DNA of 64,000 bases from an uncultured Lachnospiraceae bacterium. Lineage in GTDB: Bacteria; Bacillota; Clostridia; Lachnospirales; Lachnospiraceae. This document shows positions 1 through 64,000 of the stretch, piece by piece. The stretch spans positions 1-64,000 of the forward strand of contig CANRDO010000009.1 in the NCBI GenBank assembly GCA_947629385.1, in the 5' to 3' direction. Positions within the stretch are counted from its first letter, which is position 1. Every line of letters begins with the position of its first letter. Position numbers and translations under genes: made by a program. The notes under the pieces were generated by a model that made no database searches, was not told where the DNA came from, and was given only the letters and a program-made list of their open reading frames with translations.

Positions 1-107
1 TTCGCGAGCATAGCGACAGCTGTCGGAGCATGTCTGAGCGAAGCGAGTTTGCGGAGACAGCTGTCCATAGGCGGCGCAGCGAATCAAGGAGAACAACGTG
101 TTTGCGG
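1..107. repeat. Dispersed 107-bp repeat unit, copy 1
   Basis: These bases recur in inverted orientation at 44108-44214 with a single mismatch (position 54). The unit contains two perfect 10-bp palindromes GACAGCTGTC at 15-24 and 56-65. It lies just downstream of the spoIIR stop codon. The unit may begin before the window, so its left end is not defined. No protein of recognisable family is encoded. The following bases to about 150 share a CCCGGGTTTTGT-type end with the element near 44.5 kb. Confidence 0.85.
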
Positions 108-170
108 TGGACAGGCACATCGGCTCCTGCGGCGCCCGGGTTTTGTGCACTAAACACGAATTCCCTGTAT

Positions 171-809
171 TCAGAACCACCGAAATGCGATCTTCCACTT
201 CTTTGGCCTGCGCAGTAGGCTTTCATACTCATCTACCGTCAATACCTCTTTGAGATCCGCAAGCTCGTCCTCGTCCACGACCGCGTGCAGGCAGTCGGAG
301 AAGCACAGCCCCGGATAGAGCACGCACCACCAGTTATGGCCTTTTGCCTCGCCGAGACGGATGCGCAGCGCGTCGTACCATCCCGCAGGAAAGGTGCAGT
401 CCCCGTAGGCGCGCTCCGGGAAATAGCAGTTCTCGATGGAGGCCTGCGCCTGATAGCTCATCCCCTGCTCTTCCAACACCCGGTTTGCGCTCTCCTCAAT
501 CTCGGAAAGATGCTCAGAGAGGAAGCAGAGTTCAGACTCTTTCGCGTTATCTGTATCCTTTCGCTCTGCTTGTCCGTTCCCATTGTTCCGTTCTATGTCA
601 ATCCACTCCAGCACTGCGTCGCGCACCAAAAGCTTGACCTCCTGATCCTCCTCGCTGTCGCTATTCGCCAGCACATGGAAGCGCAGCACCTCCTCCGCGA
701 TTCCACGCTGCAGGATCGCTCGATGCGCCGCGGATACTCCGAGATCCAACACAAGCGCGCAGGCAAGCACGCAAATGATCGTTTTTATCCAGTCATTTTT
801 TCGCAACAT
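171..809 (-). CDS. spoIIR: Stage II sporulation protein R (SpoIIR)
   Basis: SpoIIR is the forespore-made, exported signal that triggers SpoIIGA to process pro-sigma-E in the mother cell. The 212-residue product starts with a positively charged stretch and one hydrophobic segment (about residues 8-28), consistent with export. The family core follows, with the HVLANSDSEEDQEVK block and a conserved Cys-containing C-terminal half. An in-frame TTG lies three codons upstream (818), but ATG at 809 is preferred because a GGGAGGG ribosome-binding site lies 9 bases ahead of it. That site sits in the right arm of a hairpin (812-846). mrp lies upstream on the same strand, and a dispersed repeat follows the stop codon. 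Confidence 0.93.
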   Translation of the reverse strand: MLRKNDWIKTIICVLACALVLDLGVSAAHRAILQRGIAEEVLRFHVLANSDSEEDQEVKLLVRDAVLEWIDIERNNGNGQAERKDTDNAKESELCFLSEHLSEIEESANRVLEEQGMSYQAQASIENCYFPERAYGDCTFPAGWYDALRIRLGEAKGHNWWCVLYPGLCFSDCLHAVVDEDELADLKEVLTVDEYESLLRRPKKWKIAFRWF

Positions 810-811
810 AA

Positions 812-846
812 AAGGCAACCCTCCCTTGTATCAGGAGTGTTGCCTT
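812..846 (-). promoter_or_regulatory. Hairpin covering the spoIIR ribosome-binding site
   Basis: On the minus strand the arms AAGGCAAC and GTTGCCTT pair perfectly. The stem continues past one A/G mismatch with CTCC pairing to GGAG. The spoIIR Shine-Dalgarno sequence GGGAGGG is therefore inside the stem, 9 bases before the ATG. Only about four T residues follow on the minus strand, so it is a weak terminator for mrp. It may instead limit translation of spoIIR. The plus strand has ATTTTT after the stem, but no plus-strand gene precedes it. Confidence 0.55.
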
Positions 847-939
847 ATTTTTCCAACTGTAATCAAAACCTTTTCTATTCTGCGCGGCAATTTTCACAAA
901 ACCAATCTTCCTTTGTATCCAAAGGCATTCGCACATTTT

Positions 940-1791
940 TTACTTCTGTGTATCCAGTACCCTCAGCGCCTGCACTGCCTTCTCAAGATACGAATTCTTC
1001 GCCTCGTCGAACGCCCCCGCGTCCGCCAGCCGCGCGACCTCCGGCTCAATCGGCACCTTGCCGAGCACAAGCGAGCCGAGCTCCTGCGCCACGGCATCGA
1101 TCTTGCTCTCACCAAACACCGCAATCTCCTTTCCGCAGTCCGGACACTTGAGATAGCTGTAGTTTTCAATCATGCCGATCACCGGAATATGCATTGTCTC
1201 AGCCATGTTGTATGCCTTCTTCACGATCAGCTTCACGAGATCCTGCGGCGAAGTCACGATCACGATTCCGTCCACCGGGATCGACTGGAACACCGTGAGC
1301 GGCACGTCGCCCGTTCCCGGCGGCAAATCTACAAGCAGATAATCCAGTTCGCCCCAGATCACGTCGGTCCAGAACTGCTTCACCACACCGGCGAGCACCG
1401 GTCCGCGCCAGATCACCGGCGCCTCCGGATCCGGCATCAGCAGATTGATCGACATCACCTTGATGTCGTTCTTTGTCAACACTGGGTACATACCCTGATC
1501 GTCCGCCATCGCGGGCCCTTTCAACCCATACATCCGCGGGATCGAAGGCCCGGTAATGTCTGCATCCATGATCCCGACGCGGTAACCCTGCGCCGCCAGA
1601 AGATTCGCCAGAGACGCAGTTACCATAGATTTCCCTACGCCGCCCTTTCCGCTGACCACGCCGATCACATGCTTTATCTCCGAATAAATATTGAGCTCCT
1701 CCAGAAAGCTCTGCGGCTGATTCGCGCTCGGGCAGCCCTCACAGCTCTCCTTGCTGCAGCTTGCCGCGCTGCTGCATGATTTCTCTGCCAT
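940..1791 (-). CDS. mrp: Mrp/NBP35-family iron-sulfur carrier ATPase
   Basis: This P-loop ATPase family (Mrp/ApbC/NBP35) binds and delivers Fe-S clusters in the cytoplasm. The 283-residue protein has a Cys-rich N terminus (CSSAASCSKESCEGCPS), resembling the N-terminal cluster motif of NBP35. It then has the deviant Walker A SGKGGVGKS at about residue 49, the LVDLPPGTGD region, and a CPDCG pair in the C-terminal part that fits a bridging cluster site. A GGGAGG site lies 7 bases before the ATG. It precedes spoIIR on the same strand, with a 130-bp gap. Confidence 0.92.
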   Translation of the reverse strand: MAEKSCSSAASCSKESCEGCPSANQPQSFLEELNIYSEIKHVIGVVSGKGGVGKSMVTASLANLLAAQGYRVGIMDADITGPSIPRMYGLKGPAMADDQGMYPVLTKNDIKVMSINLLMPDPEAPVIWRGPVLAGVVKQFWTDVIWGELDYLLVDLPPGTGDVPLTVFQSIPVDGIVIVTSPQDLVKLIVKKAYNMAETMHIPVIGMIENYSYLKCPDCGKEIAVFGESKIDAVAQELGSLVLGKVPIEPEVARLADAGAFDEAKNSYLEKAVQALRVLDTQK

Positions 1792-1853
1792 AACTCTACC
1801 TCCCGTAATGCATATTCGTCTGTATCATATCATGACCCAAGAATCGCAGCCGC

Positions 1854-2993
1854 TCATTTGGACGCGGCCTTAAGCTTGCTCAGTGCAAGGTTATATTCCG
1901 CGGAATACCTGCTCGCGTACGCAGGGAATTTCTGTTTCCGGTAATTATATAATTTCTTCAGAAATTTCGCGTCCGTCGTTGTGGTCTTGATCTTGCACGC
2001 CTTCACCGCGCTGACCGCGGCGGTCTGCCCGTGCTGAATGGAATAGCTGTACACCGCTCCCTTCACGACGCCCGGTCGACTTGCAAGATCAATCCCAGAA
2101 AGAGCCAGCATCCGCTCCACCGGATCGTAATATTCCTGTCTCGCATAGGTATCCTGCAGCTTTGCAAAGAGTCGCGGATCACGTTTATAGACCTTATTCC
2201 AGGCTTTAAAAAATTTATTGTTGCTCTTCAGCTTTGTGCCGTCTGTGTATTTGGCGTATTTCTTGAATTCCTTGCAAAGTGTCGGATTTTGCGCATACGC
2301 GTACTTTACAAACGGAAGCAGCGAATACCTGTTGTCAAACTGATAAGCACCGCATGCATTGCCATGATCTCCGCCTGTCTGATTATATGCCTCCGAGCCA
2401 GACTCAAATGTCAAGAAAAACAGCATATTTTCATCCGGAGTGCCGCTGTCAGCCACAGGAGTACATACACCTCTCTCATCAGCCATGTACTCTCTGCCAT
2501 TGTATGTAATCTTCTTATTCGTCTGCAGCACGCCGCCTGAAGAAAAATAATACAGTTTCTTGCTGATGCTAAAGATCCCTTTCACCCGTGTCTTGGTCGA
2601 CTTGCTCACATAATACATTTTGCTGCCGATCTTGATCCAGCCGGTCACCATTTTGCCTTCGCTGGTGTAATAATAGTATTGCTTGTTGATCTTCTGCCAG
2701 CCGCCCTTAAAATTTTTGACCCACTTTCCGTCATCTCTGACAAAAACGCGGGTCTTCACGCCATTTACCTTCTTGCTGACCCAGGTATTGCGATCCATAT
2801 ATCCGTTCTTGTTCAGATGTTTATCGCCCACCCATTTATTTTTCACAAGCTCCGTGCCATTTTTGTAGCACTGCATATTGCCGTCCGAGGTTGACTTCCA
2901 TGTGTAAGATGCCGCATTCACAACACAAGGTATCCCAAGCAACATGAGAAGCGTAAGCAAAAGGAATCCTCTTTTTATCTTTTTGGTATTCAT
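1854..2993 (-). CDS. Secreted wall-binding-repeat protein with lysozyme-like C-terminal domain
   Basis: The 379-residue product begins with a signal peptide (MNTKKIKRGFLLLTLLMLLG, cleavage probably after VNA). Aromatic/Gly cell-wall-binding repeats follow at about residues 30-175, for example GGWQKINKQYYYYTSEGKM and TGWIKIGSKMYYVSK. The C-terminal 190 residues contain FESGSEAYN and GACGAYQFD-like blocks (literally HGNACGAYQFD), which resemble the Glu-containing active region of transglycosylase/lysozyme-like domains. Peptidoglycan cleavage is therefore a reasonable inference, but the catalytic domain is not certain. GGGGAG precedes the ATG, and a good promoter lies at 3044-3072. It is transcribed divergently from the ABC transporter gene. 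Confidence 0.8.
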   Translation of the reverse strand: MNTKKIKRGFLLLTLLMLLGIPCVVNAASYTWKSTSDGNMQCYKNGTELVKNKWVGDKHLNKNGYMDRNTWVSKKVNGVKTRVFVRDDGKWVKNFKGGWQKINKQYYYYTSEGKMVTGWIKIGSKMYYVSKSTKTRVKGIFSISKKLYYFSSGGVLQTNKKITYNGREYMADERGVCTPVADSGTPDENMLFFLTFESGSEAYNQTGGDHGNACGAYQFDNRYSLLPFVKYAYAQNPTLCKEFKKYAKYTDGTKLKSNNKFFKAWNKVYKRDPRLFAKLQDTYARQEYYDPVERMLALSGIDLASRPGVVKGAVYSYSIQHGQTAAVSAVKACKIKTTTTDAKFLKKLYNYRKQKFPAYASRYSAEYNLALSKLKAASK

Positions 2994-3043
2994 ACGTTAT
3001 CTCCCCTATACTTTATGGATTGTACTCCCCCTGTTTCTTTTTC

Positions 3044-3072
3044 ATTTTACATCATATGAAATAATTCTGCAA
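3044..3072 (-). promoter_or_regulatory. Promoter of the wall-binding protein gene
   Basis: Minus strand: -35 TTGCAG (3067-3072), 17-bp spacer, -10 TAAAAT (3044-3049). It lies about 50 bp upstream of the ATG at 2993 and matches the vegetative sigma-A pattern. Confidence 0.55.
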
Positions 3073-3204
3073 GAACTGGTAAAAATAAGTTGTTTTCATC
3101 ACAATATATGATAAACTGATTTTGATCCCACACGCAGTTTTCTCTGGTTGATCGCTGCGTAATGGGGCGAGTAATTTTACGGTTTTGAAAGGATGACTCT
3201 TGCT

Positions 3205-5046
3205 ATGGACAAGGAAAGCTGTCATAAAAAAATCTGGAAAAATATTTTTGATCTGCTGCCGGCGAGACAAAGGCTACGTTTTTTCTGGATCCTGGCAATC
3301 CTGGCAATTTCCGCTGTCTTAAGCCAGCTTACGCCGCTCGCCGTCGGCTATCTGACCGACCATGTCCTGGAGGGGCGAGACGTCTCCTTCCCTGCGGTAC
3401 TTCCCGTGCTCCTGCTGATTCTCCTCGTAAATGTCGTGAATGAGGTGATCAAGGTCGTGCGCAGACTGATCGTCGAGGACACCGCGACGCAGGCGGAAAA
3501 GACCGCGCGGCAGAAAGCATCGGCATCCTTGCTTAAGGCTCCGCTGTCCTACTTTCGTGGTCATATGACCGGAAATATCCACGGACGGCTGAACCGCAGT
3601 CTCGAGGGCACGGTCAAGCTGATCAAGCTGATGTTCATGGACTTCGCGCCCGCCGTCACCACCGGCCTCGCCGCGATCGTGACGATCTTCCTGCGCCTTC
3701 CGCTTCCGGTCGCCTGCCTCGTCATCCTGGTGATTCCGGTCGGCACCTTCCTCGTATTTTGTCAAATCAGCACACAGCGGGGGATTCGCGTCGAGCTCAT
3801 GGAGACACGCGCCGACATGGACGGTACAATCGTCGAACTCTTAGGCGGTATCGAGACAATCCGTACACTTGACAGCGCACAGACGGAGGAAAACCGCATC
3901 CTCGACCGCTCCGAACAGCTTCGCAAAAAAGAAATGCGCCATCACAAGGCAATGGCGCTCTACGACTGTCTGAAATTCATAAACGAAGCCGTATTCAGCG
4001 TCCTTGTCATCGGCATCTCTGTTCTCCTGGCCTCGCGCGGAGTCATCTCCATCGGCACAGTGCTCACGGCCTATCTCTGCTTCACGCAGTTGACCGGGCC
4101 GCTGCGTGAGCTGCACCGGATCCTGGACGAGTTTTCCGAGTGCGTCGTCCTGGCAAACGACTATTTCCGGCTGCTGGAGCTGCCGGTGGATTTCTCCTAT
4201 CTGCCTGATGCGTCCGCTGAGCCGGATCAAACTTATTCCAAGTCCAAAAGTAGTCCTGTGAAAAAAGAGGCGCCGCAGAATTCATCCGTGCGTCAGCCAA
4301 CTCCTGCCGCCAACGATATACGGATCCGAGGGGTGTGTTTCGCTTACCCGGAGAAGCCGGATCAACTGATCCTCAACAATATTCATCTGGAAATCCCTGC
4401 CGGAGCCTTTCTCGGGATTGCGGGGCCCAGCGGCTGCGGCAAGTCCACGCTAATCAAAGTCATCGACAAGCTCGAACAGGCGCAGGGCGAGGTCCTTCTG
4501 GGCGGTCAGGCGCTGTCCGCTCTTTCGCGGGCGGCTCTCGCCGAGAGTGTTGCGCTCGTGCCGCAGACTCCGTTTCTGATCGCGGACACCGTATACAACA
4601 ATATCTGTTATGGAATGAAGCACGAGGTTTCTCCGGAAGAAGTGAAAGACGCCGCACGAAAAGCAAATATCGCCTCCGACATCGAACGATTCCCTGGCGG
4701 ATATGACTTCCAGATCGCGGAAGGAGGATCCAATCTTTCCGGCGGCCAGAGGCAGAGAATCGCCCTGGCGCGCATCTTTCTGCGCAGACCCCGGATCCTG
4801 ATCCTCGACGAGGCAACTTCCGCGCTGGACAACACCTCAGAAAAATGGATCCAGCATGAAATCGAGAAGCTAAAGGAAGAATACGGCACAACCGTGCTCT
4901 CGATCGCACACCGCCTGACCACATTAAAGAACTGCGATGAGATCATCGTCATGGACAAGGGACGGATCGTCCAGAAGGGTAAATATGATGAACTGGAAGC
5001 CACGCCCGGCATCTTCCGGGAGATGGCGCTCGGAATTCTGAAGTGA
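3205..5046 (+). CDS. ABC transporter, fused permease/ATPase (exporter type)
   Basis: This is a half-transporter of the ABC exporter superfamily (about 613 residues). An N-terminal transmembrane domain with roughly six helices (to about residue 310) is followed by a poorly conserved Ser/Pro/Lys linker and a nucleotide-binding domain. The latter has Walker A GPSGCGKST (about residue 407), signature LSGGQ, Walker B ILILDEATSALD and a switch His (SIAHR). There is no N-terminal C39 peptidase domain. Substrate is unknown. Two in-frame ATGs exist: AAAGG directly abuts the one at 3193, so the one at 3205 is preferred. The gene stands alone on the plus strand and ends at a strong terminator. Confidence 0.9.
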   Translation: MDKESCHKKIWKNIFDLLPARQRLRFFWILAILAISAVLSQLTPLAVGYLTDHVLEGRDVSFPAVLPVLLLILLVNVVNEVIKVVRRLIVEDTATQAEKTARQKASASLLKAPLSYFRGHMTGNIHGRLNRSLEGTVKLIKLMFMDFAPAVTTGLAAIVTIFLRLPLPVACLVILVIPVGTFLVFCQISTQRGIRVELMETRADMDGTIVELLGGIETIRTLDSAQTEENRILDRSEQLRKKEMRHHKAMALYDCLKFINEAVFSVLVIGISVLLASRGVISIGTVLTAYLCFTQLTGPLRELHRILDEFSECVVLANDYFRLLELPVDFSYLPDASAEPDQTYSKSKSSPVKKEAPQNSSVRQPTPAANDIRIRGVCFAYPEKPDQLILNNIHLEIPAGAFLGIAGPSGCGKSTLIKVIDKLEQAQGEVLLGGQALSALSRAALAESVALVPQTPFLIADTVYNNICYGMKHEVSPEEVKDAARKANIASDIERFPGGYDFQIAEGGSNLSGGQRQRIALARIFLRRPRILILDEATSALDNTSEKWIQHEIEKLKEEYGTTVLSIAHRLTTLKNCDEIIVMDKGRIVQKGKYDELEATPGIFREMALGILK

Positions 5047-5084
5047 AATAATCCTTCCAAATAGTCTATATTCGTTTTCTCCTG

Positions 5085-5114
5085 TGCGCTCAAATTGGAT
5101 TTGAGCGCATTTTT
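5085..5114 (+). terminator. Rho-independent terminator after the ABC transporter
   Basis: Perfect 11-bp stem TGCGCTCAAAT / ATTTGAGCGCA with a 3-base loop, followed by five T residues on the plus strand. Confidence 0.9.
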
Positions 5115-5143
5115 AGCGCATTTGAACGCATTTAAGCGCATTT
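5105..5143. repeat. Short tandem repeat GCGCATTT x4
   Basis: Four copies of GCGCATTT (one with A in the first position) start at 5105, 5116, 5126 and 5136, a spacing of 10-11 bp, about one helical turn. The first copy overlaps the terminator. The array lies between the converging ends of the ABC transporter gene and the VWA gene. Confidence 0.75.
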
Positions 5144-5170
5144 TGCGCGCACTCTCCTAAATTTATGATC

Positions 5171-6961
5171 TCAGAAATTCGCGCTGTCGTCCTCGAGCAA
5201 CTTTCGCAGATACCGGCTGACGACACGCGAAAAGCTCTCAATGCTACGGATATAGGCAAAGTCCTTGCCGAAGATCTTTTTCTCCGCCATCAGCTCTTTT
5301 TCTCTCCCGGTGAACACGCCGAGCACGCAGACGCCCTTTCCGCGCAGCTTTCGCACCTCGAAGGCGGTGTCGGTCACCGCATAGTCCCCGTAGTACGGCC
5401 GCGGGTTGCGGCTGTTCGGCCGGTTTACGATGATATCGTTCGGCTTGCCGTCGCTCAATACGATGAGGATCTTGCCTTCCTCCTGGCGCTGCAGCAGTCC
5501 GTCGCCCACGGCGCGGATCGCCAGTCCGTCCCGGTTGTTCGAGGAGGTCACATACTCCAGCACGCGCCGATTCTCCTCGCGCGGCGCGTCGTATTCCCGA
5601 AATCTCTGCAGGATCGTATAATCCCAGAAGCTGCAGAAGCTCATGATGCGGTGCGGCACATGATTGTTTGACAGCGCCTCGCTGATGATGTAAGCCTGCA
5701 GCGCCACCTGCCCCTGCCGGTCGCGCTGGGAGCCGCTCGCGTCGATCAGTATATCGACCGCGAACTCCGACACGTTGCGTTTCATCGTCTTTACGAAGAG
5801 GCGGCCCGGATCCTCCATCCTGCCCACCTTCCAGAGAAGCCGCGGAACGATCTGCCCCGACCAGGCCGCGCTCTCCTCCGGCTCGCTGCGACGGTGCAGG
5901 GAGCGCTTCAGCTCGTCTGTGAGCTGTTCGATGTTGCGTGCGAGCATATTTTTGCTGTTGCGAAACAGCGTCCGGTTTTTCTCCGCATGCCGCCTCGCGT
6001 TGACGAACTGCGCGTTCGCGAGTACAGGATTCCTGAGAACGCCGTCCGTAAAATAAAGGCTGCAGTCTGCATGCGCTCCGCGGCACAGCCGCTGGTTCAG
6101 CCGTTTCTGCTCCAGCTCCGAGAGGTACGATCTTCCGTAATTCAGCTCGATGTACGAGTGCATCTTCGCCGCGGCCTCCGGCGAGATCAGCGTCACCTTG
6201 CGCTTACCCGGATTCCTCGGCGCGTCCTCCTTCTCGTCCTGCTCCTCCTGCAGCGTCGTCACCTGGCTGTTCATCTTGTTCATGTAGCGCTCAAGCAGAT
6301 CCTCGCCCATCTCCTCTTCCAGAAAATCGCTCCAGTCAAACTCCTGCAGATCATCCGCCGTCACGGCGAGCACATGCGCCAGATCCCCGTGCTTGCGCAC
6401 GAAGCTCTTGTCGATCAACGTATTGTACAGCTCGTCCGTCGCACGGATCAGCTCCATCGTATCGCGCGCGTCCTCCAGAGCGCGGATCAGCCGCAGCGCC
6501 TCTTCAATCTGCCGCTCACAGTGCCAGTCGCCTCGCAGATACCCGCGCAGCAAAGCGATCTTGATCCTGCCCGGCAGTGACGCGCTCATCCTCTGAAACG
6601 ACAGATCCAGCAGGTCCGAGAACGCCTTCTGCCGCAGCTCCGGCACGCCGGGCCGCTCCGCCGCGATCTTCCGGTACACCGCCGCGTCCACGCAGAGCTG
6701 CGCGAGCTCCGTCAGCGGCTGCTCCTGCGCCCCATAGTACACCTTCTTCACGAGGTAAAGTCCGAGCTCGTCCCGGTCGAAAAAGCGCGCGAAAGCGCCC
6801 TGCTTCACCGCGTCGTACATGGAAATATACTTCGAGCGATGCCAGGACTCCATGTCAAGCTTCGTGTCCAGCCGGTAATCCCCGCTGACCGTCCACATCA
6901 GGTTGCGTATTCGGTTTTCCGCCTCCGTCATGAGGTCGTCGGATGCATACAGCTCGTCCAT
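5171..6961 (-). CDS. VWA-domain protein, partner of MoxR ATPase
   Basis: The 596-residue protein has a helical N-terminal region with a highly charged stretch (EEEMGEDLLERYMNKMN, EQDEKEDAPRN). A von Willebrand factor A domain occupies its last 200 residues, with the metal-ion-dependent adhesion motif as DASGS and a later Thr/Asp region. This layout matches VWA proteins of the CobT/NorD type that work with MoxR-family AAA+ ATPases to remodel or activate client proteins. The moxR-like gene lies immediately upstream on the same strand, separated only by a dispersed repeat, which supports the pairing. No metalloenzyme client lies beside it, so the target is unknown. Confidence 0.85.
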   Translation of the reverse strand: MDELYASDDLMTEAENRIRNLMWTVSGDYRLDTKLDMESWHRSKYISMYDAVKQGAFARFFDRDELGLYLVKKVYYGAQEQPLTELAQLCVDAAVYRKIAAERPGVPELRQKAFSDLLDLSFQRMSASLPGRIKIALLRGYLRGDWHCERQIEEALRLIRALEDARDTMELIRATDELYNTLIDKSFVRKHGDLAHVLAVTADDLQEFDWSDFLEEEMGEDLLERYMNKMNSQVTTLQEEQDEKEDAPRNPGKRKVTLISPEAAAKMHSYIELNYGRSYLSELEQKRLNQRLCRGAHADCSLYFTDGVLRNPVLANAQFVNARRHAEKNRTLFRNSKNMLARNIEQLTDELKRSLHRRSEPEESAAWSGQIVPRLLWKVGRMEDPGRLFVKTMKRNVSEFAVDILIDASGSQRDRQGQVALQAYIISEALSNNHVPHRIMSFCSFWDYTILQRFREYDAPREENRRVLEYVTSSNNRDGLAIRAVGDGLLQRQEEGKILIVLSDGKPNDIIVNRPNSRNPRPYYGDYAVTDTAFEVRKLRGKGVCVLGVFTGREKELMAEKKIFGKDFAYIRSIESFSRVVSRYLRKLLEDDSANF

Positions 6962-6997
6962 TTTCTTCTCCGTTTGCTCAATTCACGTATTGGCTAA

Positions 6998-7155
6998 CCG
7001 GACGCCCTGCAAGGGCTTGCAATGTCAGGGCAGACCCGCTCGCGCTTAATCGGGCACGCAGCGGTGCATAAGTTCGCTTGCGCTCACCAAGCACCGGCGG
7101 CCCTCAATGATCTGCCCTGACACAGCAAGTCCTTGCCGGGCTGTGCACTATGCAC
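6998..7155. mobile_element. MITE-like repeat element, short copy (A)
   Basis: The element is bounded by imperfect inverted repeats of about 30 bp: one end reads GCCCTGCAAGGGCTTGCAAT and continues into GTCAGGGCAGA, and the other carries TCTGCCCTGACACAGCAAG. The interior holds GGTGC...GCACC pairing around TAAGTTCGCTTGCGCTCACC. The same element, inverted and enlarged by roughly 80 bp in the middle, is at 44292-44536. No transposase is encoded. It overlaps the 3' end of the moxR-like gene and fills the gap to the VWA gene. Confidence 0.8.
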
Positions 7156-8078
7156 GATGCCCCGAAAATTTCCGCCGACGTCCAGCTCTCCGGGATGCGC
7201 GTCATCACGATGTCCTCCACGATCTCGCGCTCGAACAGGTCGAAGCTCTTGTTGACGATCCCCATGCGGATTGCAAGCCGGGGGCTGAGCCCCGCGCGCA
7301 CGGTCTTGAGCGCGCCGATCAGTCCACGCAGATCGAGCGGCTTCGTAGAGATCTCGTTGTTGTTTGCCTTCGTCTGCAGGTCGAGGAACAGCCCGCAGAT
7401 CTGCTCCAGCCCTTCCTTCCGGAAATCCGGGAAGACTCGTTCCAAAATATAGTGCAGCGTATCCTCCGTCGCCATCGGCATCTCAATCACCAGAAAACGC
7501 GACACCAGCGCCTCGTTGAGCTCGCGCGTGCCCGCGTATCCATAGTTCATCGTGCCGATGAAGCGGGCCGCATCGTGCAGGCTCACCTTCTCATAACCAG
7601 GAATATCAAGGATCCGGCGATAATCGAGCGTCGCGTGGAGCACGGAGACCGCGTCGTTCTTCGCCATGTTCACCTCGTCGAAGATGCCGAAGCCCCCGCC
7701 GACCGCGCAGTCGTAGACCGGGCCGGTGCGCAGCTGCACCTCGCCCGCGCGGAACGTGTCCGTGCCGATCAGCGCGCTGCTGTCCATATTGACATGAAAT
7801 GAGATGTTCCACGACGGCCTTCCAAACACGTAGGCAAGGTTCTCCGCAAGAATGTTTTTCCCGGTCGCCTTCGTGCCGGTCAGGAGGATATTCTCCCCCT
7901 GCAGAAGCGCAGCCGCCGCCATCTCGAACGTCTCCCGTCCGTAGTACGGCAGCATCGGCCGGATGATCCTCGGTTTCAGCTTCTCCTCCACCGGATATCT
8001 CTCCCGAAACTCCGCGATCGCGCGCAGAAGCTCCCTGCTCACCTGCTGCTCTTCCAGTGACTGAATGATATAATCCAT
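7104..8078 (-). CDS. MoxR-family AAA+ ATPase
   Basis: MoxR-type AAA+ ATPases act as chaperones together with VWA proteins. The 324-residue product carries Walker B as GIFDEVNMA, sensor-1 region IGTMNYGYAGT and an arginine-finger-like NEALVSRF block. Its Walker A is unusual, GTKATGKN (residues 68-75), with Asn where Thr or Ser is normal. ATG at 8078 is the likely start; the reading frame is open further upstream, but the extra sequence is Arg/Ser-rich and unlike the family. The last 17 or so codons (from about 7155) come from a dispersed repeat, so the natural C terminus may have been replaced. The VWA gene follows downstream. Confidence 0.85.
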   Translation of the reverse strand: MDYIIQSLEEQQVSRELLRAIAEFRERYPVEEKLKPRIIRPMLPYYGRETFEMAAAALLQGENILLTGTKATGKNILAENLAYVFGRPSWNISFHVNMDSSALIGTDTFRAGEVQLRTGPVYDCAVGGGFGIFDEVNMAKNDAVSVLHATLDYRRILDIPGYEKVSLHDAARFIGTMNYGYAGTRELNEALVSRFLVIEMPMATEDTLHYILERVFPDFRKEGLEQICGLFLDLQTKANNNEISTKPLDLRGLIGALKTVRAGLSPRLAIRMGIVNKSFDLFEREIVEDIVMTRIPESWTSAEIFGASCIVHSPARTCCVRADH

Positions 8079-8205
8079 GCGATTGCCTCTCCTGTCTTTC
8101 TCTATGTCTGTCCGTTTTTCTGAACCTATATAAATCTGTCCGCTCTTTTGACCTGCTGCCCGGCTTGTCCCGCAACGAGACTGTCGAAAGCCGTTCCCGC
8201 AAACT

Positions 8206-8433
8206 TCAGATCTCCGTAAACGAATATCGCTCCTTGATCCCGGAGGCGGTGATGTCGTAGACGATCGTCCCGTCCGGCTGTACGGTCTTGTCGAATGTGA
8301 CTTCCTTGCCCTTAAATTTCTCCTGCAGAAATGCGTCGATGTCCTCAATCTCAAGCTCCTCAATGAATACGTCGCGCATCTGGTTGTTCGCACATTTATT
8401 GAAAATCTCCCATACGGTCTCGTAACACTTCAT
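8206..8433 (-). CDS. Small acidic protein of unknown function, upstream of moxR
   Basis: This 75-residue protein (start MKCYETVWEIFNKCANN) is not assigned to a family. It is acidic in the middle (FIEELEIEDIDAF) and ends in a beta-rich segment (GTIVYDITASGIKERYSF). GAGGAG lies 11 bases before the ATG at 8433. An upstream in-frame ATG (8484) has poorer support. It precedes the MoxR/VWA genes on the same strand with a 127-bp gap, so it may be a third member of that group, but this is inference from position only. Confidence 0.6.
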   Translation of the reverse strand: MKCYETVWEIFNKCANNQMRDVFIEELEIEDIDAFLQEKFKGKEVTFDKTVQPDGTIVYDITASGIKERYSFTEI

Positions 8434-8542
8434 ACGTTCCGGCACTCCTCTTTTTCCGCAAACCTCTGACACATTCCACAGCACTCTCCGTCATGTTTCA
8501 GACGTGCGGGTCTGCCATATTCTTTACCTGATTTGAAACATG

Positions 8543-9751
8543 TCATTTCAATACTTTCTTCGCGCGGATTTTCAGCAGCTCGTCCGTCAGCTTCACGGCG
8601 ACGTCCTCTTTGCTCATCAGTTCCAGCTCCTGCGCACCCTGCATGTCGATCAGCGTCACCACGTTTGTGTCAGTCCCGAAGCCCGCGCCCGCCACCTTTA
8701 CATTGTTCGCAGCGATCAGGTCGAGATTCTTGCGCTCCAGCTTCTCACGCGCGTGCTCAACCATATGCTCGGTCTCCATCGCAAAGCCACAGAGAATCTG
8801 CCGCTCACCCTTGTGTGCCCCGAGCCAAGCCAGAATGTCCTGCGTCCGCTCAAGCTCAATGTTCAGCTCGTCGTCAGACTTCTTCACCTTCTCATCCGCT
8901 ACAACCGCAGGTCGGTAATCCGCCACGGCCGCCGCCTTGATGATCATATCCTGCTGTTCCGCGCGGGAGGTCACCGCCTCAAACATCTCCTGAGCCGAAC
9001 CGATTGGAACCACGTTTACGCCGACCGGAGCGTCAAGACTCGTCCGCCCGCTCACCAGCGTCACCTCTGCCCCGCGCATCCGGCAGACATGCGCAATCGC
9101 GTAGCCCATCTTCCCGCTTGAATGGTTCGACAGAAAGCGCACCGGATCGATCGGCTCGATCGTCGGCCCCGCCGTCACGAGCACATGCAGTCCTTCCATA
9201 TCCTTCGCAAAGGCAATCTCATTCAATACATGCCCGACGATCAGGCTCTCCTCCGGAAATTTGCCCTTCCCGCTGTCGCCGCAGGCCAGATGCCCGACCG
9301 CAGGCTCGATGACCTTCCAGCCATATTTTTTCAGCAACTGCTCGTTGTCCTGCGTCACCGGATTTTCGTACATTCGCGTGTTCATCGCCGGAGCGATCAG
9401 CTTTGGGCAATCGCAGGCCAGCAACGTCGTCGTCAGCATATCGTCCGCCAGCCCGTGCGCCAGCTTCGCCATCACGTTAGCCGTCGCCGGAGCCACAAGC
9501 GCAAGATCCGCGCGTTTCGCCAGCTCCACATGCTCCACCTCAAACGGATGACTCCTGTCAAACGTGTCCGTCAGGCACTTGTTCCCAGTCAGCGTCTCAA
9601 ACGTCACCGGCCCGACGAACTGTGTTGCGTTCTGCGTCATGATCACATGCACGTCCGCATGCTGCTTTTTCAAAAGACTTGCCAGATTCGCCGCCTTGTA
9701 CGCGGCAATACCCCCGGTCACGCCGAGGATTACTGTTTTTCCCTGTAACAT
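8543..9751 (-). CDS. coaBC: Bifunctional phosphopantothenoylcysteine decarboxylase / phosphopantothenate-cysteine ligase
   Basis: CoaBC performs two steps of coenzyme A synthesis: joining cysteine to 4'-phosphopantothenate and decarboxylating the product. The 402-residue length is typical. The N-terminal flavoprotein half (CoaC) begins GVTGGIAAYKAANL and contains the PAMNTRMY motif around residue 140, with the active-site His in the HPFEVEHVELA region. The C-terminal half (CoaB) has VTAGPTIEPIDPVRFLSNHSSGKMG and AAVADYRP. coaX, the pantothenate kinase, is 3 kb away on the opposite strand. Confidence 0.97.
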   Translation of the reverse strand: MLQGKTVILGVTGGIAAYKAANLASLLKKQHADVHVIMTQNATQFVGPVTFETLTGNKCLTDTFDRSHPFEVEHVELAKRADLALVAPATANVMAKLAHGLADDMLTTTLLACDCPKLIAPAMNTRMYENPVTQDNEQLLKKYGWKVIEPAVGHLACGDSGKGKFPEESLIVGHVLNEIAFAKDMEGLHVLVTAGPTIEPIDPVRFLSNHSSGKMGYAIAHVCRMRGAEVTLVSGRTSLDAPVGVNVVPIGSAQEMFEAVTSRAEQQDMIIKAAAVADYRPAVVADEKVKKSDDELNIELERTQDILAWLGAHKGERQILCGFAMETEHMVEHAREKLERKNLDLIAANNVKVAGAGFGTDTNVVTLIDMQGAQELELMSKEDVAVKLTDELLKIRAKKVLK

Positions 9752-9781
9752 TCTGCTCCCTCTGCTTTCTGTAACTTTTTC

Positions 9782-10660
9782 TCACACAGCCCTCCACAGC
9801 AGCTGCCCGTCCTCAAACAGCGCCTCCAGCCGTCCGCTGTCCTTCAGCCACGCCAGATAAGAGCGCACCGTGCTTCCGACCAGCGCGTACTGCTCAAAGT
9901 TCATCACAAGTCCGTAATCCAGGAACAGCCGCCGCAGCACTGCCTCGAATCCGGCCGGCTCCCGGCAGAAACCCACGATCCTGTCCGCAATCTCATTTAC
10001 CTTGTCGATGTTGTACTGCGCAAGCGGCGCGATGTCTTCCGCAGGCTCCGCATGCGCCGGGACGAACAGGGCCGCATGCATCTCCTTCACCTGTTCCAGC
10101 GTCTCCAGATACGCCGCCACATCATACACAAAACTGATCTGATATTTCTCAAGCGTCGCCCGGCTCGACAGACAATCCGCCAGATACACGACATCGTCCC
10201 TCGTGCGGAAGCCGACCATATCAAAGAAATGCCCCGGCAGCGCGATCATCTCCAATCCATCCGGAAGCCGTTCCTGCACAAGCGGTTCCGCCTGACTCTC
10301 CTGCGCGAGCAGGAATTTGTGCCGCAGCTCCTTCGGCGGGAAGCCCCCGTAGAGGAACGCGGGCTCGAGGATCGTGTGATTCGTGAAATCGCAGTCGATC
10401 CCCGGCGCGTAAATCCTGCAGTTCGTCTGCCCCTGCAGATATTTGTTTCCGCCGATGTGATCCGCATTTGAGTGAGTATTGAGAATAGCAGTCAGCCGCC
10501 AGTCGTTCTTATCCAGGATCTGCCGGACCTTACGCCCTGCCTCCTTGTCGCTCCCACTGTCGATCAGGCATACCTCCTTCTCGCTGATGCGAAACAGCCC
10601 GATCTTCGCCGGGCTTTGGATGTAGAAGCTGTCCTGCCCCACCTGCTCCAATTCATACAT
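9782..10660 (-). CDS. MBL-fold metallo-hydrolase with altered metal motif
   Basis: The 292-residue protein has the metallo-beta-lactamase fold: an N-terminal beta region (CLIDSGSDKEAG), the metal-binding loop, then LPGHFFDMVGF and YLADCLSS, matching the family's later His and Asp ligands. The metal loop reads THSNADHIGG, so the second His of the usual HxHxDH is Asn (N65; H63, D67 and H68 are kept). This should change one zinc site. Substrate is unknown. It lies 30 bp upstream of coaBC on the same strand. Confidence 0.85.
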   Translation of the reverse strand: MYELEQVGQDSFYIQSPAKIGLFRISEKEVCLIDSGSDKEAGRKVRQILDKNDWRLTAILNTHSNADHIGGNKYLQGQTNCRIYAPGIDCDFTNHTILEPAFLYGGFPPKELRHKFLLAQESQAEPLVQERLPDGLEMIALPGHFFDMVGFRTRDDVVYLADCLSSRATLEKYQISFVYDVAAYLETLEQVKEMHAALFVPAHAEPAEDIAPLAQYNIDKVNEIADRIVGFCREPAGFEAVLRRLFLDYGLVMNFEQYALVGSTVRSYLAWLKDSGRLEALFEDGQLLWRAV

Positions 10661-10750
10661 AAAACTTCACCTGTCCCTCTCTCTGGTCTTCTGTCCATAC
10701 AAGTTTTGCCGGTCACACAAACCCTATGCGCTTTCAAATGTTTTGTCTGC

Positions 10751-11731
10751 TTACTCGCCGAACTGTTCGAGCAGCCTCTGCTTCACCTCATCCGGCGCGA
10801 AGGAAACCTCCACCGCGTTTTTCATCATGCGCGCTATATCCTCGTCCGTCATCCCGCAATGCTCCCGAACCGTCTGGATCTCCTGTTCAAGCGAGGTTCC
10901 GCTGATCGTGCGGTTGTCCGTGTTGATCGTCACGAGCAGACCGTTGTCGAGAAACTCCCGCATCGGGTACACGCTGAAATCCGCCACCGCCCTGGTCTGC
11001 AGGTTGCTCGTCGGACACATCTCAATCCCAATCCTCCGGCCTCGGCACAGATTCATCACATCCGCACGGCCGCTCATCGCCACCCCGTGTCCGATGCGTC
11101 TCGCCCCGCACTCTATGGCTTCCACGATATTCTCCGCGTTTCCGCACTCGCCGGCGTGCAATGTGAACGGCATGTCCATTCGCTTTACTTCCTGAAAAAG
11201 CTCCCGAAACTGCCGCATCGGGTACGACGCCTCATCGCCCGCCAGATCCGCCGCGCAGACGCCTTCTCCCAGAAATTCCCGCGCCGTGCGCAGCATATCA
11301 AGATTCTGCTCCTCGCTGTGATTACGCATCGCACAGACGATCACGCCGCAGGTGATGCCAAATTCTTCTTCCCCGCACCGGATCCCCTCCAGCACTGACT
11401 CGATCACCGTCCGCACATCGAGGCCTTCCATGCAGCTCGACACCGGCGCGAAACGAACCTCCACATAATCCAGGCCATCCTCCTTCACGCTTTTCATGAA
11501 GTCATATCCGGCATATTTCAGATACTCCGCCGACTGGATGCACTCAAACGGCAGCGCGAATTTCGCCAGATACTCGGCAAGGTTCCGACAATCCGGCTCT
11601 ACCTGCAGTTCTTCCATACTCACCTTGCGCCCCAGCACATCCTCGACAAAGCTGTGGGACAGCGAGCCGTCCAGATGACAGTGCAGATCCAGCCTCGGCA
11701 TACGAATTCTGCTCACTGAAACATTTTCCAT
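10751..11731 (-). CDS. add: Adenosine deaminase
   Basis: Adenosine deaminase converts adenosine to inosine in purine salvage. The 326-residue protein has the zinc-binding DLHCHLDGS near the N terminus, the HAGE motif with the catalytic Glu, the RIGHGV block, and a C-terminal NTDN motif in place of the more common NTDD. ATG at 11731 is preferred because AGAGGTG lies about 6 bases upstream; a GTG three codons earlier abuts that site. The MBL hydrolase follows with a 90-bp gap. A promoter at 11865-11893 drives it, divergent from the S-component gene. Confidence 0.94.
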   Translation of the reverse strand: MENVSVSRIRMPRLDLHCHLDGSLSHSFVEDVLGRKVSMEELQVEPDCRNLAEYLAKFALPFECIQSAEYLKYAGYDFMKSVKEDGLDYVEVRFAPVSSCMEGLDVRTVIESVLEGIRCGEEEFGITCGVIVCAMRNHSEEQNLDMLRTAREFLGEGVCAADLAGDEASYPMRQFRELFQEVKRMDMPFTLHAGECGNAENIVEAIECGARRIGHGVAMSGRADVMNLCRGRRIGIEMCPTSNLQTRAVADFSVYPMREFLDNGLLVTINTDNRTISGTSLEQEIQTVREHCGMTDEDIARMMKNAVEVSFAPDEVKQRLLEQFGE

Positions 11732-11864
11732 GCTGCTCACCTCTCACGATTTCCGTCCGGGATCGCCCGGAACCTTTCGTCTGTTTTTTACCTGTCTTTC
11801 TACTCGTCTTTACTGCTTGTCTTTATTGTTTATCTCTTTGCATGATCTTCATATCCGCTACCTG

Positions 11865-11893
11865 ATTGTACCATATTATACCCTTTATCTCAA
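11865..11893 (-). promoter_or_regulatory. Promoter of add
   Basis: Minus strand: -35 TTGAGA (11888-11893), 17-bp spacer, -10 TACAAT (11865-11870). A second TATAAT lies within the spacer. The leader of about 125 bases contains three near-repeats of the 5-base block AAAGA at about 13-base spacing. Confidence 0.5.
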
Positions 11894-11931
11894 TAAATCT
11901 TTTGTTGACGATGGAAGAAAGAATTTTTTCA

Positions 11932-11960
11932 TTGTGCAAACAGAAAAAGTATGTTATAGT
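11932..11960 (+). promoter_or_regulatory. Promoter of the ECF S-component and coaX genes
   Basis: Plus strand: -35 TTGTGC (11932-11937), 17-bp spacer, -10 TATAGT (11955-11960). It would give a leader of about 165 bases before the first gene. Confidence 0.5.
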
Positions 11961-11966
11961 GCTCCT

Positions 11967-12121
11967 GTAATTGTATTGTATCCCATATTGGGGACAGGCA
12001 GATTCACCGTACATAAGGGCATTTACCAGCGTCCGCGGCACTGCACCTTTTCAGGGCAATAACCGCCTGCGCCGCCCACATCCGGTCTTCTGCGCATTGT
12101 CACCCGGGGAATAATAACAAG
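11967..12121 (+). other. Long untranslated leader before the ECF S-component gene
   Basis: About 155 bases between the predicted transcription start and the ribosome-binding site (AAGGAGG, 12119-12125) have no gene. The stretch is GC-rich and contains short pairable blocks such as CCC/GGGG near 11985 and CGCC/GGCG combinations near 12065. I recognise no known riboswitch class and no T-run terminator. Confidence 0.35.
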
Positions 12122-12133
12122 GAGGAACTTCAT

Positions 12134-12763
12134 ATGAAAACAAAATTTACTGTCTCGCAACTCGTCATTCTGGGTCTCATGACCGCCATTCTGCTTCTCA
12201 TGGCATACACCCCGCTCGGCTATCTGAATATCGGACCGCTCGCCATCACGTTCAACGTGATTCCGGTGGCGATCTCCGCGATCACTCTCGGCCCGGTCGG
12301 GGGCGCAATCGCCGGAGGCGTGTTTGGGCTCACCAGCTTCCTGCAGTGTATCGGCGTAGGCGGCACAAGCGCGATGGGCGCCATCCTGTTCAACATCAAT
12401 CCGGTGCTCGCATTTATCCAGCGCTTTGTCCCGCGCGTGCTTGACGGTTTTCTGCTCGGTTATATTTTCCGGGGTGTGAGAAAGCTTACGAATGTATCCG
12501 TCGCCTGTCTGGCGACCGGCTTCTGCTCGGCCTTTCTGAACACACTGTTCTTCATGAGCGCACTCATCCTGCTCTTCGGCAATACGGAATACATGCAGGA
12601 GCTGATCGGCGGAAAGAACGTAATCCTGTTTGTTTGCGGCTTCGTCGGCATCAACGCAGTCTTTGAGATGATCTCGTCGACGATCATTACAGGCGCGGTC
12701 GGACTGGCTCTGTACAAGGCGCGCTTCGTGCCCGGAGTGACGGCCAAAAATGCGGTTGTCTAA
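12134..12763 (+). CDS. ECF transporter S component, probably pantothenate-specific
   Basis: The 209-residue protein is an energy-coupling-factor substrate-binding subunit with about six hydrophobic helices. It has the typical N-terminal VSQLVILGLMTAILLLMAY segment and a PLAITFNVIPVAISAI helix. S components bind a vitamin and share a common ATPase/T module encoded elsewhere. Its gene is followed by coaX in the same direction (97 bp), and coaBC is nearby, so pantothenate (PanT-like) is the most likely substrate; this is inferred from context. AAGGAGGAA is well placed before the ATG. Confidence 0.82.
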   Translation: MKTKFTVSQLVILGLMTAILLLMAYTPLGYLNIGPLAITFNVIPVAISAITLGPVGGAIAGGVFGLTSFLQCIGVGGTSAMGAILFNINPVLAFIQRFVPRVLDGFLLGYIFRGVRKLTNVSVACLATGFCSAFLNTLFFMSALILLFGNTEYMQELIGGKNVILFVCGFVGINAVFEMISSTIITGAVGLALYKARFVPGVTAKNAVV

Positions 12764-12859
12764 ATCACAGCCGGCGTTTGTTCTATTCAATTCATAAATC
12801 GTTATTACGACAGCACTTTACTTTCGGATCAGAAAAAATAGCAATAAGGGGGTTCTGTC

Positions 12860-13630
12860 ATGATTCTGGCTGTTGACATCGGAAATTCAAATATTGTGCT
12901 TGGCTGCTTCGAGGGGGAGCAGATTCATTTCATCGAACGGCTTTCGACGAACCAGGATTCGACGTCGCTCGAGTACACGGTTCTGATCAAGAACATCCTC
13001 GAGCTTAACCATCTGAATCATCTCTCGTTTCAGGGCGGCATCATCTCGTCGGTGGTGCCCTCGGTAACACAGACGATCAAGGATGCGATGATCCGGCTGA
13101 CGCAGGCACCCGTCATGGTCGTAGGCCCTGGCATCCGCACCGGCCTGAAAATCATGCTGGACAATCCGGCTCAGCTCGGCAGTGATCGGGTGGCCGACGC
13201 AATCGCCGCAATCCACGAGTACCCTTGCCCCCTTATCATCGTCGATATGGGAACGGCTACGACAATTTCCGTCATTGACCGGGAGAAAAATTTTCTCGGC
13301 GGCATGATCATCCCCGGGCTCAAGGTCTCTCTGGAATCACTTACAATGCGGACCTCACAGCTTCCAAAGATCAGCCTGGATCCGCCGAAAAAGGTCATCG
13401 GTTCCAACACAGTCGACTGCATGCGCAGCGGCGTTATCTACGGCACCGCGGCCAGTATCGACGGTTCCATCGCGCGCATTGAGGAAGAGCTGGGCGAGAA
13501 ATGCACCGTCATCTCCACGGGCGGCATGGCCAAGACGATCATTCCCTTTTGCAAACGTGAGATCATCATCGATGATCTGCTGCTGCTGAAGGGGCTTATG
13601 CTGATCTACAACAAAAATCAGAAAGGCTGA
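12860..13630 (+). CDS. coaX: Type III pantothenate kinase
   Basis: CoaX phosphorylates pantothenate, the first step of CoA synthesis; type III enzymes need a monovalent cation and resist CoA feedback. The 256-residue length is normal. Visible motifs are the N-terminal phosphate loop DIGNSNIVLG, the GSDRVADAIAA block, the DMGTATTISVID phosphate-2 motif and the C-terminal STGGMAK. AGGGGG lies upstream of the ATG. It follows the S-component gene and precedes tRNA-Trp. Confidence 0.97.
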   Translation: MILAVDIGNSNIVLGCFEGEQIHFIERLSTNQDSTSLEYTVLIKNILELNHLNHLSFQGGIISSVVPSVTQTIKDAMIRLTQAPVMVVGPGIRTGLKIMLDNPAQLGSDRVADAIAAIHEYPCPLIIVDMGTATTISVIDREKNFLGGMIIPGLKVSLESLTMRTSQLPKISLDPPKKVIGSNTVDCMRSGVIYGTAASIDGSIARIEEELGEKCTVISTGGMAKTIIPFCKREIIIDDLLLLKGLMLIYNKNQKG

Positions 13631-13684
13631 ATCCGGGCGCTTACCAAAGCCCTGGACATTCGCGGAATCTGACTAAAAATTCAT

Positions 13685-13713
13685 TTGACAACCCGCCTGT
13701 TGTATGCTATAAA
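13685..13713 (+). promoter_or_regulatory. Consensus promoter of tRNA-Trp
   Basis: TTGACA (13685-13690), exactly 17 bp, TATAAA (13708-13713). The tRNA begins 20 bp after the -10 hexamer, so the gene is transcribed by itself. Confidence 0.85.
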
Positions 13714-13733
13714 TATTTGGTGAGTTGTCACAT

Positions 13734-13804
13734 AGGGGTTTGGTCAAGTGGTATGACAGGAGTCTCCAAAACTCTTAGTGGGAGTTCGATTCTCTCAACC
13801 CCTG
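13734..13804 (+). tRNA. tRNA-Trp (CCA)
   Basis: A 71-base cloverleaf: acceptor arms AGGGGTT (13734-13740) and AACCCCT (13797-13803), discriminator G, an anticodon arm with loop CTCCAAA giving anticodon CCA, and a T loop TTCGATT. The 3' CCA is not encoded. A consensus promoter precedes it and a terminator follows. Confidence 0.95.
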
Positions 13805-13815
13805 TTCATGAAAAG

Positions 13816-13852
13816 AGCCAGAGATACTTGAAATCAGGTGTCTCTGGCTTTC
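13816..13852 (+). terminator. Terminator after tRNA-Trp
   Basis: A 12-bp stem, AGCCAGAGATAC pairing with GTGTCTCTGGCT (one G-U pair), is followed by TTCT. The T-run is short. Confidence 0.7.
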
Positions 13853-13865
13853 TCTATGAATCTCT

Positions 13866-14891
13866 CTATTTTTCTTTTTGCTTCGGCCAACAAGAAGCCA
13901 GCTTCTGTAATGGCTTTTCAAACCATTCATTCCAGACAGCAGCCAGTCCCAGGCTGGCGGCAAAAATGGCACAGAACATTTTTTTCGGAGATGAGAAGCC
14001 TGCATATGGCAGCATAAAGAAATGAACCAAATAAATCACATAGCTCATTTTCCCAATATAGACGAGAAACGGCAGACGGAAAAATCTGGATAAGTACCCA
14101 TCCTTGTTCCAGGTAATCAACAGGAGCAATATACCGCTTCCAAAAGCACACCAAAGAGGTTTGGTCCAGCCTACATAGTATTGAGACAAATTCGGATTAA
14201 ATTTTGCAAGAAAATAAGCGGAGCTGAAAACGGAGGCAGCCAGAAGTATTATGCCGACGATATCCGCCGTAATCTTTCCGACAATATTCTTTATAGAAGA
14301 AAAGCTCATCGATTTCTGGACATAGCCAAAAGCCATTCCCATCAGGAAAATTCCAAGCCGAAAATATTGCTTTTTCCCATTCCCCATCAGATAAAATACA
14401 TTTGCCTTCAAATATTTCTGTGCATAGTGTGCGCCGACAAAAAGCAAAGCCGCGATCAGGAGATTCGGAAATTTTCCTTTCTTCTTCAGCAAAGCAAGGA
14501 TTAACATAAAAAGTGGCGCAAGAACATAAAACAGAACCTCCTGCTGCAAAAACCACAGATGGCCGGAGCAGTTTATAAATAACAGATGATCTACCAGACT
14601 TTCCGTTGAATCTGTAAGCCAGTGCGCTGCTATATATACAACGTAATATACTGGAATCAGGCGGAGAATCCGCCTCCAATAAAAGGACAATATCCCGGAC
14701 AGAGAGCAGAATCGTTCCTCGCCATCTTTCATCCACGGAAGCACAAGCAGGTAGCCGCTCAAAACAAAAAAGAATGCTACTGCAAGACCACCTTGACCTG
14801 TCATTTTGAAAGCGTTGGTGTGGCTTGCTACTACAAGACATACTGCAAAAGCACGCAAACCATCTAACTGCTCATATCGCTCTGTTTTCAT
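13866..14891 (-). CDS. Acyltransferase family 3 membrane protein
   Basis: The 341-residue protein belongs to the acyltransferase-3 family, integral membrane enzymes that O-acylate sugars of the cell surface. It begins ERYEQLDGLRAFAVCLVVASH, containing the family's opening with the catalytic-type His, and shows about ten hydrophobic segments, ending near FEKPLQKLAS. AAGGAGG lies 6 bases before the ATG at 14891, which rules out a start further upstream. The gene is clearly more AT-rich than its neighbours, sits beside a tRNA gene and has its own promoter, so acquisition by transfer is plausible. Its acceptor is unknown. Confidence 0.87.
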   Translation of the reverse strand: MKTERYEQLDGLRAFAVCLVVASHTNAFKMTGQGGLAVAFFFVLSGYLLVLPWMKDGEERFCSLSGILSFYWRRILRLIPVYYVVYIAAHWLTDSTESLVDHLLFINCSGHLWFLQQEVLFYVLAPLFMLILALLKKKGKFPNLLIAALLFVGAHYAQKYLKANVFYLMGNGKKQYFRLGIFLMGMAFGYVQKSMSFSSIKNIVGKITADIVGIILLAASVFSSAYFLAKFNPNLSQYYVGWTKPLWCAFGSGILLLLITWNKDGYLSRFFRLPFLVYIGKMSYVIYLVHFFMLPYAGFSSPKKMFCAIFAASLGLAAVWNEWFEKPLQKLASCWPKQKEK

Positions 14892-14944
14892 GATATCCTC
14901 CTTTTTGTAGGCAAATATATTTACAATAAAGCAAAACATAAGTT

Positions 14945-14973
14945 ATATTAAATCTTCTTGTTGCCCTTGTCAA
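14945..14973 (-). promoter_or_regulatory. Promoter of the acyltransferase gene
   Basis: Minus strand: TTGACA (14968-14973), 17 bp, TAATAT (14945-14950), about 54 bp before the start codon. Confidence 0.75.
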
Positions 14974-15061
14974 TATTTAGTGTCTTGCGTCCATCTTAAC
15001 TTCCACACTATACGCAATTACAAAATAACCATATGCAATATCGTGTATATACCAATGCAAT

Positions 15062-15106
15062 AAAAAATGAGGCTGTCACACTGAAATACTTTGTGTGATA
15101 TGCCCC
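15062..15106 (-). terminator. Terminator after the sensor kinase gene
   Basis: On the minus strand GGGGC and TCACAC pair with GTGTGA and GCCTC around an internal bulge, followed by ATTTTTTA. It lies 45 bp past the kinase stop codon. Confidence 0.7.
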
Positions 15107-15150
15107 ATTAGTTATAATATATCAATATTTTCCCTCAAAACACCTCATTC

Positions 15151-16770
15151 TCATCCCGGCACGCCCGGAAAGCGCACGGTTGCCTTGAACAGGTCGCCAT
15201 CCGTCACGATCTCCAGCGTACCGCCCATATTGTGCACGAAGCTGGAAGAGATCGCCAGCCCAAGGCCGTGTCCTTCGGTCGTCCGCGCCTTATCGCCGCG
15301 CACAAAGCGCTCCGTAATCTCCTCCGGCGAAAAATCCATCTCATAGGACGCGATGTTCTTCATCTGCATCTCGACCTGCCCGTCCACACGCGCCGTCTCG
15401 ATGTAAATGCGCGTTCCCTGCAGGGAATATTTGAGCGCGTTCTCCAGCAGGTTCTGCACGACGCGGTACACCTTATTGTTGTCCCCGGCGAAGAGCAGCG
15501 CCTCCTCCGTAAAGCTTGTGCGGATCTCCCTGCCGCTCGCGCGGATTACGTCCTCCATATCCCCCAGTGTCTGCTCCAGAAGCCTGCGCATGTCAAGGAT
15601 CTCGATCGTCATCTGGTCCGCCCCGCTCGTCGCCTTCGAGAGATCAAAGAGATCCTGGATCATATTTTTCAGCTGTTCCTGTTTTGTCGAGATGATCTCT
15701 ACATAATCCCGCGCCTCCGCGCCCAGATCCTCCTTTTTGAGCAGATCCGTGTAGCCGATCATCGAAGTCAGCGGCGTCTTCAGGTCGTGCGAGACGTTCG
15801 TGATCAGATCGATCTTCAGCCGCTCCGCCTGCACCTGTTTTTCCACGCTGTCATGCATCGCGCTGTCGATATTCTTCAGCTGAACCGACGGCTCGTGCAG
15901 GATGGCGTTTTCCGAGAGAGTGTATTTCTCCGGCAGCTCCTCCCCTTCCGACATGCAGCGGATCTGCTCCGCCAGCCGCCCTGCCTCCTGTGGCAGCTTT
16001 CCGAAGAATCCCACCTTAAGAAACAGGACGAAAAGAGCGATAACGCACAGTCCGGCCGCGGCCCCCGCCTCTCCGATATAATCCATCGCCCACATCGACG
16101 CAACACAGCCGTCCACTGTAAAGAAGACTGCAAGCCAAATGCTTCCCCTGCGGCGGTTCTGCAGGCGCTTTTCGAGCGTCGTCCGCTCCAGATACCGCCG
16201 CGACGCCGTCCGGATCAGCGAGGTCTCCGGTAGGATCCCCAGAGCCCGCTGACGCAGCAGGATCGCAGCGCTGCCGTAAAATATCACGAGCACCAAAAGA
16301 AGCGCTACCGCAAAGGATACAATGTCCCATAGTCCGAGCAGCGCGTCTTTAGACTGCGAGGATACGCTGATCCCCTCTACAAAAACATAATTTCCGAGCC
16401 CCAGATCAAAGCCAAACAGCACATCCGCCCAGATCAGCCCGGTCCACAGCATGACAAGCCCCAGGATCTCCGTCTTGATCCGGTCGACCCGAAGCGGCTT
16501 TCCGTACGCCTTGAGCGGATGCTTTTTCATAAATTCCGACAGACAGCGCGCAAAATAAACGCCCAGCAGAACCACCACCGGCAGCAGGACGACAAATCTG
16601 ATCTGGTACGGCTTTGCATAGGCCGTCCATCTCCACGAGGAATAATCGCGGAAATACCGGAAATAGATCACCGTCAGCGTCACAAGAACGGACTCCAGAA
16701 AGAAGAGTGTAATCAGCAGGATCGCCTGCCTTCTCTCCGGCTGCCGCTCAAAGTCAATCAAATTTTTCAA
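15151..16770 (-). CDS. Sensor histidine kinase with multi-helix membrane domain
   Basis: The kinase partner of the response regulator just upstream. The N-terminal part has about six hydrophobic segments. The C-terminal half has the H box NVSHDLKTPLTSMIGY (His 328 with the start used here), N box NLLENALKYS and G box GHGLGLAIS. The frame is open to 16830, but that extension overlaps conserved regulator codons. A TTG at 16770, overlapping the regulator by 17 bp, gives a start LKNLIDFE and is preferred; TTG at 16782 is also possible. The product is about 539 residues. The signal is unknown. The architecture resembles VanS-like kinases. Confidence 0.88.
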   Translation of the reverse strand: MKNLIDFERQPERRQAILLITLFFLESVLVTLTVIYFRYFRDYSSWRWTAYAKPYQIRFVVLLPVVVLLGVYFARCLSEFMKKHPLKAYGKPLRVDRIKTEILGLVMLWTGLIWADVLFGFDLGLGNYVFVEGISVSSQSKDALLGLWDIVSFAVALLLVLVIFYGSAAILLRQRALGILPETSLIRTASRRYLERTTLEKRLQNRRRGSIWLAVFFTVDGCVASMWAMDYIGEAGAAAGLCVIALFVLFLKVGFFGKLPQEAGRLAEQIRCMSEGEELPEKYTLSENAILHEPSVQLKNIDSAMHDSVEKQVQAERLKIDLITNVSHDLKTPLTSMIGYTDLLKKEDLGAEARDYVEIISTKQEQLKNMIQDLFDLSKATSGADQMTIEILDMRRLLEQTLGDMEDVIRASGREIRTSFTEEALLFAGDNNKVYRVVQNLLENALKYSLQGTRIYIETARVDGQVEMQMKNIASYEMDFSPEEITERFVRGDKARTTEGHGLGLAISSSFVHNMGGTLEIVTDGDLFKATVRFPGVPG

Positions 16771-17461
16771 TCTTGTAACCAATGCCCCACACCACCTTGA
16801 GATATTTTGGATTTTTCGGCGTGATCTCAATCTTCTCGCGGATACGGCGGATATGCACCATCACGGTATTCTCCACGCCGTAAGCCTCCTCCTGCCAGAC
16901 CCGGCTGTAGATCTCCTCCGCGGAAAACACATAGCCCGGATGGCTCATCAGCAGCTCGACGATCTTGTACTCTGTCGCAGTCAGACGAACCGGCTCCGAG
17001 TCAACCGTCAACTGTTTTGTATTCCGGTTCAGCACCAGTCCGCCGTTCTTCAGCAAGTCGTCCCCACTCCCCTGATCCGCCACTGCTCCAAGGGAGAAAT
17101 AGCGCCGCAGCTGGGATTTCACGCGCGCCATCAGCTCCGCCGTATTGTACGGCTTCGTCACGTAGTCATCCGCACCCATCGAGAGCCCCAGTACCTTATC
17201 GCTCTCCTCTGTCTTCGCCGACAGCATAATGATCGGGATGTTATTTTTCTCCCGGATCTTCATCAGCGCTGACAGTCCGTTGAGCTGCGGCATCATCACG
17301 TCCAGGATAATCAGGTGAACCGGCTCGTGCGCCAGAATATCCAGCGCCTCCATCCCCTGATACGCCTTGTACACATGATACCCCTCCAGCTCCAGAAGAC
17401 GCGAAAGCGAGCGCACGATCTCTCTGTCGTCGTCCACCACCAGTATATTGTAATTGTCCAT
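16754..17461 (-). CDS. OmpR-family response regulator
   Basis: The 235-residue regulator has a receiver domain with the acidic pocket VVDDD near the N terminus, the phospho-acceptor Asp in ILDVMMPQLNG, and Lys in KPYNTAELMARV. A winged-helix DNA-binding domain follows, with VENTVMVHIRRIREKIE. GGAGGAAG lies 7-9 bases before ATG 17461; a longer frame to 17491 lacks such a site. The kinase gene overlaps its 3' end, indicating one operon. A -10-like TATACT lies upstream near 17575, but no convincing -35 was found. Confidence 0.94.
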   Translation of the reverse strand: MDNYNILVVDDDREIVRSLSRLLELEGYHVYKAYQGMEALDILAHEPVHLIILDVMMPQLNGLSALMKIREKNNIPIIMLSAKTEESDKVLGLSMGADDYVTKPYNTAELMARVKSQLRRYFSLGAVADQGSGDDLLKNGGLVLNRNTKQLTVDSEPVRLTATEYKIVELLMSHPGYVFSAEEIYSRVWQEEAYGVENTVMVHIRRIREKIEITPKNPKYLKVVWGIGYKIEKFD

Positions 17462-17624
17462 CTGCAACTTCCTCCCCACACGGTACAACACGATCGCGTC
17501 GGCATATCGCCCGGAAACTCTCAGATCAGAAAGTCAACACATATTCGCCCGGCATGCGCAGCGCCATTGAGAACAGTATAACAGACAGCGGCTATATTTT
17601 CTTTAGGGAAATCTGACAATTTTC

Positions 17625-17672
17625 TTAAAAAAGCAAAAGAGAACCATCCGGAATATGCCCGGATCATTCTCT
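17625..17672 (-). terminator. Terminator after radA
   Basis: Minus strand: AGAGAA and ATCCGG pair with CCGGAT and TTCTCT across short mismatches, followed by TTTTGCTTTTTT. It lies about 80 bp beyond the radA stop codon and separates radA from the two-component genes. Confidence 0.8.
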
Positions 17673-17754
17673 CCTGTAATCTGTAAATCACCACAAGTAA
17701 TACCGGCGTCCGCCTTTTGCACTGTTGTGATGATCGAAACCGTTTTTCTGTTCT

Positions 17755-19116
17755 TTATGATATTGCCCGGATCGCCTCGCGCACGTTCTTCACACCGACC
17801 AGCTGTATCCCCTCGACCTGGGTCGCCTGTCGTTTGCAGGCCGCCGGCAGGATCACCGTGTCAAAGCCGAGGCGCTTCGCCTCGCGCACGCGCTGCTCTG
17901 CCATGCTGACCGAGCGCACCTCGCCGCTTAAGCCTACCTCACCGAACGCGATCGTCTTCTCGTCGATCGGCTGATCCTTCATGCTCGACGCGATGGCGAG
18001 AACGATGCCGAGATCCAGCGCAGGTTCGTTCATGCGGATACCCCCGGCGATATTCACGTAGGCGTCGCAGGAGGAAAGTCCGAGCCCCGCGCGTTTCTCC
18101 AGCACCGCCATCAGAAGGTTGACGCGGTTCAGATCCGTCCCCGCCGCAGTCCTGCGAGGAAACGCCAGATTCGTCTTGCACACAAGCGCCTGCACCTCCA
18201 GCAGCACCGGCCTTGTCCCCTCCATCGTGCAGGCCACGACAGAGCCGGACGCGCCCTCCGGCTTGCCCTCCAGCATGTACTCCGACGGATTCGGCACCTC
18301 CACGAGTCCGCTCTCACGCATCTCAAACACACCGATCTCGTTGGTGGAGCCAAAGCGGTTCTTCACGCCTCGCAGCACCCGGTACGCAGCGTGCCGGTCG
18401 CCCTCAAAATAGAGCACCGTGTCCACCATATGCTCGAGCACACGCGGTCCTGCCACAACGCCCTCCTTCGTCACATGTCCCACGATGAAGATCGGGATGT
18501 TCATGCCCTTCGCGATCTGCAAAAGGACGCCTGTCGACTCTCTCACTTGCGAGACGCTGCCCGGGGCGGATGTGACCTCCTCATTGTACATGGTCTGAAT
18601 CGAGTCGATGATGACAACCTCCGGATTCATCTTCGTGATCGCTTCTCTGATTTCCTCAAGATTCGTCTCGCACAGAATCATCAGCTGATCTGTAAACTCT
18701 CCCATGCGCTGCGCACGCATCCGGATCTGCTGCAGAGATTCCTCCCCGGATATGTAGAGGACGCGCTTCCCGTCCTGTGACAGGTTGCGGCACACCTGGA
18801 GAAGCAGCGTGGACTTGCCGATGCCGGGATCGCCGCCCACCAGCACAAGCGAACCCTGTACAATACCGCCGCCCAGCACGCGGTCCAACTCCCCGATCCC
18901 GGTCGTCGTCCGCGCCGCTGCGCTCATCTGAATCTGCGACAGTGCAAGAGGCTGCGCAGCTTCACGCCGCGCAGCTCCCGTAGTTGCCTTCTTTGTGATC
19001 AATTTCGGCTCTTCCGCAAATGAATTCCACTCCTTGCACCCGGGGCACTGCCCCATCCATTTCGAGGACTCGAATCCACAGTTCTGGCAGAAGAACACTG
19101 TTTTCGCCTTTGCCAT
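17755..19116 (-). CDS. radA: DNA repair protein RadA
   Basis: RadA (Sms) is a hexameric helicase-like ATPase that promotes branch migration during recombinational repair. The 453-residue protein has the N-terminal zinc finger CQNCG...CPGCKEW, Walker A GGDPGIGKST, the RadA-specific KNRFGSTNE motif, and a C-terminal Lon-protease-like domain (NIAGGIRMNEPALDLGIVLA). The order clpC, small protein, radA on one strand resembles the clpC-radA neighbourhood common in Firmicutes. Confidence 0.97.
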   Translation of the reverse strand: MAKAKTVFFCQNCGFESSKWMGQCPGCKEWNSFAEEPKLITKKATTGAARREAAQPLALSQIQMSAAARTTTGIGELDRVLGGGIVQGSLVLVGGDPGIGKSTLLLQVCRNLSQDGKRVLYISGEESLQQIRMRAQRMGEFTDQLMILCETNLEEIREAITKMNPEVVIIDSIQTMYNEEVTSAPGSVSQVRESTGVLLQIAKGMNIPIFIVGHVTKEGVVAGPRVLEHMVDTVLYFEGDRHAAYRVLRGVKNRFGSTNEIGVFEMRESGLVEVPNPSEYMLEGKPEGASGSVVACTMEGTRPVLLEVQALVCKTNLAFPRRTAAGTDLNRVNLLMAVLEKRAGLGLSSCDAYVNIAGGIRMNEPALDLGIVLAIASSMKDQPIDEKTIAFGEVGLSGEVRSVSMAEQRVREAKRLGFDTVILPAACKRQATQVEGIQLVGVKNVREAIRAIS

Positions 19117-19530
19117 TTATAATTTCACTACCTTTACCGGAATGCTGCCTGCCGCGCCGGCCTCCACGCTCAGCACCAGCTTGCCGCCCATATTTGTCTT
19201 CATTGTGCCGATATTCGTATCGTTAATGTAAATCTTATACTCCGCGTCCTCCTCAAGCCCGAGGATGATCTGTGTATCCTGCGTGCCTTCCACCTGGAAC
19301 GAAACCCCATTCTCCGTCTCACGGAAGTTGTACACGGCAGTCCCCGGAACAGACTCATAGACAAACATACCGTTGCGCTCCAGCTTCGTGATGTCTGCAA
19401 ATGTCTTCACCTTATACAGATCCCCGTCGTGCTCGTAGTCCGAGCGCTTCTGCTTCTGTGCCAACTCATAATCCCCAAAGCTGAGCGTTCCGTCTGACTC
19501 TGTGCGTATAAGCTCTTTGATACCTGACAT
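19117..19530 (-). CDS. Conserved protein of unknown function (137 residues)
   Basis: The product is predicted to be mostly beta-strand, with a charged N-terminal part (YELAQKQKRSDYEHDGDLYKVKTF) and a C-terminal half reminiscent of small carbohydrate-binding or sandwich folds (TQIILGLEEDAEYKIYIND). No signal peptide or membrane segment is seen. Proteins like this are sometimes labelled endosialidase in databases, but nothing here supports an enzyme activity. Its stop codon touches the radA start, so it is co-transcribed with radA. Confidence 0.75.
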   Translation of the reverse strand: MSGIKELIRTESDGTLSFGDYELAQKQKRSDYEHDGDLYKVKTFADITKLERNGMFVYESVPGTAVYNFRETENGVSFQVEGTQDTQIILGLEEDAEYKIYINDTNIGTMKTNMGGKLVLSVEAGAAGSIPVKVVKL

Positions 19531-19669
19531 TGTGTTGCCCTCCTGATTCTTCTTTCGAATGCTTATAGTGTTATCTTATCACAAACCTGTCTGAAATTCC
19601 AGCCCTCTGAGCGGAAAACACCGCCCGGATTCCTTACCCGGCCCCGGAGCTCGGATTTACTCTTTTCAC

Positions 19670-22114
19670 CTAGATCGAATCAAATGAAATCTTTCCGCTC
19701 CGGCATGAGACGCGCACCGTATCCCCCGCCTTCACCTTGCCCGCGAGAATCTCCTCCGCCAGCAGATCCTCAACCTTGCTCTGTACCGCGCGCCGCAGAG
19801 GACGCGCACCGTACTTCGGATCGAAGCCCTCCTTCGCGATATACTGCCGCACAGCAGGGCTGAATTTCAGCGTGAGCTCCATCTGCTCCTTGCAGCGCCT
19901 CGCGAGCTCGTCAAGCAGCAGACCCGCGATATCCCGGATATTCTCCTCCGTGAGCTGATGGAAGACGATCGTCTCATCAATACGGTTCAAAAACTCTGGC
20001 CGGAAGATCCGTCGCACCTCCTCAAGCACGCTGGATTTCATCGATTCATAGTTCTTCTTCTCGTCGCTCCCCGCTCCAAAGCCGAGATGCTTTGGCGCCA
20101 CGATCGACTGCGCCCCTGCGTTTGACGTCAGGATCAGGATCGTATTCTTGAAATCAATCTTGCGTCCCTGTCCATCCGTGATGTGTCCCTCGTCAAGCAC
20201 CTGAAGCAGGATGTTGAACACGTCCGGATGGGCCTTCTCAATCTCGTCGAAGAGAACGACCGAATACGGATTCCGCCGCACCTTCTCGCTGAGCTGTCCG
20301 CCCTCGTCGTAGCCCACATAGCCCGGCGGTGAACCGACCAGCCGGGACACGCTGTGCTTCTCCATATACTCGGACATATCTACGCGGATCATCGACTGCT
20401 CGCTGCCGAACACCACGTCCGCGAGCGCCTTGGAAAGCTCCGTCTTGCCGACGCCGGTCGGCCCGAGAAACAGAAACGACCCGATCGGACGATTCGGGCT
20501 CTTCAGACCGGCGCGGCTTCTGCGAATTGCCTTCGCGACTGCCTGCACCGCCTCCTCCTGCCCGATAACACGGTGATGCAGCAGCTGATCCAGCTTGAGC
20601 AGCTTCTTCCCCTCGCGATCTGCTAGCTTCTGTACCGGAATCTTCGTCCAGATTGAGACGATCTGCTCGATATCCTCGGCTGTCACAGTGGACTTATGTC
20701 CCTGCTGCCTTCTGTGAATTTTCTTCTTCTCACGCTCCAGCTTTGCCTGAAGCGCCTCTTTCTCCTGATTGAATTGCTTCGCGTCTTCCAGCCGCCCTTC
20801 TCTCAGGGCTGTCTCACGGCCAGCGAGGAGCGCGTCGTACTGCTCCTGAAGCTCAGCCAGACGGCCGGAAACATTGTAATAGCCGAGCTGCCTACGCGCA
20901 GACGCCTCATCGATGAGATCGATCGCCTTATCCGGAAGGAAACGGTCGTTGATGTAGCGTCTGGAAAGCTTCACGGCAGCCTCGATGGCCTCGTCCGTGA
21001 TCTGCACGCCATGGTGTCGCTCGTAGACCGGGCGCAGTCCTTTCAGGATTTCCTCTGTCTCCTCCTCGGAAGGCTCCTCCACATGCACCGGCTGAAACCT
21101 GCGCTCCAGCGCCGGATCCTTCTCGATATATTTGCGGTACTCCTCAATTGTCGTCGCACCGATCAGCTGCAGCTCACCGCGGGACAACGACGGCTTCAGG
21201 ATATTGGACGCGTCGAGCGCGCCCTCGGCCCCGCCCGCCCCGATGATCGTGTGCAGCTCATCCACGAAGAGCAGCACGTCGCCACTGTCCACCACCTCGC
21301 GGATAATCCGCTTGATGCGCTCCTCGAACTCACCGCGGTACTTCGAGCCGGCCACCATCCCGGCCATATCAAGCGTCACAACACGCTTTCCGCGCATCGG
21401 CTCCGGCACCTGATCTGCGGCAACCCTCTGGGCCAATCCTTCCACAATCGCGGTCTTGCCGACTCCCGGCTCTCCAATCAGGCAGGGATTATTCTTTGTC
21501 CTGCGGCTCAGGATCTGGATGATGCGCTCCGTCTCCTGCTGCCTGCCGACTGTCACATCCAGCTTGTGCGCCGCCGCCAGCTCCGTCAGATCCCGGCTGT
21601 ACTGGTCAAGCATCGGTGTGTTCGTCGCGGCTCCATCCGAGTGCGCACCCCGCAGAAGCTCCTTGTATTTCTCCTCAGGGATCCCCATCACGGCGGCAAG
21701 ATCCAGATATAGCTTCTGGAGATTTACCCCGAGCGTGTGAAGCAGCCTGGCTGCCACACACTCGACATCCTGAAGGATCGCCAAAAGAATATGCTCCGTC
21801 CCCGTTTGCTCGCTGCCGAGAAACTGCGCCGTCTCAACACTTGCCGCAAGGATCTCCTGGGCACGCGGACTCCAGCCCTCCTCCTGTGCAGAAAGCACGC
21901 TGCCATCCGGAGCAATCAGACGATCGATCAGCTCCCTCAGCTTCTCCTCCTCCACGTTATGCGCTCTGAGTACAGCCCCTGCCGTTCCCTTCGGCTCCTG
22001 CAAAAGACCGATCAAAAGATGCTCGGAACCAACATAGCTGTGTCCGCAGCTCTTCGCCGCCTTCACTGCCAGATTGCGAACCTGCACAGCGCTCTTTGTG
22101 AAATTATCCTGCAT
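19670..22114 (-). CDS. clpC: Clp protease ATP-binding subunit ClpC
   Basis: ClpC is the AAA+ unfoldase that feeds ClpP. The 814-residue protein has a double Clp-N repeat (residues about 5-150), a first AAA domain with GEPGVGKT and FVDELHTIIGAG, a coiled middle region (about 405-470), and a second AAA domain with GPTGVGKTELSKALA and VVLFDEIEKAH, then the ClpB-D2-small domain. The start is ATG 22114, whose A is shared with the TGA stop of the GntR gene (TGATG), with AGGAGG in front. A TTG one codon earlier is less likely. ctsR, mcsA and mcsB are absent from this locus, so control by the GntR regulator is suggested. Confidence 0.96.
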   Translation of the reverse strand: MQDNFTKSAVQVRNLAVKAAKSCGHSYVGSEHLLIGLLQEPKGTAGAVLRAHNVEEEKLRELIDRLIAPDGSVLSAQEEGWSPRAQEILAASVETAQFLGSEQTGTEHILLAILQDVECVAARLLHTLGVNLQKLYLDLAAVMGIPEEKYKELLRGAHSDGAATNTPMLDQYSRDLTELAAAHKLDVTVGRQQETERIIQILSRRTKNNPCLIGEPGVGKTAIVEGLAQRVAADQVPEPMRGKRVVTLDMAGMVAGSKYRGEFEERIKRIIREVVDSGDVLLFVDELHTIIGAGGAEGALDASNILKPSLSRGELQLIGATTIEEYRKYIEKDPALERRFQPVHVEEPSEEETEEILKGLRPVYERHHGVQITDEAIEAAVKLSRRYINDRFLPDKAIDLIDEASARRQLGYYNVSGRLAELQEQYDALLAGRETALREGRLEDAKQFNQEKEALQAKLEREKKKIHRRQQGHKSTVTAEDIEQIVSIWTKIPVQKLADREGKKLLKLDQLLHHRVIGQEEAVQAVAKAIRRSRAGLKSPNRPIGSFLFLGPTGVGKTELSKALADVVFGSEQSMIRVDMSEYMEKHSVSRLVGSPPGYVGYDEGGQLSEKVRRNPYSVVLFDEIEKAHPDVFNILLQVLDEGHITDGQGRKIDFKNTILILTSNAGAQSIVAPKHLGFGAGSDEKKNYESMKSSVLEEVRRIFRPEFLNRIDETIVFHQLTEENIRDIAGLLLDELARRCKEQMELTLKFSPAVRQYIAKEGFDPKYGARPLRRAVQSKVEDLLAEEILAGKVKAGDTVRVSCRSGKISFDSI

Positions 22115-22497
22115 CAATTGTCCTCCTGTCTCTCATACTCATCATATATCTCATCGATTAACCCGTACACATCCTCGCGTGTGATGTTCTTGCAGAAACC
22201 CTTTGCCAGAATCACACGGAGCTCCTTCTTCATCTCTTCTGCCGCCTGCAGCCTGTTGGCATCCACCGCAATGACCGCGCCCTTTCTGCGGTCAATCGTC
22301 ACAAAGCCCTCCTGTCTCAGCACGGAGTACGCTTTGTTCACCGTGTGCATATTGATCCCGATGTCTCCCGCAAGCTGGCGAACCGACGGCAGAGGATCAC
22401 CCTCGCGTATCATCGATGTGGCGATCCCCAGTATGATCTGATTTCGAAGCTGCATGTAAAGCGCCTCTTCACTCTGAAAGTCTATCTGTATCAACAT
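22114..22497 (-). CDS. GntR-family (YtrA-type) transcriptional regulator
   Basis: The 127-residue protein has an N-terminal winged helix-turn-helix (PLPSVRQLAGDIGINMHTVNKAY, about residues 35-58) and only a short C-terminal helical tail, the layout of the YtrA subfamily. AAAGGAGG lies 9 bases before the ATG. Its stop codon overlaps the clpC start (TGATG), indicating translational coupling. An interrupted palindrome at 22515-22533 directly upstream may be its own operator. Other YtrA-type regulators usually sit with ABC transporters, so the pairing with clpC is notable. Confidence 0.9.
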   Translation of the reverse strand: MLIQIDFQSEEALYMQLRNQIILGIATSMIREGDPLPSVRQLAGDIGINMHTVNKAYSVLRQEGFVTIDRRKGAVIAVDANRLQAAEEMKKELRVILAKGFCKNITREDVYGLIDEIYDEYERQEDN

Positions 22498-22514
22498 CTG
22501 ATATTTCCTCCTTT

Positions 22515-22533
22515 GTAATATGTACTATATAAC
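22515..22533. promoter_or_regulatory. Candidate operator of the GntR-clpC operon
   Basis: Interrupted palindrome GTNATAT-5-ATATNAC (7-bp arms with one mismatched position in each), lying 18 bp upstream of the GntR start and overlapping the most likely -10 region (TATAGT or TTATAT on the minus strand). The size and GT...AC ends fit GntR-type operators. Confidence 0.45.
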
Positions 22534-22541
22534 AGGCTGTG

Positions 22542-22606
22542 AAGGGCAGGGACGCCTCCGAACGGACGCCCTGTATACAGGTTCCCCTCCGAGACGCCCT
22601 GCCCTC
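22542..22606. repeat. Imperfect 65-bp palindromic structure
   Basis: Outer arms (GGGCAGGGACGCCTCCG against CGGAGACGCCCTGCCC) pair with a few mismatches, and the middle contains the perfect 12-bp palindrome CCTGTATACAGG (22570-22581). It lies between the cadherin-like protein gene and the GntR gene. There is no T-run on either strand, so it is not an ordinary terminator. Confidence 0.55.
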
Positions 22607-22654
22607 CACACTATCGGCATAAACTCTTTCCGTCCCGCCTTACATATTTACTTC

Positions 22655-23671
22655 CTACAAGTCGATCATAGTGATCTCTACCTTGTCGGTTTTCTCCTTC
22701 TTCTGAGGACTCTGACCGTTTTCCTTGCGCGGCTGCGGCTTTGACTGCTGGTACTCCGGCATCTTCTTCGGCTTCTTTTTCGCCTTCTGCGGCTTCGGCA
22801 CCGTCGCCGGATCGTCTCTCTCTACAGGCGGCTCAGGCCGATAGACCTGCAGCTGCGGCTCACGCTCCTGCGCATATTGCTGCGTCTGCCTCTCGCTGTC
22901 GCCCTCATAAGCCTGCGTATGATTGCCCCGCGAGGCGTATGCCTTCTCCTGACGGCTCCCTTCGTATTCCTGAGGATACTTCCCGGTCTCCGGTTCCTGC
23001 CGGTATCCGTAACCTCTGTATTTCTGCAGCTCTGATTTCAGATCCTTCTTCTTCAAGAGCAGATTGATCACAATAAAAAGAAGCACTACACTGAACGCGA
23101 TCATCCCATATAAAATCCGCATCAGCATCGTCGATCTGTTCCGGTAGCTCCTGGTCTCATCCTTCAGCGCATTGATCGTATTCTCCGCTTCCTGCAGGGT
23201 CGTCCGGTCTACCTTGACGTAACGCGGGTCCTCGGTCTCTGGCTCCGGCTCCGTCTCTGGCTCGGTCTGCGGGGCCGGCTCCGTCTCAGGCGCGACAGCT
23301 GCACTTCCGCTCTCCGTCACATGAAGATAATACGGATAACGTTCCCCGTTCTGCGCTTCCACTGTGATTTCAACCGTCGTCTCTCCATCCACGAGCTCTG
23401 TGCCCGTGATATCCACGATCCACGCGTTTCCATTTGTCGGAATCGGATCAAGCTCCAGTTCCTGCGTGCCTGCCGGAACCCGGACTTCGTACTCCGTGAC
23501 CCCATATTCGAATTCCGGGAACACCTCCGCCCCTTCCGTCAAAATCCCAAGATCTGCAAGCGAGTTGTCATTCGACCCTTCTCCTGCCATCACACTGACT
23601 GCGCACATCCATGCCAGGACCGCCGTCAGTATGAACAGTATCTTCCATTTGCTGCTTCTCTTCCTCATCAC
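22655..23671 (-). CDS. Membrane-anchored protein with cadherin-like beta-sandwich domain
   Basis: The 338-residue protein has a signal peptide (about residues 10-30), a cadherin-like beta-sandwich domain (about 40-120, with EFEYGVTEYEVRVPAGTQ and the typical YYLHV ending), a Glu/Pro-rich linker, a short coiled segment and one transmembrane helix (MRILYGMIAFSVVLLFIVI, near 190). A Gln/Lys-rich tail of about 140 residues is predicted to face the cytoplasm. Function is unknown; an envelope sensing or scaffolding role would fit the layout. purD lies 22 bp upstream on the same strand. Confidence 0.75.
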   Translation of the reverse strand: MMRKRSSKWKILFILTAVLAWMCAVSVMAGEGSNDNSLADLGILTEGAEVFPEFEYGVTEYEVRVPAGTQELELDPIPTNGNAWIVDITGTELVDGETTVEITVEAQNGERYPYYLHVTESGSAAVAPETEPAPQTEPETEPEPETEDPRYVKVDRTTLQEAENTINALKDETRSYRNRSTMLMRILYGMIAFSVVLLFIVINLLLKKKDLKSELQKYRGYGYRQEPETGKYPQEYEGSRQEKAYASRGNHTQAYEGDSERQTQQYAQEREPQLQVYRPEPPVERDDPATVPKPQKAKKKPKKMPEYQQSKPQPRKENGQSPQKKEKTDKVEITMIDL

Positions 23672-23693
23672 AATTACACTCCTGACTAAAACC

Positions 23694-24968
23694 TTATTTT
23701 ACCTCATCGATCGCCTTGCCGATATCGCTTCGGCAGTATTTGTTCTCAAAGGATATCCAGCCGGTCGCCTCGTACGCGTTTCTGCGCGCTTCCTTCAGAT
23801 TGGCTCCCGTGGCTGTCACACCGAGCACACGTCCGCCGTTCGTCACGATGTCGCCGCCGCGCCTCGCGGTGCCCGCGTGGAACACATAATAGCCTTCCCT
23901 ATCTTTAAACGTATCCAATCCTTTGATCGGATAGCCCTTCTCATAGCTCACCGGATAGCCCTTCGAGGCGAGCACAACACAGACCGCCGCATTGTTCTCA
24001 AACTCCAGGTTTACCTGATCCAGCGTACCGTCAATGCATGCCTCAAACACATCAATAATATCGGTTTTCATCCGCGGAAGCACGACCTGCGCCTCCGGGT
24101 CGCCGAAGCGCGCGTTGTACTCAAGCACCTTCGGCCCGTCCGCCGTCAACATCAGTCCGAAAAAGATGATCCCCTTGAATGGGCGTCCCTCGGCCGCCAT
24201 CGCGTCGACGGTTGGCTGGTAAATATACTGCCTGCAATATTTGTCCACCTCTTCGGTGTAGAACGGGCTCGGCGAGAATGTCCCCATGCCGCCCGTGTTC
24301 AGCCCGGTGTCTCCGTCTCCCGCTCGCTTGTGGTCCTGTGCGGAGGTCATCGGCTTGATCGTCTTCCCGTCCACATAGCTCAGCACGGACACCTCTCTGC
24401 CCGTCATGAACTCCTCGATGACCATGCAGTTCCCGGCGTCTCCGAACTTCTTATCCGTCATGATCTCACGGACCCCAGCCTCGGCCTCCTCAGGCGTATT
24501 GCAGATCAGCACGCCCTTGCCGAGCGCCAGCCCGTCCGCCTTGAGCACGATCGGGAATTTTGCCGTCTTCAGATACGTAAGCGCCGCCTGCGCGTCCGTG
24601 AAGTTCTCGTACGCAGCAGTCGGAATATGGTATTTCTTCATCAGATCCTTCGAGAACGCTTTCGAGCCCTCAAGGATCGCCGCATTCTTTCTCGGTCCGA
24701 ACACCCGCAGCCCCTGCGCCTCGAACACGTCGACGATACCGCCCACGAGCGGATCATCCATGCCGATCACCGTGAGGTCAACCGCGTGCTCCTTCGCGAA
24801 CGCGGCAAGCTTCTCAAACTCCATCGCCTTGATGTCCACGCACTCGGCATACTCCGCGATGCCCGCATTGCCCGGCGCGCAGTAAATCTTATCCACCTTC
24901 GGGCTCTGAGCTACCTTCCACGCAATCGCGTGCTCGCGCCCGCCGCTGCCTACGATCAGTACCTTCAT
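23694..24968 (-). CDS. purD: Phosphoribosylamine-glycine ligase
   Basis: PurD joins glycine to phosphoribosylamine in purine synthesis (second step). The 424-residue ATP-grasp protein starts MKVLIVGSGGREHAIAWK and contains FPIVLKADGLALGKGV, GEEASV-like SVLSYVDG and the FGDPEAQVVLPR block. GGAGGAAA lies 8 bases before ATG 24968, excluding the five extra upstream codons. It is the last gene of the purE-purM-purN-purD cluster. Confidence 0.97.
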   Translation of the reverse strand: MKVLIVGSGGREHAIAWKVAQSPKVDKIYCAPGNAGIAEYAECVDIKAMEFEKLAAFAKEHAVDLTVIGMDDPLVGGIVDVFEAQGLRVFGPRKNAAILEGSKAFSKDLMKKYHIPTAAYENFTDAQAALTYLKTAKFPIVLKADGLALGKGVLICNTPEEAEAGVREIMTDKKFGDAGNCMVIEEFMTGREVSVLSYVDGKTIKPMTSAQDHKRAGDGDTGLNTGGMGTFSPSPFYTEEVDKYCRQYIYQPTVDAMAAEGRPFKGIIFFGLMLTADGPKVLEYNARFGDPEAQVVLPRMKTDIIDVFEACIDGTLDQVNLEFENNAAVCVVLASKGYPVSYEKGYPIKGLDTFKDREGYYVFHAGTARRGGDIVTNGGRVLGVTATGANLKEARRNAYEATGWISFENKYCRSDIGKAIDEVK

Positions 24969-25032
24969 AAATATTTCCTCCATATTTTTAGTCTATGAAA
25001 GCCCTACGGATTGCTTCGCTGCCTCACAGCTT

Positions 25033-25656
25033 TCATTGTATGTGCACTTTTCCGTCTTCCACCCTGACATGCCCGTTCGCGATCAGATCGATCGCCTTTG
25101 GCAGGATCACCCACTCAGCCTGCTCCATGACCCTGCGCTGCAGGATCTCCGGCGTATCGCCCTCGCAGACTTCTACCGCCTTCTGCAGGATGATCGGCCC
25201 GGTGTCCGTGCCTCCGTCCGCGAAATGCACCGTCGCCCCGGTCAGCTTCACACCTCGCGCGAGCGCCGCCTCGTGCACCGCCAGTCCGTAATACCCTTTT
25301 CCACAAAACGCAGGGATCAGAGCCGGATGAATATTGATGATACGATTCGGATACGCGTCGATCACAATCTGCGGAAGCACCACCAGGCAGCCCGCCAGCA
25401 CGACGAGATCCGCCCCGGACTCCTGAAGCGCCGCAAGCAGCGCGCGGTCAAATTCCTCCGGCTGCGGATAGGCCTTGCGCGTCACACACACGGTCTCGAT
25501 GCCCGCCTTCTTTGCGCGCTCAAGTGCATAGGCCTTGCTGCTGTTGCTGACGACGCGGACGACCTGCGCGTTTGTGACGCTCCCGTCCGCGATCGCGTCG
25601 AGGATCGCCTGCAGGTTCGTGCCGCCGCCCGACACCATCACCGCGAGCTTCAGCAT
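25033..25656 (-). CDS. purN: Phosphoribosylglycinamide formyltransferase
   Basis: PurN transfers a formyl group from 10-formyltetrahydrofolate to GAR, the third step of purine synthesis. The 207-residue protein has the N-terminal SGGGTNLQA phosphate-binding motif, the catalytic region [17 protein letters not shown], and [17 protein letters not shown] with the catalytic His and Asp. It overlaps purM by 7 bp, so translation is probably coupled. Confidence 0.96.
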
Positions 25657-26675
25657 AGTACCACTCCTTTTTTGCCAGCCTCAATGCCTCCAATCTGGTA
25701 CACCGTATCGCCCGCCGACTCAATCGCCGCAACTGCCGCCGTGACGTCCTCGGGCGCAACCGCGACCACCATACCGATGCCCATATTGTAAGTGTTGTAC
25801 ATCATCTCCTCGGCAATGTCTCCCCGCTGCGCCAGCATGCGGAAAATTGCCGGAACCGGATAGCTGTCCTTCTTGATCACGGCGCGCACACCGTCCGGGA
25901 GCATCCGCGGCACATTCTCATAGAAACCGCCGCCTGTGATGTGGCTGCACGCCTTGACGCGCACACCCGCCTCCTTTACGCTGCGAAGCGCTTTCACATA
26001 GATCCGGGTCGGAGTCAGGAGCGCCTCGCCGAGCGTTGTCCCAAGCTCCTCATAATATTCGTTCAGTGCCTCCCGCTCCATCGGGAACACCTTCCGGACA
26101 AGCGAAAAACCGTTGCTGTGTACACCCGTGGACGCGATTCCCAGAAGTACGTCGCCCGGCTTCAGATCCTTGCCTGTGATCAGGTCCTTCTCGTCCACGA
26201 CGCCGACCGCGAACCCGGCCAGATCGTATTCATCCTCCGGCATCATGCCCGGATGCTCGGCCGTCTCGCCGCCGATCAACGCCGCGCCTGCCTGCACGCA
26301 GCCCTCGGCCACGCCGCTGACGATCGCCGCGATCTTCTCCGGATAATTCTTTCCGCACGCGATATAGTCGAGAAAGAACAGCGGCTCTCCGCCCGCGCAC
26401 GCAATGTCATTCACGCACATCGCCACACAGTCGATGCCGATCGTGTCATGCTTGTCCAGCAGAAACGCCAGCTTTAGCTTCGTCCCAACGCCGTCCGTCC
26501 CGGACACAAGCGTCGGCTTCTCCATATCTTTGAACGCTTCCATCGAGAATGCCCCGGAAAATCCTCCGATGCCTCCGAGCATCTCCGGGCGCATCGTCCG
26601 CCTCACATGCTCCTTCATGAGCTCCACGGACTTATAGCCTGCCTCAATATCTACTCCTGCTTTTTTGTAGTCCAT
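25650..26675 (-). CDS. purM: Phosphoribosylformylglycinamidine cyclo-ligase
   Basis: PurM makes aminoimidazole ribonucleotide from FGAM (fifth step). The 341-residue length is standard. Visible family blocks are the N-terminal [18 protein letters not shown], the ATP-binding [26 protein letters not shown], and [16 protein letters not shown]. The purF, purL and purQ steps are not encoded in this window. It follows purE with an 84-bp gap. Confidence 0.97.
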
Positions 26676-26759
26676 ACGTTCCTCCCGATTTGCACGTTAT
26701 TTTCTTCCTTGTTCATGAACCGTGTCCGTTTCTGAAAAACCTGCCGTTTTTCGCGGATA

Positions 26760-27269
26760 TCACTTTTGGGAATAATTCTTGTATCCCACCTGCTGCAGCT
26801 TTTCGTCCTTCGCCTCGACCTGCTCCTTCAGCTCTGCGGCGTATGCTTTCAGTTTCGCGAGCAGCTCCGGATCCGAGACAGCCAGAATCTTCGCCGCCAG
26901 AAGACCTGCGTTCGCTCCGCCGTTTATCGCCACGGTAGCAACCGGAATGCCGCTCGGCATCTGCACGATCGAGTACAGAGAATCCCTTCCGCCAAGCGAG
27001 GTCGTATGCATCGGAATCCCGATGACCGGCATCGGAAAGATCGCCGCGCACATGCCCGGCAGATGCGCCGCCATGCCCGCCCCCGCAATGATCACCTTGA
27101 AGCCCTTCTCCTCTGCAGTCTTCGCATACTCGAAGAAAACATCCGGCTCCCGGTGCGCCGAGATGATCCTCATCTCATACTCTATCCCGAACTTCTCCAG
27201 CATATCCGCTGCCTTGCTCATCACAGGCATATCGGAATCGCTGCCCATCACAATGCCTACCTTCGCCAT
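26760..27269 (-). CDS. purE: N5-carboxyaminoimidazole ribonucleotide mutase
   Basis: PurE rearranges N5-CAIR to CAIR in purine synthesis. The 169-residue protein carries the signature GSDSDMPVM at the N terminus, SAHREP and the GRDSLYSIVQMPSGIPVATV block; length is normal for the class I enzyme. GAGGAG lies 9 bases before ATG 27269, so the longer open frame upstream is not used. It is first in the purE-M-N-D cluster and has a good promoter at 27325-27353. No purine riboswitch is recognisable in the short leader. Confidence 0.96.
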   Translation of the reverse strand: MAKVGIVMGSDSDMPVMSKAADMLEKFGIEYEMRIISAHREPDVFFEYAKTAEEKGFKVIIAGAGMAAHLPGMCAAIFPMPVIGIPMHTTSLGGRDSLYSIVQMPSGIPVATVAINGGANAGLLAAKILAVSDPELLAKLKAYAAELKEQVEAKDEKLQQVGYKNYSQK

Positions 27270-27324
27270 CGTATCCGCTCCTCTTCTCTGATGTTTTTTC
27301 AGCCAAAGCAAATGGCTGTTTTAA

Positions 27325-27353
27325 ATTTTACCTAGTAAATTCTGCCTTGTCAA
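27325..27353 (-). promoter_or_regulatory. Promoter of the purE-M-N-D cluster
   Basis: Minus strand: TTGACA (27348-27353), 17 bp, TAAAAT (27325-27330). The leader of about 50 bases includes a small CAGCCA/TGGCTG hairpin followed by A residues. Confidence 0.75.
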
Positions 27354-27360
27354 TGCCGCG

Positions 27361-27411
27361 TTTTGTTATTTACAATAAAAGCCCAGTCTCCATGCATGAC
27401 AGCTGGCAAGT
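27361..27411. repeat. Short dispersed repeat, copy 1
   Basis: On the minus strand this reads through GCATGGAGACTGGGCTTTTA to GTAAATAACAAA. A copy with about 80 percent identity over 50 bp is at 61383-61433 on the opposite strand. It lies just past the stop codon of the aminopeptidase gene. Confidence 0.7.
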
Positions 27412-27416
27412 TTAAG

Positions 27417-29498
27417 TCAAATCTCCTCAAACGGCTCGTTGAGCGCCTCCGTCCCCGGCAGCACAAAGCGCCCGTCCCTAAGCAGCGGGATCCGCCTGCC
27501 GTCCGCGCAAACCACCTCGATATGCCCGATCTCCTCATACGGAATCGTGATATCGGTATGGCAGCCGAAGTACGCCTTCGACGGATCCTCCTTTCGCAGC
27601 AGCGAGACCTCGTTGTCCCGGGCAATGATCTGCTTGCCGTCCGGATTGTACGTCGGCGTGTCCTCATCCCAGCTGTAACAGGTATCGCCAAGCGCAAAGT
27701 GCGGCCCCATCTTCTCTGCAATCAGAATCGGCAGTTTGTCCGCGATCTGATATTTCTCCGCCATCACGTAGGCCGTCGTGTTTGTCCCGATTGCGAACTC
27801 TCCCATCGGCAGCGTCTCGTGGTGAAACAGCACATTTTCTTTAAAATAATTGCGGTTCTCTTCCGGAGACGCAAAATTGGCACAGCTGTAATCCTTCACC
27901 ATGCCATCCTTGAACTTCACTTCGAGATCCAGATATTTCAGCTCGTTCAAATAGACCTGCTTCACATGCAGAACCCCATTCGTTCCGGCGAGCCTCGGAG
28001 ATGTGAAAACCTCCCCCACCGGAATGTTCACATCGGCCACACAGTTCTCGAACAGCGTTTCCTTCTTTGGGTCGGACAGTGTCGTCAACGCCACCATAAG
28101 ATCGGTGCGGTTGCCGTCCCTGCCCTTGATATGAACGGCCTCGCCCTGGTCGAGCGCGTCGATCAGTGTCTGCTGAATTCTCTGGTACAGCTTGTAGTCC
28201 AACATATTGATACGCACCGTCTCGCGGAAGATCTCCTCATAGTTCGGACCGATCTCCGGGAGCGGAAACGCGATGATCGTGAAGCTGCGCTCCGTTTCCG
28301 GAATATACTGATTGGAGAGCTGTGCCAGTTCATTTTGCATCCAGGTCATGAGCTTCTGCTGCTTCTCGGACAGCTGATACGCCTCCGGCTTCGCTTCCGG
28401 GACGAAGGGCGTCTCGCCGAACACCTCGAGAACCGCAGGACCCGCGTGCTCTCGCGCAAGCTCCCTGTTTGCCTCATAGACATTGCGCAGCACGCCAAGC
28501 TTCCGCTCAAGAAAGCGCTTGTCCAGGTAGATCGCATTGTCCGCCCTGTGATCGTAGTCGTACTGCAGATTGGCCGCTGCCCCGGTATAGCCGATACGTC
28601 TGTTGCGCGATTTGTTCACTGTACTCACCGCCGCGCGGTAGATGACCGGCTTAAGCCCCATTTTTTCAAAATTCCTGATCGCCGCACGGATCATGCGCTC
28701 AAAGCCGAGATGGTAGTGGATATTGACCGTCTTCTTGATCGAGAGATCCTTGCCTGTCACAACAAAGCCGATCCGATATCCTTCGGTGAACGTGCTCGCC
28801 ATCGCCTCGATCTCTTGCTCGGAGAGGCGGTTCAGATACTCCGCGGTCTTCCGCTCATTCTCCGACACATACTCCCCGTAACGGTACAGATAACGCAAAT
28901 CACTCAGATCGGAATCCATAATGATCCGCGTCGCGAAATCGAATCCCGGATCGATCGCAGAGCGTGTCCGGTGCGCCGCGAACAGCTCACTGTAATCACT
29001 GACAAACCAATACACGATCTGCTGAATATCCTTATAAGCCGGCAATTCTTTCTGCTCAAAACAGTTGTAGATCTCGATAAAGAGCTCCAGGAGGACGACA
29101 ATCTCCTCCGTCCTCTGCTCAAACGCGTACACGATGATCCCTCTCAGCTCCGTGTAGAGAAAGCTCAAGATCCGCCCGTGCGTCTCACCCAGCGTTTCGA
29201 CCGCATAAGCCGGGTTCGCATAGCTCATGCCATACTGCTCCGGCAGAATATCATAGTACAGCGCGTTGTTCAGCTGCTCCCATTGCCGCAGCGTATAATC
29301 TTGCACAGCACCGGAATCCAGACAGTTTTTCAGATCCTCCATCTGCACAAGAAATCGCGCCGTCTTCTGGAAAAAATCGCAAAAAGGAGCGGGAACCGTC
29401 TCCTCCGAACAGATCTCATGAATCCTCCCCGACGCGAGACTGTACCGCTCCTGCAAATTCATCTCGTTCAAATTATCTCGTTCCATATTGTTCTCCAT
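27417..29498 (-). CDS. M29-family aminopeptidase with N-terminal extension
   Basis: The C-terminal half (about residues 340-690) matches the M29 metallo-aminopeptidases (AmpS/AmpT/PepS): GRDGNRTDLMVAL, NIPVGEVFTSP, ALGDTCYSWDED, NPDGKQIIARDNE and FGCHTDITIP supply the expected Glu, His and Asp metal ligands. At 693 residues it is far longer than the usual 370-410. The N-terminal 300 residues are mostly helical, without a family I recognise. Start ATG 29498 has GGAGGG 8 bases before it; ATG 29486 is an alternative. Cytoplasmic peptide breakdown is the likely role. Confidence 0.88.
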   Translation of the reverse strand: MENNMERDNLNEMNLQERYSLASGRIHEICSEETVPAPFCDFFQKTARFLVQMEDLKNCLDSGAVQDYTLRQWEQLNNALYYDILPEQYGMSYANPAYAVETLGETHGRILSFLYTELRGIIVYAFEQRTEEIVVLLELFIEIYNCFEQKELPAYKDIQQIVYWFVSDYSELFAAHRTRSAIDPGFDFATRIIMDSDLSDLRYLYRYGEYVSENERKTAEYLNRLSEQEIEAMASTFTEGYRIGFVVTGKDLSIKKTVNIHYHLGFERMIRAAIRNFEKMGLKPVIYRAAVSTVNKSRNRRIGYTGAAANLQYDYDHRADNAIYLDKRFLERKLGVLRNVYEANRELAREHAGPAVLEVFGETPFVPEAKPEAYQLSEKQQKLMTWMQNELAQLSNQYIPETERSFTIIAFPLPEIGPNYEEIFRETVRINMLDYKLYQRIQQTLIDALDQGEAVHIKGRDGNRTDLMVALTTLSDPKKETLFENCVADVNIPVGEVFTSPRLAGTNGVLHVKQVYLNELKYLDLEVKFKDGMVKDYSCANFASPEENRNYFKENVLFHHETLPMGEFAIGTNTTAYVMAEKYQIADKLPILIAEKMGPHFALGDTCYSWDEDTPTYNPDGKQIIARDNEVSLLRKEDPSKAYFGCHTDITIPYEEIGHIEVVCADGRRIPLLRDGRFVLPGTEALNEPFEEI

Positions 29499-29539
29499 TC
29501 TACCGCCCTCCGTCGACGGCGCAAATAGTACTCCCCGCC

Positions 29540-29863
29540 TCAGGCAAGCCCGAGACAGACGATAAAAAACCATCCGACAAGGGAAATCATTCCTGTGATC
29601 GTCCCGAATTTGCTGCAAAAATACGAACGACAGTCATCCTTGAAGCCGATAAAGCCATAGCGCAAGCCACAGCATGCCATCACGATCCCGGTGAAGCCCA
29701 TCGCGCCAATCCATACATTTGCCCTGCCCTTCAGCAGAAAAGAAACGAAGAGCAGCCCGATCAGCAGGATCGCCGAAATAAGGCTGAGCACCGCAGACGC
29801 GATCCCGTTCGCCGAATATTTTTTCTCTGCAAAGGAATAAACCTGTCGCTGTTTTCTCGCCAT
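29540..29863 (-). CDS. Small membrane protein (107 residues), possibly DUF6142-like
   Basis: A basic N terminus (MARKQRQVYSFAEKKYSANG) is followed by three hydrophobic segments (about residues 22-42, 50-68 and 86-106) and no catalytic motif. The length and layout resemble the DUF6142 proteins of Lachnospiraceae; I am not certain of that match. Its ATG directly follows the stop codon of the VanZ-family gene, so both belong to one transcript. Confidence 0.7.
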   Translation of the reverse strand: MARKQRQVYSFAEKKYSANGIASAVLSLISAILLIGLLFVSFLLKGRANVWIGAMGFTGIVMACCGLRYGFIGFKDDCRSYFCSKFGTITGMISLVGWFFIVCLGLA

Positions 29864-30352
29864 CTATCTTTCTCCCTTATCTCTCCCTGCGGCCACACGA
29901 GCGCCCCTGTATAACCGTTCCGCTGTCCTGTAGACCAAATAGCCGAGCAGTCCGCCGGCTGTGTTCAAAATCACGTCGTCCACATCACAGCAGCCTACAC
30001 GAAACAGAAGCTGCGACACTTCGATCAGCACGCTGACCTCCATGCACAGCAGTCCCGTCTTCCATGCCCTGCGCACGCTCCGCGACAGCAGCGGGACAAG
30101 CGCCCCAAACGGAATAAATCCGGCAATATTGCCGACGATGTTCAACATTACTGAACGTGTTCCCAACAGTCTGCGGTAGAGCAGGTAGCGCCGAATTTCG
30201 CGAAACGGAAGCAGATTGTAATCATAGGCCGCGCCTGCCAGGCCTCTGCCATAGCCCTCAGCAAAGAACAAAAAATAGACCAGTCCTGTCAGATACAACA
30301 GAAGCAGGCAGAATCCCGACAACCGGATCCCTCTGCGAACAGCCGCCTCCAT
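29864..30352 (-). CDS. VanZ-family membrane protein
   Basis: The 162-residue protein has about four membrane segments and the VanZ-like pattern NLLPFREI, NIVGNIAGFIPFG, SVLIEVSQL and CDVDDVILNTAGGLLGY, which carries the conserved acidic residues of the family. VanZ homologues affect sensitivity to glycopeptides or membrane-active agents in some bacteria; the role here is not known. Its ATG shares a base with the TGA of the upstream 50-residue gene (TGATG), indicating coupling. Confidence 0.88.
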   Translation of the reverse strand: MEAAVRRGIRLSGFCLLLLYLTGLVYFLFFAEGYGRGLAGAAYDYNLLPFREIRRYLLYRRLLGTRSVMLNIVGNIAGFIPFGALVPLLSRSVRRAWKTGLLCMEVSVLIEVSQLLFRVGCCDVDDVILNTAGGLLGYLVYRTAERLYRGARVAAGRDKGER

Positions 30353-30504
30353 CAGAAAATGATATCTTTCCTGCTCTTCAGAAGCCGGCCGCCGCTGACC
30401 AGCAAAAGGACGCCCCAGGTAATCGCCGACACAAGAACCGTGATACCGAGCACCAGGTTCATGATTCCCGCCACGGATACTGCCTTGTACATTTTTTCTT
30501 CCAT
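30352..30504 (-). CDS. Small hydrophobic protein (50 residues)
   Basis: A short protein with two hydrophobic stretches (VAGIMNLVLGITVLVSAI and TWGVLLLVSGG) and a basic tail. AGGAGG lies 8 bases before ATG 30504, a convincing start, and the stop codon is coupled to the VanZ-family start. It follows pyrE by 22 bp and so lies at the end of the pyrimidine transcript. Function is unknown. Confidence 0.65.
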   Translation of the reverse strand: MEEKMYKAVSVAGIMNLVLGITVLVSAITWGVLLLVSGGRLLKSRKDIIF

Positions 30505-30526
30505 GATGATATCCTCCTGAAATGTG

Positions 30527-31198
30527 TTATGCGCCGTATTGCTCATAGTATGCGTCAATTGCAGATTTTATTGCATCGTCGATCACAATTCTTCCCTTGT
30601 ATTCTCTTCCATATAAATGCTCCACAACCTCCGCCATCGTGACGATCGCCGTCGTCTTCATCCCGTATGTTTCCGCGATCTCCTGCAGCGCGCTCTTCGT
30701 CCCCTGGCCGCGTTCCATGCGGTCCACCGACACCACCAGACCAAGCACCTCGACGTCTCCCTGCGCCTTGATGATCGGCATTGTCTCCGCGATCGATGTC
30801 CCCGCCGTCGTGACGTCCTCGATGATAACGACTCTGTCGCCGTCCGTGATCGGGCTTCCCAGAAGGATTCCCTTGTCGCCGTGGTCCTTGACCTCCTTGC
30901 GATTCGAGCAATAGCGGATGTCCCTGTCATAGAGCTCACTGATCGCCGTCGTCGCCGCGACCGTGAGCGGGATGCCCTTGTACGCCGGACCAAACAGCAC
31001 GTCAAAGTCCAGTCCGAACTTCTCATTGATCGCCTGCGCATAGTAACCGCCGAGCCTGCGAAGCTGCGCTCCCGTGCGGTAGAAGCCGGCGTTTACGAAA
31101 AACGGCGTCTTCCGCCCGCTTTTCGTCACAAAGTCTCCGAATTTCAGAACCTCGCAATCCACCATAAACTCGATAAAATCCTTCTTGTACTGTTCCAT
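30527..31198 (-). CDS. pyrE: Orotate phosphoribosyltransferase
   Basis: PyrE attaches orotate to PRPP to make OMP. The 223-residue protein carries the PRPP-binding motif VVIIEDVTTAGTS, the KSGRKTPFFVNAGF block near the N terminus and FGPAYKGIPL. It is the last pyr gene of the pyrF-pyrK-pyrD-pyrE cluster, 100 bp downstream of pyrD. Confidence 0.97.
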   Translation of the reverse strand: MEQYKKDFIEFMVDCEVLKFGDFVTKSGRKTPFFVNAGFYRTGAQLRRLGGYYAQAINEKFGLDFDVLFGPAYKGIPLTVAATTAISELYDRDIRYCSNRKEVKDHGDKGILLGSPITDGDRVVIIEDVTTAGTSIAETMPIIKAQGDVEVLGLVVSVDRMERGQGTKSALQEIAETYGMKTTAIVTMAEVVEHLYGREYKGRIVIDDAIKSAIDAYYEQYGA

Positions 31199-31297
31199 AT
31201 GCTGCCAATCTCCTTATTATGTGCGTTTTTCCGATCTTTATCCATCTGATTTCTGATTCAGTATACCATTAAACCCATTTTCGATAAAGCAGTTTTT

Positions 31298-32206
31298 TCA
31301 CGACACCGCCCCGATCAACTCGCGGATGTCATCCACCTTCTGTCTCTCCATATAGTCCGCGATACCGTCAATGATCTCAAGTGTGGCCGTCGGATTGCGG
31401 AAATTTGCTGTGCCGACCGCGACCGCTGCAGCTCCCGCAAGGATAAACTCCAGCGCGTCCTCCGCCGTCGCGATCCCGCCCATACCGATGATCGGCACCG
31501 ACACCGCCTGCGCCGTCTGCCAGACCATGCGCACCGCAATCGGATGGATCGCCGGGCCGGACACCCCGCCGGTCTTGTTGGCTAAGGCAAACGTGCGCCG
31601 ATTCACATCAATCTTCATGCCGGTCAGCGTGTTGATCATGGAAATCGCGTCCGCGCCGCCCGCTTCCGCCGCCCGCGCGATCTCCGTGATGTCCGTGACA
31701 TTCGGGCTCAGCTTCATGATCACCGGCTGCTTCGCGTGCCGTTTGATCTCGCGCGTGATGCTCTCCACCGCCTTCGGATCCTGTCCGAACGAGATGCCGC
31801 CGCACTTGACATTCGGACAGGAGATATTGATCTCCAAAAGTCCGACCGCCGACTCTTCACCGAGCCGCTCGACCACCTCGCAGTAGTCCTCCGTTGTCCT
31901 CCCGCAGACGTTCACAATCACAGTCGTGTCGTACTGTGCCAGAAACGGCAGATCGCGCGCGCAAAACGTGTCAATTCCCGGATTTTGCAGGCCGATCGCA
32001 TTCATCATGCCGCCGCGTATCTCCGCGACGCGCGGCGTCGAATTGCCGGGCCAGGGCACGTTCGCAACGCCCTTCGTCACCACGGCGCCCAGCCGCGAAA
32101 GATCCACAAACTCACTGTATTCCATCCCCGAGCCGAAGGTCCCGGAAGCTGTCATGACAGGATTTTTCAGTTCTACGCCCGCGATACTTACTTTTGTATT
32201 GTGCAT
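31298..32206 (-). CDS. pyrD: Dihydroorotate dehydrogenase, class 1B catalytic subunit
   Basis: This enzyme oxidises dihydroorotate to orotate, with electrons passed through PyrK to NAD. The 302-residue flavoprotein shows NPVMTASGTFGSG, the active-site loop NISCPNVKCGG with Cys as catalytic base, PVIMKLSPNVTDI, and GMGGIATAEDALEF for FMN phosphate binding. Pairing with pyrK immediately upstream confirms class 1B. Confidence 0.97.
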   Translation of the reverse strand: MHNTKVSIAGVELKNPVMTASGTFGSGMEYSEFVDLSRLGAVVTKGVANVPWPGNSTPRVAEIRGGMMNAIGLQNPGIDTFCARDLPFLAQYDTTVIVNVCGRTTEDYCEVVERLGEESAVGLLEINISCPNVKCGGISFGQDPKAVESITREIKRHAKQPVIMKLSPNVTDITEIARAAEAGGADAISMINTLTGMKIDVNRRTFALANKTGGVSGPAIHPIAVRMVWQTAQAVSVPIIGMGGIATAEDALEFILAGAAAVAVGTANFRNPTATLEIIDGIADYMERQKVDDIRELIGAVS

Positions 32207-32290
32207 AGTCGATTCCTCTCCACATTATACCTCGTATCTCAGTACCATTCGCCCGACCGTGTGCACGGTCGCCGCCAGGGCAAACCTTTC

Positions 32291-33070
32291 TCAGATCTCC
32301 ACATCCTCGGCCCGGAACACCGGCCCCTCCTTGCAGATCCGCTTGTTGCGCACCTGGGAATGCTCATCCACTTCCTTCGATTGGCAGACACAAGCCAGAC
32401 ATGCGCCGATCCCGCAGGCCATCCGCTCCTCCAGAGAAATCCAGCACTCGATCCCCTGCTCCTGCGCGTAAGCCTTGACCGCGCGCAGCATCGGCATCGG
32501 ACCGCAGGCATAAATCACATCCGCGCTCAGCTGATTCTCACGGATACAGTCGAGCACGTTTCCCTTCGTCCCGGCACTCCCGTCCTCGGTCGCAATGTAC
32601 AGTGTCCCGCGCGCGGAAAGTTCCTCCGTCAGAAACAGCTCGTCCCGGTATCCCACGACCAGCTGTACCTCGCCCGCGAGCGATTTTGCGAGCTGAACCA
32701 TCGGCGGGATTCCGATGCCGCCGCCGATCAGAAACGCCTTCCTGCCCTGCGGACAGCGCTCCGTCGGAAAGCCGTTCCCGAGCGGGCCAAGGATGTCAAA
32801 GGCTTCTCCTGCCTGCGCGCGGCTGAACTCCTCCGTGCCCTTTCCGGCCACGCGGTACACAATGCGCAGCATTCCCTGCCCCGGATCCGTCTCGCAGATG
32901 CTGATCGGACGCGGCAGCAGCCTGCCCGAGTCGTTGCAGTAGACTGAAATAAACTGGCCCGGCCGCGCTGAACGCGCGATCTCTCCGGCTTCCAGCCACA
33001 TACTGAAAATCCCTGTGGCAATCTGCTCCTGCGAGCGCACAACCGCCTGTTCCCTGTACTTATCCGTCAT
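32291..33070 (-). CDS. pyrK: Dihydroorotate dehydrogenase electron-transfer subunit
   Basis: PyrK carries FAD and a 2Fe-2S cluster and links PyrD to NAD. The 259-residue protein has the FAD-binding RPISI block, the NAD-binding GGIGIPPM motif, and a C-terminal Cys cluster (CGIGACLACVCQ plus a later Cys in KRICKEGPVF). The 84-bp gap to pyrD contains a small hairpin (GACCG/CGGTC) but no T-run, so both genes can be on one transcript. Confidence 0.96.
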   Translation of the reverse strand: MTDKYREQAVVRSQEQIATGIFSMWLEAGEIARSARPGQFISVYCNDSGRLLPRPISICETDPGQGMLRIVYRVAGKGTEEFSRAQAGEAFDILGPLGNGFPTERCPQGRKAFLIGGGIGIPPMVQLAKSLAGEVQLVVGYRDELFLTEELSARGTLYIATEDGSAGTKGNVLDCIRENQLSADVIYACGPMPMLRAVKAYAQEQGIECWISLEERMACGIGACLACVCQSKEVDEHSQVRNKRICKEGPVFRAEDVEI

Positions 33071-33109
33071 CTTTTTCTCCTGTATCTGCTTTAGCTGATT
33101 TTAAATGCG

Positions 33110-34036
33110 TCAACGCGCAGCCAGCGCCCCGTTGATATCCTCGATCATGTCTGCCACCGCCTGCCGGCTCGCGTCCGCAAAATGCTCCGCGCCAAACGCC
33201 GCGTACTTCTCCTGTTTATAGGCTGCGATGATTCCTCGTGAGGAATTCACGATCGCGCCGAGTCCATCCTCGTTAAAATAATGAACCAGGTCCGCGGCCT
33301 TTCCGCCCTGCGCGCCGTAGCCCGGCACCAGAATATAGGATTTCGGCATGATCTTTCGCAGCACCTTCCCCATCTCCGGGTAGGTCGCCCCTACGACCGC
33401 GCCGACATAGCTGTAGGAATCTCCCATGCAGGAATCCGCCCACTCGGCCACCTTCTCACCCACCAGCTCATACAGCGGCCGGCCGTCGACCATTCTGTCC
33501 TGAAATTCCCCGCTCGACGGATTCGAAGTCTTCACCAGAATGAAAATGCCTTTCTTCTCTTCGCGGCAGACGTCGAGAAACGGCTTGATGCCGTCGGTTC
33601 CCAGATAAGGATTAACCGTCGCGAAATCCTCGCCGAACGGCGTAAATGTCTTCTGCCCGATCTGTATCCTCCCGAGATGCGCTGTCGCGTACGCGGCAGA
33701 GGTTGAGCCGATATCGCCGCGCTTCACATCACCGATCACAACCAGCCCTTTCCCTTGGCAGTATTCGACGGTCCGCGCAAACACCTGAAGCCCCGGGATG
33801 CCGAATTGCTCGTACATCGCGATCTGCGGCTTTACCGCCGGGATCAGGTCATATGTCGCGTCCACAATCGCCTTGTTGTACTGCCAGACTGCTTCCGCCG
33901 CGCCCTCCAATGTCTCTCCGCATTCGGCAAATGCTTTTTTTGTAAGATGCTCCGGAATATAGCTCAGCATCGGATCCAGTCCGACCACGACCGGTGCGTT
34001 TGTTCTCTTGATGTTCTCAATCAGTCTGTTTATCAT
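33110..34036 (-). CDS. pyrF: Orotidine 5'-phosphate decarboxylase, type 2
   Basis: PyrF decarboxylates OMP to UMP. The 308-residue length and the catalytic block GDVKRGDIGSTSAAYA identify the type 2 form found in Clostridia; PGYGAQGG and NSSRGIIAAY are the phosphate-binding parts. Two ATGs lie at the start: GGAGG directly abuts the one at 34042 and is 6 bases before the one at 34036, so 34036 is chosen. It is the first pyr gene in the cluster, 43 bp after a glycosyltransferase gene. Confidence 0.96.
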   Translation of the reverse strand: MINRLIENIKRTNAPVVVGLDPMLSYIPEHLTKKAFAECGETLEGAAEAVWQYNKAIVDATYDLIPAVKPQIAMYEQFGIPGLQVFARTVEYCQGKGLVVIGDVKRGDIGSTSAAYATAHLGRIQIGQKTFTPFGEDFATVNPYLGTDGIKPFLDVCREEKKGIFILVKTSNPSSGEFQDRMVDGRPLYELVGEKVAEWADSCMGDSYSYVGAVVGATYPEMGKVLRKIMPKSYILVPGYGAQGGKAADLVHYFNEDGLGAIVNSSRGIIAAYKQEKYAAFGAEHFADASRQAVADMIEDINGALAAR

Positions 34037-34079
34037 ATACATCCTCCATATCTCATTTCCTATTCCGAAAAGACACCTT

Positions 34080-34850
34080 TCAGCGCTTTCCTCCCAGGTA
34101 AGCTCTCGCGTACTTGAGTACTCCGTTTACCGCATATGCGCAAAACAGTCCGGCCGCCGACAATGTGCCAAACCCGGCATAGCGATACGCCCAGTATGTC
34201 ATCCGCGCAGATTTCAGCTTGTCTCCGGATTTGCCCCCGGAGCTGAGCCTGTACTTCAGAAACGGCTCGTTGATCGCCACGGCCTGCCCATATTTTTTCA
34301 GGATTCCCAGCCAGGTAATGTAATCCTCATGGCTGTCCTCATGCTGCATCGGAAATTCACGCGCGACCTCCGTGCGCACAAGAACCGATGAGCAGTTGAT
34401 GCAGTTGTGCAGCAAAAGGGAATGGTAAGTGATCTGCTCTTTCACGCCAATCACTCGTCCGGTAAGCTGTCCATCCGGCGTCACAAGCTCTCTCCCGGTA
34501 GAGCAGAGCACAGCCTTCGTCCGCTCCAGCAAGGCAAGCTGCCTCGCGAGCTTCCCTTCTGCCCACCAGTCGTCCGCGTCCAGAAAGGCTATATATTTTC
34601 CCCGCGCAAGCTCCACGCCGCGGTTCCTGGAAGCTGCCGCCCCAAGGTTCTTCTCATTTTGGACATAGCGCACGCGCCCATCGTCCGCATAGCGCTCCAT
34701 CACGGTGTCCAGAGCATCCGGCGACCGGTCATTCAGCACGATCACCTCGAGAGGCACCTCCTGTGCCAGCGCCGAGTCGATGGCCTGTCCTATTGTTCCC
34801 TCACACCGGTACGCCGGCATGACAACCGATACTGTCACTGCCTCTTCCAT
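34080..34850 (-). CDS. Family 2 glycosyltransferase
   Basis: The 256-residue protein is a GT-A-fold glycosyltransferase: VSVVMPAYRCEGTIGQAI at the N terminus, the NRGVELARGKYIAFLDADDWW block with the metal-binding DAD, and a C-terminal LHNCINCSS segment. There is a weakly hydrophobic stretch near the C terminus (AAGLFCAYAVNGVLKY). Acceptor and donor are unknown; the sugar transferase gene upstream on the same strand suggests a surface polysaccharide. Confidence 0.9.
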   Translation of the reverse strand: MEEAVTVSVVMPAYRCEGTIGQAIDSALAQEVPLEVIVLNDRSPDALDTVMERYADDGRVRYVQNEKNLGAAASRNRGVELARGKYIAFLDADDWWAEGKLARQLALLERTKAVLCSTGRELVTPDGQLTGRVIGVKEQITYHSLLLHNCINCSSVLVRTEVAREFPMQHEDSHEDYITWLGILKKYGQAVAINEPFLKYRLSSGGKSGDKLKSARMTYWAYRYAGFGTLSAAGLFCAYAVNGVLKYARAYLGGKR

Positions 34851-34952
34851 GCTTTCTCCTGTCCACCGCCCCTGACGCGGAGTATTTCTCCATCCGCTCT
34901 GCGCCGCCAGCTCCCGAAATTTTCCGAAATATGTCCTTCTCGCGACCTGTGC

Positions 34953-36362
34953 TCAGCTTGTCCTCTTTCGAGACCTGGGATTATTCTGCCCTGTCGAAGC
35001 CGTCACCTGCCACTGCTCAACACCCTCTGTGTTTTCCTTCTGGAACAGAATCTTGATCGTCGTGGCGATCAGCTGGAGGTCAAGCACGAATGAATAATTC
35101 TCAATATAGGTCAGATCAAGCTTCAGCTTGTCATAAGGTGTGGTATTGTACTTTCCATATACCTGCGCATACCCCGTGAGCCCTGCCTTTACCTTCAGGC
35201 GGTAGTCAAACTCCGGCAGCTCCTTCCTGTACTGGGCCGCAATCTCCGGGCGCTCCGGGCGCGGACCGACAAGAGACATATCGCCCTTGATGATATTGAA
35301 CAGCTGCGGGAGCTCGTCGAAGTGGATGTTGCGGAGCACCCTGCCAACCGGCGTGACACGGCTGTCTCCCTTCATCGCAAGCCGAGCTCCGCTCTTCTCG
35401 GAATCCACGCTCATGCTCCGGAATTTCAGCACCTGGAATACTTTTCCATCCTGTGTCAGGCGCGACTGCCTGTACAACACCGGCCCACCGTCATAGCATT
35501 TGACAAGAATTGCGATCACCAGAAGGATCGGCGAGAAGACAAGCAGCATCAGGCTGGCACAAACAATGTCAAATACACGCTTCAACACCTGCTGCTCTAC
35601 AGTCAAACCACGGTTGCGAAACAGCAGCAGCGGCGTGTCGAACAGATGAATCTTCTCTGCACTCATAATCATGATGTCCGAGATCTTTGGCTGACAGTAA
35701 CAGCGCATATTGTTTTCGAAACAGAATTTCAATATCAGGTTCCGCTCATGTGAAGGAATGTCTCCGATCACAACGGCCTGATAGCGGGGGATCTCCCTGC
35801 GGATATAATCGATGCCCTTGTCCAGGCTGATCATCCCGCTTATGATATATTTGTCCCTGCGTCCCTCCATCTTTTTCATCAGAGACCTTGGGCTCGCATC
35901 TCCATAAATCAGCAGAATCTCATGGGGCGGATAGATTTTTGTGTAGATCACGCGCATGAACAATACCCACAGCACTACCGCCACAAGGTTGACGGCTGTC
36001 ACACACAATATCGGCCCAATGTGCTGCAGAAAACGCCATCGACCGATCAGGGCAAGCTGCAGGTAGGCAACCACATTCACAAGAAGAACCGAAAAGATCT
36101 GCGAGAGGAGCACATCCAGCACTCTCTGATATCCCACCTTGAAGGCGGAGAAAAGTCTGGATACCAAAACTACCATGAGCGCATACAGTGCGATCAAAGT
36201 CCAGTGTCCCCAATAGCCGTATCTTCTTCCTATGACAGCGCTCACGTGATATTCTTCAAACCAGGCATACGCAAACACGCCTGTCTGAATCGCAACAATC
36301 AGAACAGATGCCAAAAACATGATCAAGCGCTTGTATTGTTCTCGTTTTCTCACTTTTGCCAC
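34953..36362 (-). CDS. Membrane sugar transferase (polyprenyl glycosylphosphotransferase)
   Basis: The 469-residue protein starts surface glycan synthesis by moving a sugar phosphate from a nucleotide sugar to undecaprenyl phosphate. Four or five membrane helices occupy residues 10-140. A Rossmann-like middle part follows, and the conserved bacterial sugar transferase domain begins at about 265 with KRVFDIVCASLMLLVFSP. Key blocks are KFRSMSVDSEKSG, DELPQLFNI, GDMSLVGPRPERPE and the PGLTG-like KAGLTGYAQVYGKY. It is transcribed from a good promoter at 36382-36410, divergent from the L,D-transpeptidase gene. Confidence 0.93.
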   Translation of the reverse strand: MAKVRKREQYKRLIMFLASVLIVAIQTGVFAYAWFEEYHVSAVIGRRYGYWGHWTLIALYALMVVLVSRLFSAFKVGYQRVLDVLLSQIFSVLLVNVVAYLQLALIGRWRFLQHIGPILCVTAVNLVAVVLWVLFMRVIYTKIYPPHEILLIYGDASPRSLMKKMEGRRDKYIISGMISLDKGIDYIRREIPRYQAVVIGDIPSHERNLILKFCFENNMRCYCQPKISDIMIMSAEKIHLFDTPLLLFRNRGLTVEQQVLKRVFDIVCASLMLLVFSPILLVIAILVKCYDGGPVLYRQSRLTQDGKVFQVLKFRSMSVDSEKSGARLAMKGDSRVTPVGRVLRNIHFDELPQLFNIIKGDMSLVGPRPERPEIAAQYRKELPEFDYRLKVKAGLTGYAQVYGKYNTTPYDKLKLDLTYIENYSFVLDLQLIATTIKILFQKENTEGVEQWQVTASTGQNNPRSRKRTS

Positions 36363-36381
36363 TCCTCATTGATTTCAGCAT

Positions 36382-36410
36382 ATTATAGAACAATTCGACA
36401 CAATTGACAA
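36382..36410 (-). promoter_or_regulatory. Promoter of the sugar transferase gene
   Basis: Minus strand: TTGTCA (36405-36410), 17 bp, TATAAT (36382-36387), about 20 bp before the start codon. Confidence 0.75.
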
Positions 36411-36433
36411 CCTAAAAGGAAAGTTGATTTAAA

Positions 36434-36451
36434 AAATTCTTAAGAATTTTC
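36434..36451. repeat. 18-bp perfect palindrome between divergent promoters
   Basis: AAAATTC-TTAA-GAATTTT, located between the -35 boxes of the sugar transferase promoter and the L,D-transpeptidase promoter. It could be a shared operator; no regulator is evident nearby. Confidence 0.5.
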
Positions 36452-36466
36452 CTTCTTCACTTTTCT

Positions 36467-36495
36467 TGCATTCCAGACATGCAACAGATATAATC
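36467..36495 (+). promoter_or_regulatory. Promoter of the L,D-transpeptidase gene
   Basis: TTGCAT (36467-36472), 17 bp, TATAAT (36490-36495), with a leader of about 65 bases. Confidence 0.75.
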
Positions 36496-36566
36496 AATTT
36501 AAATGAAGGGGTTTTCTGTATTTTTCGGATTATTTTACCTGTTTATACACATGGAGGGGGATTATC

Positions 36567-38378
36567 ATGAAAAGATTGTTTTTTCCTTGTTTTCTGGCTA
36601 TAGGTCTGGCGCTTGCTTCTCCCGCGGCCACATTCGTTCCCGGATCGGAGGGTGCTTCTGTCCTGGCGGCTGAGCCGGAGACTCCTGCCACAGAAGCTCC
36701 GGCTCCGGCGGTTACCGGATGGCAGCAGGATGCGAGCGGCTGGTATTACTTACAGAATGGCGTGAAGCTTACGGGCTGGCAGGATCTGGGCGGGAACCGA
36801 TACTATTTCAACGCATCCGGCTATCGCGTTTCCGGAAACTACAAGATAGGTGAAAACTATTACCTGTTCCGTCCTGCGACTGAGGCCGAGAACCCGGGTG
36901 CCCTGTGCCGCGATGCGGCTGGATTAGTCAGCTTCCGGAGCAATCCGAATGTCTACTACTACCTGACTTCTGGGAAGCAGGGTATTCTTACCGTCAACAA
37001 ATGGGTGAAGAGCAATGGCGGATACTACTATGCCAACTCCAAGGGCTTGATCAAGCTTGGCACGATCACCGTGAAGAAAAAGCGCTATCATATCACCAAG
37101 GATGGACGCATGACCTTCTACGGAAAGTCTTCCTATGATAATGGATACTATTATGCCAAGTCAAACGGAGTCCTGAAGACCGGCTTTCAGACGATTGGTG
37201 GGAAGAAATACTACTTTGACAAAAAGACAGGCAAGCGCGCATCTGGTGCTACCGTGGTCGGCAAATACACGTATTATTTCCGCAATAACGGCACTATCAG
37301 GACCGGCTGGGTAAAGAAGTCTGGTAAGACCAAGGTGTATTATTACGACAGCAATGGCCGTCGTGTCTCAGGCTGGTATACGATCAAAGGGAAGAAATAC
37401 TATTTTGACCCGAAGAAGGACGATACCCGCGTACAGAATTGCTGGAAGAAAATCAATAAGAAGTACTACTACTTCAACGCGTCCGGCGTGATGCAGACCG
37501 GTTTTTTTACAGTCAATGGCAAACGCTATTATACCAATTCGAATGGCGTGCGCAAAAAGGGCTGGCAGACCGTCAGTGGTCGAAAATATTATATCGACCC
37601 GAAAACTCACGTTGTCACGACCGGCTGGCTCACATATAATAAGAAAAAATACTATCTGAACCCGAACACATCCGCCAGTGCATATGGCGCAGCAGTGACG
37701 GGCTGGGTAAATATTCCTACCAGCAACGGCAAAAAGAAATACTGGTATTATTTCAACGATGATGGAAGCATGTATACCGGGTGGCTCACGCAGAATGGCA
37801 AGCGCTACTATTTCAAACCGTCCAACGGCCGGATGTTCACCGGGAAGCATACCATTTCCGGAAAGGAATACAACTTTGACAAGAACGGTGTGCTCTTAGC
37901 GGCTACGCCTACAGGAGCATGGCGCATCGAGGTCAACCGCAGGAGCTGTTTTGTGGTCGTATACCGTGGCGATACACCGGTGCGAGCGTTTGTGTGTTCT
38001 ACCGCTGCAGACGGAGTCAGCACGCCGACCGGCACCTTCTCTCTGAAAGATAAGCTCCGCTGGCACGAATTGAAAGGACCTACCTGGGGTCAGTACTGCT
38101 CCCATATTACACCGGATATCCTGTTCCATTCCGTGCCGAATTATCAGCGCGACAACCACACGCTTGAATCAGACCAGTACAACAAGCTCGGAACGCCGGC
38201 TTCGGCAGGCTGCATTCGGCTCACGGTTGAGCATGCAAAATATCTGTACGATAACTGCCCGATCGGCACCAAGGTCATTGTCAGCGATTCCGTTGCACGG
38301 CCGAGCGGCGTCGTCATCGAGACAGCGCCGAAGATTCCTTTGTCGCAGAACTACGATCCTACCGATCCTAACGCCTGA
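36567..38378 (+). CDS. Secreted L,D-transpeptidase with cell-wall-binding repeats
   Basis: The 603-residue protein has a signal peptide (about residues 1-32), a Pro/Ala/Glu linker, and about 18 aromatic wall-binding repeats of the form GWxxxxGxxYYF (about 50-450). The C-terminal YkuD domain (about 455-570) carries the active-site signature PASAGCIRL, with Cys 549 as nucleophile and an upstream His in HSVPNYQ. Such enzymes form 3-3 cross-links in peptidoglycan or attach proteins to it. A strong GGAGGGGG site precedes the ATG. It stands alone on the plus strand, with its own promoter and terminator. Confidence 0.95.
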   Translation: MKRLFFPCFLAIGLALASPAATFVPGSEGASVLAAEPETPATEAPAPAVTGWQQDASGWYYLQNGVKLTGWQDLGGNRYYFNASGYRVSGNYKIGENYYLFRPATEAENPGALCRDAAGLVSFRSNPNVYYYLTSGKQGILTVNKWVKSNGGYYYANSKGLIKLGTITVKKKRYHITKDGRMTFYGKSSYDNGYYYAKSNGVLKTGFQTIGGKKYYFDKKTGKRASGATVVGKYTYYFRNNGTIRTGWVKKSGKTKVYYYDSNGRRVSGWYTIKGKKYYFDPKKDDTRVQNCWKKINKKYYYFNASGVMQTGFFTVNGKRYYTNSNGVRKKGWQTVSGRKYYIDPKTHVVTTGWLTYNKKKYYLNPNTSASAYGAAVTGWVNIPTSNGKKKYWYYFNDDGSMYTGWLTQNGKRYYFKPSNGRMFTGKHTISGKEYNFDKNGVLLAATPTGAWRIEVNRRSCFVVVYRGDTPVRAFVCSTAADGVSTPTGTFSLKDKLRWHELKGPTWGQYCSHITPDILFHSVPNYQRDNHTLESDQYNKLGTPASAGCIRLTVEHAKYLYDNCPIGTKVIVSDSVARPSGVVIETAPKIPLSQNYDPTDPNA

Positions 38379-38449
38379 TCCCTTGCGATCTGATAATTCA
38401 GAAAGGCAAAAGCAGCTAATTTTTCCTCTCGCGGATCTGCACATAAAAC

Positions 38450-38488
38450 AGGCTGACATGGAAATGCTCCATGTCAGCCTTTCTATTT
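38450..38488 (+). terminator. Terminator after the L,D-transpeptidase gene
   Basis: Perfect 12-bp stem AGGCTGACATGG / CCATGTCAGCCT, loop of 7 bases, then TTCTATTTT. Confidence 0.9.
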
Positions 38489-38550
38489 TACCCTTCGTTC
38501 TGTTCGCTTCATGCGTGCACCGGCACAGAAGCCGGCGTCTCCTTCCCGCC

Positions 38551-38814
38551 TCAGGACTGGCTCTCTATGAACGCCGCAATCGTCTCACATGCCTCTTTCT
38601 CATCCGCTCCGCTGCACACAAGCGTAATCTCATCATCCTGCTGCACACAGGCGCTCAGGATACCCAGAATGCTCTTCGCACTGAATTCTTTGTTTCGGAA
38701 ACAGATCTTGATCTCTGATTTGTACTCTGTCGCCATCTTGCACAGCTCTCCGGCCGGCCTGAGATGCAGGCCAAGTTGATTTTTAACTGTCAATCTTCTC
38801 TCTATCAATGTCAT
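38551..38814 (-). CDS. HPr-family phosphocarrier protein
   Basis: The 87-residue protein has the HPr fold with the phosphorylatable His 17 in LGLHLRPAGEL and a Ser 48 in SAKSILGI, corresponding to His15 and Ser46 of ptsH products. Both regulatory sites are therefore present, unlike Crh, which lacks the His. The core RPA is kept, but the following residues (GELCKMA) differ from the usual TxLV, so it may be a paralogue rather than the main HPr. Its start overlaps the cdaR stop by 4 bp (ATGA), linking it to the cdaA-cdaR transcript. No other PTS gene lies nearby. Confidence 0.88.
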   Translation of the reverse strand: MTLIERRLTVKNQLGLHLRPAGELCKMATEYKSEIKICFRNKEFSAKSILGILSACVQQDDEITLVCSGADEKEACETIAAFIESQS

Positions 38815-40118
38815 TCCTCCACATTCTGTCCGTCATCATCCGGCAAGCGCTCTTGCTCTTCCGCAGTCACGACAAGGCTCACATCCGCAGTCAACGTATA
38901 ATCCTCAGGAAGCTCGATCTTGACAGGAATCTCATAATTCCCGGGCTCTGTGCAAACATCCAAATCGATACTTGCCTTAATGTCTTGAACCGTGATCGTG
39001 CCATCCTTATCATTGGAATGTACCTGTATCGAAATCTCATCCGCCGGTGAAAACGTGAGATTCATGTCCTCCGGACGGTTTAAAATTTCCAGATTTGACA
39101 GCGGAATCCGCAGCGTATGATCTCCGCTCTGCTCAATCTGTACAGACACGGCGACCTCCGGCTCAGCCTCCGACACCAGTCGAAGCTCCGGGTTATCCGC
39201 AAGCGTCTCTGTGATATCCATGTCTCGGATAAAGCTCTCAGACACATTGTCAATCGAAATGCTGTCCTTTAAGACAAGCTGCCCTCCCAGCGCATCAAGC
39301 GCTTCCTTTGTGCCGACCAGACTCACCGTCTCTGGCATCACCGACACTCCGGTCAATCGATATCCTTCCACCGGAGTCCCTGTGACTTCTACCTTGACGT
39401 CAATGTCATTTCTGACCTCCCACAGCGTCACATCTACCATGACCGTATTCTCAGCCAGAAGTACACCGGTCGAATCCTTCACCTGCAGGCGACTCATCTG
39501 CATAGCATCGCCGTTCTTATCGTACACATTGATCGTCGCGCTGAGACGCTGATCGTTGCTTATGCGGGCCACGCTGACGGAAGCCACCACCTGCCCGATC
39601 CGGTTGAGCATACTCTCCGGACCTGCAATCTGCACGGTCTTGCCTTGTACAATTTCTGTTCTGCCTACCTCATAGCCCTTCTCCGGCTGTCCCGTCGTCG
39701 AGACGTTGACTACGAACTCGCTTTGCTTTCTCTGCTCAAGCTTCACCTTCATCGACGAGGGGACGACCTCTATCTCATCCCAGCTTACCGCCGGGTCGCT
39801 GCAGACCACAGAAAGAGGCACGGTATTCATCTCATTCAGATTCTCCATATCAGCCGTCACAGTGAAGTCATTCTGCACAAGCCGATCCAGAACGCTGCTG
39901 CGCTCCGTCACTTTCAACACGACCGATTCATCAGAGACAATATCATATACCTTGTCGATCTCCGTCACGCTCTCCCCATTGATAACCTGGATTGGCACGT
40001 CCCGAAACAGCTTTGAGCGCGTCGGATTGTCTATATTATCGATCAAAATCCAGATCAGGAAAGCCACGATAAGCGATAACAGCTTCAGGCTCAGGTTGCG
40101 CGTCAATTTATGTTTCAT
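38811..40118 (-). CDS. cdaR: CdaR (YbbR-domain) regulator of diadenylate cyclase
   Basis: CdaR is membrane-anchored outside the cell and modulates CdaA. The 435-residue protein has one N-terminal transmembrane helix (LKLLSLIVAFLIWILIDN), followed by a chain of YbbR-type beta domains, with repeated VxVxVTGTPVEGYxxxG-like segments. It overlaps cdaA by 11 bp and the HPr-like gene by 4 bp, so all three are probably translated together. glmM, which usually completes this operon in Firmicutes, is not here. Confidence 0.93.
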   Translation of the reverse strand: MKHKLTRNLSLKLLSLIVAFLIWILIDNIDNPTRSKLFRDVPIQVINGESVTEIDKVYDIVSDESVVLKVTERSSVLDRLVQNDFTVTADMENLNEMNTVPLSVVCSDPAVSWDEIEVVPSSMKVKLEQRKQSEFVVNVSTTGQPEKGYEVGRTEIVQGKTVQIAGPESMLNRIGQVVASVSVARISNDQRLSATINVYDKNGDAMQMSRLQVKDSTGVLLAENTVMVDVTLWEVRNDIDVKVEVTGTPVEGYRLTGVSVMPETVSLVGTKEALDALGGQLVLKDSISIDNVSESFIRDMDITETLADNPELRLVSEAEPEVAVSVQIEQSGDHTLRIPLSNLEILNRPEDMNLTFSPADEISIQVHSNDKDGTITVQDIKASIDLDVCTEPGNYEIPVKIELPEDYTLTADVSLVVTAEEQERLPDDDGQNVEE

Positions 40119-40983
40119 TTTTGCTCCAACCTTTCCAGAATTTGAATTTTTTCGGCGTCACTGTCTTGTTTTGAAGAATGACAAGTTGCTCTCTCAGCTT
40201 CTCCTGAGAAATATTTCTTGTAAGCTCTCCTTTGTACGCGACGGAAACCCAGCCTGTCTCTTCAGAAACGATCACCGTCAAGGAATCCGTCACCTCGCTG
40301 ATGCCCACTCCGGCCCTGTGTCTCGTGCCAAGCTCCTTGCTGAGCATCATATTGTCCGAGAGCGGAAGGTAACACGTCGCCGCAGTGATGCGGTTCTCCC
40401 GGACAATGACTGCGCCGTCGTGCAGAGGTGTATTGTGCTCAAAAATATTGATCAGAAGCTGACTCGTCACGACAGAATCCAGAACAATCCCCGTGCGCTC
40501 ATATTCATCCAGACGAATATTCTGCTCGATCACAATCAGAGCCCCCGTCTTAGCCCTTGCCATCTCAAAGGTAGCCTTGACAATCTCATTCACCGTCCGG
40601 TCGCTGAAGCGTTCTGACGTCTCTTTGGTATCCAGCATCGGAAACAGTGATGTAAAAATCTGCTGCTCACCAATCCGCTCCAACGCGCGCCGCAGCTCCG
40701 GCTGGAAGATAACCAACGCAGCTATGATCGCTATATCAATCGCCCGGCTTACGATGTAGATCAGCGTGTCCATCTGAAACAGGTATACAATGGAAACGCA
40801 GACGACAACAACCATGATGCCCTTGAGCAGCGTCCAAGCCTTGGTATTCTTGATCCAGAGCAGAATGCTGTATACAAGAAAAGCCAGAATGATGATTTCC
40901 AGCACATTTGTCAGTGTAATGGTCGAGATCGGATCCGTAAACCATGTCAGGTAGTTCCGAAACCACATCCTAATCGTACTCAT
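40108..40983 (-). CDS. cdaA: Diadenylate cyclase CdaA
   Basis: CdaA makes the second messenger c-di-AMP from two ATP and controls potassium, osmolyte and cell-wall balance. The 291-residue protein has three N-terminal membrane helices (to about residue 90) and the DAC domain with both catalytic motifs: DGA (189-191, in PLHDGAVIV) and RHR (in LGTRHRAGVG, about 221-223). AGGAGGAG precedes the ATG. It is the first gene of cdaA-cdaR-HPr, with an extended -10 promoter just upstream. Confidence 0.97.
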   Translation of the reverse strand: MSTIRMWFRNYLTWFTDPISTITLTNVLEIIILAFLVYSILLWIKNTKAWTLLKGIMVVVVCVSIVYLFQMDTLIYIVSRAIDIAIIAALVIFQPELRRALERIGEQQIFTSLFPMLDTKETSERFSDRTVNEIVKATFEMARAKTGALIVIEQNIRLDEYERTGIVLDSVVTSQLLINIFEHNTPLHDGAVIVRENRITAATCYLPLSDNMMLSKELGTRHRAGVGISEVTDSLTVIVSEETGWVSVAYKGELTRNISQEKLREQLVILQNKTVTPKKFKFWKGWSKNET

Positions 40984-41013
40984 CCCGGCTCCTCCTTTCC
41001 TATATACAGAGTA

Positions 41014-41022
41014 AGTATATCA
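41014..41022 (-). promoter_or_regulatory. Extended -10 promoter of cdaA
   Basis: Minus strand TGATATACT, an extended -10 element 30 bp upstream of the cdaA start. The TGA of this element is also the stop codon of the comF-like gene. No good -35 was seen. Confidence 0.45.
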
Positions 41023-41790
41023 CACTTTCTTCGCTGTGCATACCGCCTTTTTTCCTTTTCCGGTACATAAAACGACAAAAAATATAAATTGCACACCACT
41101 TTTTCTCAGAACGCGTCCGAGCTCGTCCATCGTGCTCCCGGTTGTGTACACATCATCCACCAGAAGCACACAGCGAAACGGTGCAAAACCTCCGCGCACC
41201 GCAAAACATCCTCGCAGATTTTTCATCCGCTCCTGTCTGCTGAGCGTCTTCTGAGGACGAACCATGCGCGTGCAGTACAAAAGGGCATTCTCCACAGGGA
41301 TGCCGGTCAGCCTGCCGATCTCCTCTGCAAGAAGCTCTGATTGGTTATAGCCGCGACTGCGCCGCTTCCGTGGATACATCGGAACCGGAAGGATCGCCTC
41401 CGGCCTCCAACGCGGAAGATACTGCACGAGCACTCTGCTCATCGACTCTGCAAAAAATGGCACATACTCCCGTCGATTGGATGATTTCATGCGATATACA
41501 GAATGCCGCAGCGCTCCCGTATAGGTAAACGCCGCGACACCTCGGTCATAATAATGAGCTTGCTTCTGACAGTCCTCACAGTATTCCTGTCCTTCGTCTC
41601 CGACTGGCTTGCCGCATTTCATGCATGCATTCTCTCCGACCCACGGCAAAGCTTTCGCGCAGGATGGACAACAGCGCTTCCATCTTATGTCCAAAACCTC
41701 GTCGCAGATCGGACAGCGCGGCGGATACAGAAGATTCAACAGCGCTTCCTTTCTTCTGGTATTCCTGATATTTCCTATCTTCCTGTTCAA
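41020..41790 (-). CDS. ComF-family phosphoribosyltransferase-like protein
   Basis: ComF proteins take part in DNA uptake and possibly primosome function. The 256-residue protein has a zinc finger at the N terminus (CPICDE...CCPSC...CMKCGK...CEDCQK) and a phosphoribosyltransferase-type PRPP loop at the C terminus (VLLVDDVYTTGSTMDE). Its start overlaps the recD2 stop by 4 bp, so the two DNA-processing genes are translationally coupled. Confidence 0.92.
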   Translation of the reverse strand: MNRKIGNIRNTRRKEALLNLLYPPRCPICDEVLDIRWKRCCPSCAKALPWVGENACMKCGKPVGDEGQEYCEDCQKQAHYYDRGVAAFTYTGALRHSVYRMKSSNRREYVPFFAESMSRVLVQYLPRWRPEAILPVPMYPRKRRSRGYNQSELLAEEIGRLTGIPVENALLYCTRMVRPQKTLSRQERMKNLRGCFAVRGGFAPFRCVLLVDDVYTTGSTMDELGRVLRKSGVQFIFFVVLCTGKGKKAVCTAKKV

Positions 41791-44018
41791 TCGGTCTTCC
41801 CTGTTTTCTCCCCCTGCGCCAACTCACAAATTCGTTCCGTCAGAGAAGTATAGCGCTTCTGCTCCATCGTGTTGTCGATCATCTGTGCAAACGTCTCCGG
41901 GTCTCCGACAATCGTCACACATTTCCGCGCACGTGTCACGGCCGTGTACAAAAGGTTGCGATTCATCAGCATGCGTGGACCGTTCAGCAGAGGTATCACA
42001 ACGGCCGGATATTCGCTTCCCTGCGACTTGTGAATCGTCACCGCATATGCAAGCTCCAGCTCCTCCAGCCCAGAATATGGATACTCCACCATGCGATGCT
42101 CATCGAACTCGACGGTCACCCGCTCCGTGTGCAGGTTGATTTCCCGGATGATCCCCATATCTCCATTGAAGATTCCTTCCCCCTTCTCGACCGGAATTCC
42201 GTAACGGCCGCGTATCTCCCATTCGATCTGATAATTGTTTTTGATCTGCATGACCTTGTCACCCTCGCGGAAGATCTGACCACCATATTCATGCTCGCAC
42301 TTCTCGCGATTCGGCGGATTCAAATACTCCTGCAGAATGCGATTCAGTCGTTCTACGCCAAGCAACCCTTTGCGCATCGGCGTCAGCACCTGGATATCAA
42401 ACGGCTCCGCGTCCACATAGCGCGGCAGCTTTTCCCTGATCAACTGAATTACAATGCTGATGATCACATTCGCGTCATACCGCTTCAGGAAGAAAAAGTC
42501 CCGGCTCTTGTTATTCAGCGCTACCTGCTCCCCCCGGTTGATGCGGTGTGCATTCACAACAATATCACTCTCTGACGCCTGCCGGAAAATCTTTGTCAGA
42601 CATACCACCGGCACCTTTTCCGAATCAATAATATCCTTCAACACACTTCCGGGCCCCACAGAAGGAAGCTGGTTTCGGTCTCCGACCATGATCAGGCGCG
42701 TCCCGACCGTAACTGCATCCAGCAGCGCATGCATCAGGTGGATGTCTACCATTGACATCTCATCGATGATCACAACATCTGCCTCCAGCGGATCCTGTGC
42801 ATTTTTCGAAAAGCTGACCGCATTCCCATCCTGCGCGCCCGAGATCTCCAGCATCCGATGAATCGTCCTCGCCTCATATCCGGTCGCTTCCGTCATCCGC
42901 TTCGCGGCACGACCGGTCGGGGCAGCCAGAAGGATCTGCAGACCCTCCGACTCAAAGTAAGAGATCAGAGTGTTGATCGTTGTCGTCTTTCCGGTGCCCG
43001 GCCCTCCTGTGATCACGAGCAAGCCGCAGCGCACGGATTCGATCACTGCCTTTTTCTGCATCTCATCCAGATACGTGCCTGTCTCCTTCTCGATCTCGGC
43101 TATTTTCCTCTGGATCGTCGCTTCGTCAATCTCTCCGGTAATGTTGAGATCGCAAAGCATACGTGCCGTGTCCAGCTCCGTGAAGTACGCAGACGCGCTG
43201 TACACTCGCTCCTGCTCCTCCCGTTTAATCACGATCTTTCGCTCGATCGACAAATCGATCAGATATTGATCAATGTTCTCAAGCGGTACACCAAGCAGCT
43301 CTCCCGCCCTCTGCATGAGCTGATCCTTCGGCAGAAAAATATGACCTTCTCCGCCGGCTTTTTTCAGAATATAAAAAACCGCACATTTCACGCGATATTC
43401 AGAATCTGCTCGGACTCCTGCCCGTATTGCAATCTCGTCCGCGATGCGAAAGCCTACGCCGTCAATATCCTCTGCAAGACGGTACGGATTCTCCTGCATT
43501 ACCCGGTAAAGCTCCTGCCCATACTGCTGGTAGATCTTAGCTGCCAGCGTCGTCGTAATTCCGTACTGCTGCAGAAAGATCATCGCCTTACGCATGTCGC
43601 GCTTCTCGTATACCTGCTGCGCAATCTCGCGCGCTTTTTTCTCACTGATCCCTTTGATCTCCGCAAGACGCTCCGGCTCCTCCTCGATGATCCGTAGAGT
43701 GTCCTCCCGGAAATGTCTCACAATTCTGGCCGCAAGCGCAGCTCCGACGCCCTTGATCGCTCCGGAGCCCAGATAGCGCTCGACAGCCTCCTCATCCTCC
43801 GGCGTCTTGACCGTGCAGGTCTCAATTTTAAACTGCTCCCCATACGACGGGTGTGATATGTACTGTCCGCTCAGCTCAACCTTCTCTCCCTCACCGACGT
43901 AGGAGAGCGTCCCAACGCATGTAACTTCCTCATCGTCGACGGTCAGAACCATGACCGTATAGCCATTGTCGGCGTTGCGGAAAATAATATGGTCAATGTA
44001 ACCTTCTAATTTTTCCAT
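41787..44018 (-). CDS. recD2: RecD2-type ATP-dependent DNA helicase
   Basis: RecD2 is a 5'-3' superfamily 1B helicase acting in repair without RecBC. The 743-residue protein has an N-terminal OB-like part, helix-hairpin-helix segments (GSGAIKGVGAALAARIV, IKGISEKKAREIA), then the helicase core with Walker A GGPGTGKTT, motif II VIIDEMSMVD, GDRNQLPSVGPG and the C-terminal TIHKSQGSEYPAV and LYTAVTRA. ATG 44018 has GGAGGAGC directly before it. The frame is open upstream to 44117, but the extra part lies partly in repeat DNA. comF follows with 4 bp of overlap. Confidence 0.94.
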   Translation of the reverse strand: MEKLEGYIDHIIFRNADNGYTVMVLTVDDEEVTCVGTLSYVGEGEKVELSGQYISHPSYGEQFKIETCTVKTPEDEEAVERYLGSGAIKGVGAALAARIVRHFREDTLRIIEEEPERLAEIKGISEKKAREIAQQVYEKRDMRKAMIFLQQYGITTTLAAKIYQQYGQELYRVMQENPYRLAEDIDGVGFRIADEIAIRAGVRADSEYRVKCAVFYILKKAGGEGHIFLPKDQLMQRAGELLGVPLENIDQYLIDLSIERKIVIKREEQERVYSASAYFTELDTARMLCDLNITGEIDEATIQRKIAEIEKETGTYLDEMQKKAVIESVRCGLLVITGGPGTGKTTTINTLISYFESEGLQILLAAPTGRAAKRMTEATGYEARTIHRMLEISGAQDGNAVSFSKNAQDPLEADVVIIDEMSMVDIHLMHALLDAVTVGTRLIMVGDRNQLPSVGPGSVLKDIIDSEKVPVVCLTKIFRQASESDIVVNAHRINRGEQVALNNKSRDFFFLKRYDANVIISIVIQLIREKLPRYVDAEPFDIQVLTPMRKGLLGVERLNRILQEYLNPPNREKCEHEYGGQIFREGDKVMQIKNNYQIEWEIRGRYGIPVEKGEGIFNGDMGIIREINLHTERVTVEFDEHRMVEYPYSGLEELELAYAVTIHKSQGSEYPAVVIPLLNGPRMLMNRNLLYTAVTRARKCVTIVGDPETFAQMIDNTMEQKRYTSLTERICELAQGEKTGKTD

Positions 44019-44107
44019 GCTCCTCCAAGTAAAATGATGGTGGTCTGACTTCGTGTATAGTTCACTTAAATGTAATCCGAACGCGTGCTCTGTCTGCGGA
44101 TGTTCCG

Positions 44108-44214
44108 CCGCAAACACGTTGTTCTCCTTGATTCGCTGCGCCGCCTATGGACAGCTGTCTACGCAAACTCGCTTCGCTCAGACATGCTCCGACAGCTGTC
44201 GCTATGCTCGCGAA
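44108..44214. repeat. Dispersed 107-bp repeat unit, copy 2 (inverted)
   Basis: The reverse complement matches 1-107 at 106 of 107 positions, including both GACAGCTGTC palindromes. It lies upstream of recD2 in the 524-bp gap between recD2 and mreB, next to the MITE-like element. The bases between the two (44215-44291) contain further short inverted repeats and no gene. Confidence 0.9.
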
Positions 44215-44291
44215 TCCTGCGTCGAACTGCCTATCGTTTGCGCACGGAACACCGACAGCTCAGCGCACGCTGTTTCGTTTCGTATTCCAAC

Positions 44292-44536
44292 GCATAGCCC
44301 AGCAAAAGGGACTTGCTGTGTCAGGGCAGACACCCCGGGCCGCCGGTGCTTAGTGAGCGCAAGCGAGCTTATGCACCGCTGCATGCCCGATTAAGCGCGA
44401 GCGGGAGTCGGAAAGCAACGCGAAGCGTTCTCAAATGCTTTCCGACGATATGCCGCTGAACGAATGTGAGGGGGCGCTTCCGCACGGCCCTGACATTGCA
44501 AGCCCTTGCAGGGCGTCCGGGTTTTGTAAACTATAG
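44292..44536. mobile_element. MITE-like repeat element, long copy (B)
   Basis: The left end (GGGACTTGCTGTGTCAGGGC at 44308) and the right end (GGCCCTGACATTGCAAGCCC at 44486) form imperfect inverted repeats. Relative to the 6998-7155 copy it is inverted and has an additional central block of about 80 bp (44406-44485). That block holds a perfect 11-bp hairpin, GTCGGAAAGCA / TGCTTTCCGAC. It ends 6 bp from the mreB stop codon and has no coding capacity. Confidence 0.8.
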
Positions 44537-44542
44537 GCGAAT

Positions 44543-45541
44543 TTACTCCACAACCTTGCCATCTGAAGCCGTCAGCTCTACGAAGCGTCCGGTTCCGACC
44601 GCCACGACTGTCATCGGATCCTCCGCCGTCATCGTATTGATGCCGGTCCGCGCCTCGATCAATTCCTCCAGCCCGGAAAGCAGAGCTCCGCCACCCGTCA
44701 AAACGATTCCCCGGTCAACTACGTCGGCCGCAAGCTCCGGCGGTGTGCGCTCCAGCACGCTGTGCACCGCGTCGACGATCTGACTTGTCACTTCCTTGAG
44801 CGCATCCCGCGTATCCTCGGAGGTGACACGAATCGTTTTCGGCAACCCGGTCACAATATCACGGCCTTTGACCTCCATCACCTTCGGCTCCGGTTTCTCA
44901 AACGCAGTGCCGATTGTGATCTTGATTTCCTCAGCCGTCTGCTCGCCGATCATCAGGCCGTATTTCTTGCGAACATATTTCACAATCGCATCGTCAAAAT
45001 CATCGCCTGCCACCTTGAGCGAAGCGCTGACTACAATGCCATCCAGTGAGATCACTGCCACGTCGCAGGTACCGCCGCCGATATCGACGATCATGTTCCC
45101 GCAAGGACGCGAGATATCGATCCCTGCTCCGATTGCCGCCGCGATCGGCTCCTCGATAATATGCACCTCTCTGGCTCCCGCCTGATAGGTTGCGTCCTCC
45201 ACAGCCTTTTTCTCCACCTCAGTGACGCTGCTCGGCACACAGATGCTGACCCGCGGTTTGCGGAACGACATCCTGCCGATTGCCTTCTGAATAAAATACT
45301 TGAGCATCTGCTCCGTCACCGTGTAGTCCGAGATCACGCCCTTGCGCATCGGCCGAACGGCGACAATATTTCCCGGAGTCCTGCCAAGCATCAGCCGCGC
45401 CTCCTCGCCGATCGCCTTGATCTTATTCGTGTCCCTGTCGTACGCGACCACCGACGGCTCCTTCAGCACAACTCCCTTGCCCCTGACATATACTAAAATA
45501 CTGGCTGTACCCAGATCGATTCCAACATCCGTACCCGGCAT
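44543..45541 (-). CDS. mreB: Rod-shape actin homologue MreB/Mbl
   Basis: This bacterial actin organises lateral wall synthesis at the membrane. The 332-residue protein shows the phosphate-1 loop DVGIDLGTASILVYV, the IIEEPIAAAIGAG region, phosphate-2 IVDIGGGTCDVAVIS and the adenosine motif GIVLTGGGALLSGL. mreC, mreD and other shape genes are not adjacent, so it may be an Mbl-type paralogue rather than the MreB of the mreBCD operon. The 3' end is flanked by repeat DNA. An inverted repeat overlaps its predicted transcription start. Confidence 0.94.
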   Translation of the reverse strand: MPGTDVGIDLGTASILVYVRGKGVVLKEPSVVAYDRDTNKIKAIGEEARLMLGRTPGNIVAVRPMRKGVISDYTVTEQMLKYFIQKAIGRMSFRKPRVSICVPSSVTEVEKKAVEDATYQAGAREVHIIEEPIAAAIGAGIDISRPCGNMIVDIGGGTCDVAVISLDGIVVSASLKVAGDDFDDAIVKYVRKKYGLMIGEQTAEEIKITIGTAFEKPEPKVMEVKGRDIVTGLPKTIRVTSEDTRDALKEVTSQIVDAVHSVLERTPPELAADVVDRGIVLTGGGALLSGLEELIEARTGINTMTAEDPMTVVAVGTGRFVELTASDGKVVE

Positions 45542-45624
45542 CGTCTCCTGCCCCTTTCGATTTCTTTGATTTATTCAGACTACAACCGGACCTGTTTCCA
45601 GATATCCGCTTTTGTCATGCTTTC

Positions 45625-45654
45625 ATTACAGAACTCGCGGGCGAATTCTGTAAT
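45625..45654. promoter_or_regulatory. Inverted repeat at the mreB transcription start
   Basis: Fourteen-base arms ATTACAGAATTCGC / GCGAGTTCTGTAAT on the minus strand, perfect except one T-G pair, separated by two bases. It begins 4 bp downstream of the -10 hexamer, so it covers the probable transcription start. It could be an operator or form a 5'-end hairpin in the mRNA. Confidence 0.6.
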
Positions 45655-45658
45655 ATGT

Positions 45659-45687
45659 AGTATAATACAAAATCCCAGAAATGGAAA
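45659..45687 (-). promoter_or_regulatory. Promoter of mreB
   Basis: Minus strand: -10 TATACT (45659-45664), 17-bp spacer, weak -35 TTTCCA (45682-45687, 4 of 6). It implies a leader of about 110 bases. Confidence 0.5.
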
Positions 45688-45886
45688 TTCTTTTTTCCTC
45701 CGCAAGGATTTCTTAATTAATTTTCCTCTTTTTTTATAAAGTGAACATAATTTGAACACATTTATTATCTAAACTGTATTTGTATCAACGAGGAGTTGAT
45801 ATATTTCATAACTCACACTTGGCAGCACCCACACGCTGCCAAGTACTCCCTCAAACATTTTCAACCCAAATTTTTCTCTTTCCTGG

Positions 45887-45912
45887 AAAAGTCTGACTTC
45901 GGTCAGACTTTT
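45887..45912 (-). terminator. Terminator after uvrA
   Basis: Arms AAAAGTCTGAC / GTCAGACTTTT around a TTCG (CGAA on the minus strand) tetraloop, 11 bp past the uvrA stop codon; T residues follow the stem on both strands. Confidence 0.88.
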
Positions 45913-45923
45913 TCCTTTGTTTT

Positions 45924-48776
45924 CTATTTCAAATATTTTTTTACGTACTGGCCCGTGTAGGACTTCGGGTTCTTCGCGACCTCCTCTGGCGTCCCCTCTG
46001 CGATCACGGTGCCGCCGCGGTCTCCGCCCTCCGGCCCCATGTCGATGATATAGTCTGCCGTCTTGATCACGTCAAGATTATGCTCGATCACGATCACGGT
46101 GTTGCCGCCCTCGGCCAGCCTCCGCAGAATATCAACCAGCTTGTGCACGTCTGCGAAATGCAGGCCGGTCGTCGGCTCGTCAAGAATGTAGATCGTCCGC
46201 CCGGTGCTGCGCCTGCTCAGCTCGGTCGCTAGCTTGATCCGCTGCGCCTCGCCGCCCGATAGCGTCGTCGACGGCTGTCCGAGCTTAATATAAGAAAGTC
46301 CGACATCGTTGAGCGTCTCGATCTTCCGATAAATTGACGGAATGTGCTCGAAAAATTTCAGCGCTTCCTCAACCGTCATGTCGAGCACATCGTAGATGCT
46401 CTTCCCCTTGTATTTTACATCCAGCGTCTCGCGATTATAGCGTTTGCCGTGGCAGACCTCGCAGGGTACATAGACGTCCGGCAGGAAATGCATCTCAATC
46501 TTCAGAATGCCGTCGCCGGAACAGGCCTCGCAGCGTCCGCCTTTTACGTTGAAGCTAAAGCGGCCCTTCTTGTACCCGCGCGCCTTCGCGTCCGCTGTGG
46601 CCGCAAAGAGATCACGGATCTGGTCGAACACGCCAGTATAGGTAGCAGGGTTCGAGCGTGGCGTCCGTCCGATCGGCGACTGATCGATATTGATGACTTT
46701 ATCGAGCTGTTTCTCCCCGATGATATCGCTGTGCTTCCCCGGAATCGTCCGCGCGCGGTTCAGGTCGCGCGCCAGCCTCTTGTAGATGATCTCATTCACG
46801 AGAGAACTCTTGCCGGAGCCAGACACGCCGGTCACGCAGGTCATAACGCCCAGCGGAAACTTCACATTGATCTTCTTGAGGTTGTTCTCCTGCGCGCCTC
46901 GCACCTCCAGCCAACCGCTCGGCTTCCTGCGCTCCTTCGGAACTGGAATCGAGAGCCGCTTGCCGAGGTAGGCACCCGTAATCGACTCCTTGCAGGCAAT
47001 GATATCCTGCGCCGTGCCCGTCGCGATCACCTCGCCGCCGTGCTCTCCGGCGCCCGGTCCGATGTCCACAATATAGTCCGCCGCGTACATGGTATCCTCA
47101 TCGTGCTCTACTACGATGAGAGTATTTCCCAAATCTCTCAGATTATTCAAGGTGGCGAGCAGCTTGTCGTTGTCCCGCTGGTGCAATCCGATGCTCGGCT
47201 CGTCAAGAATGTAGGCAACCCCGACAAGTCCGGAACCGATCTGCGTCGCGAGACGGATGCGCTGTGCCTCCCCGCCCGAAAGCGTTCCGGTCGCGCGCGC
47301 CAAACTCAGATAATCCAGGCCGACGTCCACGAGGAAACGGATGCGGGCACGGATCTCCTTCAGGATCTGATGCCCGATCAGCTCCTGCTGCTTCGTCAGC
47401 TCCATGTGCTCCAGAAAGACTTGCAGATCGCCGACCGACATCGACGTGATCTCGTGAATATTCTTGTCGTTCACCGTCACCGCAAGCGCGGAGGCCTTCA
47501 GCCTCTGCCCGCCGCAGGTCTTGCACGGCGTAATCTGCATAAAGCTCTCGTACTCCTGCTTCATGATCTCGGACGCGGTCTCGCGGTATCTGCGCTCCAC
47601 ATTCTTAATCAGACCCTCAAACGCCACATCGTAGACGCCGACGCCGCGCTGCCCGCGATAGTGCACCTTGACCTCGCGGCCGTTCGTCCCGTGCACCAGC
47701 ATATCCTGAATGTCCTGCGGAAGCTGTTCGAACGGCGTCCCCAGGTCGAACTCATATTCCTTCGCAAGCGCATCCAGCACGGCTCTCGTGAAACTTCCCT
47801 TGTCCGTGCAGGACTGCCAGCCCGTCACGACGATCGCGCCGTCGAGGATGCTTAGAGATCTGTCCGGGATCATCAGATCAATATCAAACTCCATCTTGTA
47901 GCCCAGACCGAAGCAATCCGGGCAGGCGCCGAACGGATTGTTGAAGGAGAAGCTTCTCGGCTCGATCTCGTCGATGCTGACGCCGCAGTCCGGGCAGGAA
48001 AAGCTCTGGCTGAAGCTCAAGGTCTCCCCGTCCTGGATATCGACAAGCGCCAGCCCGTCCGCGAGCTGCATCACGTTCTCCAGCGAATCGGTCAGACGCT
48101 TCTCTATCCCCGGCTTGACGACGAGACGATCCACGACGATCTCAATGTTGTGCTTGATATTTTTCTCGAGCTTGATCTCCTCGGAGAGCTCGTACATATT
48201 GCCGTCGATCCGCACGCGCACATAGCCGCTGCGTCTCGCCTGCTCAAGCAGCTTCACATGCTCACCCTTACGCCCGCGCACCACCGGCGCGAGAATCTGG
48301 ATCCGCGTGCGCTCCGGCAGCGCCATGATCTGGTCTACCATCTGGTCGATACTCTGCCGCTTGATCTCGCGGCCGCACTTCGGGCAATGCGGGATGCCGA
48401 TGCGCGCGTAAAGCAGGCGGAAATAATCATAAATCTCCGTCACCGTGCCAACCGTCGAACGCGGATTGCGGTTCGTGGACTTCTGATCGATCGATATCGC
48501 GGGCGGCAGCCCTTCGATGCTCTCCACATCCGGCTTCTCCATCTGCCCGAGGAACTGCCTCGCGTAGGAGGACAGCGATTCCATGTAACGGCGCTGCCCC
48601 TCCGCGTAGATCGTGTCAAACGCGAGCGACGACTTGCCCGAGCCGGAAAGCCCCGTCAGCACCACGAATTTGTTCCTCGGAATGTCCAGACTGATGTTCT
48701 TGAGATTGTGTTCGTTCGCTCCGCGGATGCGGATATACTGTTTTTTGTCAACGTAAGTGTCCATATTGCTTCCCAT
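45924..48776 (-). CDS. uvrA: Excinuclease ABC subunit A
   Basis: UvrA is the damage-recognising dimer that loads UvrB in nucleotide excision repair. The protein (about 950 residues) has two ABC-type ATPase domains ([15 protein letters not shown] near the N terminus, [16 protein letters not shown] in the second half), [12 protein letters not shown] signatures in both, and zinc fingers (CPKCG, CPDCG, and CEACSGDG...CEVCHGKR). The frame stays open upstream to 48896 through a Lys/Asn tandem repeat. ATG 48776 or 48764 is preferred because the [13 protein letters not shown] family start follows directly. uvrB lies 112 bp upstream. Confidence 0.96.
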
Positions 48777-48791
48777 TCTTTCGTCTATCTT

Positions 48792-48854
48792 GTTATTCCT
48801 GTTATTCTTGTTATTCTTGTTATCCTTATTATTCTTATTATTCTTGTTAACCTT
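48792..48854. repeat. 9-bp tandem repeat between uvrB and uvrA
   Basis: Seven consecutive 9-bp units, consensus GTTATTCTT on the plus strand (AAGAATAAC on the minus strand), with variants in the outer and fourth units. Because the period is a multiple of three, the uvrA frame remains open through it and would read Asn-Lys-Asn units. Confidence 0.9.
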
Positions 48855-48888
48855 TTTTATCTTTTCCTTTTTAGCACTTTTCAGATTC

Positions 48889-50874
48889 CTAATCAAGTTC
48901 CTGCATATGCTTCTTCAGCTCGATCATGCGGTCACGCAGCTCGGCCGCCGCCTCGAAATTCAGCTCGGCCGCCGCCTTCTTCATCTGCTTCTGCACGTCG
49001 GCGATCAGCTTCTCCAGCTCCTCGCGGCTCATCGACTCCGGATCCTTCTCCATCTGCAGCTCTTCCTTCGCGATCGACTTCGAGATGCTGATGAGGTCGC
49101 GCACCGCCTTTTTGATCGTCTGCGGCGTGATGCCGTGCTCCTTGTTGTACCGCTCCTGCATCTCCCTGCGGCGCTGCGTCTCGTCCAGCGCGATCTGCAT
49201 CGACTCCGTGACCACATCCGCGTACATGATGACATGACCCTGCGCGTTTCGGGCCGCACGCCCGATCGTCTGAATCAGCGAGACCGACGAGCGCAGGAAG
49301 CCCTCTTTATCCGCATCGAGGATCGCCACCAGCGAAATCTCCGGGATATCCAGACCCTCACGCAGAAGGTTGATGCCAACCAGAACATCGAATACGTCCA
49401 GCCGCATGTCGCGTATGATCTCCGTGCGTTCCAGCGCATCGATGTCCGAGTGCAGATAGCGCACGCGGATGCCAACCTCCTTCATATAATCCGTCAGGTC
49501 CTCCGCCATGCGCTTTGTCAGCGTCGTCACTAGCACTTTGTTTCCCTCGGCGGTCTCCTTGTTGATCTCCCCGATCAGATCGTCGATCTGCCCTTCGACC
49601 GGGCGCACCTCGACGTACGGATCCAGCAGCCCGGTCGGCCGGATGATCTGCTCCGCCCGCAGCAGCTCGTGCTCCTCCTCATACTCGCCCGGCGTCGCCG
49701 AGACAAACATCACCTGGTCAATCTTACTCTCAAACTCCTCGAAATTCAACGGTCGGTTGTCCTTCGCGGAGGGCAAACGGAAACCATAGTCCACCAGCGT
49801 CGTCTTGCGCGACTGGTCGCCCGCGAACATCCCGCGCACCTGTGGGATCGTCTTGTGCGATTCGTCGATGATCAGCAGGAAATCGTCTCCGAAATAGTCG
49901 ATCAGCGTGTGCGGCGTCGCCCCGGCCGGAAGCCCCGCCAGATGCCGCGAATAATTTTCGATGCCTGAGCAGAAGCCGGTCTCCCGCAGCATCTCGATAT
50001 CATAGTTTGTCCGCTCCGCGATCCGCTGCGCCTCCAGCAGCTTGTCCTCGCTTTTGAAATACGCGACGCGCTCTGCAAGCTCCTCCTCGATCGCCTTCGC
50101 CGCTGCCAGAATCTTCTCCATCGGCACGACATAATGCGACGCCGGAAACACCGCGATGAACTCCAGTCCCCTGCGGATCTCCCCGGTCAGCACATCGATC
50201 TCCGTGATACGGTCGATCTCGTCCCCGAAAAACTCCACCCGGTACGCGTAGTCGTCCGCGTCCGCCGGAAAGATCTCCAGCACGTCCCCGTGTACCCGGA
50301 ATGTACCGCGGTGGAAATCCATCTCGTTCCGGTCATACTGAATGTCGATCAGCTTCCGCAGCACCTCATCCCGGTCCTTCTCCTGCCCCTGCCGCAGATA
50401 CAACACAAGATCCTTGTAGTCCTCCGGGCTGCCGATGCCGTAGATGCAGGACACGCTTGACACAATGATGACGTCCCTGCGCTCCACGAGCGACGCCGTC
50501 GCCGAAAGCCGCAGCTTGTCGATCTCATCGTTGATCGAGGAATCCTTCGCGATATACGTATCCGAGGACGGCACATACGCCTCCGGCTGATAGTAGTCAT
50601 AATAGGATACAAAATACTCCACTGCGTTCTCCGGGAAGAACTCCTTAAACTCCCCGTACAGCTGCGCCGCGAGCGTCTTATTGTGCGCAAGTACCAAAGT
50701 CGGCTTATTGAGCGCCTGGATCACGTTCGCCATCGTGAACGTCTTGCCGGAGCCCGTCACGCCCAGCAAAGTCTGGCACTGATTGCCTTCTTTGAAGCCC
50801 TTGACCAGCTTTTCAATGGCCTGCGGCTGGTCGCCGGTGGGCCGGTATTCGCTGTGTAGTCTGAATTGATTCAT
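48889..50874 (-). CDS. uvrB: Excinuclease ABC subunit B
   Basis: UvrB verifies damage and recruits UvrC. The 661-residue helicase-like protein has Walker [14 protein letters not shown], the beta-hairpin region [18 protein letters not shown], motif [16 protein letters not shown], and a C-terminal UVR domain ([20 protein letters not shown]) that binds UvrC. It starts the uvrB-uvrA operon; a LexA-type box lies about 80 bp upstream of its ATG. Confidence 0.98.
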
Positions 50875-50938
50875 AAATCATCCCTCATAATAGTTGATAT
50901 TACCCAACTTTAGAGAGTATAACATAAAAAAATAAAAA

Positions 50939-50967
50939 AGTATAGGCCTTTCCAGAACATTTGTTCT
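50939..50967 (-). promoter_or_regulatory. LexA-type SOS box and promoter of uvrB-uvrA
   Basis: AGAACATTTGTTCT (50954-50967) contains GAAC-4-GTTC, the core of the LexA operator of Gram-positive bacteria. On the minus strand a -10 TATACT (50939-50944) lies 17 bp from an AGAACA hexamer inside the box, so the box overlaps the -35 region. A second TATACT is at 50916-50921. Confidence 0.75.
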
Positions 50968-50972
50968 TTTAC

Positions 50973-51012
50973 AAAAAGCAGACCCGGTCTGTAAAATACA
51001 AACGGGGTCTGC
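50973..51012 (-). terminator. Terminator after hflC
   Basis: Perfect 8-bp arms GCAGACCC / GGGTCTGC with a 19-base loop that can extend the stem, followed by TTTTT on the minus strand. It separates upp-hflK-hflC from the uvrBA promoter. Confidence 0.85.
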
Positions 51013-51055
51013 GCAAAATCCATACAAAATCGCCTTCTGCATTCAATGATTTCTC

Positions 51056-51943
51056 TCACTCCGCATATCCATTGAAGATCTGCGCGATCGGGGAATCCGG
51101 AGAGAGCACGATCGTCTTGTCGTCTCCGGTCATGGATTCCCGCAGCGCGTCAAGGCTGCGCACGAAGGAATAGAATTCGGTCTTGTCCTCGGTGTCATAC
51201 GCCTCGGAGAGAATGCGCATGTACTCCGCCTCACCCTCTGCAATGAGGATCTCCGCCTGCTTTTTCGCCTCTGAGATGCTGATCGCGACCTCCTTGTCCG
51301 TCGTGTTCCGGATCACCTGCGCCTCGGAATTTCCCTCGGCCGTGTAGGTCGCCGCGATGTTGTCACGCTCGGAGATCATGCGCTCGTAGACGGCTTCCTT
51401 GTTGTCGTCCGGCAGGTCGAGCTGCTTTGTCTCGAACATCATCAATTCGATGCCGTACTGGTCCATGTTGTCGTCGATCCGGCTCATCACCAGCTCCGAC
51501 AGCTCGCCGTCGCGGCTCGTGATGACCTCGTCCTGGTTCATGCTGCTGATCGCGTTCTTCAGGGCATTGTACACTGCCGTGTTGATACGGCCCTCCGCAT
51601 TGATGACGGAGCCGTTCAATGTCTGCGCGAACTTCATCGGATCTGAGATGCGCCAGAGCACGTAGCTGTCCGTGATCATCGTCTTCTTGTCCCTCGTGAT
51701 GACCTCAGACGGGACAAGGTCGTACAACAGCGTCTCCTTCGGAAACGTATCCGTCGTCTGGATGAACGGAAGGCGGAAGCTTAAGCCCGGCTCGTCGAGC
51801 ACCTTGCTGATACGTCCGAACTGGCGGATCAGGCGGTATTCGTTCTCCGCCGTCACCACGAAGGAGGAACACAGGATGGCGAGCAGGACCAGCACTACAG
51901 CGATCATTACAAGCTGTTTCTTCTTTATCTGCTTCTTTTTCAT
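51056..51943 (-). CDS. hflC: HflC-like SPFH membrane protein
   Basis: HflC pairs with HflK in a membrane SPFH complex that modulates the FtsH protease. The 295-residue protein starts MKKKQIKKKQLVMIAV, a single N-terminal membrane anchor, followed by the band-7 domain (VVTAENEYRLIRQFGRI...) and a long Glu/Ala-rich coiled coil (ISEAKKQAEILIAEGEAEY). Start ATG 51943 has GGAGGGG 8-10 bases upstream; a longer frame overlaps hflK. It lies 13 bp after hflK. Confidence 0.93.
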   Translation of the reverse strand: MKKKQIKKKQLVMIAVVLVLLAILCSSFVVTAENEYRLIRQFGRISKVLDEPGLSFRLPFIQTTDTFPKETLLYDLVPSEVITRDKKTMITDSYVLWRISDPMKFAQTLNGSVINAEGRINTAVYNALKNAISSMNQDEVITSRDGELSELVMSRIDDNMDQYGIELMMFETKQLDLPDDNKEAVYERMISERDNIAATYTAEGNSEAQVIRNTTDKEVAISISEAKKQAEILIAEGEAEYMRILSEAYDTEDKTEFYSFVRSLDALRESMTGDDKTIVLSPDSPIAQIFNGYAE

Positions 51944-51956
51944 CTGTCTCCCCTCC

Positions 51957-52931
51957 TCACTGTACGCCCGCAGCGCCCTGCTGCGTCGGCTTTTCCGTCT
52001 GAATCTCTGCGAACGGCTCCAGCGGCAATACCTTCTGAACGCCGTCTCCATCATCAATAATCACCTTCAGATCTGGAAGCACATCCTCCATCGCCTCGTA
52101 AAACATGCGCTGCTTCGTGACGACCGGATTCTTCTCATATTCCTCGTACATCGCCTTGAAGCGGGCCACCTGTGCCTCGGCCTCGTTGATGCGCGTCTGC
52201 TTCTGCGCCTCCGCGTCCTTCACGATCTCGTCCGCCTCTGCCTCCGCCTTCGGCAGCTGCTCGTTGCGATATTTGTTTGCATTGTTCAAAGCAGTCTCTT
52301 TGCCCTGCTTCGCCGTCTCCACCGCCTTGAACGCCTGCATGATCTCCTCGGTCGGCGGCTCGGAATCCTGGATCGAAATGTTGACAAGCGTCAGCCCGAT
52401 GTCCTGCTCCTCCAGCTTCGCGAGGATCATCTCCTTGATCTGCGCCTGAATCTCCGACTTCCCTGTCGTCAGAACACTGTCCACGTCGAAGCTGCCGATC
52501 ACCGTGCGGATGCTGCCCTGCGCGATGTTCTTCAGGATCTCCTCGGGAACGGCCGACGCGTAGAGATATTTCACCGGATCAGAGATCCGGTACTCCACGA
52601 AGAAATCCACGTTGATAAAATTGTAATCCGACGTGATCATGACCGCCTCGGATTCCTCAGTCGCGTTCGTCGCAAGGTCGTAGCCGATCGGGAAGCCCTG
52701 GATCGTCGTGTTTACCTTATGCACCTGCTGGATCAATGGGAGTTTGAAATGCAGGCCTTTCTCGGACACGGTCTTCGCCTTCCCGAGCGTCACGACGACT
52801 GCCTCTTCCTGCTCCTCAATCTGATACCACATTCCGCGCCCCAGCCCGAACAGCACGAGCAGTACCAAAACTACCGCCGCGATAATGCCGGAGCGTTTCG
52901 CCAGTTTCTTTTTGTCAATCCTGTCTTCCAA
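51957..52931 (-). CDS. hflK: HflK-like SPFH membrane protein
   Basis: Partner of HflC. The 324-residue protein has a basic N-terminal stretch, one membrane segment (SGIIAAVVLVLLVLFGLG), the band-7 domain (QIEEQEEAVVVTLGKAKTVSEKGLHF) and a coiled-coil stem rich in Ala/Glu. The frame extends into upp, but a TTG at 52931 with GGAGGG 7 bases ahead is the likely start, 17 bp after the upp stop. The C-terminal tail is short and Gln/Gly-rich. Confidence 0.92.
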   Translation of the reverse strand: MEDRIDKKKLAKRSGIIAAVVLVLLVLFGLGRGMWYQIEEQEEAVVVTLGKAKTVSEKGLHFKLPLIQQVHKVNTTIQGFPIGYDLATNATEESEAVMITSDYNFINVDFFVEYRISDPVKYLYASAVPEEILKNIAQGSIRTVIGSFDVDSVLTTGKSEIQAQIKEMILAKLEEQDIGLTLVNISIQDSEPPTEEIMQAFKAVETAKQGKETALNNANKYRNEQLPKAEAEADEIVKDAEAQKQTRINEAEAQVARFKAMYEEYEKNPVVTKQRMFYEAMEDVLPDLKVIIDDGDGVQKVLPLEPFAEIQTEKPTQQGAAGVQ

Positions 52932-52948
52932 TCCGGATCCCTCCTTCG

Positions 52949-53578
52949 CTATTTCGTACCGAAAATGCGGTCTCCCGCGTCGCCGAGCCCCGGAACGATA
53001 TAACCGTGGTCGTTCAGGCACTCATCCTTCGCACCGATGTACAGATCGACGTCCGGATGTTTCTCCTGCATAGCGGCGATTCCCTCCGGCGCGGCTATGA
53101 TACACATGAAATGAATCTTCTTGATTCCTTTATCCTTCAGCATCTGGATCGCGGCCACGGCGGAGCCTCCTGTCGCCAGCATGGGATCCACCACAAAGAC
53201 CTCCCGCTCTCCGCAGTCGCCCGGCAGCTTACAGTAATACTCGACCGGCTTCAGCGTCTGAGGATCGCGATAGAGTCCGATGTGCCCCACCTTCGCGGAC
53301 GGGATCATCGCCAGCATGCCGTCCACCATGCCGATCCCGGCCCGGAGGATCGGGATCACCGCAAGCTTCTTTCCCTGCAGCTCCTTCGCCATCGTCTTAC
53401 AGATGGGCGTCTCAATCTCCACATCCTGCAGCTTCAGATCTCTGGTCGCCTCATAACACATGAGCATCGCGATCTCGCTGATGATCTGGCGGAAGTCCCG
53501 GGAACCGGTCTCTTTTCTCCGGATGATCCCGATCTTGTGCCGGATCAGCGGGTGATCCATAACGGTAATTTTTGACAT
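52949..53578 (-). CDS. upp: Uracil phosphoribosyltransferase
   Basis: Upp salvages uracil to UMP. The 209-residue protein shows [16 protein letters not shown] at the N terminus, the [19 protein letters not shown]-binding region and the C-terminal [13 protein letters not shown]. It is followed closely by hflK and hflC, an association that probably reflects shared transcription, not function. Confidence 0.97.
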
Positions 53579-53629
53579 GTCATAGTCCTCCTTTTCATGA
53601 GTGTAATTCGCTGCGCAGCTCCCTGATAA

Positions 53630-54526
53630 TTAACTCGCAGACAACAGTCTGTGTAACTCCATAATATAGCGCGGATCCGTGCCGCAGCAGCCGCCGACGA
53701 TCTGCGCGCCCGCGTCGACAAGACGCAGCATGGACGCCGCGAACTGCTCCGGTCCCATACTGTAGTGCGCCATCCCCTGCTCGTCCATGGCCGGCATCCC
53801 GGCGTTCGGCTTCGCGACGACCGGGATCCGCGCGACCGCCTTCATCGACGCCACCACAGATTCAAGCTGATCCGGCCCCACCGAGCAGTTCAGCCCGACC
53901 GCAGCCGCGCCCATCTCCTGCAGCGTCTCCACCAGTTCAACCGCGTTGCCGCCGAACAGCGCGTTCCCATCCGCCTCCAGCGTCAGCGTACACAGCACCG
54001 GAAGATCGCAGACCGACTGCGCCGCGTCGAGGATCACCTGCGCCTCCTCGACACTCATCAGCGTCTCTGCCCCGATCAAGTCGACGCCAGCGTCGCAGAG
54101 CACCCGGATCTGCTCCCGGTACACCTCATACAGCTCATGGTACGTGATATCCCCGCGCGGCTCCAGCATCTTCCCCGTCGTGGTGACGTCCCCCGCCACG
54201 TATACGCGCCTGCCTCCCGTCTCTGCCTCGCCGACCGTCTTCTTTGTAAGCTTCACAAGCTCCGTATTCAGCTCCACAAGCCTGTCCTGCAGCCCGTGCA
54301 TCGCCAGACTGATGCGGTTGGCCGAGAAGGTAGGCGCGTAGATGATCCTGCTGCCTGCCTCGGCATAGGCGCGCTGCAGTCTGACGATGATCTCCGGGTG
54401 CTCCAGCACCCACTGCTCCGTGCACACGCCGACCGGCATCCCGGCCTTTCGCAGATTGGAGCCTGTCGCGCCGTCCATCAGAACAACGCCCTGCCCTGTC
54501 AGTTCCGCAAATTCCTGTTTTGTCAT
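53630..54526 (-). CDS. Homocysteine S-methyltransferase family protein
   Basis: The 298-residue barrel protein has VLMDGATGSNLRKAG at the N terminus, GLNCSVGP in the middle and GGCCGTDP near the C terminus, the three Cys of the zinc site that activates homocysteine. The methyl donor cannot be told from sequence: it is close in size to free-standing MmuM/BHMT-like enzymes and to the N-terminal domain of MetH. No cobalamin domain is attached. No SAM riboswitch was recognised in the leader. Confidence 0.9.
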   Translation of the reverse strand: MTKQEFAELTGQGVVLMDGATGSNLRKAGMPVGVCTEQWVLEHPEIIVRLQRAYAEAGSRIIYAPTFSANRISLAMHGLQDRLVELNTELVKLTKKTVGEAETGGRRVYVAGDVTTTGKMLEPRGDITYHELYEVYREQIRVLCDAGVDLIGAETLMSVEEAQVILDAAQSVCDLPVLCTLTLEADGNALFGGNAVELVETLQEMGAAAVGLNCSVGPDQLESVVASMKAVARIPVVAKPNAGMPAMDEQGMAHYSMGPEQFAASMLRLVDAGAQIVGGCCGTDPRYIMELHRLLSAS

Positions 54527-54655
54527 AATGGAACCCTCTCGTCTTTCTCTGCTTGACTTTTTATTTGCAGACTTATATGTTCTCTTTTTGGTTCTCTCCG
54601 TTTTCTGTTTTCTTTTGCCTTTTTGCTTTCTGATCTGCTTTTCCGTCTGCCCATC

Positions 54656-55147
54656 TCAGACAGTCAGACTATAATTCTCGATATCAAGATACCGTCCGAA
54701 TTTCATGCCGACCTCGCGGATCGTCCCGCAGAATACAAAGCCGAAGCGCTTATGCAATCGAACGCTGGCCTCGTTGCCCGCCGTGATGACCGACACAACG
54801 GTGTGCGTGCGCTCGTCCCTGCGCGCCTCCGCAAGGATCGCCTCCATCAGAGCAGTCGCGACGCCCTTTCGCCGGTCGCCAGGTGCAATGTAGACAGACA
54901 ATTCCACCGTGCTCTTGTATGCTTCCTTCTCCCGGTAATCAGACAGGCTCGCGTAGCCGGCGACATGTCCGTCTGTCTCAGCCGCCAGCAGCGGATGATT
55001 CTCCACATTGTGCGCGTCAAACCACAGCTCCCATTGTGCCAGATCCTTTGGCTGCAGATCGAGCGTCGCCACCCCGTGCTCCACCTCATAATTATAGATG
55101 TCCAAAAGCGCCTGCAGATCCCTGCGCTCAGCTTTCCGTATCTCCAT
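54656..55147 (-). CDS. GNAT N-acetyltransferase (Pat/Bar-like)
   Basis: The 163-residue protein is a GNAT acetyltransferase of the phosphinothricin-acetyltransferase-like group: EIRKAERRDLQALLDIYNYEV at the N terminus, AYKSTVELSVYIAPGDRRKGV at the acetyl-CoA loop, NEASVRLHKRFGF and VGMKFGRYLD. The true substrate is probably an amino-acid-like compound; phosphinothricin itself is not implied. ATG 55147 has AAGGAG about 10 bases upstream. Confidence 0.9.
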   Translation of the reverse strand: MEIRKAERRDLQALLDIYNYEVEHGVATLDLQPKDLAQWELWFDAHNVENHPLLAAETDGHVAGYASLSDYREKEAYKSTVELSVYIAPGDRRKGVATALMEAILAEARRDERTHTVVSVITAGNEASVRLHKRFGFVFCGTIREVGMKFGRYLDIENYSLTV

Positions 55148-55299
55148 GTCCGGCAGTTCTCCTTTTTCACCCAATCGATTTCGCCTCGAACTTTCTGATC
55201 CGTTTCTTTACAATGCCCTTTACTGCCCTGCTTTCCCTTTCCTGCCGTCTGTCTTGCATGAAGCACAGGCGCCTTTATATCCGTATGTCTTAACGCATT

Positions 55300-55983
55300 C
55301 TATACATTTCCCCGCATTTCGCACGCCGCAAGCGTATAGTTCTCCTGCTCACAGATCCCGCACTCCACAGAGCCGACCGTTCCGTAAACAAATCTCCCCG
55401 GCTCTGTCTCAATCGGCAGCAGCGACGCAAAATCCGCCCTGTCCATCCCGTAGCCGAGCCCGCGTCCGTCCAGCTTCACGAAGGCCTCCTTCAGAGACCA
55501 CAGAAAGCGGAACTGCCTGATGCGAAGCTTGTCCTCCATCTGCGCAAGAAGCGCGTATTCCTCCGGATGGCAGACTTTTCTGATCAGGCCGTCCTTCGGA
55601 TGAAATTTCCGCTCCACATCAATCCCGACCGGCACTGTCCCGACAATGCAGGCGTACGCCGTCCCGCAGTGGCTGAGATTGAACTGTATCTCCGGATGCG
55701 CCGCGCTGTAGGGCTTTCCCTGCCCGTCACGCCGAATATCAAGCTGCGCAAACGTATATCCGAACTGCTCCTCGATGGCCTGTCCGAGCAGCAGCCAGGC
55801 CAGGGCCCGTTGTCGGCTCACCATCCATTTCCGGCCTTCCGCCCAGCCGTCCGGAAGCTGCAGGGGCAATGTCTTCGCACGCTCCTGCAGCATACGGTCG
55901 TCAAGTGAAACGGCGCTGCTTTCTGTGCTGTCCGAAACGGACTCTGGAGCACTATATTCCCGCACATAGATTCTGCTGTCCAT
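55300..55983 (-). CDS. 4'-phosphopantetheinyl transferase (Sfp-type)
   Basis: Sfp-type enzymes load the phosphopantetheine arm from CoA onto carrier proteins. The 227-residue protein has FNLSHCG, the metal-binding PVGIDVERKF and the FLWSLKEAFVKLDGRGLG motif. Length fits the Sfp subfamily and exceeds AcpS. No peptide synthetase or polyketide synthase is in the window, so it may serve one elsewhere. ATG 55983 is preceded by GGGAGAAG; an in-frame upstream extension is unlikely. Confidence 0.93.
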   Translation of the reverse strand: MDSRIYVREYSAPESVSDSTESSAVSLDDRMLQERAKTLPLQLPDGWAEGRKWMVSRQRALAWLLLGQAIEEQFGYTFAQLDIRRDGQGKPYSAAHPEIQFNLSHCGTAYACIVGTVPVGIDVERKFHPKDGLIRKVCHPEEYALLAQMEDKLRIRQFRFLWSLKEAFVKLDGRGLGYGMDRADFASLLPIETEPGRFVYGTVGSVECGICEQENYTLAACEMRGNV

Positions 55984-56091
55984 TGTCTCTTCTCCCAGCG
56001 TACTTTGTCGCAATATATTTCATGGGCAGCGCCAGACTTGAAAAGTCTCTGTCCATCGTCGCAAAAAGTATACCACCTTTTTCTTTTCCTG

Positions 56092-56730
56092 TCATCCTTC
56101 CAGATCATATCTGTGAAACTCCGCACGCAGTTTCTCCAGCGCCTTCTTCTCGATCCTCGACACGTAAGAGCGGCTGATCCCCAGGGACGCGGCGATCTCC
56201 CGCTGTGTCCGCTCCTTTTTTCCGCAAAGCCCATAGCGCTCGCAGATCACCTGCAGCTCGCGCTCGTCCAGCACATCCGCCAGACATTTCTGCAAATGAC
56301 GGATGTTCTTCTGTGTCTCGAGATTCTCCACGACGTCCACCGGCTCGCTCTCAAGCACATCCATGATCTGAAGCTCGCGCCCTTCCTGATCGATCCCGAT
56401 CTTCTCGTACATAGAAACCTCGCGCGTCAGCTTCTTGCGGGAGCGGAGCATCATAAGCAGCTCGTTCTCGATGCAGCGGGCCGCATACGTGGCCAGACGA
56501 TTGTTTTTCTCACTGTCAAACGTCATCACAGCCTTGATCAGTCCAATGATCCCTATCGAAATCAGGTCGTCCGTATCATGCTCCGGAGCCTGATATTTTT
56601 TCGCGACATGCGCAACCAGCCTTAGATTGTGCTCGATCAGCAGATTCCTGGCTGCCGTATCTCCTCCCTTGTAACGTTCCAGATAATATTTCTCTTCCTC
56701 CGGAGAAAGCGGCTTTTTAAATGTTTTCAA
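56092..56730 (-). CDS. sigK: RNA polymerase sigma factor SigK
   Basis: Sigma-K directs late mother-cell transcription during sporulation. The 212-residue protein is close in length to clostridial SigK, with region 2 (RNLLIEHNLRLVAHVAKKYQ, DDLISIGIIGLIKAV) and region 4 (RTQREIAASLGISRSYVSRIEKKAL). It is intact: there is no skin-type element interrupting it. The start codon is TTG at 56730, with GAGGTG just upstream. It lies 161 bp from the antitoxin gene. A possible inverted-repeat regulatory site is at 56805-56839. Confidence 0.95.
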   Translation of the reverse strand: MKTFKKPLSPEEEKYYLERYKGGDTAARNLLIEHNLRLVAHVAKKYQAPEHDTDDLISIGIIGLIKAVMTFDSEKNNRLATYAARCIENELLMMLRSRKKLTREVSMYEKIGIDQEGRELQIMDVLESEPVDVVENLETQKNIRHLQKCLADVLDERELQVICERYGLCGKKERTQREIAASLGISRSYVSRIEKKALEKLRAEFHRYDLEG

Positions 56731-56804
56731 AAAAGCACCTCTAAGCGGTTTTATGATATCTTATGATACCAGCCGCCCAAAAGTGCTTTTCCACCATTTT
56801 ATAT

Positions 56805-56839
56805 TTGTATGTCAGGAATGTCCGATTTAGGACATACAA
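56805..56839. promoter_or_regulatory. Inverted repeat between higA and sigK
   Basis: Arms TTGTATGTC / GACATACAA (9 bp, 17 bp apart), with an inner TGTCC / GGACA alternative. The TATGTC half sites resemble the higBA operator at 57551-57570, but the spacing differs. There is no T-run, so it is not a typical terminator. Confidence 0.4.
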
Positions 56840-56891
56840 TCTGCTATTTCCCGAGATACTCCGTACATCCACCGAAAGCAAACGAGACACT

Positions 56892-57179
56892 TCATCTCTG
56901 CGCCTTAGGAAGAAACTCCACCTTCAGACGCATTCCAAGCCCCTCTGCCAGCCTCTTTAGCATATTCAGGCTGGGATTTCTCGTACCATTCTCAATCCGA
57001 CTGATGTCTGCCTGTGTGATCCCCGTCCTTCTGGACAACTCCTCCTGTGTCATATTCTGCTGCTTTCTGGCGCCGATCATCGCGCGAATCACATCAAACT
57101 CCGGTTCAAGGGCATCGTATTCCCGACGCACCTCAGGATCATTCAGCAGTTCCTGTCTGAATTCTCTGAAATCACTCAT
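56892..57179 (-). CDS. higA: HigA-type antitoxin (XRE helix-turn-helix)
   Basis: The 95-residue antitoxin has a helix-turn-helix of the XRE family (QNMTQEELSRRTGITQADIS, about residues 40-60) and the conserved NPSLNMLKRLAEGLG. The helical N-terminal part (EFRQELLNDPEVRREYDALE) is typical of HigA antitoxins that bind the toxin. It overlaps the toxin gene by 8 bp. It probably represses its own operon through the palindrome in the promoter. Confidence 0.88.
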   Translation of the reverse strand: MSDFREFRQELLNDPEVRREYDALEPEFDVIRAMIGARKQQNMTQEELSRRTGITQADISRIENGTRNPSLNMLKRLAEGLGMRLKVEFLPKAQR

Positions 57180-57528
57180 CTGTCTTCCTCCTCTCATAAT
57201 CCTTTCGATACTTCTTAGCCAACAGGATTTCGCTTCTCGGCGTCTTCTGCTGTTTCTTCGTAAAACCGTTTGTCAGTATTATCTTTTTCCCTGATGAGAA
57301 AAAATACAGCACTCGAACAATATCTGATCCATGCTTTGCGCGAATCTCAAAAATGCCGTCATCCAGGTGATCCGAATACGGAAATCTTGCGCCTGGGCCG
57401 TATTCCTCCAATATATCAAAAATGCGGAGTAACTTCGCTTTCATCTTCGCATCCAGTGTCAGGATGAAATCTTTCGCAGGCTCCGCATAGTTCTCTTTCG
57501 TATAGAATTCAATAAAATACTTATCCAC
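57172..57528 (-). CDS. higB: HigB-type toxin (RelE/ParE superfamily)
   Basis: The 118-residue protein belongs to the phage-derived Gp49/HigB toxin family, ribosome-dependent RNases. Visible features are EIRAKHGSDIVRVLYFF and the C-terminal NGFTKKQQKTPRSEI, with the conserved Lys and Arg residues. GTG 57528 with AAAGGA 5 bases ahead is the start; the transcription start predicted from the promoter is only about 13 bp upstream, so earlier codons cannot be used. Toxin-first order fits HigBA. Confidence 0.87.
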   Translation of the reverse strand: MDKYFIEFYTKENYAEPAKDFILTLDAKMKAKLLRIFDILEEYGPGARFPYSDHLDDGIFEIRAKHGSDIVRVLYFFSSGKKIILTNGFTKKQQKTPRSEILLAKKYRKDYERRKTDE

Positions 57529-57547
57529 TTTTTCCTTTCTTGCCTTG

Positions 57548-57576
57548 ATTATATGTCTTATCAGACATATTGTCAA
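57548..57576 (-). promoter_or_regulatory. Perfect consensus promoter and operator of higBA
   Basis: Minus strand: TTGACA (57571-57576), exactly 17 bp, TATAAT (57548-57553). A perfect 20-bp palindrome with arms ATATGTCT / AGACATAT and a 4-base centre (57551-57570) fills the spacer and enters the -10, so repressor binding would block RNA polymerase. Confidence 0.92.
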
Positions 57577-57709
57577 GGACTTTTTCTTTATATTACTACC
57601 TTTTATATAATTTGCAACTTACTTTTTATTTTTCATTATTCTTAAATACAATAAAAGTTTTATATTTGTGAAAGTAATCAGGAACTTTTTCTACGCAAAA
57701 TTTCCCGTC

Positions 57710-57746
57710 AAAAAGCGCCTTCGGACCTGCCGTCCGAAAGCGCCTT
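57710..57746 (-). terminator. Terminator after livF
   Basis: Fifteen-base arms (AAGGCGCTTTCGGAC against GTCCGAAGGCGCTTT on the minus strand) pair with two mismatches, then TTTTT. It closes the liv operon. Confidence 0.9.
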
Positions 57747-57807
57747 TTCTATTTTTACCCATTGGTCTGTCTGCGAAGTTCATCTTCGCACATCTTTGCA
57801 TTTCCCA

Positions 57808-58506
57808 TCATTTCCCGAGATACGCCGCACGCACCTGCTCGTTCACCAGAAGCTCCGCCCCTGTTCCGGTCATCGTGATGCTGCCGGTCTCCATGACGTA
57901 GCCGACATCCGCCGTGCGCAGCGCCATATTCGCGTTCTGCTCGATCAGCAGGATCGTCACGCCCTGCCTGTTGATCTCCTTGATGATGTCAAAAATCCCC
58001 TTCACGATCAGCGGCGCGAGTCCGAGCGACGGCTCATCCATCATGATCAGCTTCGGCCGGCTCATCAGCGCGCGCGCGACCGCGAGCATCTGCTGCTCGC
58101 CGCCGGAGAGCGTGCCGCCCGGCTGCCAGTGGCGCTCCTTCAGGCGCGGAAAGAGATCGTAAACCCAGTTCAGGTCGTCGGTCAGGTTGTCCTTGCGCAT
58201 GTAAGCGCCGATCTTCAGATTCTCGAGCACGGTCAGATCCGGAAAAATCTTACGCCCCTCCGGGACGAGCGTGATGCCCTTCGCCACGATCTCGTTCGTA
58301 TCCTTGCCCGTGATGTTCTCGCCCATAAATTCGATCGTACCCGAAGCAGGCTTCACGAGCGACACGATCGAGCGAAGCGTCGTGGATTTGCCCGCGCCGT
58401 TCGCACCGATCAGCGTGACGATGCTCTTCTCCGGCACCTCGAAGCTGATCCCCTTGACGGCCTCGATGCCGCCGTAGTTAACTTTCAGATCCTTTACTTT
58501 AAGCAT
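57808..58506 (-). CDS. livF: Branched-chain amino acid ABC transporter, ATPase LivF
   Basis: The 232-residue ATPase has Walker A GANGAGKSTTLRSI, signature LSGGEQQM, Walker B LIMMDEPSLGLAP and switch His within the LLIEQNANMAL region, where Gln takes the His position usual in LivF. It couples ATP hydrolysis to uptake by the LivHM permease. The ATG at 58506 overlaps livG by 8 bp. It is the last gene of livJHMGF. Confidence 0.95.
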   Translation of the reverse strand: MLKVKDLKVNYGGIEAVKGISFEVPEKSIVTLIGANGAGKSTTLRSIVSLVKPASGTIEFMGENITGKDTNEIVAKGITLVPEGRKIFPDLTVLENLKIGAYMRKDNLTDDLNWVYDLFPRLKERHWQPGGTLSGGEQQMLAVARALMSRPKLIMMDEPSLGLAPLIVKGIFDIIKEINRQGVTILLIEQNANMALRTADVGYVMETGSITMTGTGAELLVNEQVRAAYLGK

Positions 58507-59341
58507 CCTCACTCACCCCCAGATAAGCGTCTATCACGCGCTGATCGTTCTGGATCTCCTCCGGCGTTCCCTGCGCGAGCAGCTTGCCGAAATCCAGCAC
58601 ATACAGGCGGTCCGAGATCTGCATGACCAGATCCATGTGATGCTCGATGATGAAGATCGTGAGCTTATACTCGTCGCGGATCTGCCGGATAAAATCCGCC
58701 AGCTCCTGCGTCTCCTGCGGGTTCATGCCCGCGGCCGGCTCGTCGAGCAGCAGAAGCTTCGGCTCCGTCGCCAGCGCGCGCGCGATCTCGAGACGGCGCT
58801 GGATGCCGTACGGCAGCGAACCCGCGATCTCGTCCTTCAGATGGTCGAGGTGCTGCATTTTCAAAAGCTCCAGCGTCTCCTCGCGCATCCGCTTTTCCTC
58901 CGCGTGGTTCAGGCGGAACGTCGCGGTCAGCAGATTCTGCTTCGCGCGCATGTGCTTCGCGATCAGAACGTTCTCAAACACGGTCATCGAAGAAAACAGA
59001 CGGATATTCTGGAACGTACGCGCGATCCCCGCTTTCGTGATCTTGTCCGGCGTCGGCACCACGCGCTTCGTGTATCTTCCGCCGTTCTCGCCGATGTAGG
59101 TCTTTTTCATCCTGCCGTGCGGATAGCTCTCCACAAGCTCTTTTCCGTAAAACGACACCCGGCCGTTCGTCGGCTCGTACACGCCGGTGATGCAGTTGAA
59201 CGCAGTCGTCTTCCCGGCGCCGTTCGGCCCGATCAGCGCCACGATCTCGCCCTCGTTCACCTCGAGGGAAAGGTTGTCTACCGCCACCACGCCGCCGAAC
59301 TGCATGGTGACGTCTTCTACCCGGAGGACATTCGTACTCAT
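58499..59341 (-). CDS. livG: Branched-chain amino acid ABC transporter, ATPase LivG
   Basis: The 280-residue ATPase has Walker A GPNGAGKTTAFNCI, an unusual insertion (residues about 70-90, GENGGRYTKRVVPTPD), SLPYGIQRRLEIARAL in place of the LSGGQ signature as is typical for LivG, Walker B LLLLDEPAAGMNPQE and FIIEHHMDL. It overlaps livM by 4 bp and livF by 8 bp, showing a tightly coupled operon. Confidence 0.95.
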   Translation of the reverse strand: MSTNVLRVEDVTMQFGGVVAVDNLSLEVNEGEIVALIGPNGAGKTTAFNCITGVYEPTNGRVSFYGKELVESYPHGRMKKTYIGENGGRYTKRVVPTPDKITKAGIARTFQNIRLFSSMTVFENVLIAKHMRAKQNLLTATFRLNHAEEKRMREETLELLKMQHLDHLKDEIAGSLPYGIQRRLEIARALATEPKLLLLDEPAAGMNPQETQELADFIRQIRDEYKLTIFIIEHHMDLVMQISDRLYVLDFGKLLAQGTPEEIQNDQRVIDAYLGVSEDA

Positions 59342-60405
59342 GACTTTACCTCCTTCTTTTTACCCAGGTTCCTGAAGAACCTGCAGATCCCGTCAATCGA
59401 AAATTCGTGGTCTCCCATGATCCCCTTGCGGGCGAACAGCACGATCAGCATGATGATGACGGAGAACACGACCTTGCGGAAACCGGCGCGCAGGAAGGGC
59501 ACCTTAAAGCTTCCGATCGTCATCTCGCTGTCCAGGAAACGCAGCCACCACTCGGAGGACGCGATGAACAGAAACGACGCGATGCAGCTTCCGGTCACCG
59601 ATCCGAGGCCGCCGATCACAACGATCAGCAGGATCTCGTATGTCATCGCGGACTTGAACGCCGCCGCCTGGATCGAGCCCTGATACATGGCGAGCAGACC
59701 GCCGCCGATCCCCGCGAAAAAGGAAGAAACACAGAAAGACATCCTCTTGTGCTTCGCCAGATTGATGCCCATCGCCTCCGCGGCGACCTCATCGTCACGG
59801 ATCGCGCGGAACGCGCGCCCGTAGGATGAATGGATCATCAGCACAATAATACCGATACAGATCGCGGAAGCGATGAAAGGAAACAGCGTAGAATTAAACG
59901 TCGGGTATTTGCGCAGCATGTTCGAACCGTTCGTGATCACGCCAAGCTTGTCCCACTGGAAGAACGCGCGGATGATCTCCGCAAAGCCAAGCGTCGCGAT
60001 CGCCAGATAGTCGCTCTTTAAGCGGAGCACCGGAAGTCCGATCAGCCATGCGAACAGCAGCGCCGCGAGCCCGGAGGCCAGCAGCCCCACAAGCATCGGA
60101 ACAGAAAAATTGATGATGCCGCCATCAAAATACATATACACCGAGCCGCGCGCCTCCACCGGAATCGTCAGAACCGCGTACGCGTACGCTCCGACCAGCA
60201 TAAAGCCCGCCTGTCCCAGCGAAAACAGTCCGGTGAAGCCGTTCAGCAGGTTCATGGACACCGCGACCAGCGAGTAGATGCAGCCCTTCTTCAGCACCAT
60301 CAGCGCGATATGCGTCGGGGGAAGCTGTTTTTCAAGGATCACAATTGCGAGAATCGCCGCCAGAAGAAGCAGCGCCCCAAGGATCATATTTCTCTTTTTT
60401 CCCAT
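59338..60405 (-). CDS. livM: Branched-chain amino acid ABC transporter, permease LivM
   Basis: The 355-residue permease has about nine membrane helices with the family motif FRAIRDDEVAAEAMGIN (the coupling loop that contacts the ATPases) and the GLGSVTGS segment. It starts 16 bp after livH. A long extracytoplasmic loop (about residues 85-105) lies after the third helix. Confidence 0.94.
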   Translation of the reverse strand: MGKKRNMILGALLLLAAILAIVILEKQLPPTHIALMVLKKGCIYSLVAVSMNLLNGFTGLFSLGQAGFMLVGAYAYAVLTIPVEARGSVYMYFDGGIINFSVPMLVGLLASGLAALLFAWLIGLPVLRLKSDYLAIATLGFAEIIRAFFQWDKLGVITNGSNMLRKYPTFNSTLFPFIASAICIGIIVLMIHSSYGRAFRAIRDDEVAAEAMGINLAKHKRMSFCVSSFFAGIGGGLLAMYQGSIQAAAFKSAMTYEILLIVVIGGLGSVTGSCIASFLFIASSEWWLRFLDSEMTIGSFKVPFLRAGFRKVVFSVIIMLIVLFARKGIMGDHEFSIDGICRFFRNLGKKKEVKS

Positions 60406-60420
60406 AGATACCGCCTCCCC

Positions 60421-61305
60421 TCAGACCTTATCCGTCGCGCCCTCGCCGAACAGACCGGTCGGCTTGACGATCAGGATGACGATCAAAAGCGCAAACGTGA
60501 ACGCGTCCGAAAACGTCGTCCACCCGAGGCCCTTGATGATGTTTTCACAGATACCGATGATAAACGCGCCGATCACCGCGCCGGGGATCGAACCGATGCC
60601 GCCGAACACAGCCGCAACGAACGCCTTCAATCCGGGCATCGCGCCGGAGGTCGGCACCACGGACGCGTAGTTTGTAAAATAAAGCACTGATCCGATCGCC
60701 GCCAGGAGCGAGCCGATCAGGAAGGTCATGCTGATGACATTGTCCACCTTGATCCCCATCAGACGGCTCGTCTCGAAATCGTTCGCCGCCGCGCGCATGC
60801 CCATGCCGATCTTCGTGTGATTGATCAACTGCATCAGCGCGAACACGAGGATGATCGTCAGGATCGGCGTCACGACCGTCACCATCTTCGTGGTGGCCGA
60901 CCCGATCTGGATCGTGTCAGAGATAAACGGGATCGCCGGATAAGTCTGCGCCAGGCCGCCCGTGACGTAAAGCGCCAGATTCTGCAGCAGGTAGGACACG
61001 CCGATCGCGGAGATCATGACCGACATACGCGGCGCGTTCCGCAGCGGCTTGTACGCGACGCGCTCCACCGCCAGTCCGAGTACGACCGTGACGATGAGCG
61101 TCAGCGGGATCGACACATACAGCGGCATCGTCGTTGTGGCATACACGGTCACGAGTGCCGCCACCATAAAGATGTCGCCGTGCGCAAAGTTGATCAGCCT
61201 CAGGATACCGTAGACCATCGTGTAACCGATCGCGATCAGGGCATACTGTCCGCCGACGGAAATCCCTGCCAGGAGATAAGGCAGGTTCTTGTTGATAAAA
61301 TCCAT
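60421..61305 (-). CDS. livH: Branched-chain amino acid ABC transporter, permease LivH
   Basis: The 294-residue permease starts MDFINKNLPYLLAGISVG and contains GYTMVYGILRLINFAHGDI, the hallmark of LivH, and MRAAANDFETSRLMGIKVD as the coupling loop. AAGGAG lies 8 bases before ATG 61305; the 15 extra upstream codons are not conserved. The gap to livJ (about 175 bp) holds a terminator and a dispersed repeat. Confidence 0.94.
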   Translation of the reverse strand: MDFINKNLPYLLAGISVGGQYALIAIGYTMVYGILRLINFAHGDIFMVAALVTVYATTTMPLYVSIPLTLIVTVVLGLAVERVAYKPLRNAPRMSVMISAIGVSYLLQNLALYVTGGLAQTYPAIPFISDTIQIGSATTKMVTVVTPILTIILVFALMQLINHTKIGMGMRAAANDFETSRLMGIKVDNVISMTFLIGSLLAAIGSVLYFTNYASVVPTSGAMPGLKAFVAAVFGGIGSIPGAVIGAFIIGICENIIKGLGWTTFSDAFTFALLIVILIVKPTGLFGEGATDKV

Positions 61306-61382
61306 ACCGGAACTCCTTCCTATATACTGATAGAAAATAGAATCCTGCATCTCTCATGCAACATCAGACTGTCAGATCAATT

Positions 61383-61433
61383 TGTCGTCTGCCATTGCAT
61401 GGAGACCGGGCTTTTACAGTAAATAGTAAAGAA
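61383..61433. repeat. Short dispersed repeat, copy 2
   Basis: The plus strand reads through GCATGGAGACCGGGCTTTTA to GTAAATAGTAAA and matches 27361-27411 in opposite orientation at about 80 percent. It lies between livJ and livH, just past the livJ terminator hairpin. Confidence 0.7.
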
Positions 61434-61456
61434 GAGGCTGCGTTTTTGCAGCCTCT
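61425..61456 (-). terminator. Partial terminator after livJ
   Basis: Perfect 9-bp arms AGAGGCTGC / GCAGCCTCT with a 6-base loop, followed by TCTTTACTATTT on the minus strand. It may reduce, not stop, transcription into livHMGF, giving more binding protein than permease. Confidence 0.75.
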
Positions 61457-61479
61457 CCTGCTCTGCTTTGTATGATTTC

Positions 61480-62640
61480 TTAGTTGACGCCCTGCTCTGC
61501 CACGAAATCCCAGGCAACCGTCTCGGTGTTCGCCTGCTTCACGTACGCAGTGTCGCGGATCGCGTCGCCGTTCTCGGACTCGAAAGCGATCTCGCCGGTA
61601 ACGCCTGTGTAGGTCGTATCCCAGAGCGCTTCGTTGACCGCCGCCGGATCGGTGGAGCCGGCATTCTTCAGAGCCTCGAGAGCCGTGAAGTATGCGTCGT
61701 AGCCCATCGCCGTAACTGCCGCAACCGTGTCGTCGCCGCCGTTGTTCGCGAGGTTCGTATCGTCCGCATTGATCCACTCCTTGATGCCGTTATCGAATTC
61801 CTCATTGCCGCCCTCCTGATAGAAGGTCGTCACATAGATCTGTACATCCTTGCCTTCCGCCGCGTTCAGGATCACGTTGGAATCCCAGGTATCGCCGGCC
61901 AGAAGCGGAACCGTCACGCCCTGAGACGCAGCCGTATCGATGATCAGCTGAGCAGCCTCAGTGGAGGTCGGAGCAAAGATAACGTCCGCGCCCTCGTTCA
62001 CGGCAGTCGTGATGTAGGAAGTAAAGTCCGCGTTGCCCTCCGGGAACTGATCGGAGATCACCTCGCCGCCAAGAGCCTCAAACGCCTCGGTAAAGTAGTA
62101 GCCGAGTCCGCCCGAATAGTCGTTGCCGAGCTTCGTCAGAACGTATGCTTTTTTCGCCCCAAACTGATCTGCCGCGAAGTTCGCGAGAACCGTGCCCTGG
62201 AACGGATCCAGGAAGCAGATGCGGAAGTAGTGCGTGTTGCCCTCGGTCACCTGCGGGTTCGTGCATGTCACGCCAAGCACCGGAACGCCGGCCTGCGCGA
62301 ATGTATCGGAAGCTGCCATTGCCGCGTCGGAACCATATGTACCAAGCACGATCGACACGCCGCGGCCTGCAAGATCCGCCGCCGCAGTCGGAGCCTTCTC
62401 GGAAGACGACTCGTTATCAACGATCTCAAGCTGAACCGTGTACTCCGTGCCGCCGATCTCAACCGTCGGGGCCACGCTGTTCGCGTACTGGATACCAAGC
62501 GTCTCCTGCTTGCCGCCTGCGCCATTGTCGCCCGACGCCGGCTCAAACACACCGATCTTCACAACGTCTTCCGCGGAAACGCTCATCGCCCCTGCGAAGC
62601 ACATGGTCGCACACAATGCAAGTGCTGCTAATTTTTTCAT
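61480..62640 (-). CDS. livJ: Branched-chain amino acid ABC transporter, substrate-binding protein
   Basis: The 386-residue protein is a type I periplasmic-binding-like protein: VKIGVFEPASGDNGAGGKQ, the VLGTYGSDAAMAASD region and TNPQVTEGNTHYFRICF resemble Leu/Ile/Val-binding proteins. It has a signal peptide (residues 1-23, ending SVSA). There is no lipobox Cys after it, so lipid anchoring, normal in Gram-positive bacteria, is not predicted. CAGGAGGG precedes ATG 62640. It is first in livJHMGF, with a promoter at 62724-62752. Confidence 0.93.
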   Translation of the reverse strand: MKKLAALALCATMCFAGAMSVSAEDVVKIGVFEPASGDNGAGGKQETLGIQYANSVAPTVEIGGTEYTVQLEIVDNESSSEKAPTAAADLAGRGVSIVLGTYGSDAAMAASDTFAQAGVPVLGVTCTNPQVTEGNTHYFRICFLDPFQGTVLANFAADQFGAKKAYVLTKLGNDYSGGLGYYFTEAFEALGGEVISDQFPEGNADFTSYITTAVNEGADVIFAPTSTEAAQLIIDTAASQGVTVPLLAGDTWDSNVILNAAEGKDVQIYVTTFYQEGGNEEFDNGIKEWINADDTNLANNGGDDTVAAVTAMGYDAYFTALEALKNAGSTDPAAVNEALWDTTYTGVTGEIAFESENGDAIRDTAYVKQANTETVAWDFVAEQGVN

Positions 62641-62723
62641 AATCTTTTCCCTCCTGTATTTCTTTTTTGTACGATTCGACCGCTTTTCTTTGATAAAACA
62701 GGAAAGCGCCCGAAACAAATCTT

Positions 62724-62752
62724 ATTTTAGCCCAATTTTGTCCGTATTGCAA
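62724..62752 (-). promoter_or_regulatory. Promoter of livJHMGF
   Basis: Minus strand: TTGCAA (62747-62752), 17 bp, TAAAAT (62724-62729), about 83 bp before the livJ ATG. Confidence 0.65.
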
Positions 62753-62792
62753 GGACTTTCGTCCGTTGTATGAAAAAAATACACGATTCCTA

Positions 62793-64000
62793 TCATAAAA
62801 TGGACGGTCTGTCCTTCTCTTCGCGTCTCAGGATATCATACTCGTCTGCCGCGCCGCCGAGGTCGACCCACAGCTTCTGCTTCGCATGCGGTGCGCTTTC
62901 CTGCGGATTGCCGTCCTCGTCGAAAATGCCCGCGACCCGGACGAGGACATTCCGGCCGTCCGGCTTCATGATCTCAATCTCCTCGCCGACTGAAAATTTG
63001 TTGCGCTGCTCGAGCGCGTACAGGCCATCGCCGCGACGCACACCGACCATGCCAAGGTATGTGTATTCCTTGACATACGTGCTCTCGCCGTAGATCTGCG
63101 CGTCCGCGCCGGGCTTGCCGTAGAAGAAGCCCGTCGTAAATTCGCGGTGCGTACAGCTTCCGATCTGCTCCCGGTACCAGCCCATGTTCTTCTCGTAAAG
63201 CGCCGGATCCTTATGAAAATCGTCGATCGCCTTCCGGTAGGTGCGCGCCACCGTCGCCACATAAAGCGCGGTCTTCATGCGTCCCTCGACCTTAAGGCTG
63301 TCGATCCCGGCCGCGATCATATCCGGCAGATGCTCCACCATACAGAGATCCTTGGAATTAAAAAGGAACGTGCCGCGGTCGTTCTCCTCGATCGGCAGAT
63401 ACTCGCCGGGGCGCGTCTCCTCGACCACCGCGTACTTCCAGCGGCAGGGATGCGTGCACTCCCCCTGATTTGCGTCCCTGCCTGTGAAATAATTGCTCAG
63501 CAGGCAGCGCCCCGAGTAGGAAATGCACATCGCACCATGCACAAAACTCTCAATCTCCATCTCCTGCGGGATGTTGTCCCGAATCTCGCGGATTTCCTTA
63601 AGAGAAAGCTCCCGTGCTGAGACGACGCGCTTCGCTCCGAGCCCCCACCAAAAGCGATAGGTCTCGTAGTTTGTGTTGTTCGCCTGCGTGCTGACATGGC
63701 GCTCGATCTCCGGACAGATCTGCTTCGCAAGCATAAAAATTCCCGGATCCGCGATGATCAGCGCATCCGGGCGCAGTTCCCGTAATTCCTGAAGGTATGT
63801 CTTCACGCCCTCCAGATCGTAATTGTGCGCGAGGATGTTGACCGTCACATGCACCTTCACTCCGTGCGCGTGCGCGAACGCGATCCCCTCCGCCATCTCT
63901 TCCATGGAAAAATTCTTCGCCTTGGCGCGCAGTCCGAACTCCTCGCCGCCGATGTACACGGCGTCCGCGCCGAAGGTCACGGCGGTCTTGAGCACCTCGA
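62793..64000 (-). CDS. U32-family peptidase/tRNA hydroxylation protein, 5' end missing
   Basis: The visible 402 codons run to the window edge. The frame is still open there, and the usual PELLAPAG start would lie outside. Motifs present are FGADAVYIGGEEFGLRA, the ESFVHGAMCISYSGRC block and NQGECTHPCRWKY, whose Cys residues bind an Fe-S cluster in TrhP/YrrO-type proteins that take part in hydroxylating tRNA uridine 34. The label peptidase is historical. Length and motifs fit TrhP. It lies downstream of an unseen gene on the minus strand and its stop is 40 bp before the livJ promoter. Confidence 0.88.
   Translation of the reverse strand, partial: EVLKTAVTFGADAVYIGGEEFGLRAKAKNFSMEEMAEGIAFAHAHGVKVHVTVNILAHNYDLEGVKTYLQELRELRPDALIIADPGIFMLAKQICPEIERHVSTQANNTNYETYRFWWGLGAKRVVSARELSLKEIREIRDNIPQEMEIESFVHGAMCISYSGRCLLSNYFTGRDANQGECTHPCRWKYAVVEETRPGEYLPIEENDRGTFLFNSKDLCMVEHLPDMIAAGIDSLKVEGRMKTALYVATVARTYRKAIDDFHKDPALYEKNMGWYREQIGSCTHREFTTGFFYGKPGADAQIYGESTYVKEYTYLGMVGVRRGDGLYALEQRNKFSVGEEIEIMKPDGRNVLVRVAGIFDEDGNPQESAPHAKQKLWVDLGGAADEYDILRREEKDRPSIL

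Follow-up and report, generated by a model that had tools for sequence, protein, structure and literature searches.

A family of intergenic hairpin elements with a conserved core in genomes of Lachnospiraceae

Bacterial MITEs, including the ERIC-type and Bcr1-type intergenic repeats, are short, non-coding, dispersed intergenic sequences that have inverted-repeat ends, form hairpins and carry no internal transposase gene. REP/BIME sequences are extragenic hairpins of 20 to 40 nt that lie near gene 3' ends and have a linked RAYT (Y1-type) transposase. Integron attC sites are folded imperfect hairpins that come with a cassette array and an integron integrase. The family described here comes from a 64,000-nucleotide stretch of DNA of an uncultured Lachnospiraceae bacterium (the window) and is best read as new and undescribed, although hairpin-forming interspersed repeats as a general kind are already known; a literature search found no paper on this repeat. 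Like MITEs, the element is short, non-coding, dispersed and intergenic, with inverted-repeat ends, a hairpin and no transposase inside. Unlike them, it lacks a target-site duplication as a general feature and a known parent transposase, its unpaired core motifs are conserved across a whole bacterial family, and its cores are shared between loci whereas the arms are locus specific. As with REP/BIME, it is an extragenic hairpin near gene 3' ends, found singly or as inverted pairs (in G236 and G167), but the hairpin is much longer, about 150 to more than 300 bp (over 130 nt, against 20 to 40), and no RAYT-like neighbor recurs. An integron attC site was considered and rejected: there are no cassette arrays, and a tyrosine recombinase is found near one copy pair only (G151, L232). 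A core conserved family-wide and apparently exchanged among fixed sites is unusual for repeats of this kind.

The initial annotation described a non-coding unit of 107 bp at the start of the window, repeated some 44 kb away. Direct comparison confirms the near-identical pair: positions 1 to 107 and the reverse complement of 44108 to 44214 differ solely at position 54 (G versus T), and a repeat finder reports a slightly longer match (111 nt, 98%). The two copies lie, as reported, in gaps adjoining spoIIR (TIGR02837, 147.6 bits, slightly below the cut-off of 151.9) and recD2 (TIGR01448). The length of the unit was misjudged. Position 1 of the window is the first base of its contig (C9), one of 104 in a 3.24-Mb genome, and the repeat breaks assemblies, with more than 10 contig ends of this genome falling inside the element; position 1 is therefore no biological boundary and the true unit is much longer. 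The 107 bp are the center of a longer, DNA-encoded hairpin element of 191 to 578 bp, and their limits are a contig-end artifact. The same genome contains 18 matches to the repeat, several of them cut by contig ends. These are intergenic and bounded by terminal inverted repeats (TIRs), so that the assignment to an extragenic repeat family was right, and the many copies with sharp ends look both structured and mobile. The near-identity of the window pair is real, too, but it is common to the whole family in this genome and thus gives these two sites no special status.

Complete elements in the window's genome are intergenic, measure 191 to 578 bp and end in 16-bp TIRs, TTCGTGTWTARTTCAC. A search with the 16-bp end pattern yields 42 hits in this genome and none with the reversed pattern as control, and in the alignment of complete copies the similarity spans TTCGTGTTTAATTCAC to GTGAATTAAACACGAA. 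The window's genus has 46 distinct TIR-bounded sites of 26 to 578 bp, all with the inverted-repeat ends typical of MITEs; their lengths include 26 (both ends fused), 57, 191, 203, 422, 459, 492 and 578 bp. The long form combines two hairpin domains, of which one is the core that holds the 107 bp and the other lies close to the left end. Three further parts are optional: an 83-nt GA-cis module (RF02987), a hairpin of 25 nt and an alternative arm about 50 nt in length. The window contains three elements, one truncated (1 to 160), one complete (44050 to 44541) and one short (6976 to 7158), with the following features; model positions refer to a covariance model built from 11 cores.

1 to 160, + strand: copy 1, the 3' part of a complete-type element with tail subtype 'GTGGACAGGCACATCGG', cut by the contig start; right TIR at 145 to 160
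1 to 83: copy 1 match to the covariance model (model positions 36 to 119)
15 to 24, + strand: 5' arm of the apical stem, first 'GACAGCTGTC'; covarying stem
56 to 65, + strand: 3' arm of the apical stem, second 'GACAGCTGTC'; covarying stem
145 to 160, - strand: right TIR of copy 1, TTCGTGTTTAGTGCAC, about 10 bp past the spoIIR end
6976 to 7158, + strand: short derivative (191-bp type) without the core, left TIR eroded
44050 to 44541, - strand: copy 2, a complete element of 492 bp that separates recD2 from mreB and starts 1 nt after the mreB stop codon
44050 to 44065, + strand: TIR of copy 2, TTCGTGTATAGTTCAC
44526 to 44541, - strand: opposite TIR of copy 2, TTCGCCTATAGTTTAC, a variant that G039 retains at the orthologous site as TTCGTCTATAGTTTAC
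44103 to 44249, - strand: conserved hairpin core of copy 2 (model R1/R2 positions 1 to 147/148)
44403 to 44485, + strand: GA-cis (RF02987) module in the second hairpin domain of copy 2 (60.4 bits, E value 2.1e-10)

The GA-cis insert splits a domain that is contiguous at 6998 to 7103 (repeats I2/I3). Next to the latter, at 7104 to 7158, the upstream AAA-type protein apparently takes its final residues and stop codon from the short element.

Without mismatches, GACAGCTGTC is found in the window only at 15 to 24, 56 to 65, 44150 to 44159 and 44191 to 44200; with one mismatch allowed, there are 9 hits against 2.0 expected, a count reached in none of 100 shuffles. The initial annotation listed two palindromes in each copy. 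Both sequences are present, but they are not independent, as they form the two arms of one stem in an element that folds into a single long interrupted hairpin. In relatives, the arms of this stem change together, to GACAACTGTC/GACAGTTGTC, GACAGATGCTC/GAGCATCTGTC and TTCGCTGCT/AGCAGCGAA. Among 74 copies aligned to the covariance model, 94.3% of the cells are paired, with double changes in 46 of the 46 pairs, 942 double-changed cells versus 229 ± 14 in shuffles, and 30 to 46% of cells paired in slid-structure controls; because the alignment was fitted to the model, the absolute figures tend to be too high, but both controls differ from them by a wide margin. The core alignment thus shows the conserved secondary structure and compensatory changes by which structured non-coding RNAs are recognized. 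Columns that are at least 90% conserved make up 35% of the unpaired and 10% of the paired ones, and the conserved unpaired motifs are AACnATAGG, AGcATAGC, TGTcTGAGC...GCGAGTTT and ATangcGGCGCAG.

The covariance model detects the family in 42 of 299 Lachnospiraceae genomes, sampled almost entirely one per genus from this dominant gut bacterial family, usually in several copies each. The number of core copies ranges from 1 (a single recognized core in G007, G044 and G334) to at least 33 (G327), with 17 and 13 in two other genomes. A gapped pattern of the apical motif, run over 84,980 species, returns 73 stretches, whose titles name Lachnospiraceae, Blautia, Lachnoclostridium, Eubacterium or unclassified Clostridia-type organisms as well as the isolate Frisingicoccus caecimuris, which has one copy; the same pattern has zero hits in viral contigs. 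A phage or plasmid origin was rejected, there being no match in IMG/VR or in phage and plasmid collections. With a second model, three further families of the order also give matches, which are weaker and in some cases multi-copy.

Cores and arms differ in how far they are shared between copies. In G327, a complete genome from another genus, the cores are 78 to 98% identical, and each sits within its own unrelated inverted-repeat arms; 98% of the core is common to the copies at 594849 and 493256, whose arms share nothing. For the 27 copies examined there, the complementarity score of a copy's own arms averages 32 (minimum, 19), versus 14.2 between copies and 12.8 after shuffling. Over all genera, the arms of 95% of the copies score above the highest swapped control. 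At orthologous sites of the sister species G039, the flanks and the site-specific TIR variant are kept, and the interior is of a different subtype or inverted (44050 to 44541 of the window versus L109; L002 versus L102; L006 versus L107). This pattern is best read as an exchange of cores among fixed sites. It is established that the arms of inverted repeats can be homogenized, and their spacers inverted, by template switching from one arm to the other (PMC8604942, PMC8794818), and from the sequence comparisons we infer that gene conversion and template switching both act at these elements.

The reading that we favor, with a probability of roughly 0.6, is a non-coding interspersed hairpin element of the MITE/BIME-like kind that spreads in trans and whose cores are copied among fixed sites. 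Whole elements would be spread in trans by a putative transposase recognizing the TIR, the hairpin or both. Once in place, the hairpin may frequently trigger template switching during replication as well as break repair; these processes would keep the arms complementary, invert the spacer and copy the central core between dispersed copies, probably by gene conversion between ectopic copies after hairpin cleavage. Insertions would survive mainly right after stop codons, where they are least harmful. The conservation of the unpaired motifs hints at a specific partner, protein or RNA, that is probably part of the mobilizing machinery. More tentatively, these might be selfish or structural DNA elements of a new class, whose core moves or is converted between fixed sites independently of the arms. 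The arms would then be made or maintained at each site by template switching, and the unpaired bases would serve as the recognition code of a putative structure-specific recombinase; we put this stronger version at well below even odds.

Comparisons of orthologous sites show where the element can be lacking. The site of the short element at 6976 to 7158 is empty in G033, G040 and G041, which have 2 to 5 bp instead. At a ppk-like locus (L108), the element is absent in G000, G038 and G044; in G039, a second copy of the upstream gene's final 27 bp follows it. Because G033, G041 and G036 have other sequence at this site, the difference may equally reflect loss in G000 and G038 or gain elsewhere. 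The relatives of G327 share only about 70 to 75% of its flanking DNA and are too distant for intergenic gaps to be read. There is no general target-site duplication: direct repeats of 2 to 9 bp are no commoner than in mismatched flanks, and those of 10 to 27 bp flank three copies only (L108, L207 and L210). G287 contains four near-identical whole units (L207 to L210) with a different terminal repeat, GACAAACGCATGAAT, two of which are bracketed by direct repeats of 10 to 11 bp. In seven genomes (G000 and six relatives), no TIR pair encloses a gene and no autonomous partner was found, which is weak evidence, as MAG contigs break at the repeat. No neighbor gene, RAYT-like or other, recurs beside the core copies. 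In G151 (contig C114), two inverted core copies with about 2.5 kb between them flank the gene for a tyrosine recombinase (L232); it was rejected as the mobilizer, as none of the other core copies has a homologue of it nearby.

Strong covariation would ordinarily count as proof of a functional RNA, and the family could primarily be a structured non-coding RNA, either a 3' untranslated region element or a small RNA, kept by selection on RNA folding, with mobility secondary. Besides the very strong covariation, this interpretation draws on the conserved unpaired motifs, on the position after stop codons, where read-through transcription occurs, and on the three genomes with a single recognized core. 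A single folding strand should tolerate G-U but not A-C pairs. In the core, the G-U to A-C ratio is 127:45, and it becomes 75:41 once the two pair columns with the most G-U are set aside; the excess leans towards one folded strand such as RNA, but it is weak evidence because model fitting favors G-U. The locus-specific outer arms, aligned favoring neither pair, have no such excess (87:89 in a lax count, 4:7 with strict flanks). The copies, which lie in intergenic DNA near gene ends, are also neutral in orientation to the transcribed gene: 22 lie between co-directional genes in one direction and 20 in the other, with 18 between convergent genes and 1 between divergent ones. The patchy distribution (42 of 299 genomes), the spread in copy number from 1 to 33 and the empty orthologous sites in sister species likewise speak against selection on RNA folding as the main force, which we regard as rather unlikely. 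From the pair ratios and the neutral orientation, we read selection or mutation as probably acting at least partly on DNA, and an RNA role is possible. The combination of covariation with strand-neutral arms and orientation makes the family a natural test of whether long hairpins can stay paired through template switching instead of RNA selection.

Near-identical cores within unrelated self-complementary arms could also mean that the core inserts specifically into the loops of hairpins that were already there, bidirectional terminators for example, the arms being the old target. Many arms indeed have runs of A on the left side and of T on the right, and GA-cis and the 25-nt hairpin are themselves nested inside the element. 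The arms are often 40 to 100 bp long, well above the length of terminator stems; within the window's genus they end in the shared TIR and clearly belong to the element, and in G287 they travel with the core, all of which makes this an improbable account of the family. An origin of the window pair by recent local duplication or by faulty assembly, as the start of copy 1 at a contig end might suggest, is refuted by the 18 matches in the genome, by G039 orthologues with the same flanks, and by the presence of the element in independent MAGs and in the isolate F. caecimuris.

An Rfam scan of 13 loci, at the gathering threshold and at a permissive E value, gave no match to the core family, and the element matches GA-cis only through its insert. 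GA-cis (which reportedly goes back to Weinberg in 2017) was therefore rejected as the identity of the element, as only the nested 83-nt insert at 44403 to 44485 matches, and the core does not; generic plant miRNA-precursor hits, below the gathering score, are due to the long hairpin. GA-cis itself reaches about 60 copies in genomes of the genus. All five copies in the window's genome accompany TIR elements. Four copies examined in other genomes of the genus (L360, L361, L362 and L364) lie inside long open frames, and three of these give a shared peptide like RPAAEQSEGAIP. In this they are similar to the Rickettsia palindromic elements, from which the core element differs by avoiding coding sequence. 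Nested here and in frame in genes elsewhere, GA-cis looks like a mobile palindromic module rather than a cis-regulatory RNA. G327 has a second repeat, 165 bp long with 99% identity (L201:2520-2684 and C1:589483-589647), that shows weak, sub-threshold similarity to Rfam Clostridiales-1. Elsewhere in the window, positions 37182 to 37887 contain four spaced 46-nt direct repeats with 61 to 74% identity, which read like an in-gene cell-wall-binding repeat domain.

Follow-up and report, generated by a model that had tools for sequence, protein, structure and literature searches.

REP/REPIN and BIME sequences are dispersed, palindromic and intercistronic repeats whose copies are similar within a genome, and Correia and ERIC sequences are palindromic intergenic repeats in which size variants arise by internal insertion or deletion, with Correia elements making TA target duplications. 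In the available part of a report on Streptococcus pneumoniae, Correia and ERIC repeats are named alongside BOX, a modular, stem-loop forming and intergenic repeat of 67 to 637 bp, and miniature inverted-repeat transposable elements (MITEs) are characterised as AT-rich (PMC3049150). The available part of a study of Haloquadratum walsbyi describes the repeats SMR-A and SMR-B, which have terminal inverted repeats (TIRs), make no target duplication and are too short to encode a transposase, with ends unrelated to any known transposon and a mobilisation that is unexplained (PMC3119063). The same source describes PATEs, which are palindromes without target duplication that undergo core deletions leaving terminal-only forms (PMC3119063).

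Here we describe a repeat family of a gut bacterium, from a Lachnospiraceae-like draft metagenome-assembled genome (MAG) of 3.24 Mb in 104 contigs, designated G000. The features listed above for REP/REPIN and BIME are also those of this family, and those listed for Correia and ERIC, apart from the TA target duplications of Correia elements, are shared as far as likeness of description goes. As far as the accessible descriptions extend, REP/REPIN and BIME differ from it in sequence and size, and our element does not co-occur with a Y1/RAYT-type transposase. By analogy, and judged from the available parts of the sources, the nearest described class appears to be the SMRs of Haloquadratum and the nearest modular repeat appears to be BOX. 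The element has TIRs, makes no target duplication and is too short for a transposase, as is described for SMRs. However, SMRs belong to another domain of life and are homogeneous (commonly above 95%). They are likened here by description and not by sequence, and modularity or exchange of contents at fixed sites, both features of our element, are not described for SMRs in the available part of the source (PMC3119063). As with BOX, modules recombine in varying order, and the one composite of BOX with T-box riboswitches reported in the accessible text is comparable to the GA-cis module treated below. In contrast, target duplications and an excess of copies between convergent genes are described for BOX (PMC3049150), whereas our element has no target-site duplication (TSD) and lies within gene runs; its nested paired arms with co-occurring partners are a further difference from BOX as there described. 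The terminal-only forms of PATEs are comparable to the 26 to 66-bp forms of our element, but PATEs, by the same partial account, lack TIRs and are tied to IS605-type transposons (PMC3119063), while our element has clear TIRs and no Y1 co-occurrence. A literature search at the level of titles and abstracts found no paper on comparable repeats in Lachnospiraceae.

The window, a stretch of 64,000 nucleotides at the start of contig C9, contains the copies collected in Table 1. The initial annotation had recognised copies 1 and 2 as elements in opposite orientation with common ends and a conserved interior, and this is borne out; they are mutually inverted and share the end sequence GCAAGGGCTTGCAATGTCAG and a conserved inner stem. 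It had placed them at 6998-7155 and 44292-44536, which is the inner part of each, while the true ends lie outside these intervals and the third copy had been missed. When all copies were inspected with their flanks, conservation extended to a common 16-base inverted repeat, TTCGTGTWTARTKCAC, which at up to two mismatches has 60 matches in G000 versus 6 for a reversed control pattern. Further copies with defined ends, as the earlier reading predicted, are numerous. A query with the short copy gave 44 matches in G000, and we place the copy number at about 30-39, with 39 contig-level places counted by hand, some of which are two halves of one site divided by a contig end. The two size variants first noted are an undercount, as pairing of TIR matches gave bounded elements of 26, 57, 191, 203, 416, 422, 445, 459, 492 and 578 bp in G000, and the longest element, of 792 bp, occurs in the relative G004.

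Table 1. Copies of the repeat in the window, their parts and the genes beside them
Feature	Position	Strand	Remark
Copy 1	6971..7158 (approx.)	+	short 191-bp type, both TIRs degenerate; core order cL-cM-cR
Copy 1, left TIR	6971..6986	+	worn, 10/16 positions agreeing by eye
Copy 1, right TIR	7143..7158	-	ATCGTGCATAGTGCAC, 2 mismatches
Copy 1, core stem, inner left arm	7004..7034	+	
Copy 1, core stem, inner right arm	7111..7141	-	
Copy 2	44050..44541	-	492 bp; minus-strand order cL, GA-cis, cM, cR, M1, B, R, E2, q
Copy 2, left TIR	44050..44065	+	TTCGTGTATAGTTCAC
Copy 2, right TIR	44526..44541	-	TTCGCCTATAGTTTAC, worn
Copy 2, GA-cis RNA module (Rfam RF02987)	44403..44485	+	the insert first noted in this copy
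Copy 3	1..160	+	cut by start of contig C9; modules B, R, E1; right TIR 145-160 (minus strand)
AAA ATPase gene	7104..8393	-	own stop replaced by copy 1
CobT_C / VWA domain gene	5171..6961	-	next in gene run, starts just past copy 1
mreB	44543..45541	-	copy 2 starts one base beyond the stop codon
recD2-like helicase gene	41787..44117	-	downstream of copy 2; listed start falls within the element
spoIIR-like gene	171..818	-	upstream of copy 3; stop 10 bases from the element

The inner inverted arms of copy 1 are 31 nt long with a complementarity of 87%. Folding is much stronger than that of dinucleotide shuffles, with z values of -6.05 for 6998-7155, -3.38 for 44292-44536 and -4.84 for the whole of copy 2. 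The copy-1 site has orthologous forms in the relatives G069, where the left TIR is likewise worn, and G009. It is empty in G029 and G035, which shows that gain or loss has taken place here; the flanks are too diverged for an exact junction. The product of the adjoining AAA ATPase gene has gained 17 residues (SCIVHSPARTCCVRADH) from copy 1, and the true start of the recD2-like gene is, by inspection, probably near 44018. The R module of copy 2, which on the minus strand lies between B and E2, has a conserved AGGAGAACAACGTG that resembles a ribosome-binding site and GTG start codon, and the short frame of the E2 form terminates within the TIR. This resemblance may be chance. Elsewhere in the window (56892-57576) a Gp49-like (HigB-type) gene adjoins an HTH_3 gene, forming a probable toxin-antitoxin pair.

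Annotation of modules in 49 bounded elements from several genomes (one row, L022, being false) revealed a nested organization. The core is composed of a left arm (cL), a loop (cM) and a right arm (cR), and it may be accompanied by a second hairpin whose loop B occurs with R and whose arms come in matched pairs, M1 with E2 in 12 elements and M2 with E1 in 6. Mixed pairs number zero in G000 and G069. This strict pairing stands for these two genomes only, because at a looser annotation cut-off elements of G005 are labelled with both E1 and E2. Outermost are the short arms p, q and s, followed by the TIR. Compensatory changes at 9 of its 36 pairs support the core stem, and its covariation score is 0.240, whereas shuffles score 0.152 and slid structures no higher than 0.107. 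Imperfect palindromes can, however, self-correct by template switching, a process that also leads to compensatory changes without selection. The GA-cis, cM and B modules each contain what is by eye a GA-GC-(loop)-GC-GA hairpin, and the name GA-cis may reflect this motif.

The roughly 80 extra central bases of copy 2, which the initial annotation had described as an internal insertion with a perfect 11-bp hairpin, are present as stated. Far from being anonymous, this segment is a full match to the Rfam family RF02987 (60.4 bits with a gathering threshold of 34.7, model positions 1-88); in our element it is one module of a larger repeat. GA-cis has reportedly been described as an RNA motif in Coprococcus and in gut metagenomes, and we found no paper on it among the literature matches listed. 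All five GA-cis matches in G000 are located within these elements. Matches occur in 11 of 392 genomes across the order, each from the family to which G000 belongs. One of them, G425, has ten matches, and the two that were read closely (L180 and L182) sit within a different long palindromic repeat, while others, such as L172 and L173, are solitary between genes. GA-cis is thus a module that is found by itself as well as within repeats. At L174 (G421, contig C2) two genes are separated by GA-cis copies in head-to-tail tandem.

The family is distinguished by the way contents are exchanged while sites are conserved. We compared flanks at 21 sites common to G000 and its relative G069 (about 95% identical), merging the two sides by hand and using the loci retrieved. 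At 16 of the 21 sites the elements are unlike in size, in their modules or in orientation, the flanks being about 90-99% identical up to the edge of the repeat, and at five they are alike (C10:5858, C6:50740, C20:28531 at one end only, C7:81860 and a bare palindrome at C16). For example, a 57-bp element in one genome corresponds to a 475-bp element in the other (L085/L264), and one site is occupied with and without GA-cis (L019/L228). The site of copy 2 contains in G069 a 573-bp element of opposite orientation with the other arm pair; a worn end is common to both species. Comparison can be extended to four species at one site, where the element measures 191 bp in G000, 492 bp in G069, 301 bp in G009 and 413 bp in G005. 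At the L015 site, which is empty in G005 and G023, the interiors in G035 and G016 share little with that of G000 beyond the ends, and at the L009 site relatives hold another palindrome family, GCAACGAGCC...GGCTCGTTGC. Cores are 97-98% identical within G000, 97% within G009 and 90% within G005. Comparison of G000 with G009 or G005 at shared sites gives only 70-74% for the cores, against 79-92% identity for the flanks. Cores of G000 and G069 do not separate (mean differences of 4.5 and 5.3 within and 5.0 between, of 138 positions), which indicates that this pair shares one pool and counts against a simple homogenisation per species.

A bare 26-bp palindrome, TTCGTGTTTA-RTKCAC-TAAACACGAA, is present in G000 and G069 and, by coordinates, in G029 (C152:765-790), and one bare palindrome in G000 (L101) has a long element (L269) as its counterpart in G069. 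Such a palindrome could be a resident landing site, at the centre of which a dedicated activity inserts or exchanges unrelated hairpin cassettes. Unrelated interiors between the same ends, even at one site (G035, G016 and G000 at L015; also G004), would be expected if this were so, and a 6-base duplication of the self-complementary centre GTGCAC would pass for a longer TIR. We nonetheless regard this as unlikely, because bare palindromes are rare, the empty sites of G029, G035, G005 and G023 have no palindrome, and the contents of the copy-2 site differ after about 30 bases from the worn shared end and not at the centre. True bare palindromes number three among the annotated bounded elements, as the "26 bp full" rows L022, L028, L121, L126, L153, L234, L247 and L256 are false, the left end GTGCACAAAACCC having been taken for a right end. 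A tyrosine-recombinase-like core site of two 10-base arms and a 6-base centre, which the 26-bp palindrome had suggested, was set aside because element boundaries carry half sites and not whole ones. Dedicated cassette exchange at 26-bp palindromes is a bolder reading than recombination with core deletion. In its widest form, which we consider doubtful, exchange would be genome-wide, with fixed palindromic slots at stop codons within gene runs and with structured contents, including an Rfam RNA motif, being actively exchanged, inverted and emptied by a recombinase or a hairpin-breakage pathway.

The initial annotation likened the element to a MITE and proposed a search for TSDs and for an autonomous relative with the same ends. 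The likeness holds insofar as the element is non-autonomous, multi-copy, bounded by TIRs, short (26-792 bp), without a transposase gene and with insert variants, but both proposed searches came out negative, the second in the loci examined. None of 43 bounded copies (including the false row L022, which was excluded from gene-context, GC and open-frame counts) has a direct repeat of at least 3 bases at its boundary, where 0.7 are expected at 3 bases, and other boundary offsets gave values near chance for these copies. In agreement with the initial annotation, Pfam scans of the window's 54 codon-scored genes identified none as a transposase. TIR pairs spaced 0.9-4.5 kb apart in the examined loci amounted to four, none with matching transposon-like ends, and no TIR-bounded transposase gene or autonomous element was found in those loci. 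Thus, MITE in the strict sense is an unsupported name for this family. The elements also are not AT-rich, with a mean GC of 0.547 for copies longer than 100 bp against 0.55 for the window. The longest open frame in any of 48 copies is 148 codons from stop to stop, and coding capacity amounts to nothing beyond chance frames.

Could the family still be a classical MITE whose parent transposon is yet to be found, with independent insertions and misassembly of repeats in MAGs accounting for the differences between species? The TIRs, copy number, short length and chance frames are all those of such a family, and both flanks show a weak preference (A/T at -2, T at -4) that resembles target choice. 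All genomes are draft MAGs of many contigs, many of which end within copies, so some long interiors could be misassembled or chimeric. Yet 14 of the 16 differing sites can already be told apart, at one end, in the first 75 bases next to the flank, a distance that one read of usual length would cover, and independent insertion at the same exact base in several species is itself unlikely. Together with the absent TSDs and the lack of a TIR-bounded transposase gene in the examined loci, this makes a classical MITE family distinctly improbable.

Several candidates for mobilisation or origin were rejected. Contig ends of G004 that were read for a transposase contained only further palindromic interiors of up to 792 bp. 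A RAYT/Y1 transposase does not co-occur with the element; PF01797 is present in 25 of 47 genomes of the genus and in none of the carriers G004, G029, G016, G035 and G023 (which are incomplete drafts). A phage or plasmid origin was likewise dismissed, as searches of IMG/VR, plasmids and phages gave no match to the element.

With respect to genes, the distance from the element to the upstream stop codon is peaked. Among 154 TIRs, 69 face the 3' end of a gene; in 17 of these 69 the stop lies one base ahead of the element, and in another 17 it lies at TIR bases 9-11, TTCGTGTT-TAR itself giving TAA or TAG. These raw counts include orthologues of one site, and after merging (69 ends forming 42 clusters) the stop is one base ahead in 6 clusters and inside the TIR in 9. 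With orthologues unmerged, A/T is found at -2 in 60/69 and 61/65 cases on the two flanks and T at -4 in 39/69 and 36/65, a weak site preference fitting TAA-N or TGA-N. Start-side distances are rough because genes were predicted by a home-made codon score. The setting between co-directional genes, found for 26 of the 30 bounded G000 and G069 elements with both neighbours called (31 examined), is no enrichment over the window background of 45/53 gene pairs.

This placement, with a stop codon on one side and the next gene start on the other, the covarying stems and the filing of GA-cis as an RNA by Rfam would all suit functional intercistronic RNA structures, such as attenuators, processing signals or cis-regulatory elements, that are retained for tuning operon expression. 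We consider this highly improbable, given that the orientation of the core with respect to mRNA is mixed (42 to 30), which led us to reject a strand-specific RNA function of the core, that the co-directional setting is no commoner than background, that contents at one site change freely, and that palindrome self-correction can imitate covariation.

At up to one mismatch, the TIR matches in 24 of 47 genomes of the genus, mostly once or twice, and is abundant in G069 (71), G000 (49), G029 (36), G004 (36), G035 (20), G009 (15), G016 (11) and G005 (8), where controls give 0 or 1. Besides G000, seven species of the genus carry many copies. A search of 60 genomes with the core matched 7 including G000, all of this genus, and a pattern scan of a named genome collection returned 35 stretches, each belonging to an uncultured Lachnospiraceae MAG in the "Lapin" series. 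Contig ends of G004 (L205-L224) have the same TIR start (TTCGTGTTTARTT) followed by several very different long palindromic interiors, one of them the 792-bp element, in which no gene was recognised by eye. The GCAACGAGCC...GGCTCGTTGC family is a second palindromic family within the same TIR frame. Its places are the L009 site in G069 (L280), G016 (L284), G023 (L282) and G005 (L283) as well as C8:35888 (L122) and C8:48046 (L123) in G000, and some of its copies have TA at both sides, which may be a target duplication.

We favor, with a probability of roughly 0.6, an old family of non-autonomous, TIR-bounded and TSD-less elements, MITE-like and akin to SMR and BOX repeats, whose copies have been reshuffled through recombination, loss of the core and insertion of one module into another. 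In its favor are the ends that all copies have in common, the number of copies, the nesting of paired arms, the absence of TSDs and stop-codon adjacency, as are empty orthologous sites, content differences at the same site, likeness within species and the covarying core stem. An activity in trans would have dispersed the copies. The 26, 57, 62 and 66-bp forms would stem from deletion of the core, either between short repeats or across the hairpin, and conversion or templated repair from other copies may renew contents in place. Since the two outer arms resemble each other, such repair or conversion may also invert the interior. Other hairpin modules, for example GA-cis, would additionally be inserted into elements. 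The simplest mechanism is recombination between copies together with core deletion, perhaps begun by breakage of extruded hairpins, a plausible trigger. Of 9 element-bearing genomes examined, 6 have SbcD above the cut-off and G005, G016 and G009 do not, which weakens SbcCD as a general trigger and leaves it at most a candidate agent. Against this explanation are the failure to find a mobilising enzyme in the examined loci or a fresh insertion at a clean empty site, the length of a 16-base TIR plus about 20 bases of outer arm, which is short for RecA-type exchange, and the G035 and G016 interiors at L015, which conversion between copies explains poorly.

The positions of these elements are old and their contents young, a pattern that is usually missed without comparison of orthologous sites. 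It suggests that some catalogued structured RNAs, such as GA-cis, are at least partly modules of dispersed repeats and not only stand-alone regulators. The position of the repeat is linked with stop codons that lie within gene runs, and any effects on the gene downstream are measurable there. Were the cassette-exchange reading true, intergenic segments would be reshuffled faster than the surrounding genes diverge. The family offers a natural setting in which to test how long palindromes are turned over in bacteria.
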